Shown here piece by piece: positions 1 through 64,000 of a stretch of DNA of 64,000 nucleotides (its first letter is position 1; the number at the start of each line of letters is the position of its first letter). The stretch comes from Owenia fusiformis (lineage: Eukaryota; Annelida; Polychaeta; Sabellida; Oweniidae), in assembly GCA_903813345.2 (NCBI GenBank), contig CAIIXF020000001.1, positions 3,536,001 through 3,600,000 of the forward strand, read 5' to 3'. The notes below the pieces were generated by a model. It saw only the letters and a list, made by a program, of their open reading frames with translations, searched no databases and was not told where the DNA came from. Both the position numbers and the translations under genes were made by a program.

Positions 1-3000
1 CACATAATTTACTTTTAGTTAATTTTAATTTCAAGCAATCAAAGGGGAATAAAAAATTCAAAAAGCTATCAGTTGGGAAATAATGCAACAAGAGATAATG
101 CAATGTTTTAATTAAGATAATAATTATAAGAAATCGGGAACTTACCAACGATCAGTTTCTGTGTTTTTCTAAATAAGTAGTCCTAGATACTGTTTGCCAA
201 GAATGGGGTGTTTTCTAGAATCCAAACGTCATACTTTATTGCATTTAAGTGTAAGATAGTAGCTACTTGCTAAGTGTCTCAAGTGCCTAATTCATTAAAA
301 TGACTTAGTCAGGTCATTATCTCCCAAAAAATATATATTTCTGTTCTGTACTTTGGTTTAGTTTCCTGATAAGAATGTATCATATTTCTACATTGTTTCT
401 GAGTAACTTTTTGCTGAGTTAAACTGACTTGATTTCATATCCAACATGTGTCACTGAGCATACCCTATTAGCAAACATAATAGTTTAGGAATGTAATTTT
501 AATAATTAAATTGCTTATTCATTGTCTGAACATATTGCGATAATGAGAATGTGCACGTGTAGAATATATAGTTCATAATACCAACACGACGCACTAGTGG
601 TTGTAGAATTTAAATGACATCACTGAAGGATTGTTTAAACGACATCATTGTAATGCTAGTCTCTGTCATTTATGGCTCATAAATCAATTCAGCTAACCTA
701 GAGTTCATATTGTAATTGTCATGTCCATGTAACTATATCACCAGTTGTTAAATGAACTCCAACTCATGTAATAAATTCTAATTAGGCCTTGAGAGTATGT
801 AGTTTTCACAGTCTTAAGTGTGACATTTAATAATATTGTCCAGTTGCATATTTATTATTAATTGCTTAGGGGTAATTGTTGATTGTTCATACTTAGATCA
901 ATCATGATGAGACATCTGTTTTAAAATGGTTTGATTTGTAGCTGGTTGGGTGCTAGAGAAATTTTTTATTACCATGGTAACCTATATTGCTCAAATTCTA
1001 AGATATGTAGCATGCCTATAATATAAGTGATTATTGTTCTTTCTGGTCAATCTGACCATGATTTCTTAAATTATCACTGGGAAAATGCTACAAAAATGTA
1101 TAAATAATACATATTATGATCTAATATGTTCCCAGTCCCGCTTAAGTCACATGATGAATTGCAACATATGAAACAAGGGAAAGGTTAATACATTGTTACA
1201 GATGTTTGGTTTTTCAAATATCAGTAATTTTACTGATTTTCACCTTAAGCTATTTTGATAGCTGTAAAATATACTAATTTTCCTTAATGTGAATTTCTCA
1301 ATTCATGAATTTCAAACATAATTGGTATTCACCTTGGATATCACAATAATCTTATAATAAAATGCTAATAAAAATATGCAATTTGTAAATATTTTATTTG
1401 ATTGTGAATTACAACAATATTTGTCAGTTTACATACAAGATACAGGCATATCCCAAACATTCAACAATCACTTAAAGCAGCTTCACAAGTATTCGTGGGA
1501 GGTAACAAAAACAGGGAGGTTACAAAGAAAGTCAGAAGGGGGTTACGGAAGGGGGAGGTAAGAAGGCAAGGAATGAATGGGGGGAGGGGGTAAGGAAGGA
1601 AGGCAGCAAGGAAGGGTGGAGGGGAATGAGAGGGGCCAGCTGATCATAAATTGATAAATTATGATAAAGTTGTTTTTAAATAGGGAATAATGACCCTGAA
1701 AATGAGAAGCCCGGAGGAGAGTAGAACAAAACCTGTAATTCTCTTTAAGAATACATAAAATGGGTGTTATATATGAAACACAAACAGGGCATGCGAAATA
1801 TCACCACCTGCCATTTGTTACATGTGGTGACATAAAACAGCAGGCAGAGTTTGACGGACAGGTGGTCAAATTTGTGTGTTTGTTTATATGGGGGGGGGGG
1901 GGAGAGAAATGCTATTCCACCCAGAATACTTGATTCACCTCACATTCATAAAGATTCCACATGTTTTGCATAAAAATAAACATCCATACTTCTATAGTTC
2001 TGACATTATGCCACTAGATGGCTGTAAGCCCATTCATCATCAGCATTTTGGCAATTTTTCTACCCCCTTCCCCAAAATATTCCCTCGTTGATCCCCTGTA
2101 TGAAGCTAGGTTGCCAACCATAGCCCAACAGTTTAAAACATGTGCATTCCCATCGGGCAAAGTGCCCTGTATGTATATACATAATATGTACACCCGTTTT
2201 AAGGCAAGAAAACCTCACACTGTAATCACATTGTCAGTTTCTGCCTTATTCAAAAGGGGTACATATTTCACATAAATACCATGTACTTTTAGGCTAACAA
2301 AACCTAAAAGTAACATTTTATAATAATACATGTATGTCTGTATAAAAATTGAGATAAATGAAGTTGGAAGCTAAACCCCTTATTTGAAACATCATATTTA
2401 CTTTCAATAATTTTTATAATAAAGCATCAACATGCAAAATGTCACCACCTGCCATTTGTTACAGACACTAATTGCCAGACACAAACTGCTGTCACAGATG
2501 AGTCGGGAGAAAGTAAGAATATGTCACAACCAAAAGTGGTGACATAATAACTTTAACTAAATTGAACTAATACAAACAAATTCATCAAAATTAATAATAA
2601 CCATTTTTCTCATTTTTTAAAGTGACTCTGACTTTAGTATGAATAAGTGAGCACGTGTGGTGGCTGTGCTTTAAGCAATATTTAACTTTTGAACACAACT
2701 GTTATATTGTACACTGTACTCTCGGTCTCCCGTTAATTAAAGGGCCATTTGCACTGCAAATGTCTACCCTGCATTGATCAATTCTTCATTTACAAAGCCA
2801 CCACAGCTTTAATATATTTATGTACAATATATGTGACATCACAAGTTATATTCATCTTATTTACAAATATGATATGAACAAGTTCTTGTACTACATTTCA
2901 TATGTGCAAAATCAAATATCTTGACTATGTAATTGTCCCTCCATTTTCAATATTTTTTTCTGGGAAATAATATTATTTATGCAATTTGTTTGGTTGAAAT

Positions 3001-4416
3001 AACGTATATGGTATTACATTTGACGATCTGTGGTCAAATTTCCACTGATTTAATCATATTTTCCAGATCATATTATTCTGTAATAAAATTCGATCTCTAG
3101 CACCTTGTGAAAATCAGAGAATACACGAATATTAGCTGTATTTAACTCAAATAATTTAAAACATGTAATATTAATATATTTTAATCAAGATTTAAATATC
3201 TGACAAAAAATCCTGGTGGGGTATAATATCTCTTTTAAAATATAACTTTCAAATAATTGATCATAGTTTTAGACACTTGTACATGTTTTATATTATGTAG
3301 TTATCTTATATACAATTACATACAGAATTCAGCTTTTCAAGTGGTCCTAAGTGTTGAAAATAAATATTTTTATATTATCTAAGTCTGAATTCTGCAATGT
3401 TAACGACATTGTAATGGTAGGATACTCAAGTTTAAATTTCTAATTTTGTTTCCTTGAATATTCTTCCATTTAGGTAGGCCTATTAAAATAAAATTCCTGA
3501 ATAACAAATTGATTCCCACTCTGGCCACCTTAATTTACTTTATCTCACTACAGAATGTGAATTAATCTACATGTTTTAATAGTAATAGCCCTTCTAAAGC
3601 AATAATACTGACTTGATTTATACGACAATGGAGCCTGTTATACACCAGGGTTTCAGTGCTTCCTCACAAAGCATTTTGACAAAAATCTTCGTAACGAAGG
3701 ATTTTGTACGTGTGTAACCCTCAGAAATACTTCAATAGAAAGCTTTTCTGATAAAATATCTTGTGGCGAAGCACTGAAACCCCCCCCCCCCCGTTTCATT
3801 TAAATAACTAATGTGGGGATCAGGTGATGTATATGTAGTTCTATTGGCCATCACCCATAGTCTTTGCAAATGTTTATTGTATGAAGTGAAGTGAAGTTTC
3901 TACATAAAGAAAAGCTAAATTGAAATTGATTTTTCATTGAATCGAAATTTGACATAATTTTTACTCAAATACCTACTTGTGTGATCTTCACCTTTATTAC
4001 TCACTGGTTTAACAAATCCCCTAGTCATGATTTCAGCAATACAATTAACAGTGTCTGTATGTGGACATAGCAACACATCACATCTCTTCACTTAAAACAT
4101 TCCTTCCAAATTCCTCTAAAAAAGGTGTATGAAAATTCGCTTTCTCTATAACTTCATCATGGTACGCCTCATGTATATTGTGTCTGTATTATCCATTACA
4201 CTATGTACTTTTCGCATACCAACTCCTTAGTGTTTCTTCTTAAAAACCAAGCCTTTTAAACATATTGTCCTGTGCCACATTGTGTGATAAATTGTCTTCA
4301 GGTGTCTCATATGCGTTGAAAATATTGTATTTTAAATTATTCTTTTATATCTGTTGGATATTCAGTGATGCACACATCCAGTTCAGCTATGACGTGTGAA
4401 TGATAAGTGAAGTTTG
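1..4416. other. Non-coding region downstream of NUP153
   Basis: I see no convincing exon here on either strand; the open frames are short and have no recognisable family. The part nearest 4416 is presumably the NUP153 3' UTR, but I could not choose a polyadenylation site because several AATAAA-type hexamers occur on the minus strand. The stretch holds a purine-rich tract (about 1510-1640), homopolymer G (about 1891-1902) and C (about 3780-3792) runs, a duplicated hairpin motif near 1.8 and 2.44 kb, and a small fold-back element at 3647-3785. Confidence 0.6.
3647..3785. repeat. Small fold-back (MITE-like) element
   Basis: The ends are inverted copies of GGTTTCAGTGCTT (near 3650 and 3768-3780), and a second short palindrome CTTCGTAACGAAG sits inside. 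The right end runs directly into a poly-C tract. Size and symmetry suggest a non-autonomous DNA element; no coding capacity is seen. Confidence 0.5.
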
Positions 4417-7400
4417 TTATTTTGGTCGTGTTCTCCTAACAGCACGCTTGATGGTTCGCTTCTGGCCACCAGCAGAGGGGGCTGTAGGCTGGAAAGGATT
4501 AGATGACACAGCCGCTGGTTGAGCGCTGAAACAAGAATGATTTTTATTAAATGGTAATTTCTATATATTTACTTCAATTTTTAAACTGTATGGTGGTTAT
4601 TAAGCCTATCACAAGTTCTTATGCCTATATATTATATTAACCCTCTGATTGCCATTAATTAATTCCTCATTAAAGCACACATATATCATGATATCATGTG
4701 ATGGCTAATGATTATGTTCAACATAAATAAGAACAATTACATATGAAAACCTACTTAAAGCCGAATGCTGAGCCTGGAGCAGTGGCTTGAGGGGCAGCTC
4801 CACCAAAGTTCATGCTGGGAGCAGCACTTCCAGTGAAGTTGAAACCTTGGTTCGCCTGTGGAGCAGCAGGGGCCGCAGCCTGACCAAAAGCAAAGCCCGT
4901 GTTAGCTGGCTGCTGAGGATCCGCTGCAGCTGGCTTTTCCTGGAGTTCATAAATTCAGAAATTGGTTATAGTTTTTACTGAAGTTACCGCTTGTTTATTG
5001 GAAACTCCAGGGAGTTGCTTTATGGTTTGTAAAAAAGACTATTTTGAATTCTTTTTAAAAGGATTTTCAGAGGAGATGTAACCTAAAATCAAGACCAATG
5101 AATGACCCTACTCACCTGTCCAAACTGAAAAACTCCACCAGATGGGGGTGCTGTTGATGCCTGGGCCCCAAAGTTGAAGCCTGTAGATGGTGCTGCATTA
5201 AACGCCGGTGGTTGGGCTGAAACATGATATCAATGACATATATAGCATGCTACCTATTCTATTACTACGTGTATCATGTAGCATTTGATGAGATTATGGA
5301 ATAATTGTTTTATGAAAATGTAATGGGCTAATTGCTCTTTTAACTTTCTAGAGGGGGGCTAATAATTATGTTGAATGATATAGAAATAAATAACAATAAC
5401 CTATAAAAAACATTGCTCTTGAAGAACCACACATGAGTTAATACAGTTAAAAGATGTGCAAAATTATAGGAGGATCAAAAACACTCTCAACAATGTTACA
5501 AATGGAATAGGAAAATAGAATATGAACAACGGCATACATCAATTGAATGTACTCACTTGTAGTTGGGGCAGGAGCACCAAATGCTGGAGCTGGAGCAGCA
5601 GTTGTATTACTACTCTGTCCAAATCCACCAAAACCTCCTATAATATTCATAAAGTATGAACAGTGGTGGGATGAGACTTCCATCAAAATGTATAATTCTG
5701 TATGTTTGTAATTGAATTGATTTCTTGTATTACCAGGGTTTATTAATAAATCAACATTGACCATTTCCTTATTTTATGTGGAAGAGATTGAGTAAAGTAG
5801 AATAAATCATGTTTAAACAGATAATAAATTGCTGATCCCTCCCCATGAGTCAATATGGGGAATATTTCTCTACCATTATGTTCACTCACCAGTAGTGCCC
5901 AATGTTCCTGCTCCCCCAAGTGTTCCTGCTCCCCCAAGTGTTCCTGTACCACCAAGTGTTCCGGTGTTGGCCCCAGAGACTGGCTGCCCAAATGCAAATA
6001 CCCCACTGGGAGCTGCGGCTGGTTTCTCAGGTTCTATAATACAATTAACAAATAGTGTAATGTTCTCCAAAGGATATTTCCTCAATTGAATGAAAAATAC
6101 TTATTTCATTCTCCCTATATTGAGAAATATCCATATAATATAATGAAATGGAATCCATAATGGACAATAAGTCATTTTCAAATTCTCAATAGGAATCTCA
6201 TGGGATTGCATGAATACTTCCCATCATATTTGGACAAACCATTTTGGGTCCTATGCAGCATGAGGAGTGACTTTTAATAATCAAAGATAAACAACAAAGA
6301 ACAACGGTCCTTTTAACTAGCTCATACGAGCCCCTAGTAAATGATACCTCACCTTTAGAGCCAAATGCAAATACAGCATTGCCTGCAGGCTTAGCTGTTG
6401 AGTCACCAAAGTTGAAGCCAGATGTTGGGGCAGATGAGCCAAATCCTGCAGTTGTTTTCTTGGATGCACTGGGACCATCATCACCTGAAACCATTGAAGC
6501 TTTTTCTTTATAGCCGGTCAAAACATGTGAGATGTGGCTTTCTTTTTATTCAAAATATTGAAAATTGACTGAGGAACCTCTGAACGAAGTCAACATTAGA
6601 AAGCCATTAGCTCAGTTTACCAACCAAAATGAACGAGTAGAAAGTAAGACACTATCTGTTGTTTAGTGAATATCCCGAGGAGATGAATATGATTTTCACA
6701 AGAGGAATTAGCAACAGTGAATTTTCATGTGAGGAACTGGAGGGAATTAACATTTTTTAAGAATATTTTCACAAATCAAATATTCCTCAGTGATATTCAC
6801 CAGGAACTATGAGTAGTATCATTGGATAAGATTACTGGCTCCCTATCTACTTATGTTGCAAAATAAATTGAACAAAGTAATTGTAAATATGGTCCAAAAG
6901 TATATCCAATGGCACTTACTATCAAGACTGCGTTTTTGTGTGGTCGGAGCACCAAAAGATAAAGTCTTCTTAGTATCATCAGTCTTTGCACCAAACATAG
7001 GAGCAGTTGATGACGCACCAAACACTCCAGCTGAAGGGGTAGATGAAGTCGCACCAAACATACCAGCTGCAGGTGTAGTCGATGGTGCTCCAAATGTAGA
7101 AGATTGTGTACTTGCACCAAACCCACCAGCAGTTGGAGCACTTGCAGATGTTGCTGTTTTACCAAAGCTAAACCCACCCACTGTGCTGGAAGTCACGTCA
7201 GACGATGGCGCTGATGTTGTCTTGGATGCATCTCCAAAGGCAAATCCACCAACACTTGAGGTAGAAGTAGCTGGAGCACTAGAGGTATCTTTACCAAACA
7301 CAAAGCCACCAACAGCAGGTTTAGATGGGTCGCTAGCTGTTGTAAGAGCAGTCTGTCCAAATGCACTTTTGAATTCTGTAGTAGCAGAACCAGAATTCAA

Positions 7401-10400
7401 ACTTCCTGAACCAAAACCAGAACTAGTTGTTACTAAAGATTTAGGAGCTCCAATAGCAGTTGTGGACGTTTCTGTCTTTGCAGTTCCAAAACTAAAACCA
7501 CCAACTGGTTTGTCATTGCTTAAGCTACTCAGGCCACTAACAGCTGATGCTACTGTTTTCGTTTTTTCGTCTGTCTTAGAATTACCAAACTGGAATCCTC
7601 CTATAGTTTTTATAGTATCTGCTTTAGATGTTTCACTTGAGCCTAATGTAGCTCCAGCTTCTTTACTTACATCTGTTGAATTAGTAGTGGCAGTTACCCC
7701 AAATTTTATACTACCTAGCGTGGATCCTTTAGTACCACTTGCACTAGAGGCATCTTTGTCAGTATTTACTGCTCCAAACTTGAATCCCCCAGTTGCTTTA
7801 GGTGCTTCGGATGCTTTATCATTTGACTGATCACCTCCAAACTTAAATCCACCTGTGATTGCTGGTTTACTGCTTGTATCACTTGCTTTGGCATCAGTGT
7901 CTTTATTTGAGCTAGCAGCACCAAACTTGAAGCCTCCACTTACATTTGATATTGTATCTTTTTTAGAGTCGGAAACAGTGCTTCCAAATTTAAATCCACC
8001 ATTGGAGGACTGTGGCTTTTCTTTGTCATTATTGTTTTTAACTCCCAAAGTAAGACCACTGGTAGTTGTTATTTTAAGTCCACCTGATGATCCTGCTGTT
8101 GCAGTTGCTGTAGAGGAGCCAAATGAGAAGCCCCCTGAACCAACAAATCCTGAACTGGGAGCAGAACCAGGCTTGGGTGTCTCGCATGCTATACACTTTG
8201 ATGCTCCTTCCTTGTTTGTTACCATGCATGTATCACAATCCCAAGCTCCAGCAGGTTTTTTGAATTTATCACCTAATGTATTTGGTATATTTGCTTTTAT
8301 ACTGCTAGAAGGTTTAGGATTAGGGGTCTCACAGGCTATACATTTAGCCGAGTCTTGTTTGTTTATTATCATACAAGTAGGACATTCCCAGGTAGTTGAA
8401 GTAGTTGATGAGGATGTAAGAGTTGTATTGCTTTTAGTATCACTGCTAGTAGCAGCAGGTTTGCCTGTTTCACATGCGATACATTTCACTGAACTGGCCT
8501 TATTGTTTACCATACAAGTAGGGCATTCCCAAGTTCCATTCTGCCCCTTTTCAAAACCAGCCATCAGGCTTTGTGATTTCCTGGGCTTGGGCTTAGCAGA
8601 TGTACATGCTGCACAACTGTTGAGCTCATTTTTATTGTTTATCATACACACTTCACACTCCCATGTGTTACTAGACTTTCCAAATTTAGCTCCTGCTGTA
8701 TTAATGAGAATATTGGAGGCTGGGGGTTTAGATACTGCATTAGGCTTTGATGTCGTACATGCGACACACTTAGAGTCCGATTCCTTATTGTTAATCATAC
8801 ATGTAGGGCACTCCCAACTGCCAGCAGGCTGTTTAAAAAGACTGCTTAATGGGGGCGCTGCTGCAGACACCTGGAGAACAAAAACCAATAATGTTATTTA
8901 AACCATGATATAAGCCATATTCAAACCCTCCCAGTAAATAGCCTGTATATATTCATTGTAACCTGATTCTTACATTCAACGTTTTCAATCATCTTCGGAT
9001 TTTGTAGAGAATAAGATTTACTTTTCACATTGCAACTGCAAGGTGTCTTTTTTAATATATAGTATATGTACCTTTGACCAATCATTGGATATTAGACACA
9101 ACATATTTACAAATGCTTCTTACAAATGCTTCTTACAAATTATTGCTCTTCTGGATGTCCCCTAACTGTGGATCATCAATCATTTTTCACAAGCTTGTTA
9201 TTGAATAACCTTCCTAATCAATCAATTAATTCAAATACACAACAGCTATTTCTCATTATTTTATACATGCAATTACACGCTAGAAGTACCTTATTAGGAC
9301 TTTTATCTTTATTTTTGCCACCTCCTAGTATATCCATGACACTGCCAGTCTTTAGTTGAGAGGCGACCCCTACCCCACCACGCTGAGATACCTGGGCCTT
9401 AGGAGGTGAAGAGGGGGCTGGGGAAGAGGGGGCAGGAGAAGAGGTGGGTTTCGAGTTGGCTGCTTTCCCCAATATATCCATAACACTGCCTTGCTTCAAC
9501 TCTGATGCAGCTTTAAATCCACCTAAGGATCAAAACATATGAAATAAAATATAAAATGCTCAGCTGCAATACTGCAACAAACATTAAATGTGTTGCATCA
9601 CATGCAACAACAGATCATATTCAAACACTCATTCCTAATACATCTAATACCTGATACCATGCATTTCAATGAGTGATAACAACAATTTATCTAATACTCA
9701 TATAGGGACAATACCTGAATTTCCAATATCAGTCTTGGTTGGTGGGTTGAATGTAGCTGCAGTTTTGACACTAGCGCCTTTAGCAGACTCCTGCCTCTCT
9801 CCAGATTCATTCAGGGACTTATCAATAGGAGAGCTGAACTGGAATCCCTGGATAAATAACAATAAATATTCATGACACATGCATAGCCAATGAAGTATGA
9901 ATTTTATGTTGTTTGAAGTTAAACATTGCATATAAGCATGCAGGGCTTCTATGCAATGTTGAAGTAGGAGACACATGAATGACCAAATGATGTTTTGAGA
10001 TTGGTTGAAGGGAAATCAACCAAAAAATAATGTCATTTAGAATACTTTGTGAATTTGTATATGAGACTTTAAAATAATAATTCTGAGATACACTTACAGG
10101 ACTGTTGACGGGGCTCACACTTCCAGGCGTTTTGTCTCTGATCATTATAGGCGACGCGAACTGAAATGCGTTTCCTCCACTCATCAATGACGATGGCTGC
10201 CCTATTGGGATTGGTGGAGACTTGGACGCTGTCATTGCTTTAGTGTTTGACGGAGCAGGAGTAGAGGTAGCAAAGCCAAAGTTTATTTTCGGCACTGAAC
10301 TGAGGTTTAATTGCACATCTGTAGGTAAGTTTGGAATTTCCATAATGTCTTCATCGTCCTTTTTACTGGAGTAATGTGTGCCCTTCTCACGTCTCATCTT

Positions 10401-13400
10401 ACCAGAGGCTTTAGACTGAGGGGCTGAATAGGCATTCTCACTGGAATCAACAAATGAACTTATCAATGAGAGTGTTTGCAGCCTTATGTCATGTAAAAGA
10501 AGAACCTAGTAGGTTAATTTTCATATCAGCTTGTCTACAAGGTAACAACATACCTCATGTTTGAGAGTGCAGCCATTGGGTTGCTAGGTCCTGCCTGTGC
10601 ACTACCAGTACCATCTAAGGCCACTATGGGCATCTGGGTGTTTGCAATATGGCTCTGCCTATTCTTTGCTATGGATGCATGTGTTGGGACATTTAGCTTG
10701 TTTATAGGTGGACCCAATGAAGGTGTCTGGAACAACAGGATAATAATATTATAATATCACTACAAGTATTTATGTAAAGAAACTTGTTTCAATAAAATAT
10801 TTCATTATTCAAACATTTTAAATATGTGTAAATATAAACCGCTGGTATAATGTCCTCTACATTTTTGTTTGTTCTTAGTCTCTTACCTCAAGCCTACTCC
10901 TCTTAGCTGGTGTCTGTAGACGAGCTGGCCTCCTGTAGCTTGTAGGCTGAAATACAGGACAATATTAGCACATTCTACAGTCTACACAGTGAAATTTCAA
11001 AATGTCCTCAGATCTATGCTATATAAAATGCATCATACCAAACCTGGCTTACATAAAACAACAACATATATTGCTATTGAATAGCGAATAGTTTGAACTC
11101 AATTGATTTAAAACAAAAATTCAGTTAGAACAATCCTGCTTCGGATTATGGAAAATACATGCACAGTTCATGAAATACACTCAAGCATTAACTTCATTCT
11201 TAGAAAAACAATATTTGCAAATGATAATATGTGACATATGGACTGTTGTTTAGGGAAAACAGCCTCTGAAGTGGGCATTGTGCTACAACCTAAGGAATAA
11301 TACTGATATACTTACTGTGAAAGACAGGACAGAATCTGAGAGGGCTGAGTTAGATGATGGAATTTTCTTGGCATCCTGAAATAAATATGGAAATGATGAA
11401 TAGATCTACCACAGGCAACTTGTATTCATAATGAAGTATTCATGAATGATTGGATATTAACAAAACAAAATTATAAAACATGTTTTTCTGATCGTGATCA
11501 AGTCAGGACTTGATAATTTACGAAAATAAATATTTTCTCTAAAATAAACAAAATGCATAAGAAATTGTGAACTTACATTCAATGGTGTGGACATCTTCTC
11601 TAATGTGTCCATAATACGTTTTGCAGTAGTACTGGTCAATCCTGAACCTGTAGATCTATTCAATGGCTTCACTTTCACTTGTTTCCTAATGGGCATCGCA
11701 ACCTGAAACACAACAGTCAAATATAACATGTACATTCAAATAATCATATATCGAACATTTTTGAACAGTTTCAATATACAGAATTTTTGCTAATGCATGA
11801 AAAGGAAGAAATGCGATGTAAAATAGCTGAAAAATAACTGAATTGAAATGAACTTCATAGCATAGTTAGCATTGCACTCTAAAGGTTACTTGAATGTGTT
11901 CATGTACCTGATAGGGTGTCCCTGGTTTGCTCTTGGACTTTCTCTGTGAGGCAGCTCCACCAAATGTTGTCTTCCCAGGGTAGTAAGGTGATGTTAACTG
12001 ACTCTCTCCCAGGATTGAGCTCCCTCCAGCCTATATAATTTACACATAAATAAATGCTAAATTCAGGGAAACAACAATATAGGGGAATAAAAATTAGAAT
12101 GAATGATTAAACCCATGTTCAATCTTTCCAAGTAAATAGCTTACAGTTCTATAGCATTACTATATACAGGGATCAATCTTTTCAGAGTGAAATTCCCAGA
12201 CAATTCTCAGCAATTTTTTTTTGAATTTCAGGATTTTTTGCTTCACATAGGCTACCCAAAATAAACTCTATACAAACAGGCTTTTATGAACTCTTGATGC
12301 CAAATTCCCTAATATTCTCTGAAAAAATTCCCAGGTGGGCAATAACAATGGTTTAAGATAAGACATTATAACATAACATATGTGAATTATTCGGATGTCT
12401 TGTACTGACCATGGATGAGTGTGCAGGTGTTCCAAAGATGGATGTATTAAAGGAAGGTCTTGAACTCTTTGCTGCAGACTGAGGTCTAGATCTGGAGGCA
12501 CTTGTATCAGACCACAGGAAACTTGCATTCATTGAACTGTTTGCACTCCTCTCTAGAGTAAACAGAAAATATCACTTTTAATACAAGTTTCAAATATCAT
12601 GTTGATATGTATCTCTTGAAGATGTGTAACAATTGGTGTAATATGTTACATACACAATTATGCAGAAACAATCCCGATATTCATACATTTCAACCAATAG
12701 TCTAAAATGGGACAAATTGAGGTTTCACATACCTGTAGTATCGTTCTTTGATGCAGTTGTATCTAGTTTATTCAGGGTGTCTCTCACTGTAAGGTCTTCT
12801 CTCAGTTGTTGAATTTTTGATTCATTCAGTTGCAAGATATCTTTCTGGTAATCCCGCCTGTCTGGATGCGGAATCATCGAGGAGCAACCACTGGTCGATA
12901 CTGAATAGTCGCTCTTGTCAGATTTATTGTCTATCTCTCCTAGAAATTAAACATATTTGTGTATTGGTTGTGCAACAGCATACAGTATTAATTTCTTGTA
13001 TATCTCACTGGACACCAGTACTTATCCGTATTACATAACAGCATTGGATTAATTTCCTGAATACTGCAGATTTTTGTAATTCTAAACCTTCCCTATGTAA
13101 TTTCCTAATATCTAGTTTCCTGCACTTTATGTACTTGGTTATCCTCTACTCTTTTAATTCAAGCTCCTTGTGTAACTGTAGCAAACATACTATTCTTTAA
13201 CCAAATAAAACGACAACAATATACATGGAGCTTGTAGAATTGTTTTTCATCAATTATCAAGTTTCACAGTTAGCTTAATGATACAAGTGTAGTGTTATGA
13301 GTATAACTGTTAATCAAACCATACAAACAATGACTTCACACATCACGCATATTATGACTGATCAAATGAAGCCATTTGCGGTGTTAAACAACATCAGTTT

Positions 13401-15223
13401 ATTTGTTTTTCTAAATTGAGCCAATATTCTCAAATGAGGTTTCAAAAATGATTTTTACACTGAGCAATTACAACAATGAGTTTCAAAAGTCTAAAAAATT
13501 CAACTTATCAAATGGAATTTATTAATATAGTGTTCAGTTAGTTACCAGTGTCAGTCTAAATGTTATTGAGTTCTGTACAAAATATATACATGTTCTACAT
13601 TGTATAAAATAATTTTCAGAATTTCTGAAATAGTTTTTAACTTCATTTGATTCAATTGGTACAGATTAAACAAAACAGCAAAAGGTCATCTATCTGGGTA
13701 ATTGATAACTTACTCTAAACGATCACATGAATGAAATAGCAAAGCCTGTCACTTATCTGGGTAAATGTTGAATATATTGTAAACGTTATAGAATGAATAT
13801 CAACTGTTCCAGAGCCACAGGAAATTGTTAAGGTGGATGAAAAAATTACTAAAAATATTCTGGGTGTACTACATACCATTTGGGAGATCAGCTTGTGGTT
13901 GTGGTGCACTCCGAGTTGGCCGTTGTTGTTGCTGTTGTTTTTGTTGTGCCTTATATGCAGTAAATGGCACATCTGCAGGTGGCGATACAAAAGGCCGACT
14001 GCGGTCACTCTGTGTCTGACCCAGGCCACCTGGCTGGAATGTTGGCGTACTATGTCGGAAGTTTGATGAGGTATCTTGTTGAATTTGTGGAGTCCTCAAT
14101 GATTTTTCATGCTGTTCATACTGTTCTCTGTAGAAATCATTGACTTGCTGAAAACATAGAGCAACACTGAATCCTCTAATCCTGTTCTTGCTATTATACT
14201 GAAGAGACTACCACACTAATGGGTAAACAATAATGTTTCTGACAAATCACAAATCTTTTATAATTTCTTCTTGACATCACAATTGGAGAAAATGTAATTT
14301 TTAGATTCTTAACTTAATGACATAATTATTATAGACTTGCTTTGATTCTGGGGCGATTACTACATTAAGTTACCTGATTTTGGTGAGATGTGCTGGGTGA
14401 ACCATCTTCAATCTGTGTTGTGACAGGACTTTGACTTCTAGAGAACATCCATGATGGAAGATATTCCTTCACTCGACCAAACAGAGTCTGTAATAACAAT
14501 GTGCACAGATGTATTGATCACTTTATTCAAAATATGACAATGGCCTAGCTTCCATTAACATGTGGATCTACATGTACCTCAAAGAGCTGGCAGATAATTG
14601 GTTAAATTGAAAATTGGAGCTTTATCTATCAGCGTTTGTCTGTCTATTTTAATATAAAATGCAAGCAAAATTTGAATGAAAAATCCTTGAACATAGGGCA
14701 AAGGGGGTAACAACTACGTGAGGTTACTGACACATGGCACTTGGTAAAAATTTAAACTTCTTACTCACGCCATATTTGATTTTGGAAAAAATAAATCTTG
14801 CAAGATCTCCATTCGTGCAATATCTCCATTCATGCAAGAAAACTTGGATTCTTTAGAATCAGGAAATAGAGCCAATATGACTTTATGATCAACACAGTGT
14901 CGAAGTGACCCCATACGTCGGAATTACCAAAACTCCGTTGTAGATATCACTGTTCTTTTGCTTGTCTCTACTCAGACGCATTTTTTTAATTTCTGTAATT
15001 CCTCAATTGAAATCAAGTTAATTGACTTTATCCGTTCAAAACATTCTGAATATACAATATGAGCCACCAAACATAATGATTGATTCAATGAAAACTGATT
15101 TTTGAAATTTTTTTAATTTTATTTCAAAATTTTGGAAAGTTGACTGACCTTTTTACGCGCATACGGCTTCGGCGGGGCATTATTTCGCCTCTGTTTGATC
15201 TTTCCTCCGCCTTCCTGTGACAT
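4417..15223 (-). CDS. NUP153: Nuclear pore complex protein NUP153 (20 coding exons)
   Basis: Nuclear-basket nucleoporin that takes part in import/export, Ran binding and basket assembly. Exons, 5' to 3' on the minus strand: 15223-15149, 14487-14374, 14147-13877, 12939-12733, 12552-12410, 12030-11908, 11702-11577, 11375-11316, 10946-10887, 10726-10554, 10440-10098, 9847-9715, 9522-9290, 8870-6920, 6484-6353, 6033-5890, 5637-5557, 5216-5116, 4939-4755, 4525-4417. Every junction has GT/AG and matching phase, totalling 4764 nt (1587 aa; human about 1475). The start is the first ATG, giving the family N-terminus with GGGKIKQRR and KPYARKK. Next come an amphipathic segment near residues 26-45 (LFGRVKEYLPSWMF), the conserved YYPGKTTFGGA block near 286, and the TAKRIMDTLEKMSTPL block. 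Two GSVMDILG motifs follow (about 620 and 660), five RanBP2-type zinc fingers (about 706-925), FG/FxFG repeats, and a basic tail TIKRAVRRTRPK. Identification is firm. The exact 5' UTR and poly(A) site are not determined. Confidence 0.95.
5890..6033 (-). CDS. NUP153: NUP153 exon with GTLGG tandem repeats
   Basis: This 144-nt exon (phase 1 to phase 1) encodes VFAFGQPV and then four near-identical units of about six residues, GTLGGT/A. The DNA repeats GGAACACTTGGGGGAGCA with few changes, so it behaves like a coding minisatellite within the FG region. The last unit reads into GTTG|GTGAGT. No catalytic or binding residues are visible beyond the FG motif. Confidence 0.85.
6920..8870 (-). CDS. NUP153: NUP153 large exon: five RanBP2 zinc fingers plus FxFG repeats
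   Basis: This 1951-nt exon encodes residues 688 to about 1338. Five fingers of the form W-[ED]-C-x2-C-x10-C-x2-C begin at Trp 706, 757, 801, 848 and 897; each ends in an AC-[TE]-T-type loop followed by KP or NP. In the family such fingers bind Ran. Human NUP153 has four, so this copy has one more. After the fingers come repeated GGFKFG / GGFSFG / GGFAFG motifs, the FxFG units that bind importin-beta-type receptors, and then GMFGA / GVFGA units. The exon starts in phase 0 after CTCCAG and ends in phase 1 at A|GTAAGT. Two long open frames on the opposite strand are mirror images of this low-complexity coding sequence. Confidence 0.93.
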
Positions 15224-15310
15224 GCCTGCCTACAGGCTCCAATTGTAGCTTAGATCTTGAAATATTCCTTATTTTAGAAGAAAATATCTCTTGTCACGTT
15301 ATTTTGAGAC

Positions 15311-15322
15311 AAAGATGGCGGC
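15311..15322 (-). promoter_or_regulatory. YY1-type site upstream of NUP153 start codon
   Basis: The plus strand reads AAAGATGGCGGC; read on the gene's strand this is GCCGCCATCTTT, the YY1 consensus commonly found just downstream of transcription starts of housekeeping genes. It lies about 90 bp 5' of the NUP153 ATG, so it would fall in the 5' UTR or core promoter. Motif match only; no start site has been mapped. Confidence 0.45.
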
Positions 15323-15467
15323 AAAGACTCTGCAATATGATTGGCCAGGATTTCCAGGGCTTTACGTCACTTCCTCAAATTTTGCCGGGAAATTCAAAAT
15401 ATGTTCCATATCAAGATACCATCATTGAATCATTGTTTTTATCATTAAATTTCATGTTTTCAAACAT

Positions 15468-15675
15468 AGGGGTAGCCAGGGGTTGCGATGGGTGCACACC
15501 AAAAAAAGTAATTTGTAAGATTTGCTGAAAAACATCAAGAAATAATTAATTGTAGTTTGAAATGTTTAGAATGCATCCATGGGGATTTTAAAGAATTCTG
15601 GGGGTTTGGGGTTCGCTTCGCTCAAAGTGATGCAATCCAAAAATCGCACCCTTTGACAATTGCTGGCTACGCCCT
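15468..15675. repeat. Short TIR element with GTAGCCAG ends
   Basis: The left end reads GGGGTAGCCAGGGGTTGCGA and the right end, reverse-complemented, reads GGCGTAGCCAGCAATTGTC. Inner parts also pair (GATGGGTGCAC with AAAGGGTGCGA). It is a non-autonomous, non-coding repeat lying just upstream of NUP153. Similar ends recur at 15853-16028, and more loosely at 48594-48775. Confidence 0.5.
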
Positions 15676-15852
15676 GTCAAATAAGAAAATGAATAAACCG
15701 TTTACATAAAAAACATATATGTAAATAATATCCTAATAACGATGACGATGATGATGGTGTATGAATATATAAGGAAATATTTTGATTCGAGTTCCTTAAA
15801 GATTAATCAACAGCATCTTTGGCGATGATGATAAGTCTTTAATGCACTACGC

Positions 15853-16028
15853 AGGCCCGTAGCAAGAGGGGGAGCTAGGGGAGCGGAAGCTCCCCCCTGG
15901 CCAAAAATTCTTTCAAAATCATGCAGTTTTCACCATTCTGAGAATTTTTGATGATTTTTTGCCAATATCGTAAAAAAGCTCCCCCCCTGGAAAAAAGCTC
16001 CCCCTCCTGGTAAAAGCTGGCTACGGGC
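15853..16028. repeat. Short fold-back element with CCCGTAGC / GCTACGGG ends
   Basis: The ends pair (GCCCGTAGCAAG on the left, CTGGCTACGGGC on the right), and the inner arms are C- and G-rich (GGAGCTAGGGG against AGCTCCCCC). The centre contains AAATCATGCAGTTTTCACC, which is also found inverted inside the 48594-48775 repeat, so both belong to one dispersed family. No coding capacity. Confidence 0.55.
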
Positions 16029-17509
16029 AAGCTATGCACCCCTGTACTGGGTGCATTATCTTCAACACAGTGTTCAATATCAATAAACCGTCCATATCAC
16101 TACAAATTATTCTGGATTAAAAAAATTTCAAGATAAGCTAAAATCGCTGAGCGTTATTTCAAAACTTATTCTAGGATTGCCGGAACCTTTGGCATTTATA
16201 GTCCAGTAAAAAACACAAAAATAAAGGAAAAAATTGCAAAATTTTTTAAACCTGGTGAAATCAATGTGTCTTGGTAAGTAAAAAAACATATCAAAAATCT
16301 AGAAAAATCTAAGAAGTGGAAGACTATGAATTTTCGTGCTGAAGATACCCCCCTCAATGGCCCCCCAAAATGACTACAATTTATTTTTAAAAAAATTATC
16401 ACACTACTTTCTTTTTAAAGTGTCCCTTGTTTTTTCATGTATGTATTAGAAATATATCAAAATTGATAGTTTCATAGAAGAAAGTTTGAAAATATTCAGA
16501 AAATTTCATATTTGTATGTGTACATGACCTTACCTTGTATGCATTTTCACCCATTTTTCTCTATAAATGCCTATAATTTGATCATTAGACATAGTGATGA
16601 CTTTTAAAAATTCACGAGAGTTGTCCTTCTATCAGATATGAGACACCATGAATATCAGATCTGTAGGTAAATTTGTTTGACAGAAAAAAATTATTTAAGT
16701 TCTTATAATTTGTTCATTTTCTAGGGCCAGTTTTAGGGTCAGGATGAGCGCAATATCAATACATCATCCTTTTAAAATAAGAGGTATATCAACCAAATAT
16801 TCAACATATTATTGTGCCAATGATGTGTAAAATACAATAAAATATAATTTTGTAGATGAACAGAAAAAATTTATGTTCTTAATTTTGACAATTCTAACAT
16901 CATGGGGCAGGGGTGAATTGAAAAGTGGGCGTGGCACTTTTTGGTTACATTTCCGATTTATTTTATGTTGGTAGTGTTATCACAGTCATTTTCATTGGGT
17001 CATCGATCCCATTATCGTCAATTGATCATAATTGGTCAATAGTAACAATGGGTCGCAAATTACTCACAGTAGGTCATAGTAACAAAACGTGATTATGTAA
17101 AATGTGGGCGGGCCAGGGACACCTACTTATTATCTTAACTACATTTTTACTTTAAAAGATTATCAAAGGAGCTCAAACAATTTTCAATCTAATTGTTCCG
17201 CCTGTAATTATCACAAATGTTCTTATTTTTTTATTAAGTGCTTCAGCAATAGCCTGATAAGTGAAAATATAAATAATGTGACCTCAACCGCTAAAATAAG
17301 CTGAGGTGCTGACTAAGTTGCGATCCCATTCAATTCATGTCATTTGCAATATATTGACTATGAGAGTATTCTACCATATGTATGTTTAGAGTCCATGTTG
17401 TAATGTTGATTCAAAACTCTGCACTGTGTTCCAATCCCCAGAGAACATGCGGCTCAACCCCTAGAAAGTAACATCCCATACCTTAATATGGTAGAGCACT
17501 TAGACTATA

Positions 17510-18345
17510 TAAGATAGTTCAGCTACCAGATCCTAAGATGGTACAGTCTACAAACTCTAAATTTGGGCACAGCCTTCAGAGTCTTAAGAGGGGAACAGCC
17601 TCCAGAGACTAAAATGGTTCAGCCTCCATTGTCAAAGATGGTTATAGCCTTAAGAATCTAAGATTGTACAGAATCCAAAGTCTAAGATGAATACATCCTC
17701 CAGAATCTAAGATGGTACAGCTTCTGAAGTCTTAGATGAATACATCCTAAACAGAATTTAAGATAGTACAGCCTCCAGAGTCTAGGATGAATACATCCTT
17801 CAGAATCTAAGAGGGTACATCCTCCAGAGTCTAAGATGAATGCATATTCCAGAATCTAAGATAGTACAGCCTCCAGAGTCTAAGATGAATTCACCCTCCA
17901 GAATCTAAAATGGTACAGCCTCCAGAGTTTAAGATGAATACATCCTTCAGAATCTAAGATGGTACAGTCTCAAGAGTCTCAAGATGGCTCAAGAGCCTCA
18001 GCCTCCAAAGTCTAAGATGAATACATCCTCCAGAATTTTAGATAGTACAGCCTCCAGAGTCTTAGATAAATATATCCTCCAGAATCTAAGATGGTACAGC
18101 CTCCAGAGTCTAAGATGAATACATCCTTCAGGATCTAAGATAGTACAGCCTCCAGAGTCTAAGATGAATATATCCTCCAGAATCTAAGATGGTACAGCCT
18201 CCAGAGTCTAACATGAATACATCCTTCAGGATTTAAGATAGTACAGCCTCCAGAGTCTAAGATGAATACATCCTCCAGAATCTAAGATGGTACAGCCTCC
18301 AGAGTTTAAGATGAATACAATCAATACATCCTTCAGAATCTGAGA
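17510..18345. repeat. 49-bp minisatellite, about 16-17 copies
   Basis: The unit is two related halves of about 24-25 bp, TCTAAGATGGTACAGCCTCC and TCTAAGATGAATACATCCTC, joined by AGAG/AGAA. The first copies (to about 17.7 kb) are degenerate and the later ones nearly identical, which suggests expansion from the right part of the array. No frame stays open through the array. It fills the loop of the surrounding inverted repeat. Confidence 0.85.
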
Positions 18346-18419
18346 TGGTGCTTGCAATCTCTACCCATACAAGTGGGTCAACAAGGCCCCAACATACTTT
18401 AACACCTAGAAATTGATCA

Positions 18420-19380
18420 TTGACCTTGGAATGACTTTGACCCATAACATTGACCTTGACTTCAGGTTACCTTATCATTGGTCGTCAAGGGTCACAGCAT
18501 CCGCCCAGGATCTTAAAATGCCAAATACCGAGATATTGACCTATGATCTTAATAGGGTACTCATTGATCCACTAAGAATATTGATCAAGCATGATGACTC
18601 AAGGTTGAAGGGTCTAGAAGGGGATATCCAGAGAGACAGAGAGTGAGAGACATGGCCTGGCGTATTTTGTAGTAAGAATATACTACAGTAGCAAAGCATG
18701 TGTCTTAACAAACATCATTATCAGTTAAGTTGCCATAACAACCATGTATCAATATTATCCAAACTTAATTTTGTTAGAATCATACACAAAATAACTCTTG
18801 AAAAGTGAATGTAATTGGAACAACCTGTTAAGATATAAGGATTATTTGAAATGATCTCTAGCCACTATTTGCATTCATCATTATGTTGTGTTACTATGGC
18901 AACCATTTGACCAATCATGTTCAGACTTAATTACCATATCAATTTATAATATCTGTATTCATAACCCCTATAAATTATGACTGTGATTGATACTGTCAAA
19001 ATAAAATTGTTAGAAAATGTAACCAAAAGTAACACACCCACTTTTTAGTAGATTGAGCAGTAGTCACCAAATATCAAGTCCAGAGTCATAGACATCCATG
19101 AGTTCATCATTTTTATCATGTTATCTTATTGACAACTCCCTAAATATGTTTCAAAGGTCAAATTTGTGTTCATTTGGAATAACTTAACTTAATAACTTAA
19201 TAAGATAAGCAGACATTTGTTTTTAAGGAAGCTTTGAATTTATCCAAAATATTCACAGCTTTTGTGTAATTAAATTGTGTTGCCATGGTAACCACTTCAC
19301 CAATCTACAGTATATCAAACTTGCCATGTTAACTGACTATGTATAGCTGCATGATCCCTGAAAATTTGAATGTGATTTGG
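18420..19380. other. Repeat-derived non-coding DNA between minisatellite and lectin gene
   Basis: The stretch holds several GACCTT / TTGACC half-site-like words near 18.42-18.5 kb and common MITE-type text such as TTGCCATGGTAACCA. No exon was recognised. Its right part is the right arm of the 16.2-19.6 kb inverted repeat. Confidence 0.4.
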
Positions 19381-19856
19381 GGTACATAACAGGAATTATT
19401 AAGGTTTATCAAAGTACCCCCTCATAAAAGTACCCCAGGGGGTATTAATGGTGATTTTCGAAGTTTTTCACTACTTAGATTTTTCTAGATTTTTGATATG
19501 TCTTTTAACCCATCATTGTGCATTGATTACACTAGGTTTAAATACTTTTGCAATTTTTTCCTTCATTTGTCAATTTTTGCCACGGTTTTACTGGACTATT
19601 AGCCTAGTGGAGACATTTCATTTCTGGAAATGTTAAATGAAGTTTATTTTGGGGGATTAAAGTTTCCAGTCGTAGCAATGTTTACATAAATGATAGAGAA
19701 TATCTTATGCTGTATCACTTTCAAAGTTGCATCTCTATTTGCATATTAACATATCTGGCTAGTTTGCAAGATAACGTTTAAATCGTTGCAATATATTGTT
19801 CATGTAATCCATCCAGAGAATAGATACATATTAATTTCATCTAGCCATTGCATACA

Positions 19857-19923
19857 ATGGGGATAAAAATGAAGGTTATATTTATTTATTTGGTCCTGAT
19901 GCTGGCGGTTGGATTTACAACAG
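19857..19923 (+). CDS. Signal-peptide exon of the lectin/trefoil receptor
   Basis: ATG at 19857 followed by 22 codons: MGIKMK, then a hydrophobic core VIFIYLVLMLAV and a small-residue end GFTTG. The exon ends in phase 1 at ACAACAG|GTTTGA, and the next exon (AG at 20232-20233) restores frame. A typical secretory signal peptide with cleavage likely near residues 20-23. Confidence 0.75.
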
Positions 19924-22900
19924 GTTTGAGCAACATGATATAATTTTTGAAATGAGAAACGTGACATCACTGAATGGCATGGTAAACTACTTAAGCAAAA
20001 ACAATTCTGAATGAAATAAATATTATACATCTTTAAAGTATAAAAAACAATAGATGGCAAAGCACTTCAAAAATATGATTTCAATATAATTTGTCATTTA
20101 TAAGATTTATATTGCGTCATGCTGCTAGCGGGTGTCAGTGAGGGTCTAAATGTGAAAGGGTGTCATCATGTGTCCTGACATAAAATATAATTATATTGTT
20201 TCGAACAATTATTAATCAATACAATATTTTCAGGAGCGGATAATGGGCATACATTTATTGGACCATTCACTGTGAAGGACGGAAACAATAGAGATCTGTT
20301 TTTTAAAATATACTACACCAAGGATAAACGTAATTCACTTTCTTGGTATAATGCAAAAGCATATTGCGAAGGAGAAAATGGTTATTTAGCAAAGCTCGAT
20401 TCTTCTCAAGCAAATGATGGAATAAAAAAGGCATTAGATGAACAAATAATAAGCTTACCTAATTTAAGTGCGAGCAAAGGTTTTTGGATTGGATTAATTC
20501 AAGATAGAAATGTAAGACAAAGTAGCAGTTATTACTGGATTGATGGTGAGCGTCTTTTGCATTTACACTGTGATATAGTAACTAAGTAATAGTTCATACA
20601 TTTTTACACGTCACTAGTAACTAAGTAATAGTTCATACATTTATAGTTCATACATTTTTACACTAGTAACTAAGTAATAGTTCATACACTTTTACACTAG
20701 TAATTAAGTAATAGTTCATACATTTTTACACTTCTTATCTTTAATATAATTTTACATGTTTTAAATTGAATAAACGTTGCATTCGCATAAATATTTCCAG
20801 AATTCAATTTTCAAAGCCTTGAATGCACAAGAAGCACGCAGTTGTCATGTAGAAGGGAGGCCACTGCGGGTGGAGAAAATACCAATGAAGAATCTTGCAG
20901 AAAGAATATGTGTTGTTGGACCGGGACAGAATGTGTATTCCCAAAAGGAACACCAAATAGTAAAAATATATACCTAGTACTACATTATTAAAAAACAAAT
21001 TAAAAAATATTATACTCCCTCTTTTGAAACCCTTCCTATTTGAAATAATATTAACGTAATATGACATTTCTATATGGATCTTTCAAAACAGTAGGTTATA
21101 CAGGGTGGGCCAAAAAACCCAATACCCAACTTTGAATCAGGATAAAAATAGCTATGTTCAATATTATACATTGATTTATATATCATTTTAAAGGTAATCC
21201 ATTTTCAAACAATTTGGTATATAACACTATGTCATGAAATCAATATTAAAGTTTTATTATACTTATTTGGGAGGCCGGGTTGCTTTTTAAGGTCTCCAGA
21301 TTTTAGGGAGAAAAAAGTAAATCTGCGGAATAATGTTAATTTTTTATTTATAGAATGTCATTTTGTTAGGTGAATACATGGTTCTATACGTGCATAGTGT
21401 GACTAAACGTTTTGTTTATGAATTTCAGTGTTGTTTACTATCATTAAGCACTCAAAAGGGGTCTGTTAAAAGACATTAAACATATATGTGACGAGGATTT
21501 TATTTTGTAACAAGACATTGCCTCGTACCATAGATCAAAGGAGACATTGGCATTCCTTTGTGAATAAGGTGTCAATTTGGTTGATCTTGATGCTTGACCA
21601 CCCACTAGCCCCGATGCTAATGTGGTTGATTGCCATACATGGAGCAATCTCAAGGAAATGGTACAATCACAAGCATCCAATAAACAGCATTGATGAGCTG
21701 AAACAGAATCCTAAAGTGCTAAAATGAATTGCAACAGAAATCTCTCAATAAGGCTATTGATAGATTGCACTACCACTTGAAGCTTATTGTTGACGCAGAG
21801 GGGGAAGGGGGGGGGGTGTATTGAGCAATTGTTAGAATTGGTTAAATAAATAAAGTGTAAAATGTTATTAAACAGCACTGCTATTTATAAACAATAAATA
21901 TAGTCACACAATGATGCAAATATCAATATCCAAGCATGTATTCACCTAACAAAAAATGATATTCTATAAATAAAAAATTAACATAATTCCTTAGATTTTG
22001 CTATTTTCCCCCTAATATCTGGAGACCTTAAATAGCAACCCGGCCTCCCAAATAAGTATAATAAAACTTTACTATTGATTTCATGACATATTGTTATATA
22101 CCAAATTGTTTGAAAATGTATAACCTTTAAAATGATATGTGAGTCAATGTACCATATTGAATGTAACTATTTTTATCCTGATTTGAAGTTGGGTATTGTT
22201 CTTTTTGGCCCACCCTGTATATTCATATATTGTGCCCAACAGTACGACAAGACAATTCATGTGAAGTAGAAGATAGATTCAGAGACGCTTGCAAAGGTAA
22301 CAATGGCAACCCTACAACATGCAGAGCAGATAAAGACTGTTGCTACCGGCGACCAAATGACAACCAGTATCCAACATGTTTCTACAAACATAGTTTACCA
22401 GGTCCACTGGGTGAGTCTTAAATTAAATCTATGATACATAGCATATACTTGTATAGTATAATATTGTAATCCCTTTGTGAAATAAGTTATCCGAAAAAAC
22501 TTTAAAAACTAAACTCCATGTTTAAACACTACAAAAGTCATCTCTTGTCAGATAAACTGTAAGAATACCTTTTTCAGTTCACGACCTCAGGAGTAAAAAC
22601 TCCAAGAGACCGATTAAAAATGAATTATAACCAAGAAAACGGTATCAAAAAGATGAATAACTATTTCAATTTTGAATGTTCCATAAAACATCATCACTGT
22701 CATTCCGACTGAAGTATCCAATTTTTAACATTTTAGGTTATACCGACTGGGGCATAGGTAAAGGAGGTACGGACTCAAATGATAGACGCTGTGGGATTCT
22801 ATGGCAAGATTTTAGTTGGCAATGGGATCACCAGAAGTGTCAAAGCAACAATGGAAACAATGTAGGATTCATCTGCCAATATCGTAAGTTGTTTCACCTT

Positions 22901-25900
22901 ATGTTGTAGTATACTACTATTTGTTTGGACATCGTATCATTAGAATTTAAAATGTATTATGATTTTAACACATTACATTCGAACATAGACTGGCTCACAA
23001 GTGAGTCAGTATTTTACATTGTACAATGTTATAAAGTTATAAACTATACGATATAAACTATATATATGCTACAAATTATAAACAATATATCTTTTAGGCT
23101 ATAAACTATACATTCCGATAAATTATAAACCATTTCAGCTGTCATGCCTTCCACTATCTCACCTTCTACAACAATGGAGCAAACCACAGCAGCGACAACA
23201 ATTACAACACAATCAACGACTACAACCTCTACAACAATTGAAACAACACAGTCACCAATGACGACAACCATAGCAACAACAATACCAATACAAATAGTGG
23301 ATACCACATTAAGTGACACAACAACAATTGACACAACAGTAGCTGAAACAACAATAGTCGACACAACAATGGTTGACACCACATTGGCTGAGACGACAAT
23401 AGTCGATACAACAATGGCTGACACCACATTTGCTGACACGACAATAGTTGACACGACCATAGATGAGTCAACAGAGGAACCATCTACAACTCCACTTGTG
23501 ATTTCATACAGCACAACAAGACATTCTGTTTCTACCAGCCAAGAGTTTGAGTTGACCACAGCCCGTGAAATAGCTGGCACCACTACTACGGACCGAAGTT
23601 CTGCTGTTCCTCCATCAACAACTGTTAGTATTGCCCCATCATCGTCAGTGCTAACATCATCATCTACAGCATCATCAACGGCTACAGTAGCATCAACAAC
23701 TTCATTACCATCATCATCAACAGCTGCAGCAGAATCATCAACATCAGCTACACAAATGTCTTCTACAATAGGTGAGTTTATTTTGGTTTCTATTGAAGAC
23801 ATGAGATCCTCCAAATTTTATGATTTCACTTTTTCAGAACACACGAGGGATACCAGTAAAGACAAGCAACTAAACAATAGCAACCAAATTCTTGTTATTC
23901 TTGTTCAAGTTCCATACTTGCAGGTCCAATTCAAATCAAAGTTGTTTAAAATTATACACAACATCACATCCATCGTGTCTTGGATAAACCAACAGTCGAT
24001 AGACAAAATTATTTGTAACATCCTGGTTGCAACACTTTGTGCACTGATTCTGTGATGGTATTGGGGTTGTCATTAGATGACACTCTAAGAATAATGTGTA
24101 TGAAAGCAATTCCAAAATAACTGGCTATATTTGGAAGATAATTGGGGAGGAAAGAAAATGTTTTATTCAAAAAGCCCCCTGAGGTACTGAATTGGTAAAG
24201 CGTGTACTATACACTTACTTATACATGCATAAGGCTGATGAAAATGACAAAATGATGGATGTAACACAAGAAAACTTTATTTCCATACATTTTATAATGT
24301 TGTATTTCCGGGCCTCAGATCAAGAGGGTCCCATCATTAAAAAAATGGACGGTTGGGTCACAATTTACATCAGTCAAAATATGTATCAATTGATTCGAAT
24401 CATGTTTTTGATAAAGAAAAATAATTATGTTAACCATGCATTTCCAATATTTTAGATTTAGCATCAATTAAAAGGGAAAGAGAGGAATCTGATAGAGCTG
24501 GTAAAATTGGTAAGTATGAAAACAATGCAAGTGAACAGAATTTAAAACTAAGAGAAATAGAAGGGACAACAGAGCGTTACTCAAATGTTACAAGAAACTT
24601 TTTTAGCAATCTACAGTCGGTGAATTTTAGAAGTGTTTTCAAAATTAACTACTGTCGTACGTATTATTTTATATGTTCTGACAGACAACTTCAGTGAAAA
24701 TGTGTATTTATAAACTACATTAAATCCTCGCAAAACAATTAAATAAGAACATCTGATTAATTCTAATTTCCCCGCCCTCAAGCCACACGCGTTCATATAT
24801 TCTGAACGGCTCGGAATGTAGTTTTGAAATAACGTTTCTTGTTATGTTACACCCTATGCACATCTTGATTCACAAGGTTTCAGTTTCTTCAACTTGTGTT
24901 ATGACCATCTTGGAATTCGAAGATGCCCTATGCAGACGGAGTTTGATGTATACTGCGTCAGAATGAATTACATACTATTTTTACAATTTTATTGATATCA
25001 GGTGTCAACTACACATATATGAGTATATTTCAAATCAAAACAGCTAAGTTTAAGAAATATCGCAAATTTAAATTCAATAATGACCGCTCATTTCTGCCGC
25101 ACCAAATATTCCCCACAGGCTCCGTCTACATAGGGTGTATTATGTCAATCATTCGTCCATCTTTTTTCCACCATAATTGATATGCAAATGAAGTTAACAG
25201 TTCGATGAAAAATATGAACTTTTAAACGACTGTGTTTGTCTAATTTGATATCTAGCCCTACTATCACACCAAACTAGTTCTCACTACGTTCTCGAAAACG
25301 GGCTTCAACTGTATACGAACGGACTGGACCTACTAAGAACCGTTTGGGATCTATTTACAAACTTCATCGAACGTACTCGAACGGGTAGGTCCTCTTGAAC
25401 TTAGACAATGCTCGAAATGTTGTCGTGGTCGTCACGTTCTATTATTTGAACGAGTGACAACGTACTAACAACGAGCTGGACGTACTACGAACGGAACCGT
25501 CGTACTTCAATCATACTAGGGACGTTTTAACAACGAGTTGAACTGTCTGAGGACGTGTTGAGAACGAGGTAGAACTAAATGCAAACGGGATTAAACTGAT
25601 TAAGAACGTATTTAACACTGCTTATGAACGAGCTAGCAAAAATATAGCTATCACACCAAACAAGTTGCCACTGCGTTCTTCAAAACTGGTTTTAAACTGT
25701 GTGCGAACGGAATGAACGTAGCTGCAACTTTCTAAGGTCTATTTACGAACTTCATGAACGTTCTCAGACGGGAAGGTGATTTTAGAATTTTGAATCGATT
25801 CAAAATTCGATGGCGACCATACCGTTCTGTTATCAGGTCATGGTGACCTTCTAGACTAAGGGACGTTGCACATCGACCTGGTGCGACTTGAACGAACTGC

Positions 25901-28900
25901 GAATGAGATGGACGTATTGAAGACTGTTTATGAACGAAGTAGCTAATTATTTCAGACATATTTCCCGACCACAGCCAGATTAAGCCCGTTTTACGACTTT
26001 TTCGTAGGACTGGCAAGAACGGGTAAGAACTAGTTTGGTGTGATAGCAGGGTTAGTGAGATTACGATTTTTTGTACGTTTTTGTACGTGTACGTGGACGT
26101 GTAGAGTTATGGTCCTCTGTGGATTAGTTTAAAGGTATACGGAAAAATAATTGTAATTAGGTACCTGGAAAAGTGAATTGAGAGCGGGGTGGTAATCCCC
26201 GGGGTCGAAATATTACACGCTCACGTACAGGTTCCCTTAAAACGTGTAACTTTGCCTCCCTACTAGCTACAAAGACATAACTTGATACCAGCTAAATAGA
26301 TTTCTTAGTTTCTGAAATGTTTTGTGTAGAAAAGCAGGCAAATGCAATAGACTTTTTATTTGAGTCTATATGTTATAATTGAGTGAGGAAGGATACTACT
26401 GTTATTAGCTTATAAGGGAGGTCGACCTTCACGTTTTAAGAGGACTTGTACGTAAACGTGTGAAATCATTGTCATCTAGGGATTAGTTCATAATACTACT
26501 CGTTCAAGTTCTCTAAAAACGTTTAGCGTGAGCTTTAATTTTAACGTCACTTACAGATCTATACGTTGATACATTTACCAAACCAGTCTGACGTAATTTA
26601 TCTACTCCCTGAATCTGAAATGTCGTAGATCCACACCGGAATAGCCTGACAACGGTAAAATCAGATATCGTTGTCACAAATGGCGGACATAACCGTCGCT
26701 TCAAGACTTTAATCACTTGGTCCTCATTTCATGGGATTTTATCGTCGCTAATCCTGTGCATGCATTAAGCTCTTGTGATGATGTATCATATGAAATCCCA
26801 ATTTCGATCAAATTGGGTCGTGAATCGCAACAATATAGCGTCTTCGATATCGTCAATGACAACGGAATCTGAATTTGAAATATTTACAAAGACAACGGCA
26901 TATGGTAATACAGTGTCTGTTGTCCCGTATCTCATTTTGATCGGTTAAATTAAAGACTTTATTTCGATGGTAGAACATTATTAAGTGAATAATGAGTATA
27001 AAGACACTTTGGTTGATTGTTGTTCTAAAGTCTAGATGCTCTATTAAACATACAGTTCATGAAAATCTAATTGAAAATACGGTTATGTCCGCCATTTGTG
27101 ACAACGTTATCTGACTTTACCGTTGTCAGACTATTCCGGTGTGAGATCTACGACGTCGAACTGGGCCAGACGGGTTTGGTTAGGCGTACATTATCATTGA
27201 CGTGACGTGTTGACAAATCGAAATCCAGTAAAACTATGTTATTTGAATTTGTATACTTATTTATTGAATTTATTTGGATGCTATTGTATACTTTTCGGTT
27301 TGGAATTATACAGACATGATTATAGTACTATATAATAACACAACTAATAGCTAATACAAGAAAACACTGTGATTGTAAGGAAATTTAACTGTTTACTTAA
27401 TTTTTTTTAAAATCCAAGTTGTGAACTCAAATGCAAAATTATGTAATGTTTGTTGTAATGTTGTAGATGCTACACGCCATTCATTGTTGTTTGTTTGTAA
27501 GGCTGTCTTATCTGATACCATTCTTAATTTCTGTTACCAACTTTCTGAAAATATAAAATAAATAGTGATATAAATATGCTGAATATTATAATCAGTATGT
27601 GATTGATGTGTTAAGTTGTGGATGTTACAAAACGGAAAAATGACGTTGCATCCTTCAAACGCAGGGCTCCAGATATAACTGACGCATCAACAAGAGGGAA
27701 GTTGTTGATGACGGGAGCCGTGCGTCCGGAGGTTGTGATACTGTTGCTTTATGAAGAGGCTTACATTCAACCTGTTGTTTATACTTTTCTTCCATCTGCG
27801 ACATGAAATAGTGAAGAGTCCCGAACATCTTGTAAACAACCTCGGCTGCATCATCACTGATGTGGAGACCCTTCATATATGCCATGGCGTCACACATCTT
27901 TCCCATGTGCTCGGTGTTCCAAGGGGCGTCCAATCTGACTTGACGTTTTGCTCTCATGTTTTCCACCTCCTCTTTGGCTTCGTCGATGATGTCTTCTTGC
28001 TTGGGAATATTGTGTTCTCCATCAATGGCACCTGCCAGCTCGGCTCTCAATTGGCAGACAACGTGCATACGCTTCAGTTGTTCCCATACATAATCACGCA
28101 TGGCGGAGTCATCGTATGTTTCACCTTCTTCCGCTTGTTTTGTCTCAGCAAGGAGGCGTTTAAGAGTTGCCACCATTCCACTCTTGCTATCCCTTTTGAC
28201 TGGGCCACTCAAAGTTGCGGGGACAACCAAGAGCATCAGGGCCAGGGAAACAGTCACAATATTCATCTTGAAATCTGGAAAAAATGAACAATTATCAGTA
28301 CATCCTTGTTGCAATTGATGGATTGAGATCTACTGCAACTTTTGCTTTTTGTTTTTGCATAGAATGATGGAAAATTCAAATCTCAGACTGAAAACTTGAA
28401 AAAGTTGAGGTTACCCTTGATTATCCAATAAAATATAAAGAACTTATCTCGTTTTTTAAATTGATTTACTTGGAGTATTCGCAGCGAGAAACAATGCGAA
28501 GAGGTCAGAACAATTTATAATTCCAACTCCAAAACTCAACCCAAAACAGTTGAAACTTAGGTAAGTTAGATACAATTGAAAATCACAATTAAACTTGAAT
28601 ATTGCAACTTTCACTTTGAAAAATAAAATAAGGTTGAGTTTAAAACTTTTCATGTGCTTTTTAAGTTTGAAACTATTCAAGAGACTATTAAGGATACTAT
28701 AAAAAATACAAATTAGACCAAAATACAATGCTTTTTCTTGAAATGTTTATTATTTTGTATTTCTGAAGTGCGATACATTAATCATAAAATAATTGGTGCT
28801 CGTCAAAATTTTTTGAATAATTCTTACCTTGTTTGGTCAGACTCTCTCACTCCTATGGGAACTAAAAAGTGGTACCTTGTTGGTGGTAACCCAAGATTTT

Positions 28901-31900
28901 AAAGTCCTAGGCTATTATGTTATTTTATAAGATTTATAAGTTTGTTTTGGACCCCATTGTGAGAATTCTTATATAATGTACAGGGTGCTTCGCTATTTAC
29001 AGTCTACTTTAAAAGAACATATTTCAAGGTTTTTCATCAAAATATTTATTTGATCTATTTATGCATCGTTTTTTTTGTTTCCACTAAGTACATTATGTGA
29101 TATTTTGATATTAACCCTCTTTTTAGTATAGTCACGCGGTACTAACTTCGACCGTTAATTTGAATTTTTGACCTACCAGATGTATGAAAATCAAAGGATT
29201 GCGAGTCTCATACTGCACCGTTTTTTCAAACTTGTTCCATTCAAAGCATAACAAAAATGACTTTTTGTATCTTTTTATTTGAAATTTCCACAGAATGTGT
29301 AAAATAATGGCAGCCATTGGTGTGACGAATTTCATTTACTTTCCTTCAATTGGAAGAACAAATTGGTTACTAGTATGGTCACGCTTCTTCAGACCTTGAT
29401 CGATCTGACGCATCATTAGTAAAATGTTGTTTGTAATTTACTGTAAACACATATTTTGGCAATATCTGTTAGATTGGCAAAAATGGGAGCAAGGATATGT
29501 AATATTTCTGTTACATGGCAAAAATGACAAGCCATAGATAGGTTGACTTCAAATTCATACAAAGGACGCAACGTCGCGATGCCTCAAAGATTTTGACCAA
29601 TATCTGTTAACGTTGCAATGAATTATGGGATTTGACATTTTTTATTTGTTACACAATAACTTGAGAACTCATTGCCTGATTAACTTTAAATTCATACAAT
29701 GATCACCAATCTTCAAACTTAGGATAATATTAGTTACCGTTGGATATGGAACTTGCACAGATACGTTTTCACTTTATGTATTTATTTAATTGTCATGGTT
29801 ACAATTATAAATACTTGTACTTTAATACATCGGAAACAATTACCCCAGGCTCCAATCCATGTGCAATCAAAAATGATCGTCAAAAATGTTTTGTTATGAA
29901 TTGATCAGATTGTGGAAACTGTTATGTTGTCTAAGTCCTAAACTTTTCTGCATGAGATGTCAAATTGGCCATTTCTAATTCTTGCCTTTCCCGAGGCCTT
30001 TCCCATCTCTAAGATGCTGACACTGGGAGATGGCTGAAACAAACTCTGTTGTCAGGTTATGTTGAAATAATTGATGCTTGAGATCGTGAGCTTAGTTATT
30101 TTGTCGTGATCAGTTTAAACGGTGTCACTGTTCCGTCTCACTCTGTACTCTGAACCTTGTCAAAGGGTGAGAACGTTTAATACCTAGAACACGTCGATTT
30201 AAATCCCCTTTCCAATATCATTTTGGCACTGCCAAGAAGACAGATTGGTGTTCATTTCAAATTTAAATTTATCGATTTAGTTAAGCTCTTTAAAGGGTTG
30301 GTATTTGGATTAACTACACGGAAAACAAGTAATTCTTATTCTTAAATTCCAACTAGTTAGCCACTATTATTTTCTCATTGGAATTTTTATTCATGTTTGA
30401 AATCGCTTTTGTTACACAGCCGATATTAATGATGTTGTAGCTCTGCAATAACAGTGTCTGGATATTTAAAGGACATTTAAACTTGAACTGCTCCATCAGT
30501 GGTCCTCGTGAGAAATCATGGCCTTCTGTTAGCTTATTTCTAGAAGTCATATTTCTAGTTAACGACAGAAAGATTACGCTTTGCAATAGTTCGACTTCGC
30601 TTTTTAAAGAGAGCTTCGTCTATACTCTTGGAGCGGGGTACATAAAGATGGGATGAGTATCAGAATCGAATGTATTATCGTTATGTACTTGAATATCGTC
30701 CCATATCTTTTCTAGGATGTTAGTGATACTCCCATAGGCTTCGGGAATAGTAGTAATACTATGTATAATAAAGTTTCTTTCTCTTTCTCCGTCCATCACA
30801 TCATCTTTTATGGGAATCTGGTGCTATCCATAACACTTTTCAACCATGGGCTTTCAACTAACTGAAAGCCCATGCTTTAACCCAGCTCTTAATTGGCAGA
30901 CGTACATACCATGGGCGTCTTCTTGAACTCACTGTCCTGTCTTGTTTTAGAATGAGGACGTCTCATTTGTTTCATATGATTCTTATTGTCTTTTTGACTG
31001 AACTAAGCTTGGGTTCGACAGCAAACAACACAATCAAGGTCACTGGATAAACTGCAATATTTGCAATGTTGGGCAGTGCGCAATTGAATTGCAAACGCAA
31101 AATTGCAAGACTGGGACGGAAATAAATTTCCATACTACAGTATCGATGAAATCTAATTTATGAATTTATACTTTCCAAATTTTTAAAGATATTCAAAAGT
31201 TTTAACATTTTATAAGCACACTACTATACCTAACACCTAGAAATGCATAAGATACTTTGTTTGTCTAGTTGAATTGTTTAATATATTTTTGAAAGTGCCT
31301 TACTAGCATCTAATTTTCAACCGATAAACCATTCATAAGGAACAGACAAATAAAAACAAATACATAATCATTACTAATGAGCCAAATGGGTTGCTCATGA
31401 ACACCAAATGCAAGGTATAGTAGTGTGTAAGTGGTAACGAGCATCTTAGCGTCTTTGGATGATATATACCAAATATAATATACTTTAAAACCTGGCAAAC
31501 AAATGGTAAACAATAAGTATGCCCGGGTATATATGGTACAAGTATATATACATTTTTGAAATTAATTAACAAAATGGACAATTATCGAATGAATTATTCT
31601 CGATTCTGTAACACGATCGAATCTGGACCAATTTTGAGGCTTGATATAATATTCAGACATATCTAGACAAGGTGTGTCCGATTCCACGCAATCAGAAAAC
31701 GCTATTTCAAGTAACTGCATGCTATTATTTCACTTTATTATATACCTCAAATGTATTCTAGATGCTCATTGGCTTATTCATGGTCACATGACATGGAAAG
31801 TCCTAAATCCCTGCTTTCAGGGAAGATGAATTGTACTAATCACCAGTTAGGTCATGTGACCAGTCAATAGTACATTTTATCTTCCCCCAAATCTGAGATT

Positions 31901-34900
31901 ATAGGAGTTGAAAGGTAAAATGCCTTTAAATGCCAATAAGAACCTGTGAACATTTGATATTGAAATGAAAAGACTTCTCATTTTGTTTTTGTTTACAGAG
32001 TACTTATCAGGTATATAACAAAACAAATAGTGACTGCCACATTTTCGGGAAATAGTGTAAAAATTTTCCTCTCGGGAATATCTATTTGTACAATATTACC
32101 TGCAGAAACAATGCACTGAACGATATCTAATTTCCCGGGGAAAATTGCCGCTCATTACTTGCATTCTTGACCGGCAATATTGACCGCCACCATGACGTCA
32201 CATATTGCTTAGGTCGATATAATAAAATTAATGTCTTCTAAACTAGCACTAAAGTCCCTAGAACTGGCCTGGCAAGGTGGTAATAATATATGATACCGAC
32301 TGACACAAACAGAAGTGACAAATTGACCCTGATTGCAAAATTTTTCGTTCCACATTGCACTGAGTCCAGGGCTTAAATCCTAAATACAATCTTACTGAAA
32401 TATTCAAAATACAATCGCTTGCAATAGGAAAATTCCATATCCACAAATCGTGGATAAGTATTGTTTGCTTCCAGTTGAATATATACAATTGAAAATTTAA
32501 TGAGCATTGGAAAAAGGTTTAGCCTCCCCGTTGCTAAATAGAACTTCAAAATAATCCGGATTTTATTGCACAGTTAATCCACCTTTGGCTAATAGAGAAA
32601 TTTCCAATTGCCCCTGCAAGATTGTAACTCTTTTAAAAAGATTAGTGAATGTATAATTGTCAAAATGTGAATACACTGCTTATGAGATATGTCTTATGTG
32701 ATATAAGGTCAATAAGGGGGTTGCTATATTTATTTATTTATTTATTTAGACTTACACTTTTAAAACAGTGGCTCACAAAAGGAGCATCGACATTCATTAA
32801 AAAATTATGTACATACAAAAACCTATAGTTTACTAAAATAATGGTAATCATGGTTTTCCAGAATATGGTATGTACACCTCTGTTAAAAACGTTTTAAAAC
32901 AATTGTCAAATTGTTTTCCTATTTCATTCCCCACATTATAAAAACATATATAGCTGAATAAATAGCTGTCAGCACTTGTTTCTATTTGTTTTGGTTGGGC
33001 CAGACTGCCATAGGCTTCAATGGTAAAAACTTGCAATAGTTACTTAATTTCATGATTTATCAAAAAGTGTTCTAAAACTCTGTCTAAAACTCGAATGGTA
33101 TACCCTGTTAATGTACATATTGTGATTAATCATGAGCATTTTAGTTGTTGAATGAATAAACCAAGGTTTTTAAAAAGATCATTGGAGACTTGGCCAACAC
33201 TTTTTGAGAAAAGTTGAAAAGGTTTTGGAAAAAGATTTGAATAACATAACTCTATGAGTTCAGTGAAAATTTATCTAAAAGTCAGTAATAACTTTGATTT
33301 ACTTCACTGTTAGAACTTCTAGAGAAGTTAAGAAGAAAAATACTGTTCAATGAAATACTAAAAAATGTTTTGTATAATTCTTCAGGAATGTGGATTGGAA
33401 TTGGCGTTGGACTTCTTGTGCTGATAGTACTTGTAATACTTCTCATTGCCTTCCTCACAAGGAAAAAGTAAGATTTCATTTATCTAATTCATTTCAATGT
33501 GCATGCTGCATGAATAAATTAAGATAATGGTGGCTGATTTAATTTGGATCTTTAACTTTCATCACACTGTCATTGATCTTCACTTACATCACACTATAAT
33601 TCATGCATGTTTCAATTTTCCCATACTTTATTGAGCACCCTTGATAATGCTAAACTATACACAAACTGCAGCCTATTGCAATAGCTTACGATAAGATGGG
33701 ACTTTCAGCTGTGCTCATCTTTCTACGAGTCTCATCTTATCAGATAATTATTTTAGAATAATATCTAAGGTCGCTTTGCTTTATAGATGGCGTATCATTC
33801 AGCCTCGTAAATGGGCAATAAAAACACCACCAATGAGACAATCAATTCATCCACAGCAATTCCCTAGTGAAAATCTATGTCTTGTTAATTGTAATGAGAA
33901 ATATCAGAATGGACTCCTTCCCCCTATCCCAGGTACTTTTATTTTCATGTCAAATTCCCCGAAATTATAAATATATTTCTTCTCCAGTGTTATTGAAGGT
34001 CTGATAAATATTTACAAATGGGAAAAATGATTTACATTTCAAATCATATGATTGATCAGAGAATAGTTGGTTATTTGTGACAAAATTGAGGGAAATAATA
34101 GCTTTGGTTGCCTTAACTTTACTGGGCTGATGATATTTAGCATTAACATTGAACACTGGAACTCACCTAGTTATGCTGACGATACGTCAGCGTAACAAGA
34201 TGGAAGAACTTCCGGCTTCGTTTTCGGTAAGATATTTTTATTTCTCGATTCTACACCACTTATAAGTCAAGTTGTGGACAATAATTTGGCTCAAAGCTAA
34301 GGAAGATAGCCTAGTTTGAGAATATGCAGGCGGTTCTATATTGCCAATGTGACAATATTCATGAAGATCGTCAATGTAACAAAAGCGAGGGACTAAATAT
34401 TTGAATTGCGTCTCCGTTAATATACTAAACAGAACCGCCTGCATATGTGGTGTGGAATCGAGAAATAAAAATATCTTACCGAAAACGAAGCCGGAAGTTC
34501 TTCCATCTTGTTACGCTGACATATCGTCAGTGTAACTAGGTGAGTAGCAGTGATTGAAGGATATCTAATCCATTCTTATTTCTCATTTTAGACAACCAGT
34601 TCGAAAACCAGAATTTGCAGAAAGAGAGGATAACACTTACATCGATGACGTAGATCCTGTCATGCTAACTAACCCGTTATATGAACAGACTCAGTCGCCA
34701 CGCAACTCAAAGATCAACATTGAGATCTCAATTGGGGAGAGCGGTCAGGTGACCACAAATGGAATGAGCATGCCAACGGGGAAATCAATATCATCGATGC
34801 GGCTCAGTGGAGGCACAACCAACCCAGGGTATGAGATGATGAGTATAAGAAAAGAGAATGACAGACAAAGTCCAAACCAAGACTACGAGATGATGGGTAT

Positions 34901-35135
34901 GAATGGCAGTGACAAACAAAGTACATTAAAATCTGACTATAGCGTTCCCAGAACTGGGAGTGAGCTGTCTGGAACAGAGTCTGAGTATGACACTCCTAAA
35001 GTACAGCCAGACTATGACACCCCGAGGTATCTGGGAAGACTGCTTCCCGCTCCTCCAGCATATTCCAAAGACAAGCCAAAGGACCCATGGGATATTCAAG
35101 TCGTTGAGGGATGGAATGCTCAATCTAAAATTTAA
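19857..35135 (+). CDS. Lectin/trefoil/mucin transmembrane receptor, spliced model
   Basis: Predicted cell-surface receptor; no named family was recognised. Exons: 19857-19923 signal peptide, 20234-20545 first CTLD half, 20801-20959 and 22243-22410 trefoil-like, 22737-22883 second CTLD half, 23139-23771 Thr/Ser mucin stalk, 24456-24509 short charged linker, 33386-33467 transmembrane helix, 34592-35135 cytoplasmic tail and stop. Every junction has GT/AG; phases are 1 throughout until the TM/tail junction (phase 2). The sum is 2166 nt (721 aa). The start ATG at 19857 gives MGIKMKVIF followed by a hydrophobic run ending GFTTG, a good signal peptide; Met5 is an alternative. The join from 23771 or 24509 to 33386 crosses about 9 kb holding an antisense gene. 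It rests on strand, phase and the absence of other sizeable plus-strand coding between 28.3 and 33.4 kb. An alternative end at 24055 gives a 567-aa form. Ectodomain certain as coding; full linkage moderate. Confidence 0.62.
20234..20545 (+). CDS. First half of C-type lectin domain
   Basis: Residues 23-127 of the model. It shows the CTLD start: a hydrophobic first strand (LFFKIYYTKD), helix 1 with SWYNAKAYC (Cys67), GYLAKL, then the hallmark GFWIGL (106-110) and YYWIDG. It ends in phase 1 at GATG|GTGAGC, exactly where a normal CTLD continues into the long-loop region. The completing half (YTDWG...) is the 22737-22883 exon. Without splicing the frame runs on only a few codons, into the tandem repeat of the following intron. 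Confidence 0.88.
20576..20735. repeat. Tandem repeat next to the CTLD splice donor
   Basis: About four copies of AGTAACTAAGTAATAGTTCA followed by TACATTTTTACACT (unit about 34-40 bp, one copy partly duplicated). It begins some 30 bp after the donor of the first CTLD exon and fills most of that 255-bp intron. Confidence 0.85.
20801..20959 (+). CDS. Trefoil-like (P-type) exon 1, inside the CTLD
   Basis: A 159-nt symmetric (1-1) exon with acceptor TTTCCAG and donor AATA|GTAAAA. In the phase set by its neighbours it is fully open and gives LECTRSTQLSC, then ESCRKNMCCW and TECVF. The order C...C...C-x4-CC...C-F is the trefoil/P-domain signature, with a longer Cys2-Cys3 spacing and a shorter last loop than classical trefoil factors. 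The donor is weaker than others in the gene, so this exon may be optional. The alternative frame from ATG 20777 has no domain pattern and I do not regard it as real. Confidence 0.72.
21101..22217. mobile_element. Decayed Tc1/mariner-type element with long terminal inverted repeats
   Basis: The ends read CAGGGTGGGCCAAAAA and its inverse TTTTTGGCCCACCCTG, flanked by TA on both sides (21099-21100 and 22218-22219), the target duplication of this superfamily. Inverted repeats extend about 275 bp on each side (for example GGAGGCCGGGTTGCT). The centre has transposase remnants on the plus strand in shifting frames: QQDIASYH (the usual QQD-x-A-x-x-H region) and PPTSPDAN (the usual SPDLN region). Frameshifts and stops show it is dead and internally deleted. 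It lies in the intron between the two trefoil exons. Confidence 0.82.
22243..22410 (+). CDS. Trefoil-like (P-type) exon 2, inside the CTLD
   Basis: A 168-nt symmetric (1-1) exon after GCCCAACAG, ending CTGG|GTGAGT. The protein has NSCEVEDRFRDAC, then TTCRADKDCCYRR and YPTCFYKH. Six cysteines in the order C-x8-C, C-x4-CC and C-F, with the Arg in the first loop, match the trefoil/P domain well. It sits only 25 bp after the right end of the mariner element, so its acceptor tract is partly defined by that insertion. It joins in frame both to trefoil exon 1 and to the second CTLD half. Confidence 0.8.
22737..22883 (+). CDS. Second half of C-type lectin domain
   Basis: A 147-nt (1-1) exon encoding YTDWGIGKGG, RRCGILW, WQWDHQKC and VGFICQY. 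These are strands 3-5 of a CTLD with the three remaining canonical cysteines (RRC, QKC, FIC) that pair with Cys67 of the first half. The sugar/calcium motifs EPN or QPD and WND are absent: the EPN position reads GKGGTD and the WND position WDH. Classical calcium-dependent sugar binding is therefore unlikely. Together with exon 20234-20545 the four cysteines make a complete domain. Confidence 0.88.
23139..23771 (+). CDS. Thr/Ser-rich mucin-like stalk exon
   Basis: A 633-nt (1-1) exon encoding about 210 residues dominated by Thr, Ser, Ala and Val. It has a tandem motif of about 8-10 residues (TTIVDTTMADTTF-like) in its first half and Ser/Thr/Ala runs in its second. This composition is typical of a heavily O-glycosylated extended stalk. 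The antisense frame across the same interval is open only because the sequence is low-complexity. It ends at ATAG|GTGAGT. Confidence 0.85.
23838..24055 (+). CDS. Alternative terminal exon with hydrophobic C-terminus (GPI-like)
   Basis: The exon starts after TTTTTCAG in phase 1 and ends at TGA 24053-24055. It has a polar spacer, then an amphipathic stretch, and finishes IICNILVATLCALIL with no cytoplasmic residues after it, as expected for a GPI-attachment signal. The intron before it is only 66 nt, a multiple of three and free of stops, so the unspliced frame is also open. Without splicing, 22 extra residues would be included. Competing fates for the stalk exon are this end or splicing on to 24456 and the transmembrane exon. 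Confidence 0.6.
24456..24509 (+). CDS. Short charged linker exon (candidate)
   Basis: A 54-nt, phase 1-1 exon between AATATTTTAG and ATTG|GTAAGT, encoding LASIKREREESDRAGK. It is a compatible bridge from the mucin stalk exon to the transmembrane exon. The donor is strong and the acceptor pyrimidine tract fair. It is too short for any domain assignment, so its support is splice consensus plus phase only. Confidence 0.45.
24560..25254 (+). other. Intron sequence without recognised features
   Basis: AT-rich non-coding DNA in the large intron of the receptor gene. I see no exon, repeat array or inverted repeat of note. Confidence 0.4.
25255..26051. mobile_element. Non-autonomous DNA element with CTATCACACCAAACTAGTTC ends
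   Basis: The left end CCCTACTATCACACCAAACT and the right end, reverse-complemented, CCCTGCTATCACACCAAACT, form terminal inverted repeats continuing through AGTTCT. A third copy of the end, in direct orientation, occurs at about 25646, so the element is a tandem or nested pair of about 395-bp halves. The interior is unusually rich in GAACG/AACG words spaced irregularly, unlike the flanking AT-rich DNA. No transposase frame was seen and the superfamily was not recognised. Confidence 0.65.
26540..27225. repeat. Inverted repeat pair carrying CCGCCATTTGTGAC
   Basis: Positions 26624-26697 are nearly the exact reverse complement of 27080-27155 (shared words include GGTTATGTCCGCCATTTGTG, TTACCGTTGTCAG and TATTCCGGTGTG). 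Weaker pairing extends outwards (ACCAAACC-GTCTG on the left with the inverse at 27167-27185). The spacer is about 380 bp and non-coding. Probably another non-autonomous DNA transposon in the receptor intron. Confidence 0.65.
27655..28266 (-). CDS. Secreted four-cysteine protein with furin site, nested antisense gene
   Basis: A 203-aa protein of no family I recognise. The start ATG at 28266 (context CAAGATGA) gives MNIVTVSLALMLLVVPATLS, a clear signal peptide; eight bases upstream is an acceptor (TTTTTTCCAG), so the longer upstream frame is intronic. After the signal comes VKR at 25, a mostly helical charged region, and a furin-type site RAKR at 105-108. The second part has more predicted helix. 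Cysteines are at 71, 125, 168 and 202. The coding part has no intron, and a 5' UTR exon lies near 28.85 kb. The gene lies inside the large intron of the plus-strand receptor model. Size, cysteines, helices and processing sites would suit a secreted cytokine- or prohormone-like factor, but that is inference only. Confidence 0.75.
   Translation of the reverse strand: MNIVTVSLALMLLVVPATLSGPVKRDSKSGMVATLKRLLAETKQAEEGETYDDSAMRDYVWEQLKRMHVVCQLRAELAGAIDGEHNIPKQEDIIDEAKEEVENMRAKRQVRLDAPWNTEHMGKMCDAMAYMKGLHISDDAAEVVYKMFGTLHYFMSQMEEKYKQQVECKPLHKATVSQPPDARLPSSTTSLLLMRQLYLEPCV
28275..28870 (-). other. 5' UTR exon and intron of the nested secreted-protein gene
   Basis: On the minus strand a good donor CAAG|GTAAGAA ends a non-coding exon at 28828, and the matching acceptor TTTCCAG precedes 28274. 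The exon probably starts near 28870. A TATA-like CTTTAAAA lies some 30 bp further upstream, near 28900. The intron (28275-28827) has no other features. Inferred from splice consensus only. Confidence 0.45.
28900..33380. other. Large receptor intron, no recognised gene
   Basis: AT-rich DNA without sizeable plus-strand coding frames. It contains related words AGTATAGTCACGC and AGTATGGTCACGC (about 29.13 and 29.37 kb), a perfect 12-bp hairpin at 30845-30874, and an inverted GGTCACATGAC / GTCATGTGACC pair near 31781-31862. A CRE-like TGACGTCA (about 32195) and a TTTA microsatellite near 32.73 kb also occur. A candidate 12-nt microexon is at 31999-32010. Confidence 0.45.
30845..30874. repeat. Perfect 12-bp inverted repeat with 6-nt loop
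   Basis: CATGGGCTTTCA, six bases, then TGAAAGCCCATG. Isolated; no adjacent T-run or gene is linked to it. Confidence 0.7.
33386..33467 (+). CDS. Transmembrane-helix exon of the lectin/trefoil receptor
   Basis: An 82-nt exon (phase 1 to phase 2) after ATTCTTCAG, with donor AAA|GTAAGA. It encodes MWIGIGVGLLVLIVLVILLI, then AFLTRKK: a 23-25-residue hydrophobic helix with a small-residue GxGxG start, followed by a basic stop-transfer cluster. It joins in frame to the tail exon at 34592. The start phase matches the lectin exons upstream, and I see no other plus-strand coding nearby that could precede it. Confidence 0.75.
34161..34545. mobile_element. 385-bp fold-back element just before the tail exon
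   Basis: Inverted arms of about 95 bp: the left begins ACTCACCTAGTTATGCTGAC, and the right, reverse-complemented, begins ACTCACCTAGTTACACTGAC. Inner parts pair almost perfectly (AGATGGAAGAACTTCCGGCT, GCAGGCGGTTCT). The left arm includes an internal palindrome GCTGACGATACGTCAGC at 34175-34191. The right end lies 46 bp upstream of the cytoplasmic-tail exon acceptor. Non-coding, with only slight arm divergence, so a fairly young insertion. Confidence 0.8.
34592..35135 (+). CDS. Cytoplasmic tail exon with nine tyrosines
   Basis: Terminal exon, phase 2 start after CATTTTAG, stop TAA at 35133-35135. About 180 residues, hydrophilic, starting QPVRKPEFAERED. Tyrosine motifs in order: TYIDD, NPLYEQ, NPGYEMM, DYEMMG, DYSVPR, EYDTPK, DYDTPR, RYLG, PAYSK. 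NPLY and NPGY fit the NPxY motif read by PTB adaptors and endocytic machinery. YEMM (twice) fits the PI3K SH2 consensus YxxM, and YSVP/YDTP (three) fit YxxP sites for Crk/Nck-type SH2 domains. A proline stretch LLPAPPAYS is near the end. It has no kinase domain, so it would have to be phosphorylated by another kinase. An internal ATG at 34662 is not the start. Confidence 0.85.
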
Positions 35136-38030
35136 TCCTTGTTAGGCATATTGAGCTTCATACATTCAAAACTTCTAACTTAGTAATTTGCATTGTTGAC
35201 TCAATAGTTGAAACCATATTCAGGTATAACTCTGCTGTGTAGTGTGTATTGTAATCACTGAGAAGAACACGGCATTTGATACCCTTTGCATTCGTTTGAC
35301 TTCACTTCTTAAAAGAGAGCTTCGTCTTCACTCTTTCAAACTAAAATAAACCTGTGAACTCACCGCACCAATCAGTGTTCGTCGGCCAAATTTGACCGAC
35401 GTTCTTTATATGGTCATTCCTTCTGACGTCATCGTTGAGCCCAGAATTGACCAATGACATGCGCATATTTAATTAGAACGCATTTGGCGCATGTTTCTTC
35501 AAGCTCGCTGATTGGCATGGAAGGTCAGCGCGTACGTCAACAGTGATTTACCCAAACTGTCACCGGTACCCATCGTTGGGGCGGGGCTACTAAACTGTAA
35601 TATGGTCTCTACTAGGCAGAGTGTAGTTTAACTAGACTCTGCACGCAGGGTAGGCATTTGAGCAGATGAGTTAGAAATATATGAATTTGAATGTTGTGTC
35701 TCTATATTTACATTGGAAATTTTAGTTCATTATCTATTGTACTGTGTTAGGTTATACAATTCATGTACCAAAATATCTACATGTGGTGTGATTCCAGCAT
35801 TATACGTACCTAGGTTGCTGTTTATATTCCAGAAATATTACGAATTAAAAACCTTTTGTACATGTATGTACAAAAATATAAATGTACATGCCATTGTTAT
35901 CTGTTAGATGGCCAATTCACTGACTATTGTCTATGCCGTTAGATAAAAGAGGAACTTCTGAGAACTTGGATAGTACTGATAATGTCAAATCTGTAACTGC
36001 ATTGGTATATTTAAGATAGAAATTGCAAATGCAATCGATCAGTTTGAAAAAGTAAGGAAGTCACTTTAGCAATTAGTTCTGATGCATGGAAAGGCCAGTA
36101 TAAAAGTAAATATCAGAGGCATAGCCAGGATGAAAAATAAGGTGAGGCAAATGTAAACATGTGAGGCAAATAAGGCATATGTAAATATATGTTGATATCC
36201 TTGTAGGAGTAAATGAACTTTTAAAGGTTTTTCAGCATTGTGTCAATGGGGATTTAGCCCAACCTTTTTATTTAGACAACTAGAAAATCATTAGAATTTG
36301 AATAAAGGTAAATAATGCTGCAAATCAATGTTGTTTTGATAGAAAATTACACCCAGAATTCAAATATGCCATCAAATAGAAATAAATGTTAGTCTTTAAT
36401 GGTTAAAAATGCAGATCTCCTAAAATCTCATTAAAAAACGAGACTTTAACAAGATTTCAAAGCTGTATGGAAAAAGGACCATTGCCTCTTTGCCCCATTT
36501 CGGCTGCATTCATGAATAATTATTCTATTATGCATTAAAATCAATGAACAAATTACTTATATTTATATCACAAAAATGTATTTGTTTAAATTTTAGAACT
36601 GGGTATTTCCAGTGCCATATTATGTACAAAGACAGAGCGAGCTTTATGAGCAAACTACGCCAAATTGCAGTAAACAATATCATACATTTAACTGTACATA
36701 TTTATAATACAACTTTACATTCTGAATAAAATGGAAAATTCTCCATAATAAAGTATATTGTTCATTTACCATTTCAGGTCTATTATGCAGAGCTGATGAA
36801 TCTCATGCACACTTTTCTTAATAGAAAAACTATAACAACTTGAAATTATTTACATTATTATCAACAAGAAATTGCCAACAATAAAAGATCCACATATACA
36901 GAGAAAAGTGCTTAGAATTATATAGATTTAAATTTCTTAAAAGCATTCAATTATATGGTATCCTTTGCTTTGTTAAATCTGCCAACGTTAGAATCCTGAG
37001 AACCAAAATGCAACAATACAATGCAGTGTTTCACATTTGTGAATAAGACTTCCAAAAAGTCAATATTTTTAAGCACGTTTCACTGAATAATCTTCATAGG
37101 GACATTTATGCTAAGTCCAAAATGCATACAATAATATCTATACTAAACTACCTTACATCTTTATCTTATAGTAAATAAATTAAATCTTGCATTTTATGCT
37201 ATATAAAAGGTGATGTCACTTGCACATTTGGCAATTATATACAATGTACACGGACACACCGACACACCTTTAATTCAATTATATTTTGCCAGCAAAACTA
37301 GCAGTTGTATCTTGAATACCTAGATTGAGACATTTATTGTACATTCAAATATTTGTTTTCAAAAATTACCTATCAGATAAAAACTCAGTAATATCTACAT
37401 GGACAAGATGCATACATTAACTGCTTATTTCATAAAAATGTTTACTTTAGCTTAATCCTAACTTTAACAGCTGAGGAACAGTACATATCCTTATATAAAT
37501 GATTTACATACAAGAGAAAATGTCAGTACAATATTCTATATATATTTTATATATTCATGATCATGAGTTACTATAACTTTTATATCTGATTTCATTTTTA
37601 AAGTACACATTCTCTAAAAAGCACCACATTCCGAAAAGAAAGTCCTACTTAAATGTCCAAGAAATGTACGACATTCACATATAATGTATTGTATATAATA
37701 ATGTCTCAACGAAAGTGTATGATTATGTACAATGCTATAAATGAAGTGAATATAAGTGCAAAACATACAAATACACACTAATATGCACAATATATGCCAT
37801 TACATGGACACACCCTGTTTAGCATATCACTTAGCTAAACACTACATATAAATAAGAACATTATTTTGTGTCTAAAATTGCACTAGAAAACAGCTGTGGC
37901 ATGCACTAATGCAAGCAGAATCGCACATTTTTATGATTTTCCACAATGAATGATGAAAAAGTATTCAACAAAAAAATCAAAAAATATTTTAAATGAATGA
38001 AGAGATGTCAAAATATTTTGTGTCATTTTC
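35136..38030. other. Intergenic region between receptor tail and ROR 3' end
   Basis: Two genes converge here, so both 3' UTRs fall inside it. The section 35300-35640 is clearly less AT-rich, with CCAAT/ATTGG words, a GACGTCAT CRE-like site and several CpGs. It also shares a 50-bp block (CTTTGCA, GACTTC, AGAGAGCTTCGTCT) with 30579-30629. The rest, 35.65-38.0 kb, is AT-rich and has no recognised exon. Confidence 0.45.
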
Positions 38031-38059
38031 ATCAGGAGAGTCACAAAGATGTTGATTTT

Positions 38060-38270
38060 GCTACAGCTGTATGATGTCCAGCCACTAAGCACAACAGCTG
38101 TATGATGTCCAGCCATTAAGCAAAAAAGCTGTATGATGTCCAGCCATTAAGCACAACAGGTGTATGATGTCCAACCATTAAGCTCAACAGTTTCATGATG
38201 TCTGGTCATCAATATCTACAGCTGTATAATGTTTAGTCAATCCTTATCTACAGCTGCATGATGCTCAGTT
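38060..38270. repeat. 31-bp tandem repeat in the ROR 3' UTR
   Basis: About six units of AGCTGTATGATGTCCAGCCA followed by TTAAGCACAAC. The middle copies are near-identical and the outer ones (towards 38270) diverged. It lies about 80-290 bp past the ROR stop codon, so it is very probably transcribed as part of the 3' UTR. Confidence 0.8.
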
Positions 38271-38348
38271 ATAAGCGCAAGTCACACTATTGTCTCATAC
38301 TGTGTGCTACAAGCACTCCTTATAAGGAGTCTGGCGCTTTGATGGATT

Positions 38349-39943
38349 CTATACTGAATTCTTGGGGTCGGGAATGTAGAGATGTGGGTGCGTGTAATTA
38401 ACATTGGGGTAAATACTGCCATTCTTATTGTTCATAATGTTATTGCTGGTGGGACTATGAAGCTTATCCAAATTATTTGTATTGTTATAGTTGTTTGGGT
38501 ATGGGTCATTACGTTTGTAGTTATTTGAGACAGATGAAGCAGAGCTGTTATGAGCCGAGGATTTGTGGCTGGAGACAGAGGGAGGGGGTGAGGGCTGTTT
38601 ATAGATGGGGCGTTGGTACATCAGTTGAGGCTGTTGCTGCTGCTGCTGTTGTTGCATCATCTGCTGCTGCATCATCTGATGTTGTTGTAACAGTTGATAT
38701 GGGTTGACTGGGGGTTGGGTGGGTGGTGGGATTGTGGTTGGCATGGGTCGGTGGCCTAAGGACTGATTGGTTATCTGGCTGGTCTGGGTGTTGTTACTGG
38801 GTCCAGTAGAGTGATGGCTACTAGGTGCACTACTAGAGTGGCCAGATTGGCTGTGAGCAACATGGTTATGTACAGCTAAGCTCTCACCACGCCAATGACG
38901 TAACCTTGTGTTAATCTCTCTAAAGTGGGGCCTCCTACCAGCTACCTCATGCCAGCATTCTATCATGAGCGTATACATGCGAGATGGGCAGTCATCGGGA
39001 CAAGGCAAGACTTGACGCGCCCGGATCATTTCAATCACTTCCTGGTTAGAGAAACCGTAATACGGCTGGAGTCCATAGCTGAATATCTCCCATAATACAA
39101 CCCCATAGCTCCATATATCACTCTCCACTGAGAATTTGCCATAGAGGATAGCCTCTGGGGGCATCCAGCGTACTGGCAACAAGCTCTTGCTCTGTACTCG
39201 ATAATAGTCCGATGAGTATATATCTCTGGACAAGCCAAAGTCTGAGATTTTGACAGTCACATTTTCTCCTACTAATATATTCCTACACGCAAGGTCTCTG
39301 TGCACAAAATGGTGGGTGGCGAGATATTCCATTCCTGCTGCCACCTGATTGGCTATATAAAACATGTCTGATTGGTCGAGGACGTGAGGTGTGGTATCGT
39401 CATCACTGATTGAGACATCTGAATGTGGGGAGTGAGTTTGGAGGTACTCATGTAGGTCCCCATGTGCCATGAACTCAAATAACATACAGTGAGGTTCCTC
39501 TCTGAGACACACACCTATGAGGCATACAATATTAGGGTGCTTTAAATCCTCCATCAAATCAATCTCCTTTTTGAAATCAGTCTGTGTTTTAGACGCTGCA
39601 TTATCTTTCACTGTTTTGATTGCTACTTTAGTGATCGCATGCTCTGATGGGTAGCCAATGAGCTCCCCTTTGTACACCTTGCCAAATGCTCCCTCTCCAA
39701 GTTCCTGGAGGAATCTTATACAGCTCATGGGGTATTCGGTTGATCTGAGGCTCTGCTTGGAGGTCAAAGGACTCAGTTCCATGTTGCCGTTGGAGCGCTT
39801 TGCGGTCTTATCCTTGAGTGCTTGTTTGTTTCTCTTGCACATGCATATTATGAAGAGAAGCAGTGCTAAGGCCAGAGGTACCGCGATACAAGGGACGAGG
39901 ATCATGATGATTTCACTAACGCCTTCGCTGCCCTTTACTTCAG
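38349..39943 (-). CDS. ROR: ROR exon encoding transmembrane helix, kinase and C-terminal tail
   Basis: A 1595-nt terminal exon. It has a transmembrane helix ([20 protein letters not shown]) and a basic juxtamembrane. The kinase has the glycine loop [15 protein letters not shown] lysine, catalytic loop HRDLACRN and DFG. The activation loop has [10 protein letters not shown] (the ROR Y-x3-YY), then PVRWMPPEA and [12 protein letters not shown]. Vertebrate ROR1/ROR2 depart from HRD and DFG; this copy keeps every catalytic residue, so an active kinase is expected. The tail is rich in Ser, His, Pro, Gln and Asn, with a Gln/Met tract ([13 protein letters not shown]), and ends PDPKNSV. The stop is TAG at 38349-38351. 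Confidence 0.95.
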
Positions 39944-42900
39944 CTGCAAAACACAACAGATGCCAATATCAACACATGCATTAACAAAAAAGAAGAAGAA
40001 TGCAATTCTAACTGAGCATGTTAAATGGCAAGTGCGTGTCTATGTCTTCATTACACTGGATGTGGATATGAACCAGTAAAGAGACACAATGTTGTTCACT
40101 ACAATAGAAAACTTAAAGGGTCTAAACTCTTACCAAACCAAATCATGAAGTTTCATCAAATTCTAAGCTAGCAGTGTACAATGATGTTTCATACTCAATA
40201 TCATTCTAGTCTAGACCCTTTAAATACATCAGTTTCAAGCTTCTAGGTGTAAAGTTGATGTTATTTTACAACAACACATTTCAGAAATACATCTCCAAAA
40301 CAGCAAATTCAAAAATCATCTACAAAACAAAACTGAAGAATGAGTAAAAAGGCATGCTAAAAACTAGTGCTAATGCAAATGTCTTAAAATAATGAACATG
40401 ATGATGAGATAAAAATCTAATTTTACATTCCCTCTTCAATCAATGTAACAGACAATATTTTCCAAAAATGTAATTCTCCTTAGTTGATATGAAAGAAGTA
40501 ATGCTAATTTGCATTTGCAATGACACAATTGTTTATGTCTATAAAGGGTCTAATTGGGGTGTCTATCAGGTGTCGCAATCAGTGGAATGCATATCTGTTT
40601 ACATATTTGATGCCAAATACTATTCCAGTAACTATGGGAATGAACTGGATTGTTCCTTGGTTGCTATGGTAACTAGCACTGTTGCCATACCGACTCAACT
40701 TCCTATAATAAACTGAAAAAGAAAATTTGGGATGAATGGAGGTACAGAATAGAGGAACAAAGGCAAGAACTTGTATGACATGTATGTACCTAAAGTCTGA
40801 AGTGAAGTAACCCTTTATCAAAATAATAATTAAAGACTTATGAAATCATTTTATCAGTCAAGGTTGCTACTGAGGGTCCATTGTTTGATACAAAGAATCA
40901 ACATTGAGAAAAGATAAATGCAGTCTCTGGATTATAAGTTCAATTAATAAACAATCCACGAATTCTGAATCTGTAGCAAAGGTTATTTATTTATACGATA
41001 AGACAGAAATTATGATTTTATGAAACTTCCACCACATATTTCAAATGGTAACTTTTAAAAATATATTAAAATTAAAAATATCAAATCAGCAAATAATTTG
41101 GGAAAAGTTGTATTTAATTTAATCAAGACATCATGCTTTACTGTACTCAGGAAAGTACAAAATAGAGGTAAACTTATTTTAATAAGATGCAATGCCATGC
41201 CTGATGTAAGAGTCACTTTATGAGAGAGTATCAAAGAATTATCTCAAGGTTTTGTATCCAACTTATTCAAATAAAGAAAGTAAATAGAGAGGCATCAAGC
41301 TCCTAGCAATAAACTTGTATTCTTGACAATATAAACTCTCTTGAAATTAATCAATCAGTCTTATTTATTAATTATTATCATAAGATAGTGTTCATTTTTG
41401 TTTACTTAATTCATCTTGTGAATGCATGGTTCCGAACATCATTCATGTCTCGAGCCCTTCTTTCAGAGGATGCATTAAATTCTTAAATTCACTGAATATT
41501 TACAAGACTCTAGACAGCCTTTAGACTTCCTTATTATAAAGTAAAATTACTTAAGATTACTCTGTAAATAGCATGGGGTCCCATCCGATAATACTATTTT
41601 CAAATCAACTTTGCATTAACTTGTGACTGAACATAATGAAGAAGCTAAATTTAAGTCTACTCCTTTATACTTTATTTGCTTGATATACTTACAGCATTTA
41701 GGTATAGAGCATAGCTCTCTAGGAACATTGGGGTTTCTAGTAAAGCACCAGGGGGCATCTTCCCTGTTTCCAGGGTTACGGCAATAATTGTGGTCACCTG
41801 GGAAACAGAAAAATACATTATTCTGTAACATTTAAAGAAGATATGGATCATACAAATCAAGTTTATATTCGAGGCACACCCATGATATAACATCCAAACC
41901 TCAGACATACTGTCCAATGAAAACCCTTACGCCCATAAATAATATAGCAAATCATAGGAGAGAATTTGTATCATGTGTAATCTTAATAAAATATTAACTA
42001 ATAATACCAGCTTAATAACTTATTCATTAACTTATGATTGATTTCTAATCAGCTGGCACTTCCTTTAACTTTTCTGAAAATATGAGTTACTAAAATGGAT
42101 ATAAAAATGATCATAGTTGTTTTAATATTCTAAATCTAAAAAAATGCTGATTCTCAATGCGCATTAAGATAATTAACATTTTGATATTGAAAAGAGTTAA
42201 ATAGTTTATGTAAGAAAATAATCTGCTATAGCTGGTGACAATGTACAATGAAATACAATGTATGCATAAAATGTGTATAATGAAATACAAAACATTGAAT
42301 TGATATGATGATCATACCTAGTTCAGGAAAACTTGAAGTTTGGAAAAAACTCATTGGATTGTGAGGTGAGTTTTCGTTCCACTTTTGGCACTCATATCCA
42401 GACAGAGTGTGACTCACTGTGCCTCTGTAAGTGTTCCCTGTCCCATTGTAGCATGTATGGCCTGAAATATATCATAAAAATTTACATGACAGAAAATTGA
42501 TGAAAAATATCAAAATGTTCAAAAATTTATCAAGTCAAATACACCTGTAATAGGAAAGGGGAGGGAAGTAGTTAAATGTCACTAAAGGTGTCAGCACTCT
42601 CTTGCAGTACTAAGAAGTGATTGAAACCTGTAGTGCCATCTTTTAATGTGATTCAACTCTATCAGATACCGTATATTCCTGTAAGGTGAGACAGAGAATA
42701 ATATTATTAAACAAGTATAATCTATCTAAACTAAACTTAACTTAAGAAGAAGAAGTTACTTACGTATATCTAGATTACGGCTGGGCCCAAGAGCACCAAC
42801 GCTGAGACAATTGGCAGCCTCAGGGGTCCCTGGTAGGGGGAGGATATCACACTTGGGTAGGATAATCTTATCAGCTAAAACACAAAAATGCACGCATAAA

Positions 42901-45900
42901 TAAAATATAGAGCAGATGAGCAGATTTTTACAATTGTTTCCACGTGAACAAATTGACTTAAGGATGTGTCACAACTGAAAAGTGAATTATTACAACGTAA
43001 ATTCCCATCCTTTTGTGCTAATTACCATGTGTATATGACCTTGTTTTTATGTTTTGAGCAAATATGTTGAGAATTTATTGTTCAATTTGATTAAGACCTT
43101 TTTCCTAGGTGACAGATTTGTGAGCTGTTATCATAGGTGAAACTGGCAGATTTGAGAATATATTGTTTCTCGAGGCAATCTAAAATGTTCAGGTAAACTT
43201 AGCATCAAAGCTTAGTTTAATGTCCATAAAGTCAAGATGTTCGAATGTATAGACCTTTGCTTGATACAACTTGACTTTTACAGCAGAAAGGTGCTAGAAA
43301 GAAGTGAAATATTGACCCATTAACCATCTTTATATCCCCACAGTTTTTCACTCACATGGAAAAAGCCCACACATTTCTTACATTCTGTTTTCCAAGAGCT
43401 GAAGAAGGAACATATTTGAAGCTCATTTATCAAAAATAGTTTTGATTGTGTAACACTTGGATTGATATGAGAGGAATACATAGACATGTGTTACATAAAT
43501 CATTTCTCCAGACAGATTACTTGTACAAGACATACTCTACAGATAGCGCCTAATTAACTGTATGTTCAACCAAACCAACCCCTAACTGTGCAACCAAAGC
43601 TAAAACACATACCTATTAAAGGATTGGCACTTGCAATGAGAAACTCATTTTTGCATATCGTATCCTCTAAGGCTACACATTCCTCTCTGCAGATTTTCTT
43701 CGGTTTGGGTTTTGGTCCGCTGTTGTCACATAGCGGAAATGCATTGAAACAGAGACTGGGTATTGCGTATTTTGCACAATTGGCAGATAGATCACTAGAC
43801 TGGGCTATCACAGAATATGCAGCTGAAAGAACAACATAGACAGTTTTAGATTTCTATAATAGCAAATGGCCAGTTGCATTTGCTAAGGAACACCAAATAA
43901 TCAAAGGTTATTATTAAGTTTTTATTTTTCCCATAATATTTAACCAGGTATCGCAATCGGGCGTCATGACATACGTGGTTACAGAATTCAACAAATGAGA
44001 ATTTCCAAGCTATTCACATCATTATAACTTGTTTGGAAAGTAAACCTCACAATCTGTTGTTATGCTATTTCATTGAAATGTGACAACAAATGTAAAAAAA
44101 ATTATTCATTTCTATTATTTTCTCTACAAAATCCCAAATTATTTGATGAATTTCTCGTACTTGCTAATCTCTCATCTATCTGCTTCTGTTGAACCTTAGA
44201 TGTGACATAGATGCTTTTGTTGGCCAGGAATTTGTGACACGCAGCACCCTTGTATGGTTGACAGAACCCTTCCATCTGTCTAGCTTCCTCTCCATACATT
44301 CTGAAAGAATAAAATACAGAACATCAATATTTTTTATAAATTTTGCATAAACTAAACTCAAACTAGATAACAGCAACTGCAAAGCTCGGCAAATCCCATC
44401 GAACAGCCATGACTGCCATTTTTACAAAATCCTTCTACTACTTTTTCAGTTATAGCAAAAATTGTAAATAAAGCACATAAAAATGGCCACCATTTTTGAA
44501 ATGGTTGCTCACTGCCAAATTGTCATTAGAAGGTGTAATATGCTTTTAAGTCGGCACGTATAGAATTTCAACAAAATTGCACATACGAGGGGTGATCCAA
44601 AAGTCTTGGACGCCTCGCTGTAACTTTGCTATTTTCTTATATAATTACGTGAAAGTTTCAGAGAGTAAAGATTAACATCTTAACAACTTTGTGTATAAGT
44701 TTCAACAGAAAATAATATATTTCAGCTACTTTTCTAAATGTTTTTTAATACCGGGTCCCTGCCACCCGGAACGGTATTTAAATATAGCAAATCACGTCAC
44801 ACCTGTTGTAATATGGTAAATACTTTAGGTGCAGGTGCACAACCTAACACCAGTCACGATATGGGAGAATTTCCGATTTTCAGGCTAAGTGCCATCTGCC
44901 ATAATCATTTTCACATATTAAGACCTACTTTTCAACATATTTTCCGCGAATTTGAACACATTTTTCATACCGCTTTACCAATGAATAGAAGACATTTATG
45001 AAACCGCCATTGCTTATGTGATACAAATGCTGCTGGAGTGCCACTCTAAACCTCATACAATGAGTAATAAAAAAATTTCAACCCTCCTTTTTTGTAGAGA
45101 AAAGGAAGAAAATCACACGGAGCCATATATAGACTGTATCGTGCATATGGTAGCTGCTCAAGGTCAATAATAGTGAAAATATCTTGTACTATTCTTTGTT
45201 CCACTTTGATTTCTTTCATGTTCTGTATTTCAGCAGCCATCTTGCAGCAAAAATGATACCAGAATGAGGGTTGCTTGTCTGATGTCATTTTCTTAGAATT
45301 TGACAGATACGTGACATATGTGACATTATAACTAAAACACAATTAATTGGTTGAGTAGTAACAAAGGAAGTAAACTAACATGGTTTAACATTCAAAATTC
45401 AAAGAAAGATAGTGGTCAAGACTTGCGAAACAAGTGAAATGGCGGCAACATTTAAGGCTGAAAGTTGCCATGTGCGAATACCGTTCCGGGTGGCAGGGTC
45501 CCTATATTAAAAACTATCTAGAAAACTACATAAAATATATCATTTCTCCATGAAATTATTACACAAAGTAGTTAGGTTGTTGGTCTTTATTATTGGAAAG
45601 TTTAAAGTAATTTTATCAAAAACGAACAAAATTAGAGCAGGGCGTCCAAGACTTTTGGATCACCCCTCGTACATACTTATAAACATGAGCAGGGGAATTT
45701 GTCCCACATATGTGCACATGAGAAGTCAAGATCTAAGAAGTGGTATTATGATCGCAGTGATATTATAATCTTGGTGGCATATGATCTTGGTTGTATTATG
45801 ATCTCAGTGATATTATAATCTTGGTGGCATATAATCTTGGTTGTATTATGATCTCAGTGATATTATAATCTTGGTGGCATATGATCTTGGTTGTATTATG

Positions 45901-48900
45901 AGCTCAGTGTTATTATAGTCTCAGATCTTGAAGTTTTCAAGTGTCTTGGCATGATCCCACATTTGTTCTACATACTTCACTAAATGGTTCATTAGGATGA
46001 GGAATACCAGTTATGTGAACATACATAATATAGGTATCGCAATCAGGCTTCATGACATGCGTGGTTACAGAATTCAACAAGTGAGAATTCCATAGCTATT
46101 CTCATCATTATATCTTGTTTGGAAAGTAAACCTCACAATCTGTTGTATGCTATTTCATTGAAATGCGACAACAAATGTAACAATTATCTTGAGTATAATA
46201 CACATACCAGAACATTCTTAGCTATGGAAACGTCTAAATCCATTGTGAAAAGAACCTAAGATAATTTAGTCCCAGTCAACTGCCCTTTATAGGTCCTTTG
46301 CCTCCACAGAGTTAATTGAGAAATGTAATGCTTGGGGGAGGGGGGGATTCACTGAGAAAACAACTCCAGCATTGATTCATGCAATACCAATAATTAAGGT
46401 TCAATTGATTCTTTTTCTTTATATTAACCAACAATCAATAGTGTATAAATGAATTCTTATGTTCTTCAATAACCAATATCTTGTTTTTGGTAACCTTGCC
46501 TGCTTAGATATCCTTGGAGATGCCAATATCAGCCACAACATGGTTTTATGATACAGTGTATGATAAAAAACAACTAGGAATTTTTGTTTGGTAAAAGAGA
46601 AGTCCAAAGAGATGCAGTATTTCAACAAGATAAGAACTGTTTGATATCAAGGGATTTTTACCTACAAAGATGAAGGGAATGATTCTAAAGAAACAAACAA
46701 ACAAAGATGGCCAAATCCTTCTGATACAATCAAGGTGGTTGCGAGAAGTGCATTGAAAGCTGAAAATTATGTAATGTTTTTGGTCGAGAGGGACGATAGG
46801 GACGATAGATCAAAGGGAGAGGGACGATATATCAAAGAATACAACTCCTCACTTCAACTCATTTTACAGGCAATAATAAAACTCTTAAAATCTGAGAGAT
46901 TACCACCAACATTGAACAAAGAATGTGAAAATATATTTCAGGTGATTTTCAGTAAACCTTTGACATCTGATTGTAGGCCAATAAATAAAACTGATCAACG
47001 ATACAAAGTATAATCAAAAGCAAGTAAAAACAGCTTTGATATAAGAGGATAACAAATCTCAACGCAGACAGCCCAACTTATTTGAGTTTAAACCAATTAA
47101 AGAATAGGATTAATCTTCACAATGGTCCTATAAGTTACTCATCAGTTTTCAAACTAAATGATACTCTTTAAAATTCCTTAGTAGTTACTCCTTTTTCTGA
47201 AGTGAAGGGGCTCTTTTAACATTTTAAGTGCCCCAATTTATCTGCTATTGATGTTTTAACAAGATACTTTGGGAGATTTCTACTGAAGTGATCCATAGAC
47301 ATCACAAAGTATCAATTAAAAAGAAAGTCCTCATAAAAAATACTTTGAAGTTTCAAGCAGATTTAGTGGGATATTAACCCATGGACTCTCAAGATTATTT
47401 TCCTCTCTTAAAAGCTCATGATTAACCCATTAATTGTTAGAATAAGATCCATGTAACATGTCCAATAGACAATAAATGTAAAAAAAAATAAAAATGGATT
47501 TTTAATAAAACACAAAGAACCAATTTATTTATGATACATTCAATTCACATTCATTCAGTGTTGCCTAACTTGTATCACAAAGTATAAGCTTGGATTGATA
47601 AAGATAATTCAATCTTGGAGACAAAATCTATAACAGCAATTATTATTAGCAGTCCAAAAATATGACACAAGAAACACATCAAATGTCTTGCAAGACAGTG
47701 CATAAAATGTAACTGCAGTAAAACAACAATAAGATTTTTATAGCACTGGGTAACTTAATGATCTTAGTTTCACTAAGCTGTCATAAGCTCGAGTCATCCC
47801 AGCATGCTTATATATCACATGTCCCTCTGCATAGAGCGATCCTGGCAGTAGAAAAAGAAACACTGGGAGAACAATTTGCTGTTGAGGAAGATCAGGTAGT
47901 TTAATCAATAAAATCAGTTTCACATTTTAGTTTCAGTGATTTCATCTAACCTTTGAGGATAGGTGAAAATAGGCGAGACAAATTTAATCCAAGTGTGATG
48001 AAATCCTACCATTATAGTTCAATAATATCAAAAGATGTCTGAAAATTCAGTCTGTAAAATCAGGAATGTTTTAAAAAGTTGGCGAGGTAGTGTTGCCTCA
48101 CCTGACTCATTGGATATATCAGTTATCATTGTTATCATTGTGTGAAAGAACTGGCAAATCCATAATCTCGCCACAATCCCTTGTGACCTCCCACGCCACA
48201 CACCTCGACACAAGGGTGAGGGTGGAAAGGAGGATGGGTCCAGAGACTTACATTACAATTATAACAGTTGACTTACCCAGTGTCATAAATACCCCCATTC
48301 CAGCCAGTATCAGGTGTGTCAGGCAGGTGCTCCTTGTAGTAGTCTATACCATAGGTGTCATCAAACTCACTGTTATCACTGTCTCCTAGGTTAGGATCAT
48401 CGAGATCAGGCTTGGCATTTGGGTTTGGTCCTGGAAATAAAGATTAGATAAATAAATATAAATATGATAAGCCAGTGTACTCTTTTCAGGATGGGAAGAA
48501 AATGTATTTGTTAATGACATAATTTAGTAATTCTTCATTTCACTAATTCAATAGTGAACAACACAATTCCAGTTCTACAATGAACAAGTGACAGGCCTGT
48601 ATCCAGGATTTGCCGAGGGGGGTTCACTTTTTGAAAATGTTGGTCCAAAAATGGCCAAAATCACTTAAAAGGTGCTCAGAATGGTGAAAAACTGCATGAT
48701 TTTGAAAGATCTTTTGGCCAGGGGGGGGGAGGTTCGCTTAAACCCATGGAACCCCCCTGGCTCAAGCCTGAGTGAAATCAATAGGCAAGTGTTTTCTAAC
48801 TGATCTCATCAAAAAAAACAATTAAAGAAAGAAGAACTAGAAATCTTTATATTAGCAATTCATGAGCTGATATGGAAAGAACCGGCGAGATATCTAGAAT

Positions 48901-51900
48901 ATGTATCAGCCTTAAATTCTGATCTTGGAAACATTCTACTGAGTTGATGCCCAGCTTAAAGGCATCTATATTCATTGTATATTCTCCTGATACAATCTCT
49001 TTACTTTTGTTCAGGGGAGAATCAAACACAAAACTTTTTCTTTTAAGATTTTCATACTTTGACTGTTTACAAGAGTGCGATTTAATTCAGTACCATATAT
49101 ATTCTTAAGTCTAGAAATCACATTTACTTCAATATTGAAACATATCTTTGATTTCTATGCTACTATGTGTATATGGGAAAGCCATCATGGTTCAATAATT
49201 TGGATGCCTTGACATATTTGCAACAAGTTGCAATCAATTCCTGCTAATCTCCACTGAATGAGGAATCAGAAGCTATTACCCGACCTGTCATGCTACAAAT
49301 ATCCCTGTCAATATTCAATCAACCCTGTCAATATTCAATCAACCCTGTCAATATTCAATCAACCCTGTCAATATTCAATCAACCCTGTCAATATTCAATC
49401 AACCCCTGCCTCAGTCCTTTAACAAACAACTGAACCATACAGCAGTATCCTGTTGCTGTATCTATTGATATGTGATGTTTCTCTTTCAATGATTCCGTGG
49501 GTCAATAATGCTAAAACATCAATGTCCTTTATATGGATCCCCTATAACCTCATAATTATCAAAATCCAATTTTAATCAAACTAATAGGGGAACTTTTATT
49601 TACTGTATCGAGTAAAACGAATGAAGTACATAATACAATAAATTAATTTTCATTTTTGAATGATGACTTTGGTTTGTATTCTACCTCAAATTAGTTATAT
49701 TGACAAAATTCTACTCTCCAGTTATTCCACCATGCCCTTGGAAATAGCAGAGTTAATTGTATGAGACCCATGGGACAGTAGGCCTGATTGATTGACAACT
49801 GCATTGACATAGAGCTGATGAATAATGAACTTATATATGTGATTTCACTTATAATGCTACACAGCTTAGAAGAAATGATTATTTTCTCATTGATGGCAAT
49901 TATTTCTTGAAGAAATCCTCACCCCAACCACTACTACTATTGAGCCCTGTATTTTGAGGTCCATAATATGCCAGTAGACAAGATTATATATACAGTAGAA
50001 CCTGTCTAATTGAAACGCCACTGGAACCAGCCAAAAGTGTTTGGATTAGCAGGTGTTCACATTTTAAGTGGGACTGAAAAACAGTGTTCATATTGAGAGG
50101 TGTTTGAATATACAGGTATTATATCATTCATATCCCAGTGACTGGTACTCAATAGTACAATATTGTAGATATACATGTATTGATTGTATTCACAAAGAAG
50201 ATCATATTCTATATCTTAAGGATTCTGTGCTCAGGAGGATGATGCATTCTATTAGATTACATTGGTATGGGCAATACATAAATCATCATATTTACGTCAA
50301 GTGATCAAAGAGAATACGAGAGCATCCCAACTTTTCTTCAATAAGAAAAACAGAATGGGATTCTTCTCTGACGTTTATGCGGCTTTAAACAACCCCAATA
50401 CATGGTGAAATGCAACTGTTTCATACATGCACATCACCAGCGCATTCAAACCCAGCTGTCATGAAACTTATGAACAACTGGAAGATAAAATACAGGCAAA
50501 TATATATATTAATGCCCAGAGAGACAAAATATGCACTTGGAAACCACACAAATTACACTTGTTCAGTTAGACCCAAAAATACCATTCATTCCATAAAATA
50601 ATAGCATATTACCTGGTGTCAAATTGTTGGATCATACTAGTTTTCTCATATAGTGAGGAAACAAATAAATAACAGTGCAGTGAAATGAACCACACATGGG
50701 GTATGATTTACCCTCACCAGACTATAGGGATAACTTCAAATAATGAATGTATCTTTTTCAATGTCTTTGTGACATGACAACATACCTTGGAGCTCATATA
50801 CCAAAGTCTCAAATTATGTAAAAAACAACAACAATAGCACCAGTCAAAAAGAAGAGCAGCGACCACCCACTCAATCTATTGCGGCTCAAATATGTTGTCT
50901 TGTTTGTTGTTTCTTACGGCTCTATTACATTTAAGTGTTCTATCAATGTCCATGTTGTTAGGTTTTCCGCAGAAACATCTATGATAGGTAAAGATGAGCC
51001 ATGAGATAGGGTATCATATAATGTTATATTACACTACCAGGAGAAGTCTACACATAAAACTGAATACAGCTTATGCAGGCAATTACTTAAGGGTAGGGAT
51101 TAACAGGTAATCTCTAGGAATAGGGTTTCTAAAGATTTTAGAACAAAAGCAGGGATTATATAATACCATTATCAGATCCCTATTGCTTCTAGGGGTTAAG
51201 GTCTACAAATTAAAAGTGAAGGTACCATTTTAAAGGTGGGAGGGTGGGGGTTACGTCATAACTATATTGATTACATATCTAATCAATGTTGATTTGACCT
51301 GACCCTTTAACTCCCAGTTTTGTGGCCATGAATTGAAAATGACAGTGAAAATTTTAATTCCCGATAGGCATATACAAGTTCTAACCATTCGGATGGCATC
51401 TCCACACCAATTCCATTGCTTATGCTGGTTGGCATAAATCAAAACTAGAGATATATAATTATAGGGAAACAAGTTGAACATATCCTCTCACAGTATGCGC
51501 CACAGTGAAACACAACCACATAAATTACAGCTTTTCCTAATTAGCGCTCAGAACTGACTGTAAAACACCAAATCAGCTTTGGGACAAATTCATCATATTT
51601 GGGGGTATATACTATATAGAGCAGCCAGCCGTGGTTGTTGGTTGGTGGAAATAAATTGCAAGCACAGTGTGTTCCCTTTGGGATGAATAACAAAATGCGC
51701 AGCCTCCTTGGGGTGTAAGACTTTCACGCAACACCTGGCATTAGTAGTTGGCTAATTATCTCAGATCGTTGAGATCAACACTTAGGACTGAAGTGCATTG
51801 ATTTACAACTGCACTGACTGATGATTCTGCAATGTTTTCCTCCTCCATTCAGAAAATAGCTTCTTTTGATATTCTACTAATAAGTATTTTATGTATTACA

Positions 51901-54073
51901 GTCTATTTAATCAAAAAAAAATTTGCAACTTCAGCAAATTGTGACACAAACACAAAATGTGATACCAAAATAATTTTCATTTCCGACAATTCTCCATAGA
52001 ACACATCAAATGATGATATCACATTACATTCAGTAAGATAAACGCGCTTGAAATTCCCAGGCCAAAATGTGTCTCTTGTGATGACTTAAGAGGGAAAATT
52101 ACATAGAGAAAAAGACAATGTATGCAAACATCTAACAATTAGGAAATAGAAACTCTACAAGCCTACTAAAAGCCTATATTACATTAGCAAAAGGCAATCT
52201 ATCTTGTCAATGGCTAAAGCAATCTTAGCATCACTTCAATGAGGTATTCCGCCTTTATCCTGATTCGGGGATTATAGTGATATAGCGTAAATCACCTATG
52301 ATGTATCGTTTACTAGCTCATCCATCATTACTCTGATCAGATTCACCTTCTAATCTTAAAACAGCTTGTATATATAGGGCATACATGGTATACAGGTATG
52401 TGTGGCTCTAGTGGAACTTTCAACCGGAATTTTAACGTAACAGTTTCATACTTTGTTCCTTTTTGTATTGAATCTCTTTCCAACAAGCCATGAAATGTAA
52501 AAAGATGATAAACTGATTTGAACATCAATGTAGATTAATGATGATGATGTTTTCTCTGAATTATGTAATATGACTGTTTTTATGACGGCAGCTCTATCAT
52601 AATTATATGTAATCGAAGAAAATCAGATTGATACAGTCAAGTTCAGTTGATAACTCAATATCCTCATTTGTTTTCGGATTAGAAAGGCACAGGAAGTCAA
52701 TCTATATGCACTTCAAAATATATACTGTACCGTTTCAAATATCCTGTTCATAAACTGTATGCAATAATACTCTATTTTCAGCACTATTAATTTCAAAATT
52801 TATTTATATCAGAAGCACAGGGGATGATTAGTACATTATACCCATTGTAATTTTCCCAGAAGTAATTTTCTTTGAATACTACATCAACAAATGTGATTAT
52901 GTAATTTCCCTTCAATCTGAAGCCAGATTTCTTCAAACAATCGATTTTAATCTTTGAGGTGTCACCGTTCACAAGTAGAAATTGCATCACAGACTAGCAG
53001 TATTACAATATTAGATCATTAATATCAGTTTAATCGCCTTTTGAAAAAGAGGAATAGGAAACTAGAGAGGGTTAAACAATGTTAAGAGGAAATTACAATC
53101 ACTTTCTTATGTACAAAACCCTAACACTCTCAGAAAAAATTGTGCTCTATGAATATTTATAGCCTATCAATTTCTTGGAAAAATAATATCATTTTCTAAA
53201 GAAAACAGTATCAGTTCTTATTCAATTAGTGAAATATGTATGAAAAGTATTAGGTTAGCAGAGTAACTATCAGTGATGTATGAAATGTAACAGATAAGGC
53301 TAGGTAAGGGTAAGCAAAATATATTTTATCCCGTGTATATTCACCTGTAATTTGAAACCAGACTCATATGAGTCCAGTCTTTCATCCTACCCCTATCTAC
53401 TTCAACTCAAGAGGGGTGTGTAGGGGAGGGGGGGTCACAAGGGGTGAAGGGGTGGAGAAGTGTATATAAATACCTGGCAGTATGGTCAGCTGACCAGAGG
53501 TTGATTTTCTCCCATATTGGTTGAGGCCCTGACAAGCAAATGTTCCAGCATCATCCATCTGAAGGTTATCAAGTCGCAGTCTGTAAACAAAAACATATAG
53601 GAATGACACAATCCGGCAAAATGTTAATACATACAGATGATTTCATTTCTATCCCACACTAAGATTATTTGTGATGTAATAAAAATCAGTCAGCTATGGT
53701 TTCTGATTAATTTTATTGTTTTAACAAAACATGGATAAATTGCTAAATAGTTCTTTTCCAGGAATGGTTCAATGCTTCTGAAGGATCCTTGGGAGATTTT
53801 TTGTGTAGGTATAGCATATAAACAAACAAACAATACAAAAAGAAAGGAACAAACAGACAAACATACTATTAAATCACCATTGTAAATACCTTGATCCCCA
53901 ATGTGTGCGTTTAATGTTGATCCTTCCTCCCATGTCTTCATTCTTCAGAGATACCTCATTTCTGAACCACCTATATCTTGGTGCTGGGTCACCTGTTATC
54001 TCACACCTGAGTCTCAGTGACTCTCCCGTATACTTTGTCATATTCTTCATCACAAAATCTACGCGTACATAGC
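38349..54073 (-). CDS. ROR: ROR-family receptor tyrosine kinase, 5' partial (9 exons seen)
   Basis: Single-pass receptor kinase of the ROR family, a Wnt5-type receptor acting in planar polarity and neurite signalling. Exons on the minus strand: 54073-53890 and 53580-53474 (Ig C2 domain), 48430-48277 (acidic linker), 44300-44161 and 43822-43613 (Frizzled cysteine-rich domain), 42874-42764 (Frizzled end), 42461-42318 and 41797-41693 (Kringle), 39943-38349 (transmembrane, kinase, tail). All junctions have GT/AG and matching phases; 915 complete residues are in the window. Family landmarks are [24 protein letters not shown] and EAANC in the Frizzled part; [19 protein letters not shown] and APWCF in the Kringle; and the [19 protein letters not shown] kinase block. 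MuSK, the nearest alternative, lacks this single-Ig/Fz/Kringle order. The signal-peptide exon was not found and should lie 5' of 54073. The family is certain; ROR1- or ROR2-type orthology is not. Confidence 0.93.
41693..42461 (-). CDS. ROR: ROR Kringle domain (two exons)
   Basis: Exons 42461-42318 and 41797-41693 are joined in phase 1. The domain runs from HTCYNGTG to SIPKC, with six cysteines in kringle order (CY, EC, YC, WC, LC, KC) and the hallmark [14 protein letters not shown]. The last Cys is followed at once by the split codon leading into the transmembrane exon. The sequence between 39944 and 41692 is intron; an open stretch near 40.6 kb is not needed for frame. Confidence 0.92.
42764..44300 (-). 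CDS. ROR: ROR Frizzled-like cysteine-rich domain (three exons)
   Basis: Exons 44300-44161, 43822-43613 and 42874-42764. Conserved text: [65 protein letters not shown]. This is the Wnt-binding module, with the ten cysteines expected for the fold. Exon phases are 2-1, 1-1 and 1-1. The intron between the first two exons holds one copy of a 150-bp direct repeat (43947-44098). Confidence 0.92.
43947..44098. repeat. 150-bp direct repeat, copy A (partner at 46031-46186)
   Basis: It begins GGTATCGCAATCGGGCGTCA and ends near GACAACAAATGTAA. Copy B at 46031-46186 matches over nearly its whole length, with about one change per 10-15 bases and small indels (for example TTTGGAAAGTAAACCTCACA is shared exactly). 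The copies sit in the introns on either side of Frizzled exon 44300-44161, in the same orientation. No terminal inverted repeats seen. Confidence 0.8.
44586..45669. mobile_element. Mariner-type element with a second inverted-repeat element nested inside
   Basis: Outer ends CGAGGGGTGATCCAAAAGTC and its inverse, flanked by TA on both sides (44584-44585, 45670-45671). Outer inverted repeats are about 165 bp and diverged. Between them is an inner pair GGTCCCTGCCACCCGGAACG at 44755 and inverted near 45480-45501. A minus-strand frame at 45046-45342 has [10 protein letters not shown], which resembles the YSPDLAPCDF signature of mariner transposases, and is otherwise degraded. Inactive. It sits in the ROR intron between the linker and Frizzled exons. 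Confidence 0.7.
45737..45920. repeat. 50-bp tandem repeat, about 3.5 copies
   Basis: The unit begins ATTATGATCTCAGTGATATT and continues ATAATCTTGG, TGGCATATGA, TCTTGGTTGT; copies differ at one or two positions. Located in a ROR intron, just after the nested mariner element. Confidence 0.85.
46031..46186. repeat. 150-bp direct repeat, copy B
   Basis: Partner of 43947-44098 in the same orientation; see that entry for the shared text. It lies in the adjacent ROR intron, 2.1 kb away. Confidence 0.8.
46190..48270. other. ROR intron, no further feature
   Basis: AT-rich intronic DNA. The small open frames here (for example near 46.8 kb) have no family resemblance or splice support. Confidence 0.4.
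48277..48430 (-). CDS. ROR: ROR acidic linker exon between Ig and Frizzled domains
   Basis: A 154-nt exon, phase 1 to phase 2, encoding [19 protein letters not shown] and then a Tyr/Asp-rich stretch ([18 protein letters not shown]). Human ROR has a shorter acidic linker (the YSDEYEEDG region) in the same place, so this one is expanded. The acidic, tyrosine-rich text could be sulphated extracellularly; that is inference. Confidence 0.85.
48594..48775. repeat. Fold-back element related to 15853-16028
   Basis: The ends pair loosely (GGCCTGTATCCAGG on the left, CCTGGCTCAAGCCTG on the right). The inner text AACTGCATGATTTTGAAAGA followed by TTTTGGCCAGGGGG is the reverse complement of text in the 15.85-kb element. 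Located in a ROR intron. Confidence 0.55.
48780..53470. other. ROR intron between Ig and linker exons
   Basis: A large AT-rich intron. Apart from the 20-bp tandem repeat at 49303-49402 and scattered microsatellites I see no exon or element with clear ends. Confidence 0.4.
49303..49402. repeat. 20-bp tandem repeat, 5 perfect copies
   Basis: Five head-to-tail copies of CCCTGTCAATATTCAATCAA without spacers, so this is a simple minisatellite. The perfect identity suggests recent expansion or slippage. Confidence 0.92.
53474..54073 (-). CDS. ROR: ROR Ig-like domain (two exons)
   Basis: Exons 54073-53890 (184 nt, phase 1-2) and 53580-53474 (107 nt, phase 2-1). First Cys in LRLRCEITG, the core Trp in RYRWFRNE, then WGSRLRLDNL, and the second Cys in [15 protein letters not shown]: a C2-type Ig fold as in ROR1/2. 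The preceding exon (signal peptide and N-terminus) was not identified in 54.1-64 kb. Confidence 0.92.
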
Positions 54074-55384
54074 CTGCAAATACATAAATGTGAAATCAGG
54101 GTCAAAACATATTTTACACAATTTTTAGCATAATAATTTTTATATTTCTTATGTAAGTGCTTCATTTTAAGATTTTGCACATTTATATTGAAAGTAATTA
54201 TACATTTGTTATTAGTCAATATATACATTTGTTGAAGATTTGAGGGTTTCGCAGACAGAGTGAGATGCAATTGTTTATCATCTAGAGCCAGGTTTAATTC
54301 TGAAATCTATATCCATTTATTCCAAATACTACATTGTTTCATTCGTAATTTTTTTCAAACAAATTCAGATCAAAGGATTGGCCAACATTTCCATTAATGC
54401 CTGGCTAGAATGTGATTCTATAAAGGTAGGGTTTACGACTGTCTGGATTGTCTGTTGAATTTCGAATATTGCCCTTCATTGTCTATTGGCATTTGCAATG
54501 TCATGCCCCTGTTATGTTAACATCCCTATTAGAGCATGAATTAGCCAGTGTCTTGTTCAAATCCATTTCTATGGATACAGCACTTATCAAGTTAGAGTAG
54601 CTAAGCAGTGGTACATTGTATTACCCAAGGTACCATTAGACAAAGAGTGCTGTAATATATCAAATTACCAATATCAACATTAATGCCCTTTTCAATTGAG
54701 GTTTATCTTCAATTGCTACTATTCTAGTACAAGCATTTTGGGACAAGAGTGAACCGTTACTGCCTGATCCTCCCCCTGTTGGGAAAAGACTCTGACTTAG
54801 AAGCTGAGTTCATCAAAAATACCTCATTATCCAATAGATTAAAATTCAACAGGTTACATATATCAGCTACCTACAAGGCACCCTCGTTGGGACTCACTTA
54901 TTTCCATATAATGAAGAACAATTGCTTTCTAGTAATGAATCCAGTTGAATTGTCCCAGGAGATCACTTGGAAAGGCAATTAACGAACTTGATGTCATAAC
55001 AAGCAGACAAGGAGAATAAGTTAGATTCGCATACAGTCTGTCTATCTACCGCATACAGTCTGTCTATCTACCCACGGGGAAATTATGGTTGACCCTTTTG
55101 TGATGATGATTTTGCAATTTCCGTAAAAAAATCGAAATAGTTTTTACATGGTGGTTTGCAATCTAACAGGAACATTAAAAATCAATTTTGACAGGTCGAT
55201 GACAAGATTGTCCAGTTTAGGAAGTTTTATTTGTTCATTTTCTCATGAACGTTAATGTTGGAGGAAATTGAAAAGTTTATCGCTGGTTACAGATGTTAGA
55301 CCACTGGACTAGTATAGCAATGATGTATAACTGAACATTCTGAGAACGGATGAAGTACAGAATATGAATAGTTGATAGCAACAT

Positions 55385-55665
55385 GTGATACTGCCAGAAT
55401 GATATGATACCAGAATGATATGACATAGGATGGTATGGTATGACACGATATGACATGGCAAATATAACATGATATATGGTTTTGTATGGCATCAATTTGA
55501 TATGACATAGGATTTTATGGTATGGCATGGTTTGGTATGATATGGCATATTATGATATGGTTTGGTATGGTACTGGAATGAAATGACATAGGATGATTTG
55601 GTCTGATATCAGTTAATATGACATGACATTCTAAGACATAATTTGGTATGACAGAACTGTAAGCC
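55385..55665. repeat. Degenerate ATGATATGACATGG-type simple repeat
   Basis: An irregular array of 5- to 10-bp words (TATGG, GATATGACAT, TGGTATGGTA). It creates open but meaningless frames on the minus strand rich in Ser, His, Tyr and Ile. Confidence 0.75.
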
Positions 55666-58600
55666 ACTCTATGGTATGAATCATTATAAATGCATTATTC
55701 AATACAAATGTATAAAATATAACAATGATCAATACAAACAATCCCAAATTGATGCACCATACACCATCTAGTATATTGTAGACTACAATGTCATCTTAGC
55801 ATTGGCTGTTACAACCTGCCTGTCATAAATCTGTGACATTTCCACCTTTATTAACATGTTACATATCACCAAAACACATGTTCTCAGGGCCTATATAACG
55901 TATGCATTACATCATTACACATGTCAACTTTAATTGAATTTCCGCTTGATATATACTTTAGCTATTAACAATCATATATTTTATAAATAGGGCTTGTAAA
56001 ATTAATGAGAATATGTAAATCATTTTTTGGAAGTTTTAGTATAAATGATAATATATGGAGAATGATTTCTTGAATATTATCTCAACCAAACTTTTATTAA
56101 TAGCTTCATTCCAAAGGAAAATGAGCAATAAATGTCCATATTTGATATAAAAGTGATGTATTTGTTGACCTTTCTTGAAAGCTGATTTTATGATATACAT
56201 ATTTTCATTTTTGATTTCATAAGCCATAACCAGAAGTATGTCTAAGTGTTGTATTTGGCAAGTGAAAGGTACAATATGTTTTGCAATGTTACCATCTGTT
56301 GATGTTATAGATAAAAAGGGGTCATCCATTGGTTACTGTCTTGTGGCCTTCATTTACGTGCAATATTCATAACTCCAAGTAAATCTTAGAATGTTTTGGA
56401 GCAGGCCACATCCATGGTAAAGATCTACTAATAGCATTGAATAAAATAGGATCTGCATCCTATTTGCACCCAGATCAAACCAATAATTACACCCAATTGA
56501 GAATTCCAAATATGGGATACCTCAGACATTGTTTCATGTGAAACATGTTAAAATGAGAATTTGCAAGTTGAAATCCCGGTAAGGACATGGCTGTCTGATA
56601 ATTTAAATGTCCATGACTTGGAGTCAGAGGCAGACATTCACACGCAAAATATATAGATCATCCAATATTACCAAAAATTAGTTAGCCAGAAAACAATTCA
56701 TTAAGGTGAAACATTCTGTGAAATTCTGGCAATAATAAGGACAAACTCTTTCGAAACAATTGAGATACTTAGAGAACCTTCGGGCTAAGTGTACACTTGT
56801 CCACTTGTGCTAGCATACTGCCCCTAGAAAACTCACAGTAAACAAGATCATTAGACATAAATACTGCACCAAGTTTTCTCCAAAAATTACATACATCCTT
56901 TTTCATGTGAATCAAGAAATTGTCCTTCAGATCTTCAGATATGTTCAGATCTTGACAATATGGTGAGGACACGGGAGTATTATGCCCAAAACTCAATATA
57001 TCATTAACAATATTCCAAACAGCTTCACTGAACTAATAAACAATGAGCTTGAAATTAATGGAAACACTGGACAATGTGGCATTGCGATCAAGAGAATTGA
57101 ACTTTTGACTGACATTGTTGGGTTGGGTCAAAATTTGGAAAATGTGAAGTAACTAACTTTAAGGAATCTTTCTGTATATATCTTGACATGAGATGTAATA
57201 TAGGATATGCTTCTTATGTTTATGCCATGTTGAATTGGCAATCAAGGAATGAAATGAATAGGTTTGGCCTTTTAATGAATGTAAGTAAGTTTGTTTCATG
57301 TGAGAAAGGAACCTGGGTGGTTAGGCCATCAACTTAAGACAAATGTAGCAATAACCATGGAGGAAATTATAAACATTATGATAAGGGAAAATACATACCA
57401 TTCATTTCTACTAAATTTTAACTTCTTGAGATAATAAGCTATTGAGCAATCTTATCTCCCTTTGGATCCTCTTTCGATCACACGTATAATAAGCATCCCG
57501 CCACATCAATCTAATAGACATTCTATATATAAACACCCTACTCATGATATAACATAAGAATTCAATGACTCTTCAACAGAATTTAACTAAATGTGGTGAA
57601 AAGCTGTTGAGAATTGAATGAAAACAGAAACAGAAAAGAAGAAGATGTTTTTTACGATGCAGACAAAATACTACAAAGCCTGCTCCTTGGTAAATCATGG
57701 TGTAATGTTACGTGGAATCACCTTTCTACCCAACATGGAAACCATCAATGTTTGAGAGAAGAGCTAAAAATCACCACTAAGAAATGCAGAGCATGTAAAA
57801 CACGTCCATCGTTATAAACACTGCTTAACTTTACATATAGTTTTTGTGTTTCCTTGTTGAAATCAGCGGGACCTCCAACACAGCCCCATGTTTTCTGGTC
57901 ATTTGAGATGGCAAAATATGGAGAGACCTTTGATGGTGATACGACTGAGAGAATTCCTCATGAAGATGAACATGTTAAACATATGCATAATTTAACCTAT
58001 GCCTTGGAAATGATTTCACTGATTAAGATTTTCTCAAAATGCATCAAAATCACAAATTATCTCAAATACTTTATATCAGGGTAGAATTTATATGTATTTC
58101 TAAAATCTAATAAAAAATAGCTACAAACAATAATAAAATGTCTGTTATACTGCATCATTCCATTTCACTGATGAGTTTAAAATGCAGCTTAGGGGTACAG
58201 AAAAGTAAAATATTTTGCTTCAATGTACTTAGCTGAATCATCCCCAAATGTCTAAAGTATGGGAAAACACCAACATAGGTGCCACACAGGCTTCTATATA
58301 TGATATCCCAACACAACAAAAACAAAACAAAGATTGGAATTACCTTCAACCTCGAAATGAGCACTCTACCACTAAACTAACTAAGACCTGTAGGCTGATT
58401 CTCGTTCATACCTCACTATAGCTCTTCTAAAGAACACATTGAAACGTTTTGACCTTCAAGTCAAAGTCTATGAGTTAACAACAGAGGTGTCACCCTAGTC
58501 ATTTGTTTTTAAGATAATTACAGGTGGTGATCATTCCATTTTAGTCCTGAACACCTTCAGGGAAAATAAATGAAACGTAGGTTGAAATATGGAGATGAAA

Positions 58601-60149
58601 TGGACCATAAATGTCATTTCATATAGAATGTACACTTACAATATGGGTAAATGGGATATTTCTGTATGCCTTTTGGACAAATTGAAAAAAATGCAATTGT
58701 TATTAAAACAAATGATAAAACATTGGGAGTATCTAATGCACTAATCAAAATGACTACAAATCCAACAGGCAGTTCATATTCATAATGAATATGTTTTTTA
58801 TCACACATATTTACGTAAGATTATCTTGATTTCTAATTGTTAAATAATTGCTGAAACAGTGATATGTTAAATATACCCACAAGGGGCATTCAATAACATT
58901 TCAAATTAACAAAACTCAAGCAGAGACCAATACTGACCATTTAGTTCAAGTACACGTCAGTTCAGAAAAATAAACTGATCAGATTCAATTTTATTTATTT
59001 GTTATTCGAGAAATCTAATCATAAGATAAGAACTCTAAATTTACCTAGCTTAGCATGAATCCGGAATACTAAAAGTTTTTTTTGTTATAAACAACACTTT
59101 GAGTTATTCTTTTGTCAACTTCATACCCTCAATTAGTTGAAAAGATTTGCCAAAAGTAAATGTTAAGCGACTTGAAACCATAGGAACCACTGGGATGGGG
59201 ATGACTTTAAGCCAAAAATATTACGATGACGACTATGGCCTGTCATGATATCGACATCCCTGTGTTATGTTAAACACTGGTTGTATAGGTATGATCAAAC
59301 AAGTGTATATGCCTACTGTGGTACTCTGGTGGCACGTCAAACATATTTTGATATGTTGATCATCTGTTTGAGATGACAGGTCTGTTAGAGCATGTATGAA
59401 ACCTGTGGAGTAATATGTAACAATGCATATTTGGACATATTTGTGTCTCCATAAGTTTCAAGTAAACACAGGTATGATGTGACCCATCACATAGGTGACA
59501 TGTACATATTTAAAGTACAAGTCAACACTGGAGGCCAACTTTATTTCAATTTCAATTATTCAAAGTTCAGTGTAAATCTACAATACAAACTGTGTGGTAC
59601 GGTTTAACTTATTGTTAACTGCTGTTCCTCATGCCTTATTTTACAATAGAGAAATCCCCCCCCCCCAAAAAAAAAACTCCCAAGAACAATATCGAAAATT
59701 GCTTTGGTTTGAAACACAGCTCTCAAATCCAACCCAGCAATTCATGATGAATACCAATGAGTGTAATAAAAAAGCTCGTATAGAAAAGCAATTAATAAAA
59801 CCACTATCATCATGGGTCATTTGCCATTGCCATAAATCCCAGTCTTTAGCTGCTGGTGATCATTATGGTCTTCTGTTTATTTCTATCATTTATCCCTGAT
59901 GTATAGTTTATCATTGAGATACATGCAAACAAGTTCATTGCTAGTGAAGTGATGGACATTACAGTGACTTATAGCAGGAAAAGACAAGTGTACTGCATTG
60001 AATGAGGAAGTTCCTGTTGATCAATTCAAGTCAAGTATGAACTAAAGCGCTTAATCTCAATAGCATGATGCTTGACATTGTATTTGTTTGATGCATTCCT
60101 GCTATCTCTTACCCAAGAAATACCCACATATATTATATACCTGTACCCA

Positions 60150-60375
60150 TATACTCCTACCCCATAAAATATGCATAGATATACCTCTACCCCATAAAAT
60201 ACCTACATATATATCACCTAACCATGAGAATCTCCCTTTTATCCACAAAACATCCAAACACATAAAATGCCCATCTATACCCTTACCCCATAACATACCC
60301 ATTTATACCCTTACCCCATAACATACCCATCTATACCCTTACCCCATAACATACCCATTTATACCCCTACCCCCA
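60150..60375. repeat. Tandem repeat with CCTTACCCCATAACATACCC unit
   Basis: The last three to four copies have a period of about 27 bp (CCTTACCCCATAACATACCC then ATTTATA or ATCTATA). The earlier part is a degenerate form (ACCCCATAAAATACC). C-rich on the plus strand. Confidence 0.8.
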
Positions 60376-63300
60376 TATTTAACCCCTCCCACCTGATCAT
60401 TCACGTAAACCTGGTGCACACATGGGCATTGAAGGCCAATATGGCTAAAAGCAACATTAGTTTGGTAGACATGGGCAGAGTTGTGTAGGCTACATGCTTC
60501 TCAGTTGTAGATGGTGTACCATTACCTTGGAGATAGCGGGATCACATGGAATCCAGGTAAGCTTAGCCTTCAGGTTAAGTAGACCAAACTTCTCTAACTT
60601 CTACACATTGATACATTGATAGCATTCATGATCTGCTACCTTTAACTTTAACGTTGTATTTCAGTTCCCCAAGAACAGTTGATGGTTTCAGGACATTAAC
60701 CTCTGCGGGAATTGTTTGATTGGATTAATTGCATGAGGTATTCTTAATTTTCTCTGTTTGTACCTTCCCCAAAATTATAGCTTTCAATTTTGGAAAATAA
60801 ATCAATTTGAAAAAATACCGTATCATTTATTTTTAGCAATCCTTATTGTACCTGTATGTTAACATTAAATCCTCTACCAAAGATGGAAGAATTCCTCAAA
60901 AATTTGTCTCTATATATCGGTAGACCCATAGTCCCCTCTATCCCACAATTCTTTTAGTCCCACAGTCCCCTTAGTCCCATAATTCCCAGTGGCCATTGCA
61001 TACTTGGCCTAACCAACTTGGTGAGCAATTCTCACGGAGAGGTGGATAACTCCAAGGAAGTAGCAAAGAATACTGATAGCAGCAAATGTGTGTTACCATG
61101 CATGATGCCTCATATCTCATTAGATAACACAGTGAAACTCTCCTAGAAATATCTCTATGTAACTGACAAGGCAAAAATAACTAGTCATTTAAAGTGAGTG
61201 ATACCACATTTACACCTATCATCATTTGGAATTTGTTGTTGAAATATACAGAAATTGAAGATGTGAAAAGTTTGAGATAAATTATATTGAGTATGTATTG
61301 GTTAAATTCAAAATATTATTTTAAACTATTTCTGGAAATTAACAACTAATTTAGTAATGTGATTTGCACTAACAACTGGTCATTCAATGGGTACAAGCAT
61401 TCTGATTTATCCAACCCTCTCGATACGAATTAGAATAAAAATTTCAAGACTTATGGGACAACCCTCGTATTTAATGCTTGTAGAGTATTGTAGAACTCAA
61501 ACTGTGACAAAGGTATTTTTTAATAAAATCCATATTTAATGTTATTGTAAGAAATAACATGATCAATATCATATCAGTTTTTCATATTTCAACAAGCACA
61601 ATTACAACAGAAAAGAAAGATTTAGCAACGACAGAATGAATGTGCATTGTCCATTATTTTCTTAATGATTAATAAATGAACGAGATATTCACTAATCACT
61701 ATTCACTAATTCATCTGTCACCTGACTCATAAGAGTAACTATTGTCCCCATTTAGACAACCCTTTTGAAGAATTAATTTAGTTCACATAATGTTGCAAAG
61801 ACTCCTCTTACAACAACAACAAAAATCTAAAAACCAAATCGGATTAAGTTGATTAAAGTTGCTTTTGAAAAATGAAATTACAGTGAAAGTGTCACATCAG
61901 AAAATAATACCCACTCTCTATGATGAAATTTCATGATTCACTAAATACGAGGTAATGACATCTTGCATGACATGTCATATTATCTTAACTCAGAACATGA
62001 GGTTAGAAATAACAATACAAAAATAAGATTATTGCTACACCAACTGTGATAGTATACAGAATAAGTGAATTAAGACTGAGGTGCCATGTAGCACCCGAGG
62101 TGATTCTAGGTGGGATCGGATTATATACACATGCAACACATGGCCATGTCAACTGCCAGTTCAGATGTTCAGTATGCGTGTGAACAGGCAGTGACGTTTC
62201 CCATTGACCAGATTACTGTAACAGACTGTATCATGAGAAATGGACAATAGGAGGTGACCACTGCCAGGAGAACACATGCAACATCTCCATTCTAATTGGC
62301 TGATGGGAAAGGTGAACAGAAGATGTAACTGACTGATCGGGAGAGTGAAGAAGATATGGTGAACCAGGAAAAGGAAGGCACATGGTCAAGGAAGAGGAAA
62401 TAGAGGAGTCGGCTGATCATAATGTCAGTCAGTTGCAGTCATTGTTAAAGTAGCTTTGGGTGGAAACTGCTGTCCAAAACAAGGGAGAATATCAGTGGGA
62501 ATACGGTGTGATGTTTATACTGTTGATTAGTGCTGTTAGTGTTTATGATTAGTTCCTTGTTTTGAATTCATGTAGTTGTGTAATCACTAGGTGCCATAAA
62601 GCACTACGGAACCAACATAGAGATCACAGAGTTCAAGGTCAAACTCAATTTGGTAAATGAAATCTCCCTCCTCCCTCCACACTGCTTGATAACACCATAT
62701 AGACAGAGAAGACCAACATAAAGTCAGCTACTTGTCTCTGAAGAATGTCTCTGACAATTACGAAAATCGAAACTAACTCAAGGTGAAGCAATCAGCAAGT
62801 TTTCCATCAGTTTGCGGCCATCACGAGATAGCAGTAAATTAAAGCGGCATTATCTTGCTTATAAATCCTCCACGTTCAAGTTTATCAACTTTACTTGAAT
62901 GTATGTGGATTAGCTCTGATTTGTTGAATTAGTACAAATCTCTGCACCCGTGTGGTGTATTAAGATTATCCTGGGATAATATCTGCTATGGCATATTAAC
63001 ACTCTGGGTTATCTTTTAATTATCGTCTGGTGTATGTTAAAACAACATCAATTTGGTATGGGTCTTTATCAATATGATTATCATCACTAATGAGGCCAGT
63101 TATTGATGATATCAAATCATATTCACATTTTATATTCTAAGACATACACCATTATATCCTTTCCCCATGATATTAATGTAATATGAAATTACCAGATTAC
63201 AGCCATAATGGGACTACATGAATCATATATAATACCTTGGTATAATTTCCTGATTAATGAAATGGCTATTCAACAATTGATCAATATTGTACAGTCATCC

Positions 63301-63659
63301 ACCCATAGAACCCTCATCATGATCATAATGGTTGATCATGTGTGTTATTATGGTATTATGAAATAAATCTAAATAGAATCTATTGTATCTTCCACTGTGT
63401 GTGTCATATCTAGGATTGCTACAAAGCTGTATGAATTGAGATGCAATAGAATGAATCTTATACCAGATTGCAAAGAAGACACACGGTATGAATGGTTTAA
63501 TACAAAACATATTTGTTACTGATCAGAACACACAAGGGGCAACATTTGAAATGCACTATTACACTTAAATCACCTTAAACAATATCAAACATGAAAGTAT
63601 ATCCAGAGAAAGAGTCTAACAACTGAAAATATGCAATATGAGTCTACTGTACCCTCGAG

Positions 63660-63770
63660 TTAGCACATCTAGGTAGCACTACTATATGGTACCACTATTG
63701 GCACCACTATATAAACCACTAGTAGCACCACTATATAAAACCACTAGATAATACCACTAAACTACCACAA
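63660..63770. repeat. Short tandem repeat of CACCACTATATAAAACCACT type
   Basis: Four to five imperfect copies of about 18-25 bp made of the words GCACCACTATATAAA and CCACTAGTA. Confidence 0.65.
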
Positions 63771-64000
63771 AACTAAGCTTTCTTTGCATAGTTTAAATGT
63801 TCACTTCCAAGAAGATACCTTAGGGTAGATCACATTTCTGGTTCATTAATCCAACATGCTGAAGATGTCTTCAAATCGAATCTACTTTCTTGTGACATGT
63901 ATAACACATTGGCAGTATTTTTATCTCTACAATTATTCCAAACAGATGGGGGAGATAGATTGAGCCAAAGAGATGACATTCGTAAAGCCTTCCTTCATAG

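Follow-up and report, generated by a model that had tools for sequence, protein, structure and literature searches.

Two cysteine-rich symmetric exons, one encoding a divergent trefoil domain, in the intron that splits a C-type lectin domain of Owenia fusiformis

We describe a predicted gene of the annelid Owenia fusiformis in which the C-type lectin domain (CTLD) is divided between two exons, and the intron that divides it holds two further exons, one encoding a divergent trefoil domain and the other a six-cysteine module with the trefoil order of cysteines. The gene lies in a window of 64,000 nucleotides (contig CAIIXF020000001.1 of assembly GCA_903813345.2, positions 3,536,001 to 3,600,000, forward strand), and coordinates given below without a contig name refer to this window. 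In the reading that we favor, with a probability of roughly 0.6, a mucin-like C-type lectin gene, the product of which is secreted or membrane-anchored, gained the two 1-1 exons through exon shuffling, in the intron that divides its lectin domain. The original prediction made for this locus was partly confirmed, in that the arrangement is real but was slightly overstated, and the interpretation attached to it is partly supported.

Results

The gene model comprises seven exons on the + strand (19857-24055), with lengths of 67, 312, 159, 168, 147, 633 and 218 nt, separated by GT-AG introns that are all in phase 1. The encoded order is a signal peptide, the N-terminal half of the lectin domain, a cysteine-rich exon (a), a trefoil exon (b), the C-terminal half of the lectin domain, a Thr/Ser-rich exon and a hydrophobic tail. 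Exon 1 (19857-19923) carries the start codon and a signal-peptide-like start, MGIKMKVIFIYLVLMLAVGFTT, recognized by eye, and ends in phase 1. The lectin domain begins in exon n (20234-20545, 312 nt), which encodes ...FWIGL...YYWID(G), and is completed by exon c (22737-22883, 147 nt), which encodes (G)YTDWG...FICQY; both exons have the AG/GT borders, the coordinates and the lectin motifs originally described. Also as described, two further exons of the same strand lie between the lectin halves, exon a (20801-20959, 159 nt, donor gtaaaa) and exon b (22243-22410, 168 nt), and all four exons are 1-1. Downstream, a mucin-like Thr/Ser-rich exon (23139-23771), likewise 1-1, encodes 69 Thr and 36 Ser among 210 residues, and the last exon (23838-24055) encodes the C-terminal segment with a hydrophobic run, IICNILVATLCALIL, at its end, which by eye is a possible membrane anchor, followed by the stop codon. 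The 66-base intron that precedes the last exon is in frame and likewise open. The GC content of exons a and b is 0.42 and 0.43, respectively, compared with 0.26-0.32 in the flanking introns and 0.33 in exon n.

Because all introns are in phase 1, any subset of the inner exons preserves the reading frame, and the junction codons are sense codons for every exon pair, skipped or not. The predicted products are 458 residues long with no inner exon, 511 with exon a, 514 with exon b and 567 with both.

Repeats and a neighboring open reading frame were also seen by eye in the window. The Thr-rich exon at 23139-23771 contains near-tandem repeats of the TTIVDTTMADTT type, the copy number of which might differ among individuals, and the intron before exon a (20546-20800) contains short tandem copies resembling TAGTAACTAAGTAATAGTTCATACA. 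An open reading frame on the - strand (27655-28329), with no Pfam match at E<=0.1, has a signal-peptide-like start and dibasic sites, and perhaps encodes a secreted precursor.

When exons n and c are joined, the translation scores 45.9 bits against PF00059 (cut-off 22.6), so that in an HMM search of the spliced product the skipped form is the ordinary CTLD that had been anticipated; with both inner exons included, the score is 32.7 bits. In the genome scan, exon n matched PF00059 profile positions 2-64. One core cysteine, together with WIGL, lies in exon n and three lie in exon c, in alignment with four relatives, and the profile score above the curated cut-off, the four core cysteines and the WIGL motif place the domain in the PF00059 family. 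The closest solved relatives by sequence (10 distinct sequences, E<=0.01) include N-acetylglucosamine-specific lectins and the macrophage mannose receptor.

EPN/QPD-type and WND are the names of the motifs for calcium-dependent sugar binding in the long loop of these domains. In the present lectin, the EPN/QPD-type position reads GKGGTD, compared with EPS, EPN, EPR or QPN in all seven aligned relatives, and the WND position reads WDH, with WND retained in three of the seven. Here the long loop thus lacks the pairing of an EPN/QPD-type motif with WND that identifies a calcium-dependent sugar-binding C-type lectin. Classical calcium-dependent sugar binding appears unlikely in any isoform because the first motif is missing and the second is altered.

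Exon b encodes six cysteines with the spacing C-x9-C-x9-C-x5-CC-x11-CF. Alone, it scores 20.2 bits against the trefoil profile PF00088 (cut-off 21, E 5.6e-4). In the whole inserted protein, the match amounts to 17.2 bits (E 0.0048), that is, 3.8 below the cut-off, and two stretches, the second reported without its position, pass a very loose Trefoil limit of 10. The two best matches to solved structures (of 17 listed at E<=10) are both pS2/Trefoil factor 1 (TFF1) chains, weak at E 0.07 and 0.078, and exon b aligns to TFF1 cysteine for cysteine. A profile scan of the genome (498 Mb, 525 contigs) yielded at least 44 PF00088 matches at E<=0.001, among which both exons are absent. From 20 of these matches we made an own-genome trefoil profile, against which exon b scores 18.3 bits, a value reached by none of 2000 full and none of 2000 cysteine-fixed shuffles. 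When the same profile was run across the window interval, the top two hits were exon b (17.0 bits) and exon a (7.8 bits), followed by a hit of 2.2 bits. Single-sequence structure prediction of the isolated exons a and b gave poor models (pLDDT 52.5 and 57.9). We call exon b a divergent trefoil (P-type) domain, just below the Pfam cut-off and the only recognizable trefoil of the two, judging from its profile scores and cysteines. It resembles the PF00088 trefoils (TFF1/pS2) in its six cysteines and their order, but differs from them in its divergence and in its placement between the two halves of another domain.

Both inner exons had been predicted to encode CC...CF trefoils, which holds for exon b, with the qualification that it is divergent, but not for exon a, which ends in CC-x5-CVF and has no Pfam match of its own at E<=10. 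The cysteines of exon a are spaced C-x7-C-x15-C-x4-CC-x5-C, with a long C2-C3 loop, and no solved structure was matched at E<=10. Its score against the own-genome trefoil profile, 7.5 bits, was reached by 10 of 2000 full shuffles and by 49 of 2000 shuffles with fixed cysteines; in the interval scan exon a has 7.8 bits, and two other loci contain unrelated frames of 7.5 and 6.4 bits. Trefoil membership, taken as a PF00088 profile match with normal cysteine spacing, does not extend to exon a, which is trefoil-like in the order of its cysteines and in little beyond, and is marginal as a trefoil.

Exons a and b are not random sequence. A loose C-C-C-CC-C scan of open 1-1 exons in the 2,191-base interval between the lectin halves recovered exon a, exon b and a longer alternative start of exon b; comparable exons were found in none of 1000 dinucleotide shuffles of the interval, and no C-C-C-CC-C 1-1 exon was found on its antisense strand. 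This pattern was set after the exons had been seen, and the scan tests non-randomness rather than trefoil identity. From the stop rate in the non-transposon intron (0.092 per trinucleotide), the probability of an open frame is about 0.006 (52 codons) and about 0.005 (55 codons) for the two inner exons.

Exons a and b are separated by an intron of 1,283 bases that contains a transposon relic (21101-22217). The relic is flanked by TA and has long terminal inverted repeats, with arms of 225 nt at 90%; the genome match gives arms of about 350 nt at 85%. Judged from its ends by eye, the element is Tc1/mariner-like. Among 413 candidate copies, 40 were scored, of which 38, including the window copy, span at least 1,000 bases; the nearest other copies among those scored are 92-93% identical. 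Only 23 bases separate the TA of the element from exon b, and an influence of the transposon on splicing of this exon is speculation. The donor of exon a is the weakest of the six (60.7 vs 74.4-92.5), as scored with a generic vertebrate matrix that is not of this species; it is compatible with optional use of the exon, of which it is no evidence. The acceptor of exon b has 8 pyrimidines in 14 positions, the same as exons n and a.

To place the lectin intron, we turned to related genes of the same genome, in which at least 153 lectin matches were obtained (150 of 565 candidates scored). Sixteen regions were taken around partial-domain lectin matches, and the junctions of seven N-halves, from five regions, were read from DNA alone, the lectin halves being paired by order and distance. 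In four of the seven (L013, L015a, L016a and L016b), a phase-1 intron lies, as in the present gene, in the Gly after W-x-W-x-x, with both splice sites, and these four belong to one cluster at C1:45.04-45.08 Mb. An identical intron is not clear in the remaining three: in L014 the partner exon lies beyond the region examined, in L015b the junction is ambiguous and displaced by roughly one codon, and in L018 the intron occupies another position. The joined lectin halves of two of the four relatives score 59.6 and 61.2 bits, and the four are 22-27% identical to the lectin described here. The best-matching, L016b (pairwise E 3e-10, 24% identity), passes directly from the lectin into a Thr-rich tract, with ICEYVMPTTT where the present gene has ICQYPVMPST.

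The introns of the four relatives range from 132 to about 2,771 bases, and none contains a trefoil-like 1-1 exon by cysteine pattern. Because patterns that demand CC overlook trefoils that have no such pair (L023 has examples), the four introns were searched again with the trefoil profile, and nothing in them scored above 4.5 bits; the two control loci in this search match partly by construction, as one trefoil of each was used in the profile. Close copies of the gene were not found in its own genome, where exon b, the lectin and exon a strongly match themselves only, the next-best matches having E values of 0.68, 0.053 and 1.1, respectively.

An intron downstream of WIGL is described for fish antifreeze-protein-like and serum lectins (PMC514892). 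The present gene resembles those fish lectins and the C1:45 Mb cluster in having its lectin in at least two exons with an intron downstream of WIGL; four cluster genes share the phase-1 position and one shares the Thr-rich tail, but a trefoil-like exon is found in the intron here and in none of the four cluster genes tested. As symmetric exons in an intron that relatives possess without such exons (identical in four of the seven N-halves read), exons a and b fit the definition of 1-1 modules shuffled into an ancestral phase-1 intron. The lectin intron looks old and the inner exons look like newcomers, because the four relatives share the intron and have no trefoil-like exon in it. The proposed insertion point, between WIGL/W-x-D-G and the long-loop cysteines, is supported by this shared intron and by the intact skipped form.

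By coordinates, no trefoil match lies between the lectin matches of a single gene among at least 44 trefoil and at least 153 lectin matches in the genome. Other mosaic loci were encountered. On the - strand of C10:32406500-32416400 (locus L049) there are PAN (27.0 bits) and trefoil (41.8 bits) exons and lectin pieces, as well as sushi-like exons seen by eye; the lectin N-piece is below the cut-off (20.6 of 22.6 bits), and the pieces are candidates for a single gene. This locus (C10:32.41 Mb) is like the present one in combining lectin and trefoil pieces on one strand. However, the order there is PAN, lectin pieces and then the trefoil exon, with a likely lectin C-end (FPFICQE) preceding the trefoil, so that the arrangement is end to end. 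A copy of the same transposon, in the same orientation, lies upstream of the L049 trefoil exon, and transposon-borne capture of a trefoil exon was considered and set aside as coincidence; outside the element, the window and L049 share matches of 13-19 bases only. Elsewhere, a split C-type lectin domain on the - strand of C11:10881000-10890500 has a kringle exon (37.6 bits, cut-off 34.3) close by on its upstream side, and a trefoil exon array on the - strand of C6:30547853-30551820, in which the spacing is nearly always 296 bases and several scores are identical, looks like a recent tandem duplication.

Discussion

Modules that spread by exon shuffling are, as a rule, symmetric, and in extracellular proteins they usually lie one after another along the chain; the lectin loop in question is known to tolerate change. 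The simplest history of the present gene would be the shuffling of 1-1 exons into a lectin intron of old standing, with one domain nested in another as the outcome, and we rank this nested-domain reading, a variant of known exon shuffling, as the best explanation. An old phase-1 lectin intron would have received two symmetric 1-1 exons, a divergent trefoil (exon b) and a cysteine-rich module in trefoil order (exon a). With both exons spliced in, the 567-residue product would have two disulfide-rich modules attached where the long-loop region of the lectin begins; the lectin halves retain their own four cysteines and could close around the insert. As the lectin does not have the usual calcium/sugar motif, the most likely role would be recognition at a surface or in mucus, with the modules extending the customary binding face of the loop or taking its place. 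We infer the presence of both exons in the mature mRNA, the fold of the protein as drawn here and its role.

In a study of domain gain, symmetric-phase introns flanked 28 of the 49 middle gains that involved novel exons, and such intronic gains made up less than 10% of all domain gains (Buljan et al. 2010, PMC2926785). The present locus fits the symmetric-phase pattern of exon insertion into ancestral introns, but the receiving intron here cuts a single domain, and the gained modules are nested rather than adjacent. The open-access literature searched, including the accessible portions of PMC2926785, PMC10140915, PMC8878817, PMC8260672 and PMC514892, described no C-type lectin domain with a trefoil inside it, which is not proof of absence.

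Exons a and b could also be optional cassettes, giving a compact lectin (458 residues), forms with one module (511 or 514) and a full form (567) in a regulated switch. This reading refines the nested-domain explanation, and the estimates for the two overlap; we consider it possible, at odds clearly below even. Each combination has sense junction codons and stays in frame, and the skipped product is a normal lectin domain, but the same frame compatibility would be left behind by exon shuffling alone. The donor of exon a is the weakest of the six on the vertebrate matrix, and the transposon ends some 25 bases short of exon b, where it could interfere with a branch point or pyrimidine tract; against this, the matrix comes from other species, and the pyrimidine count of the exon b acceptor equals those of exons n and a. 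The ligand-binding switch that had been envisaged is weakened in its classical form because the EPN/QPD-type motif is missing from the lectin, but optional cassettes would fit the phase of the exons. Still more tentative is the possibility that the inclusion of zero, one or two disulfide-rich modules in the long loop acts as a regulated switch, so that the protein is either compact or presents an entirely different face for binding, and that the transposon by the exon b acceptor tunes the choice.

We consider it rather improbable that the two inner exons are relics, or cryptic exons that splicing usually passes over, perhaps with the transposon weakening exon b, and that the gene encodes a plain lectin. 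The degenerate character of exon a as a trefoil, its weak donor and the transposon adjoining the exon b acceptor would agree with such decay, but both frames are open, each exon has six cysteines, the AG/GT ends are intact, and none of the 1000 shuffles produced such exons. Far less probable are interleaved alternative transcripts, a lectin-mucin (signal, n, c, mucin) or a trefoil-mucin (signal, a, b, mucin), in which one domain would never lie inside the other: the junctions that these require are all in frame, and trefoil domains are known to be paired with mucin-like Thr tracts, but each form demands coordinated skipping of two separate exons, and the n-a, a-b and b-c junction codons are equally good. 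A separate nested transcript of the inner exons, with its own start, is the least credible, as no supporting point was found, the contiguous open frames of exons a and b have no upstream Met (a separate upstream exon would still be possible), and the acceptors and donors of both are in the phase of the host gene.

If the nested-domain explanation is true, an intron that cuts a fold would open that fold to nested insertion by exon shuffling, and the gene would offer a model from nature for attaching disulfide modules to the loops of lectins. If the two exons are also optional, splicing would control a change in the binding face of a single domain.
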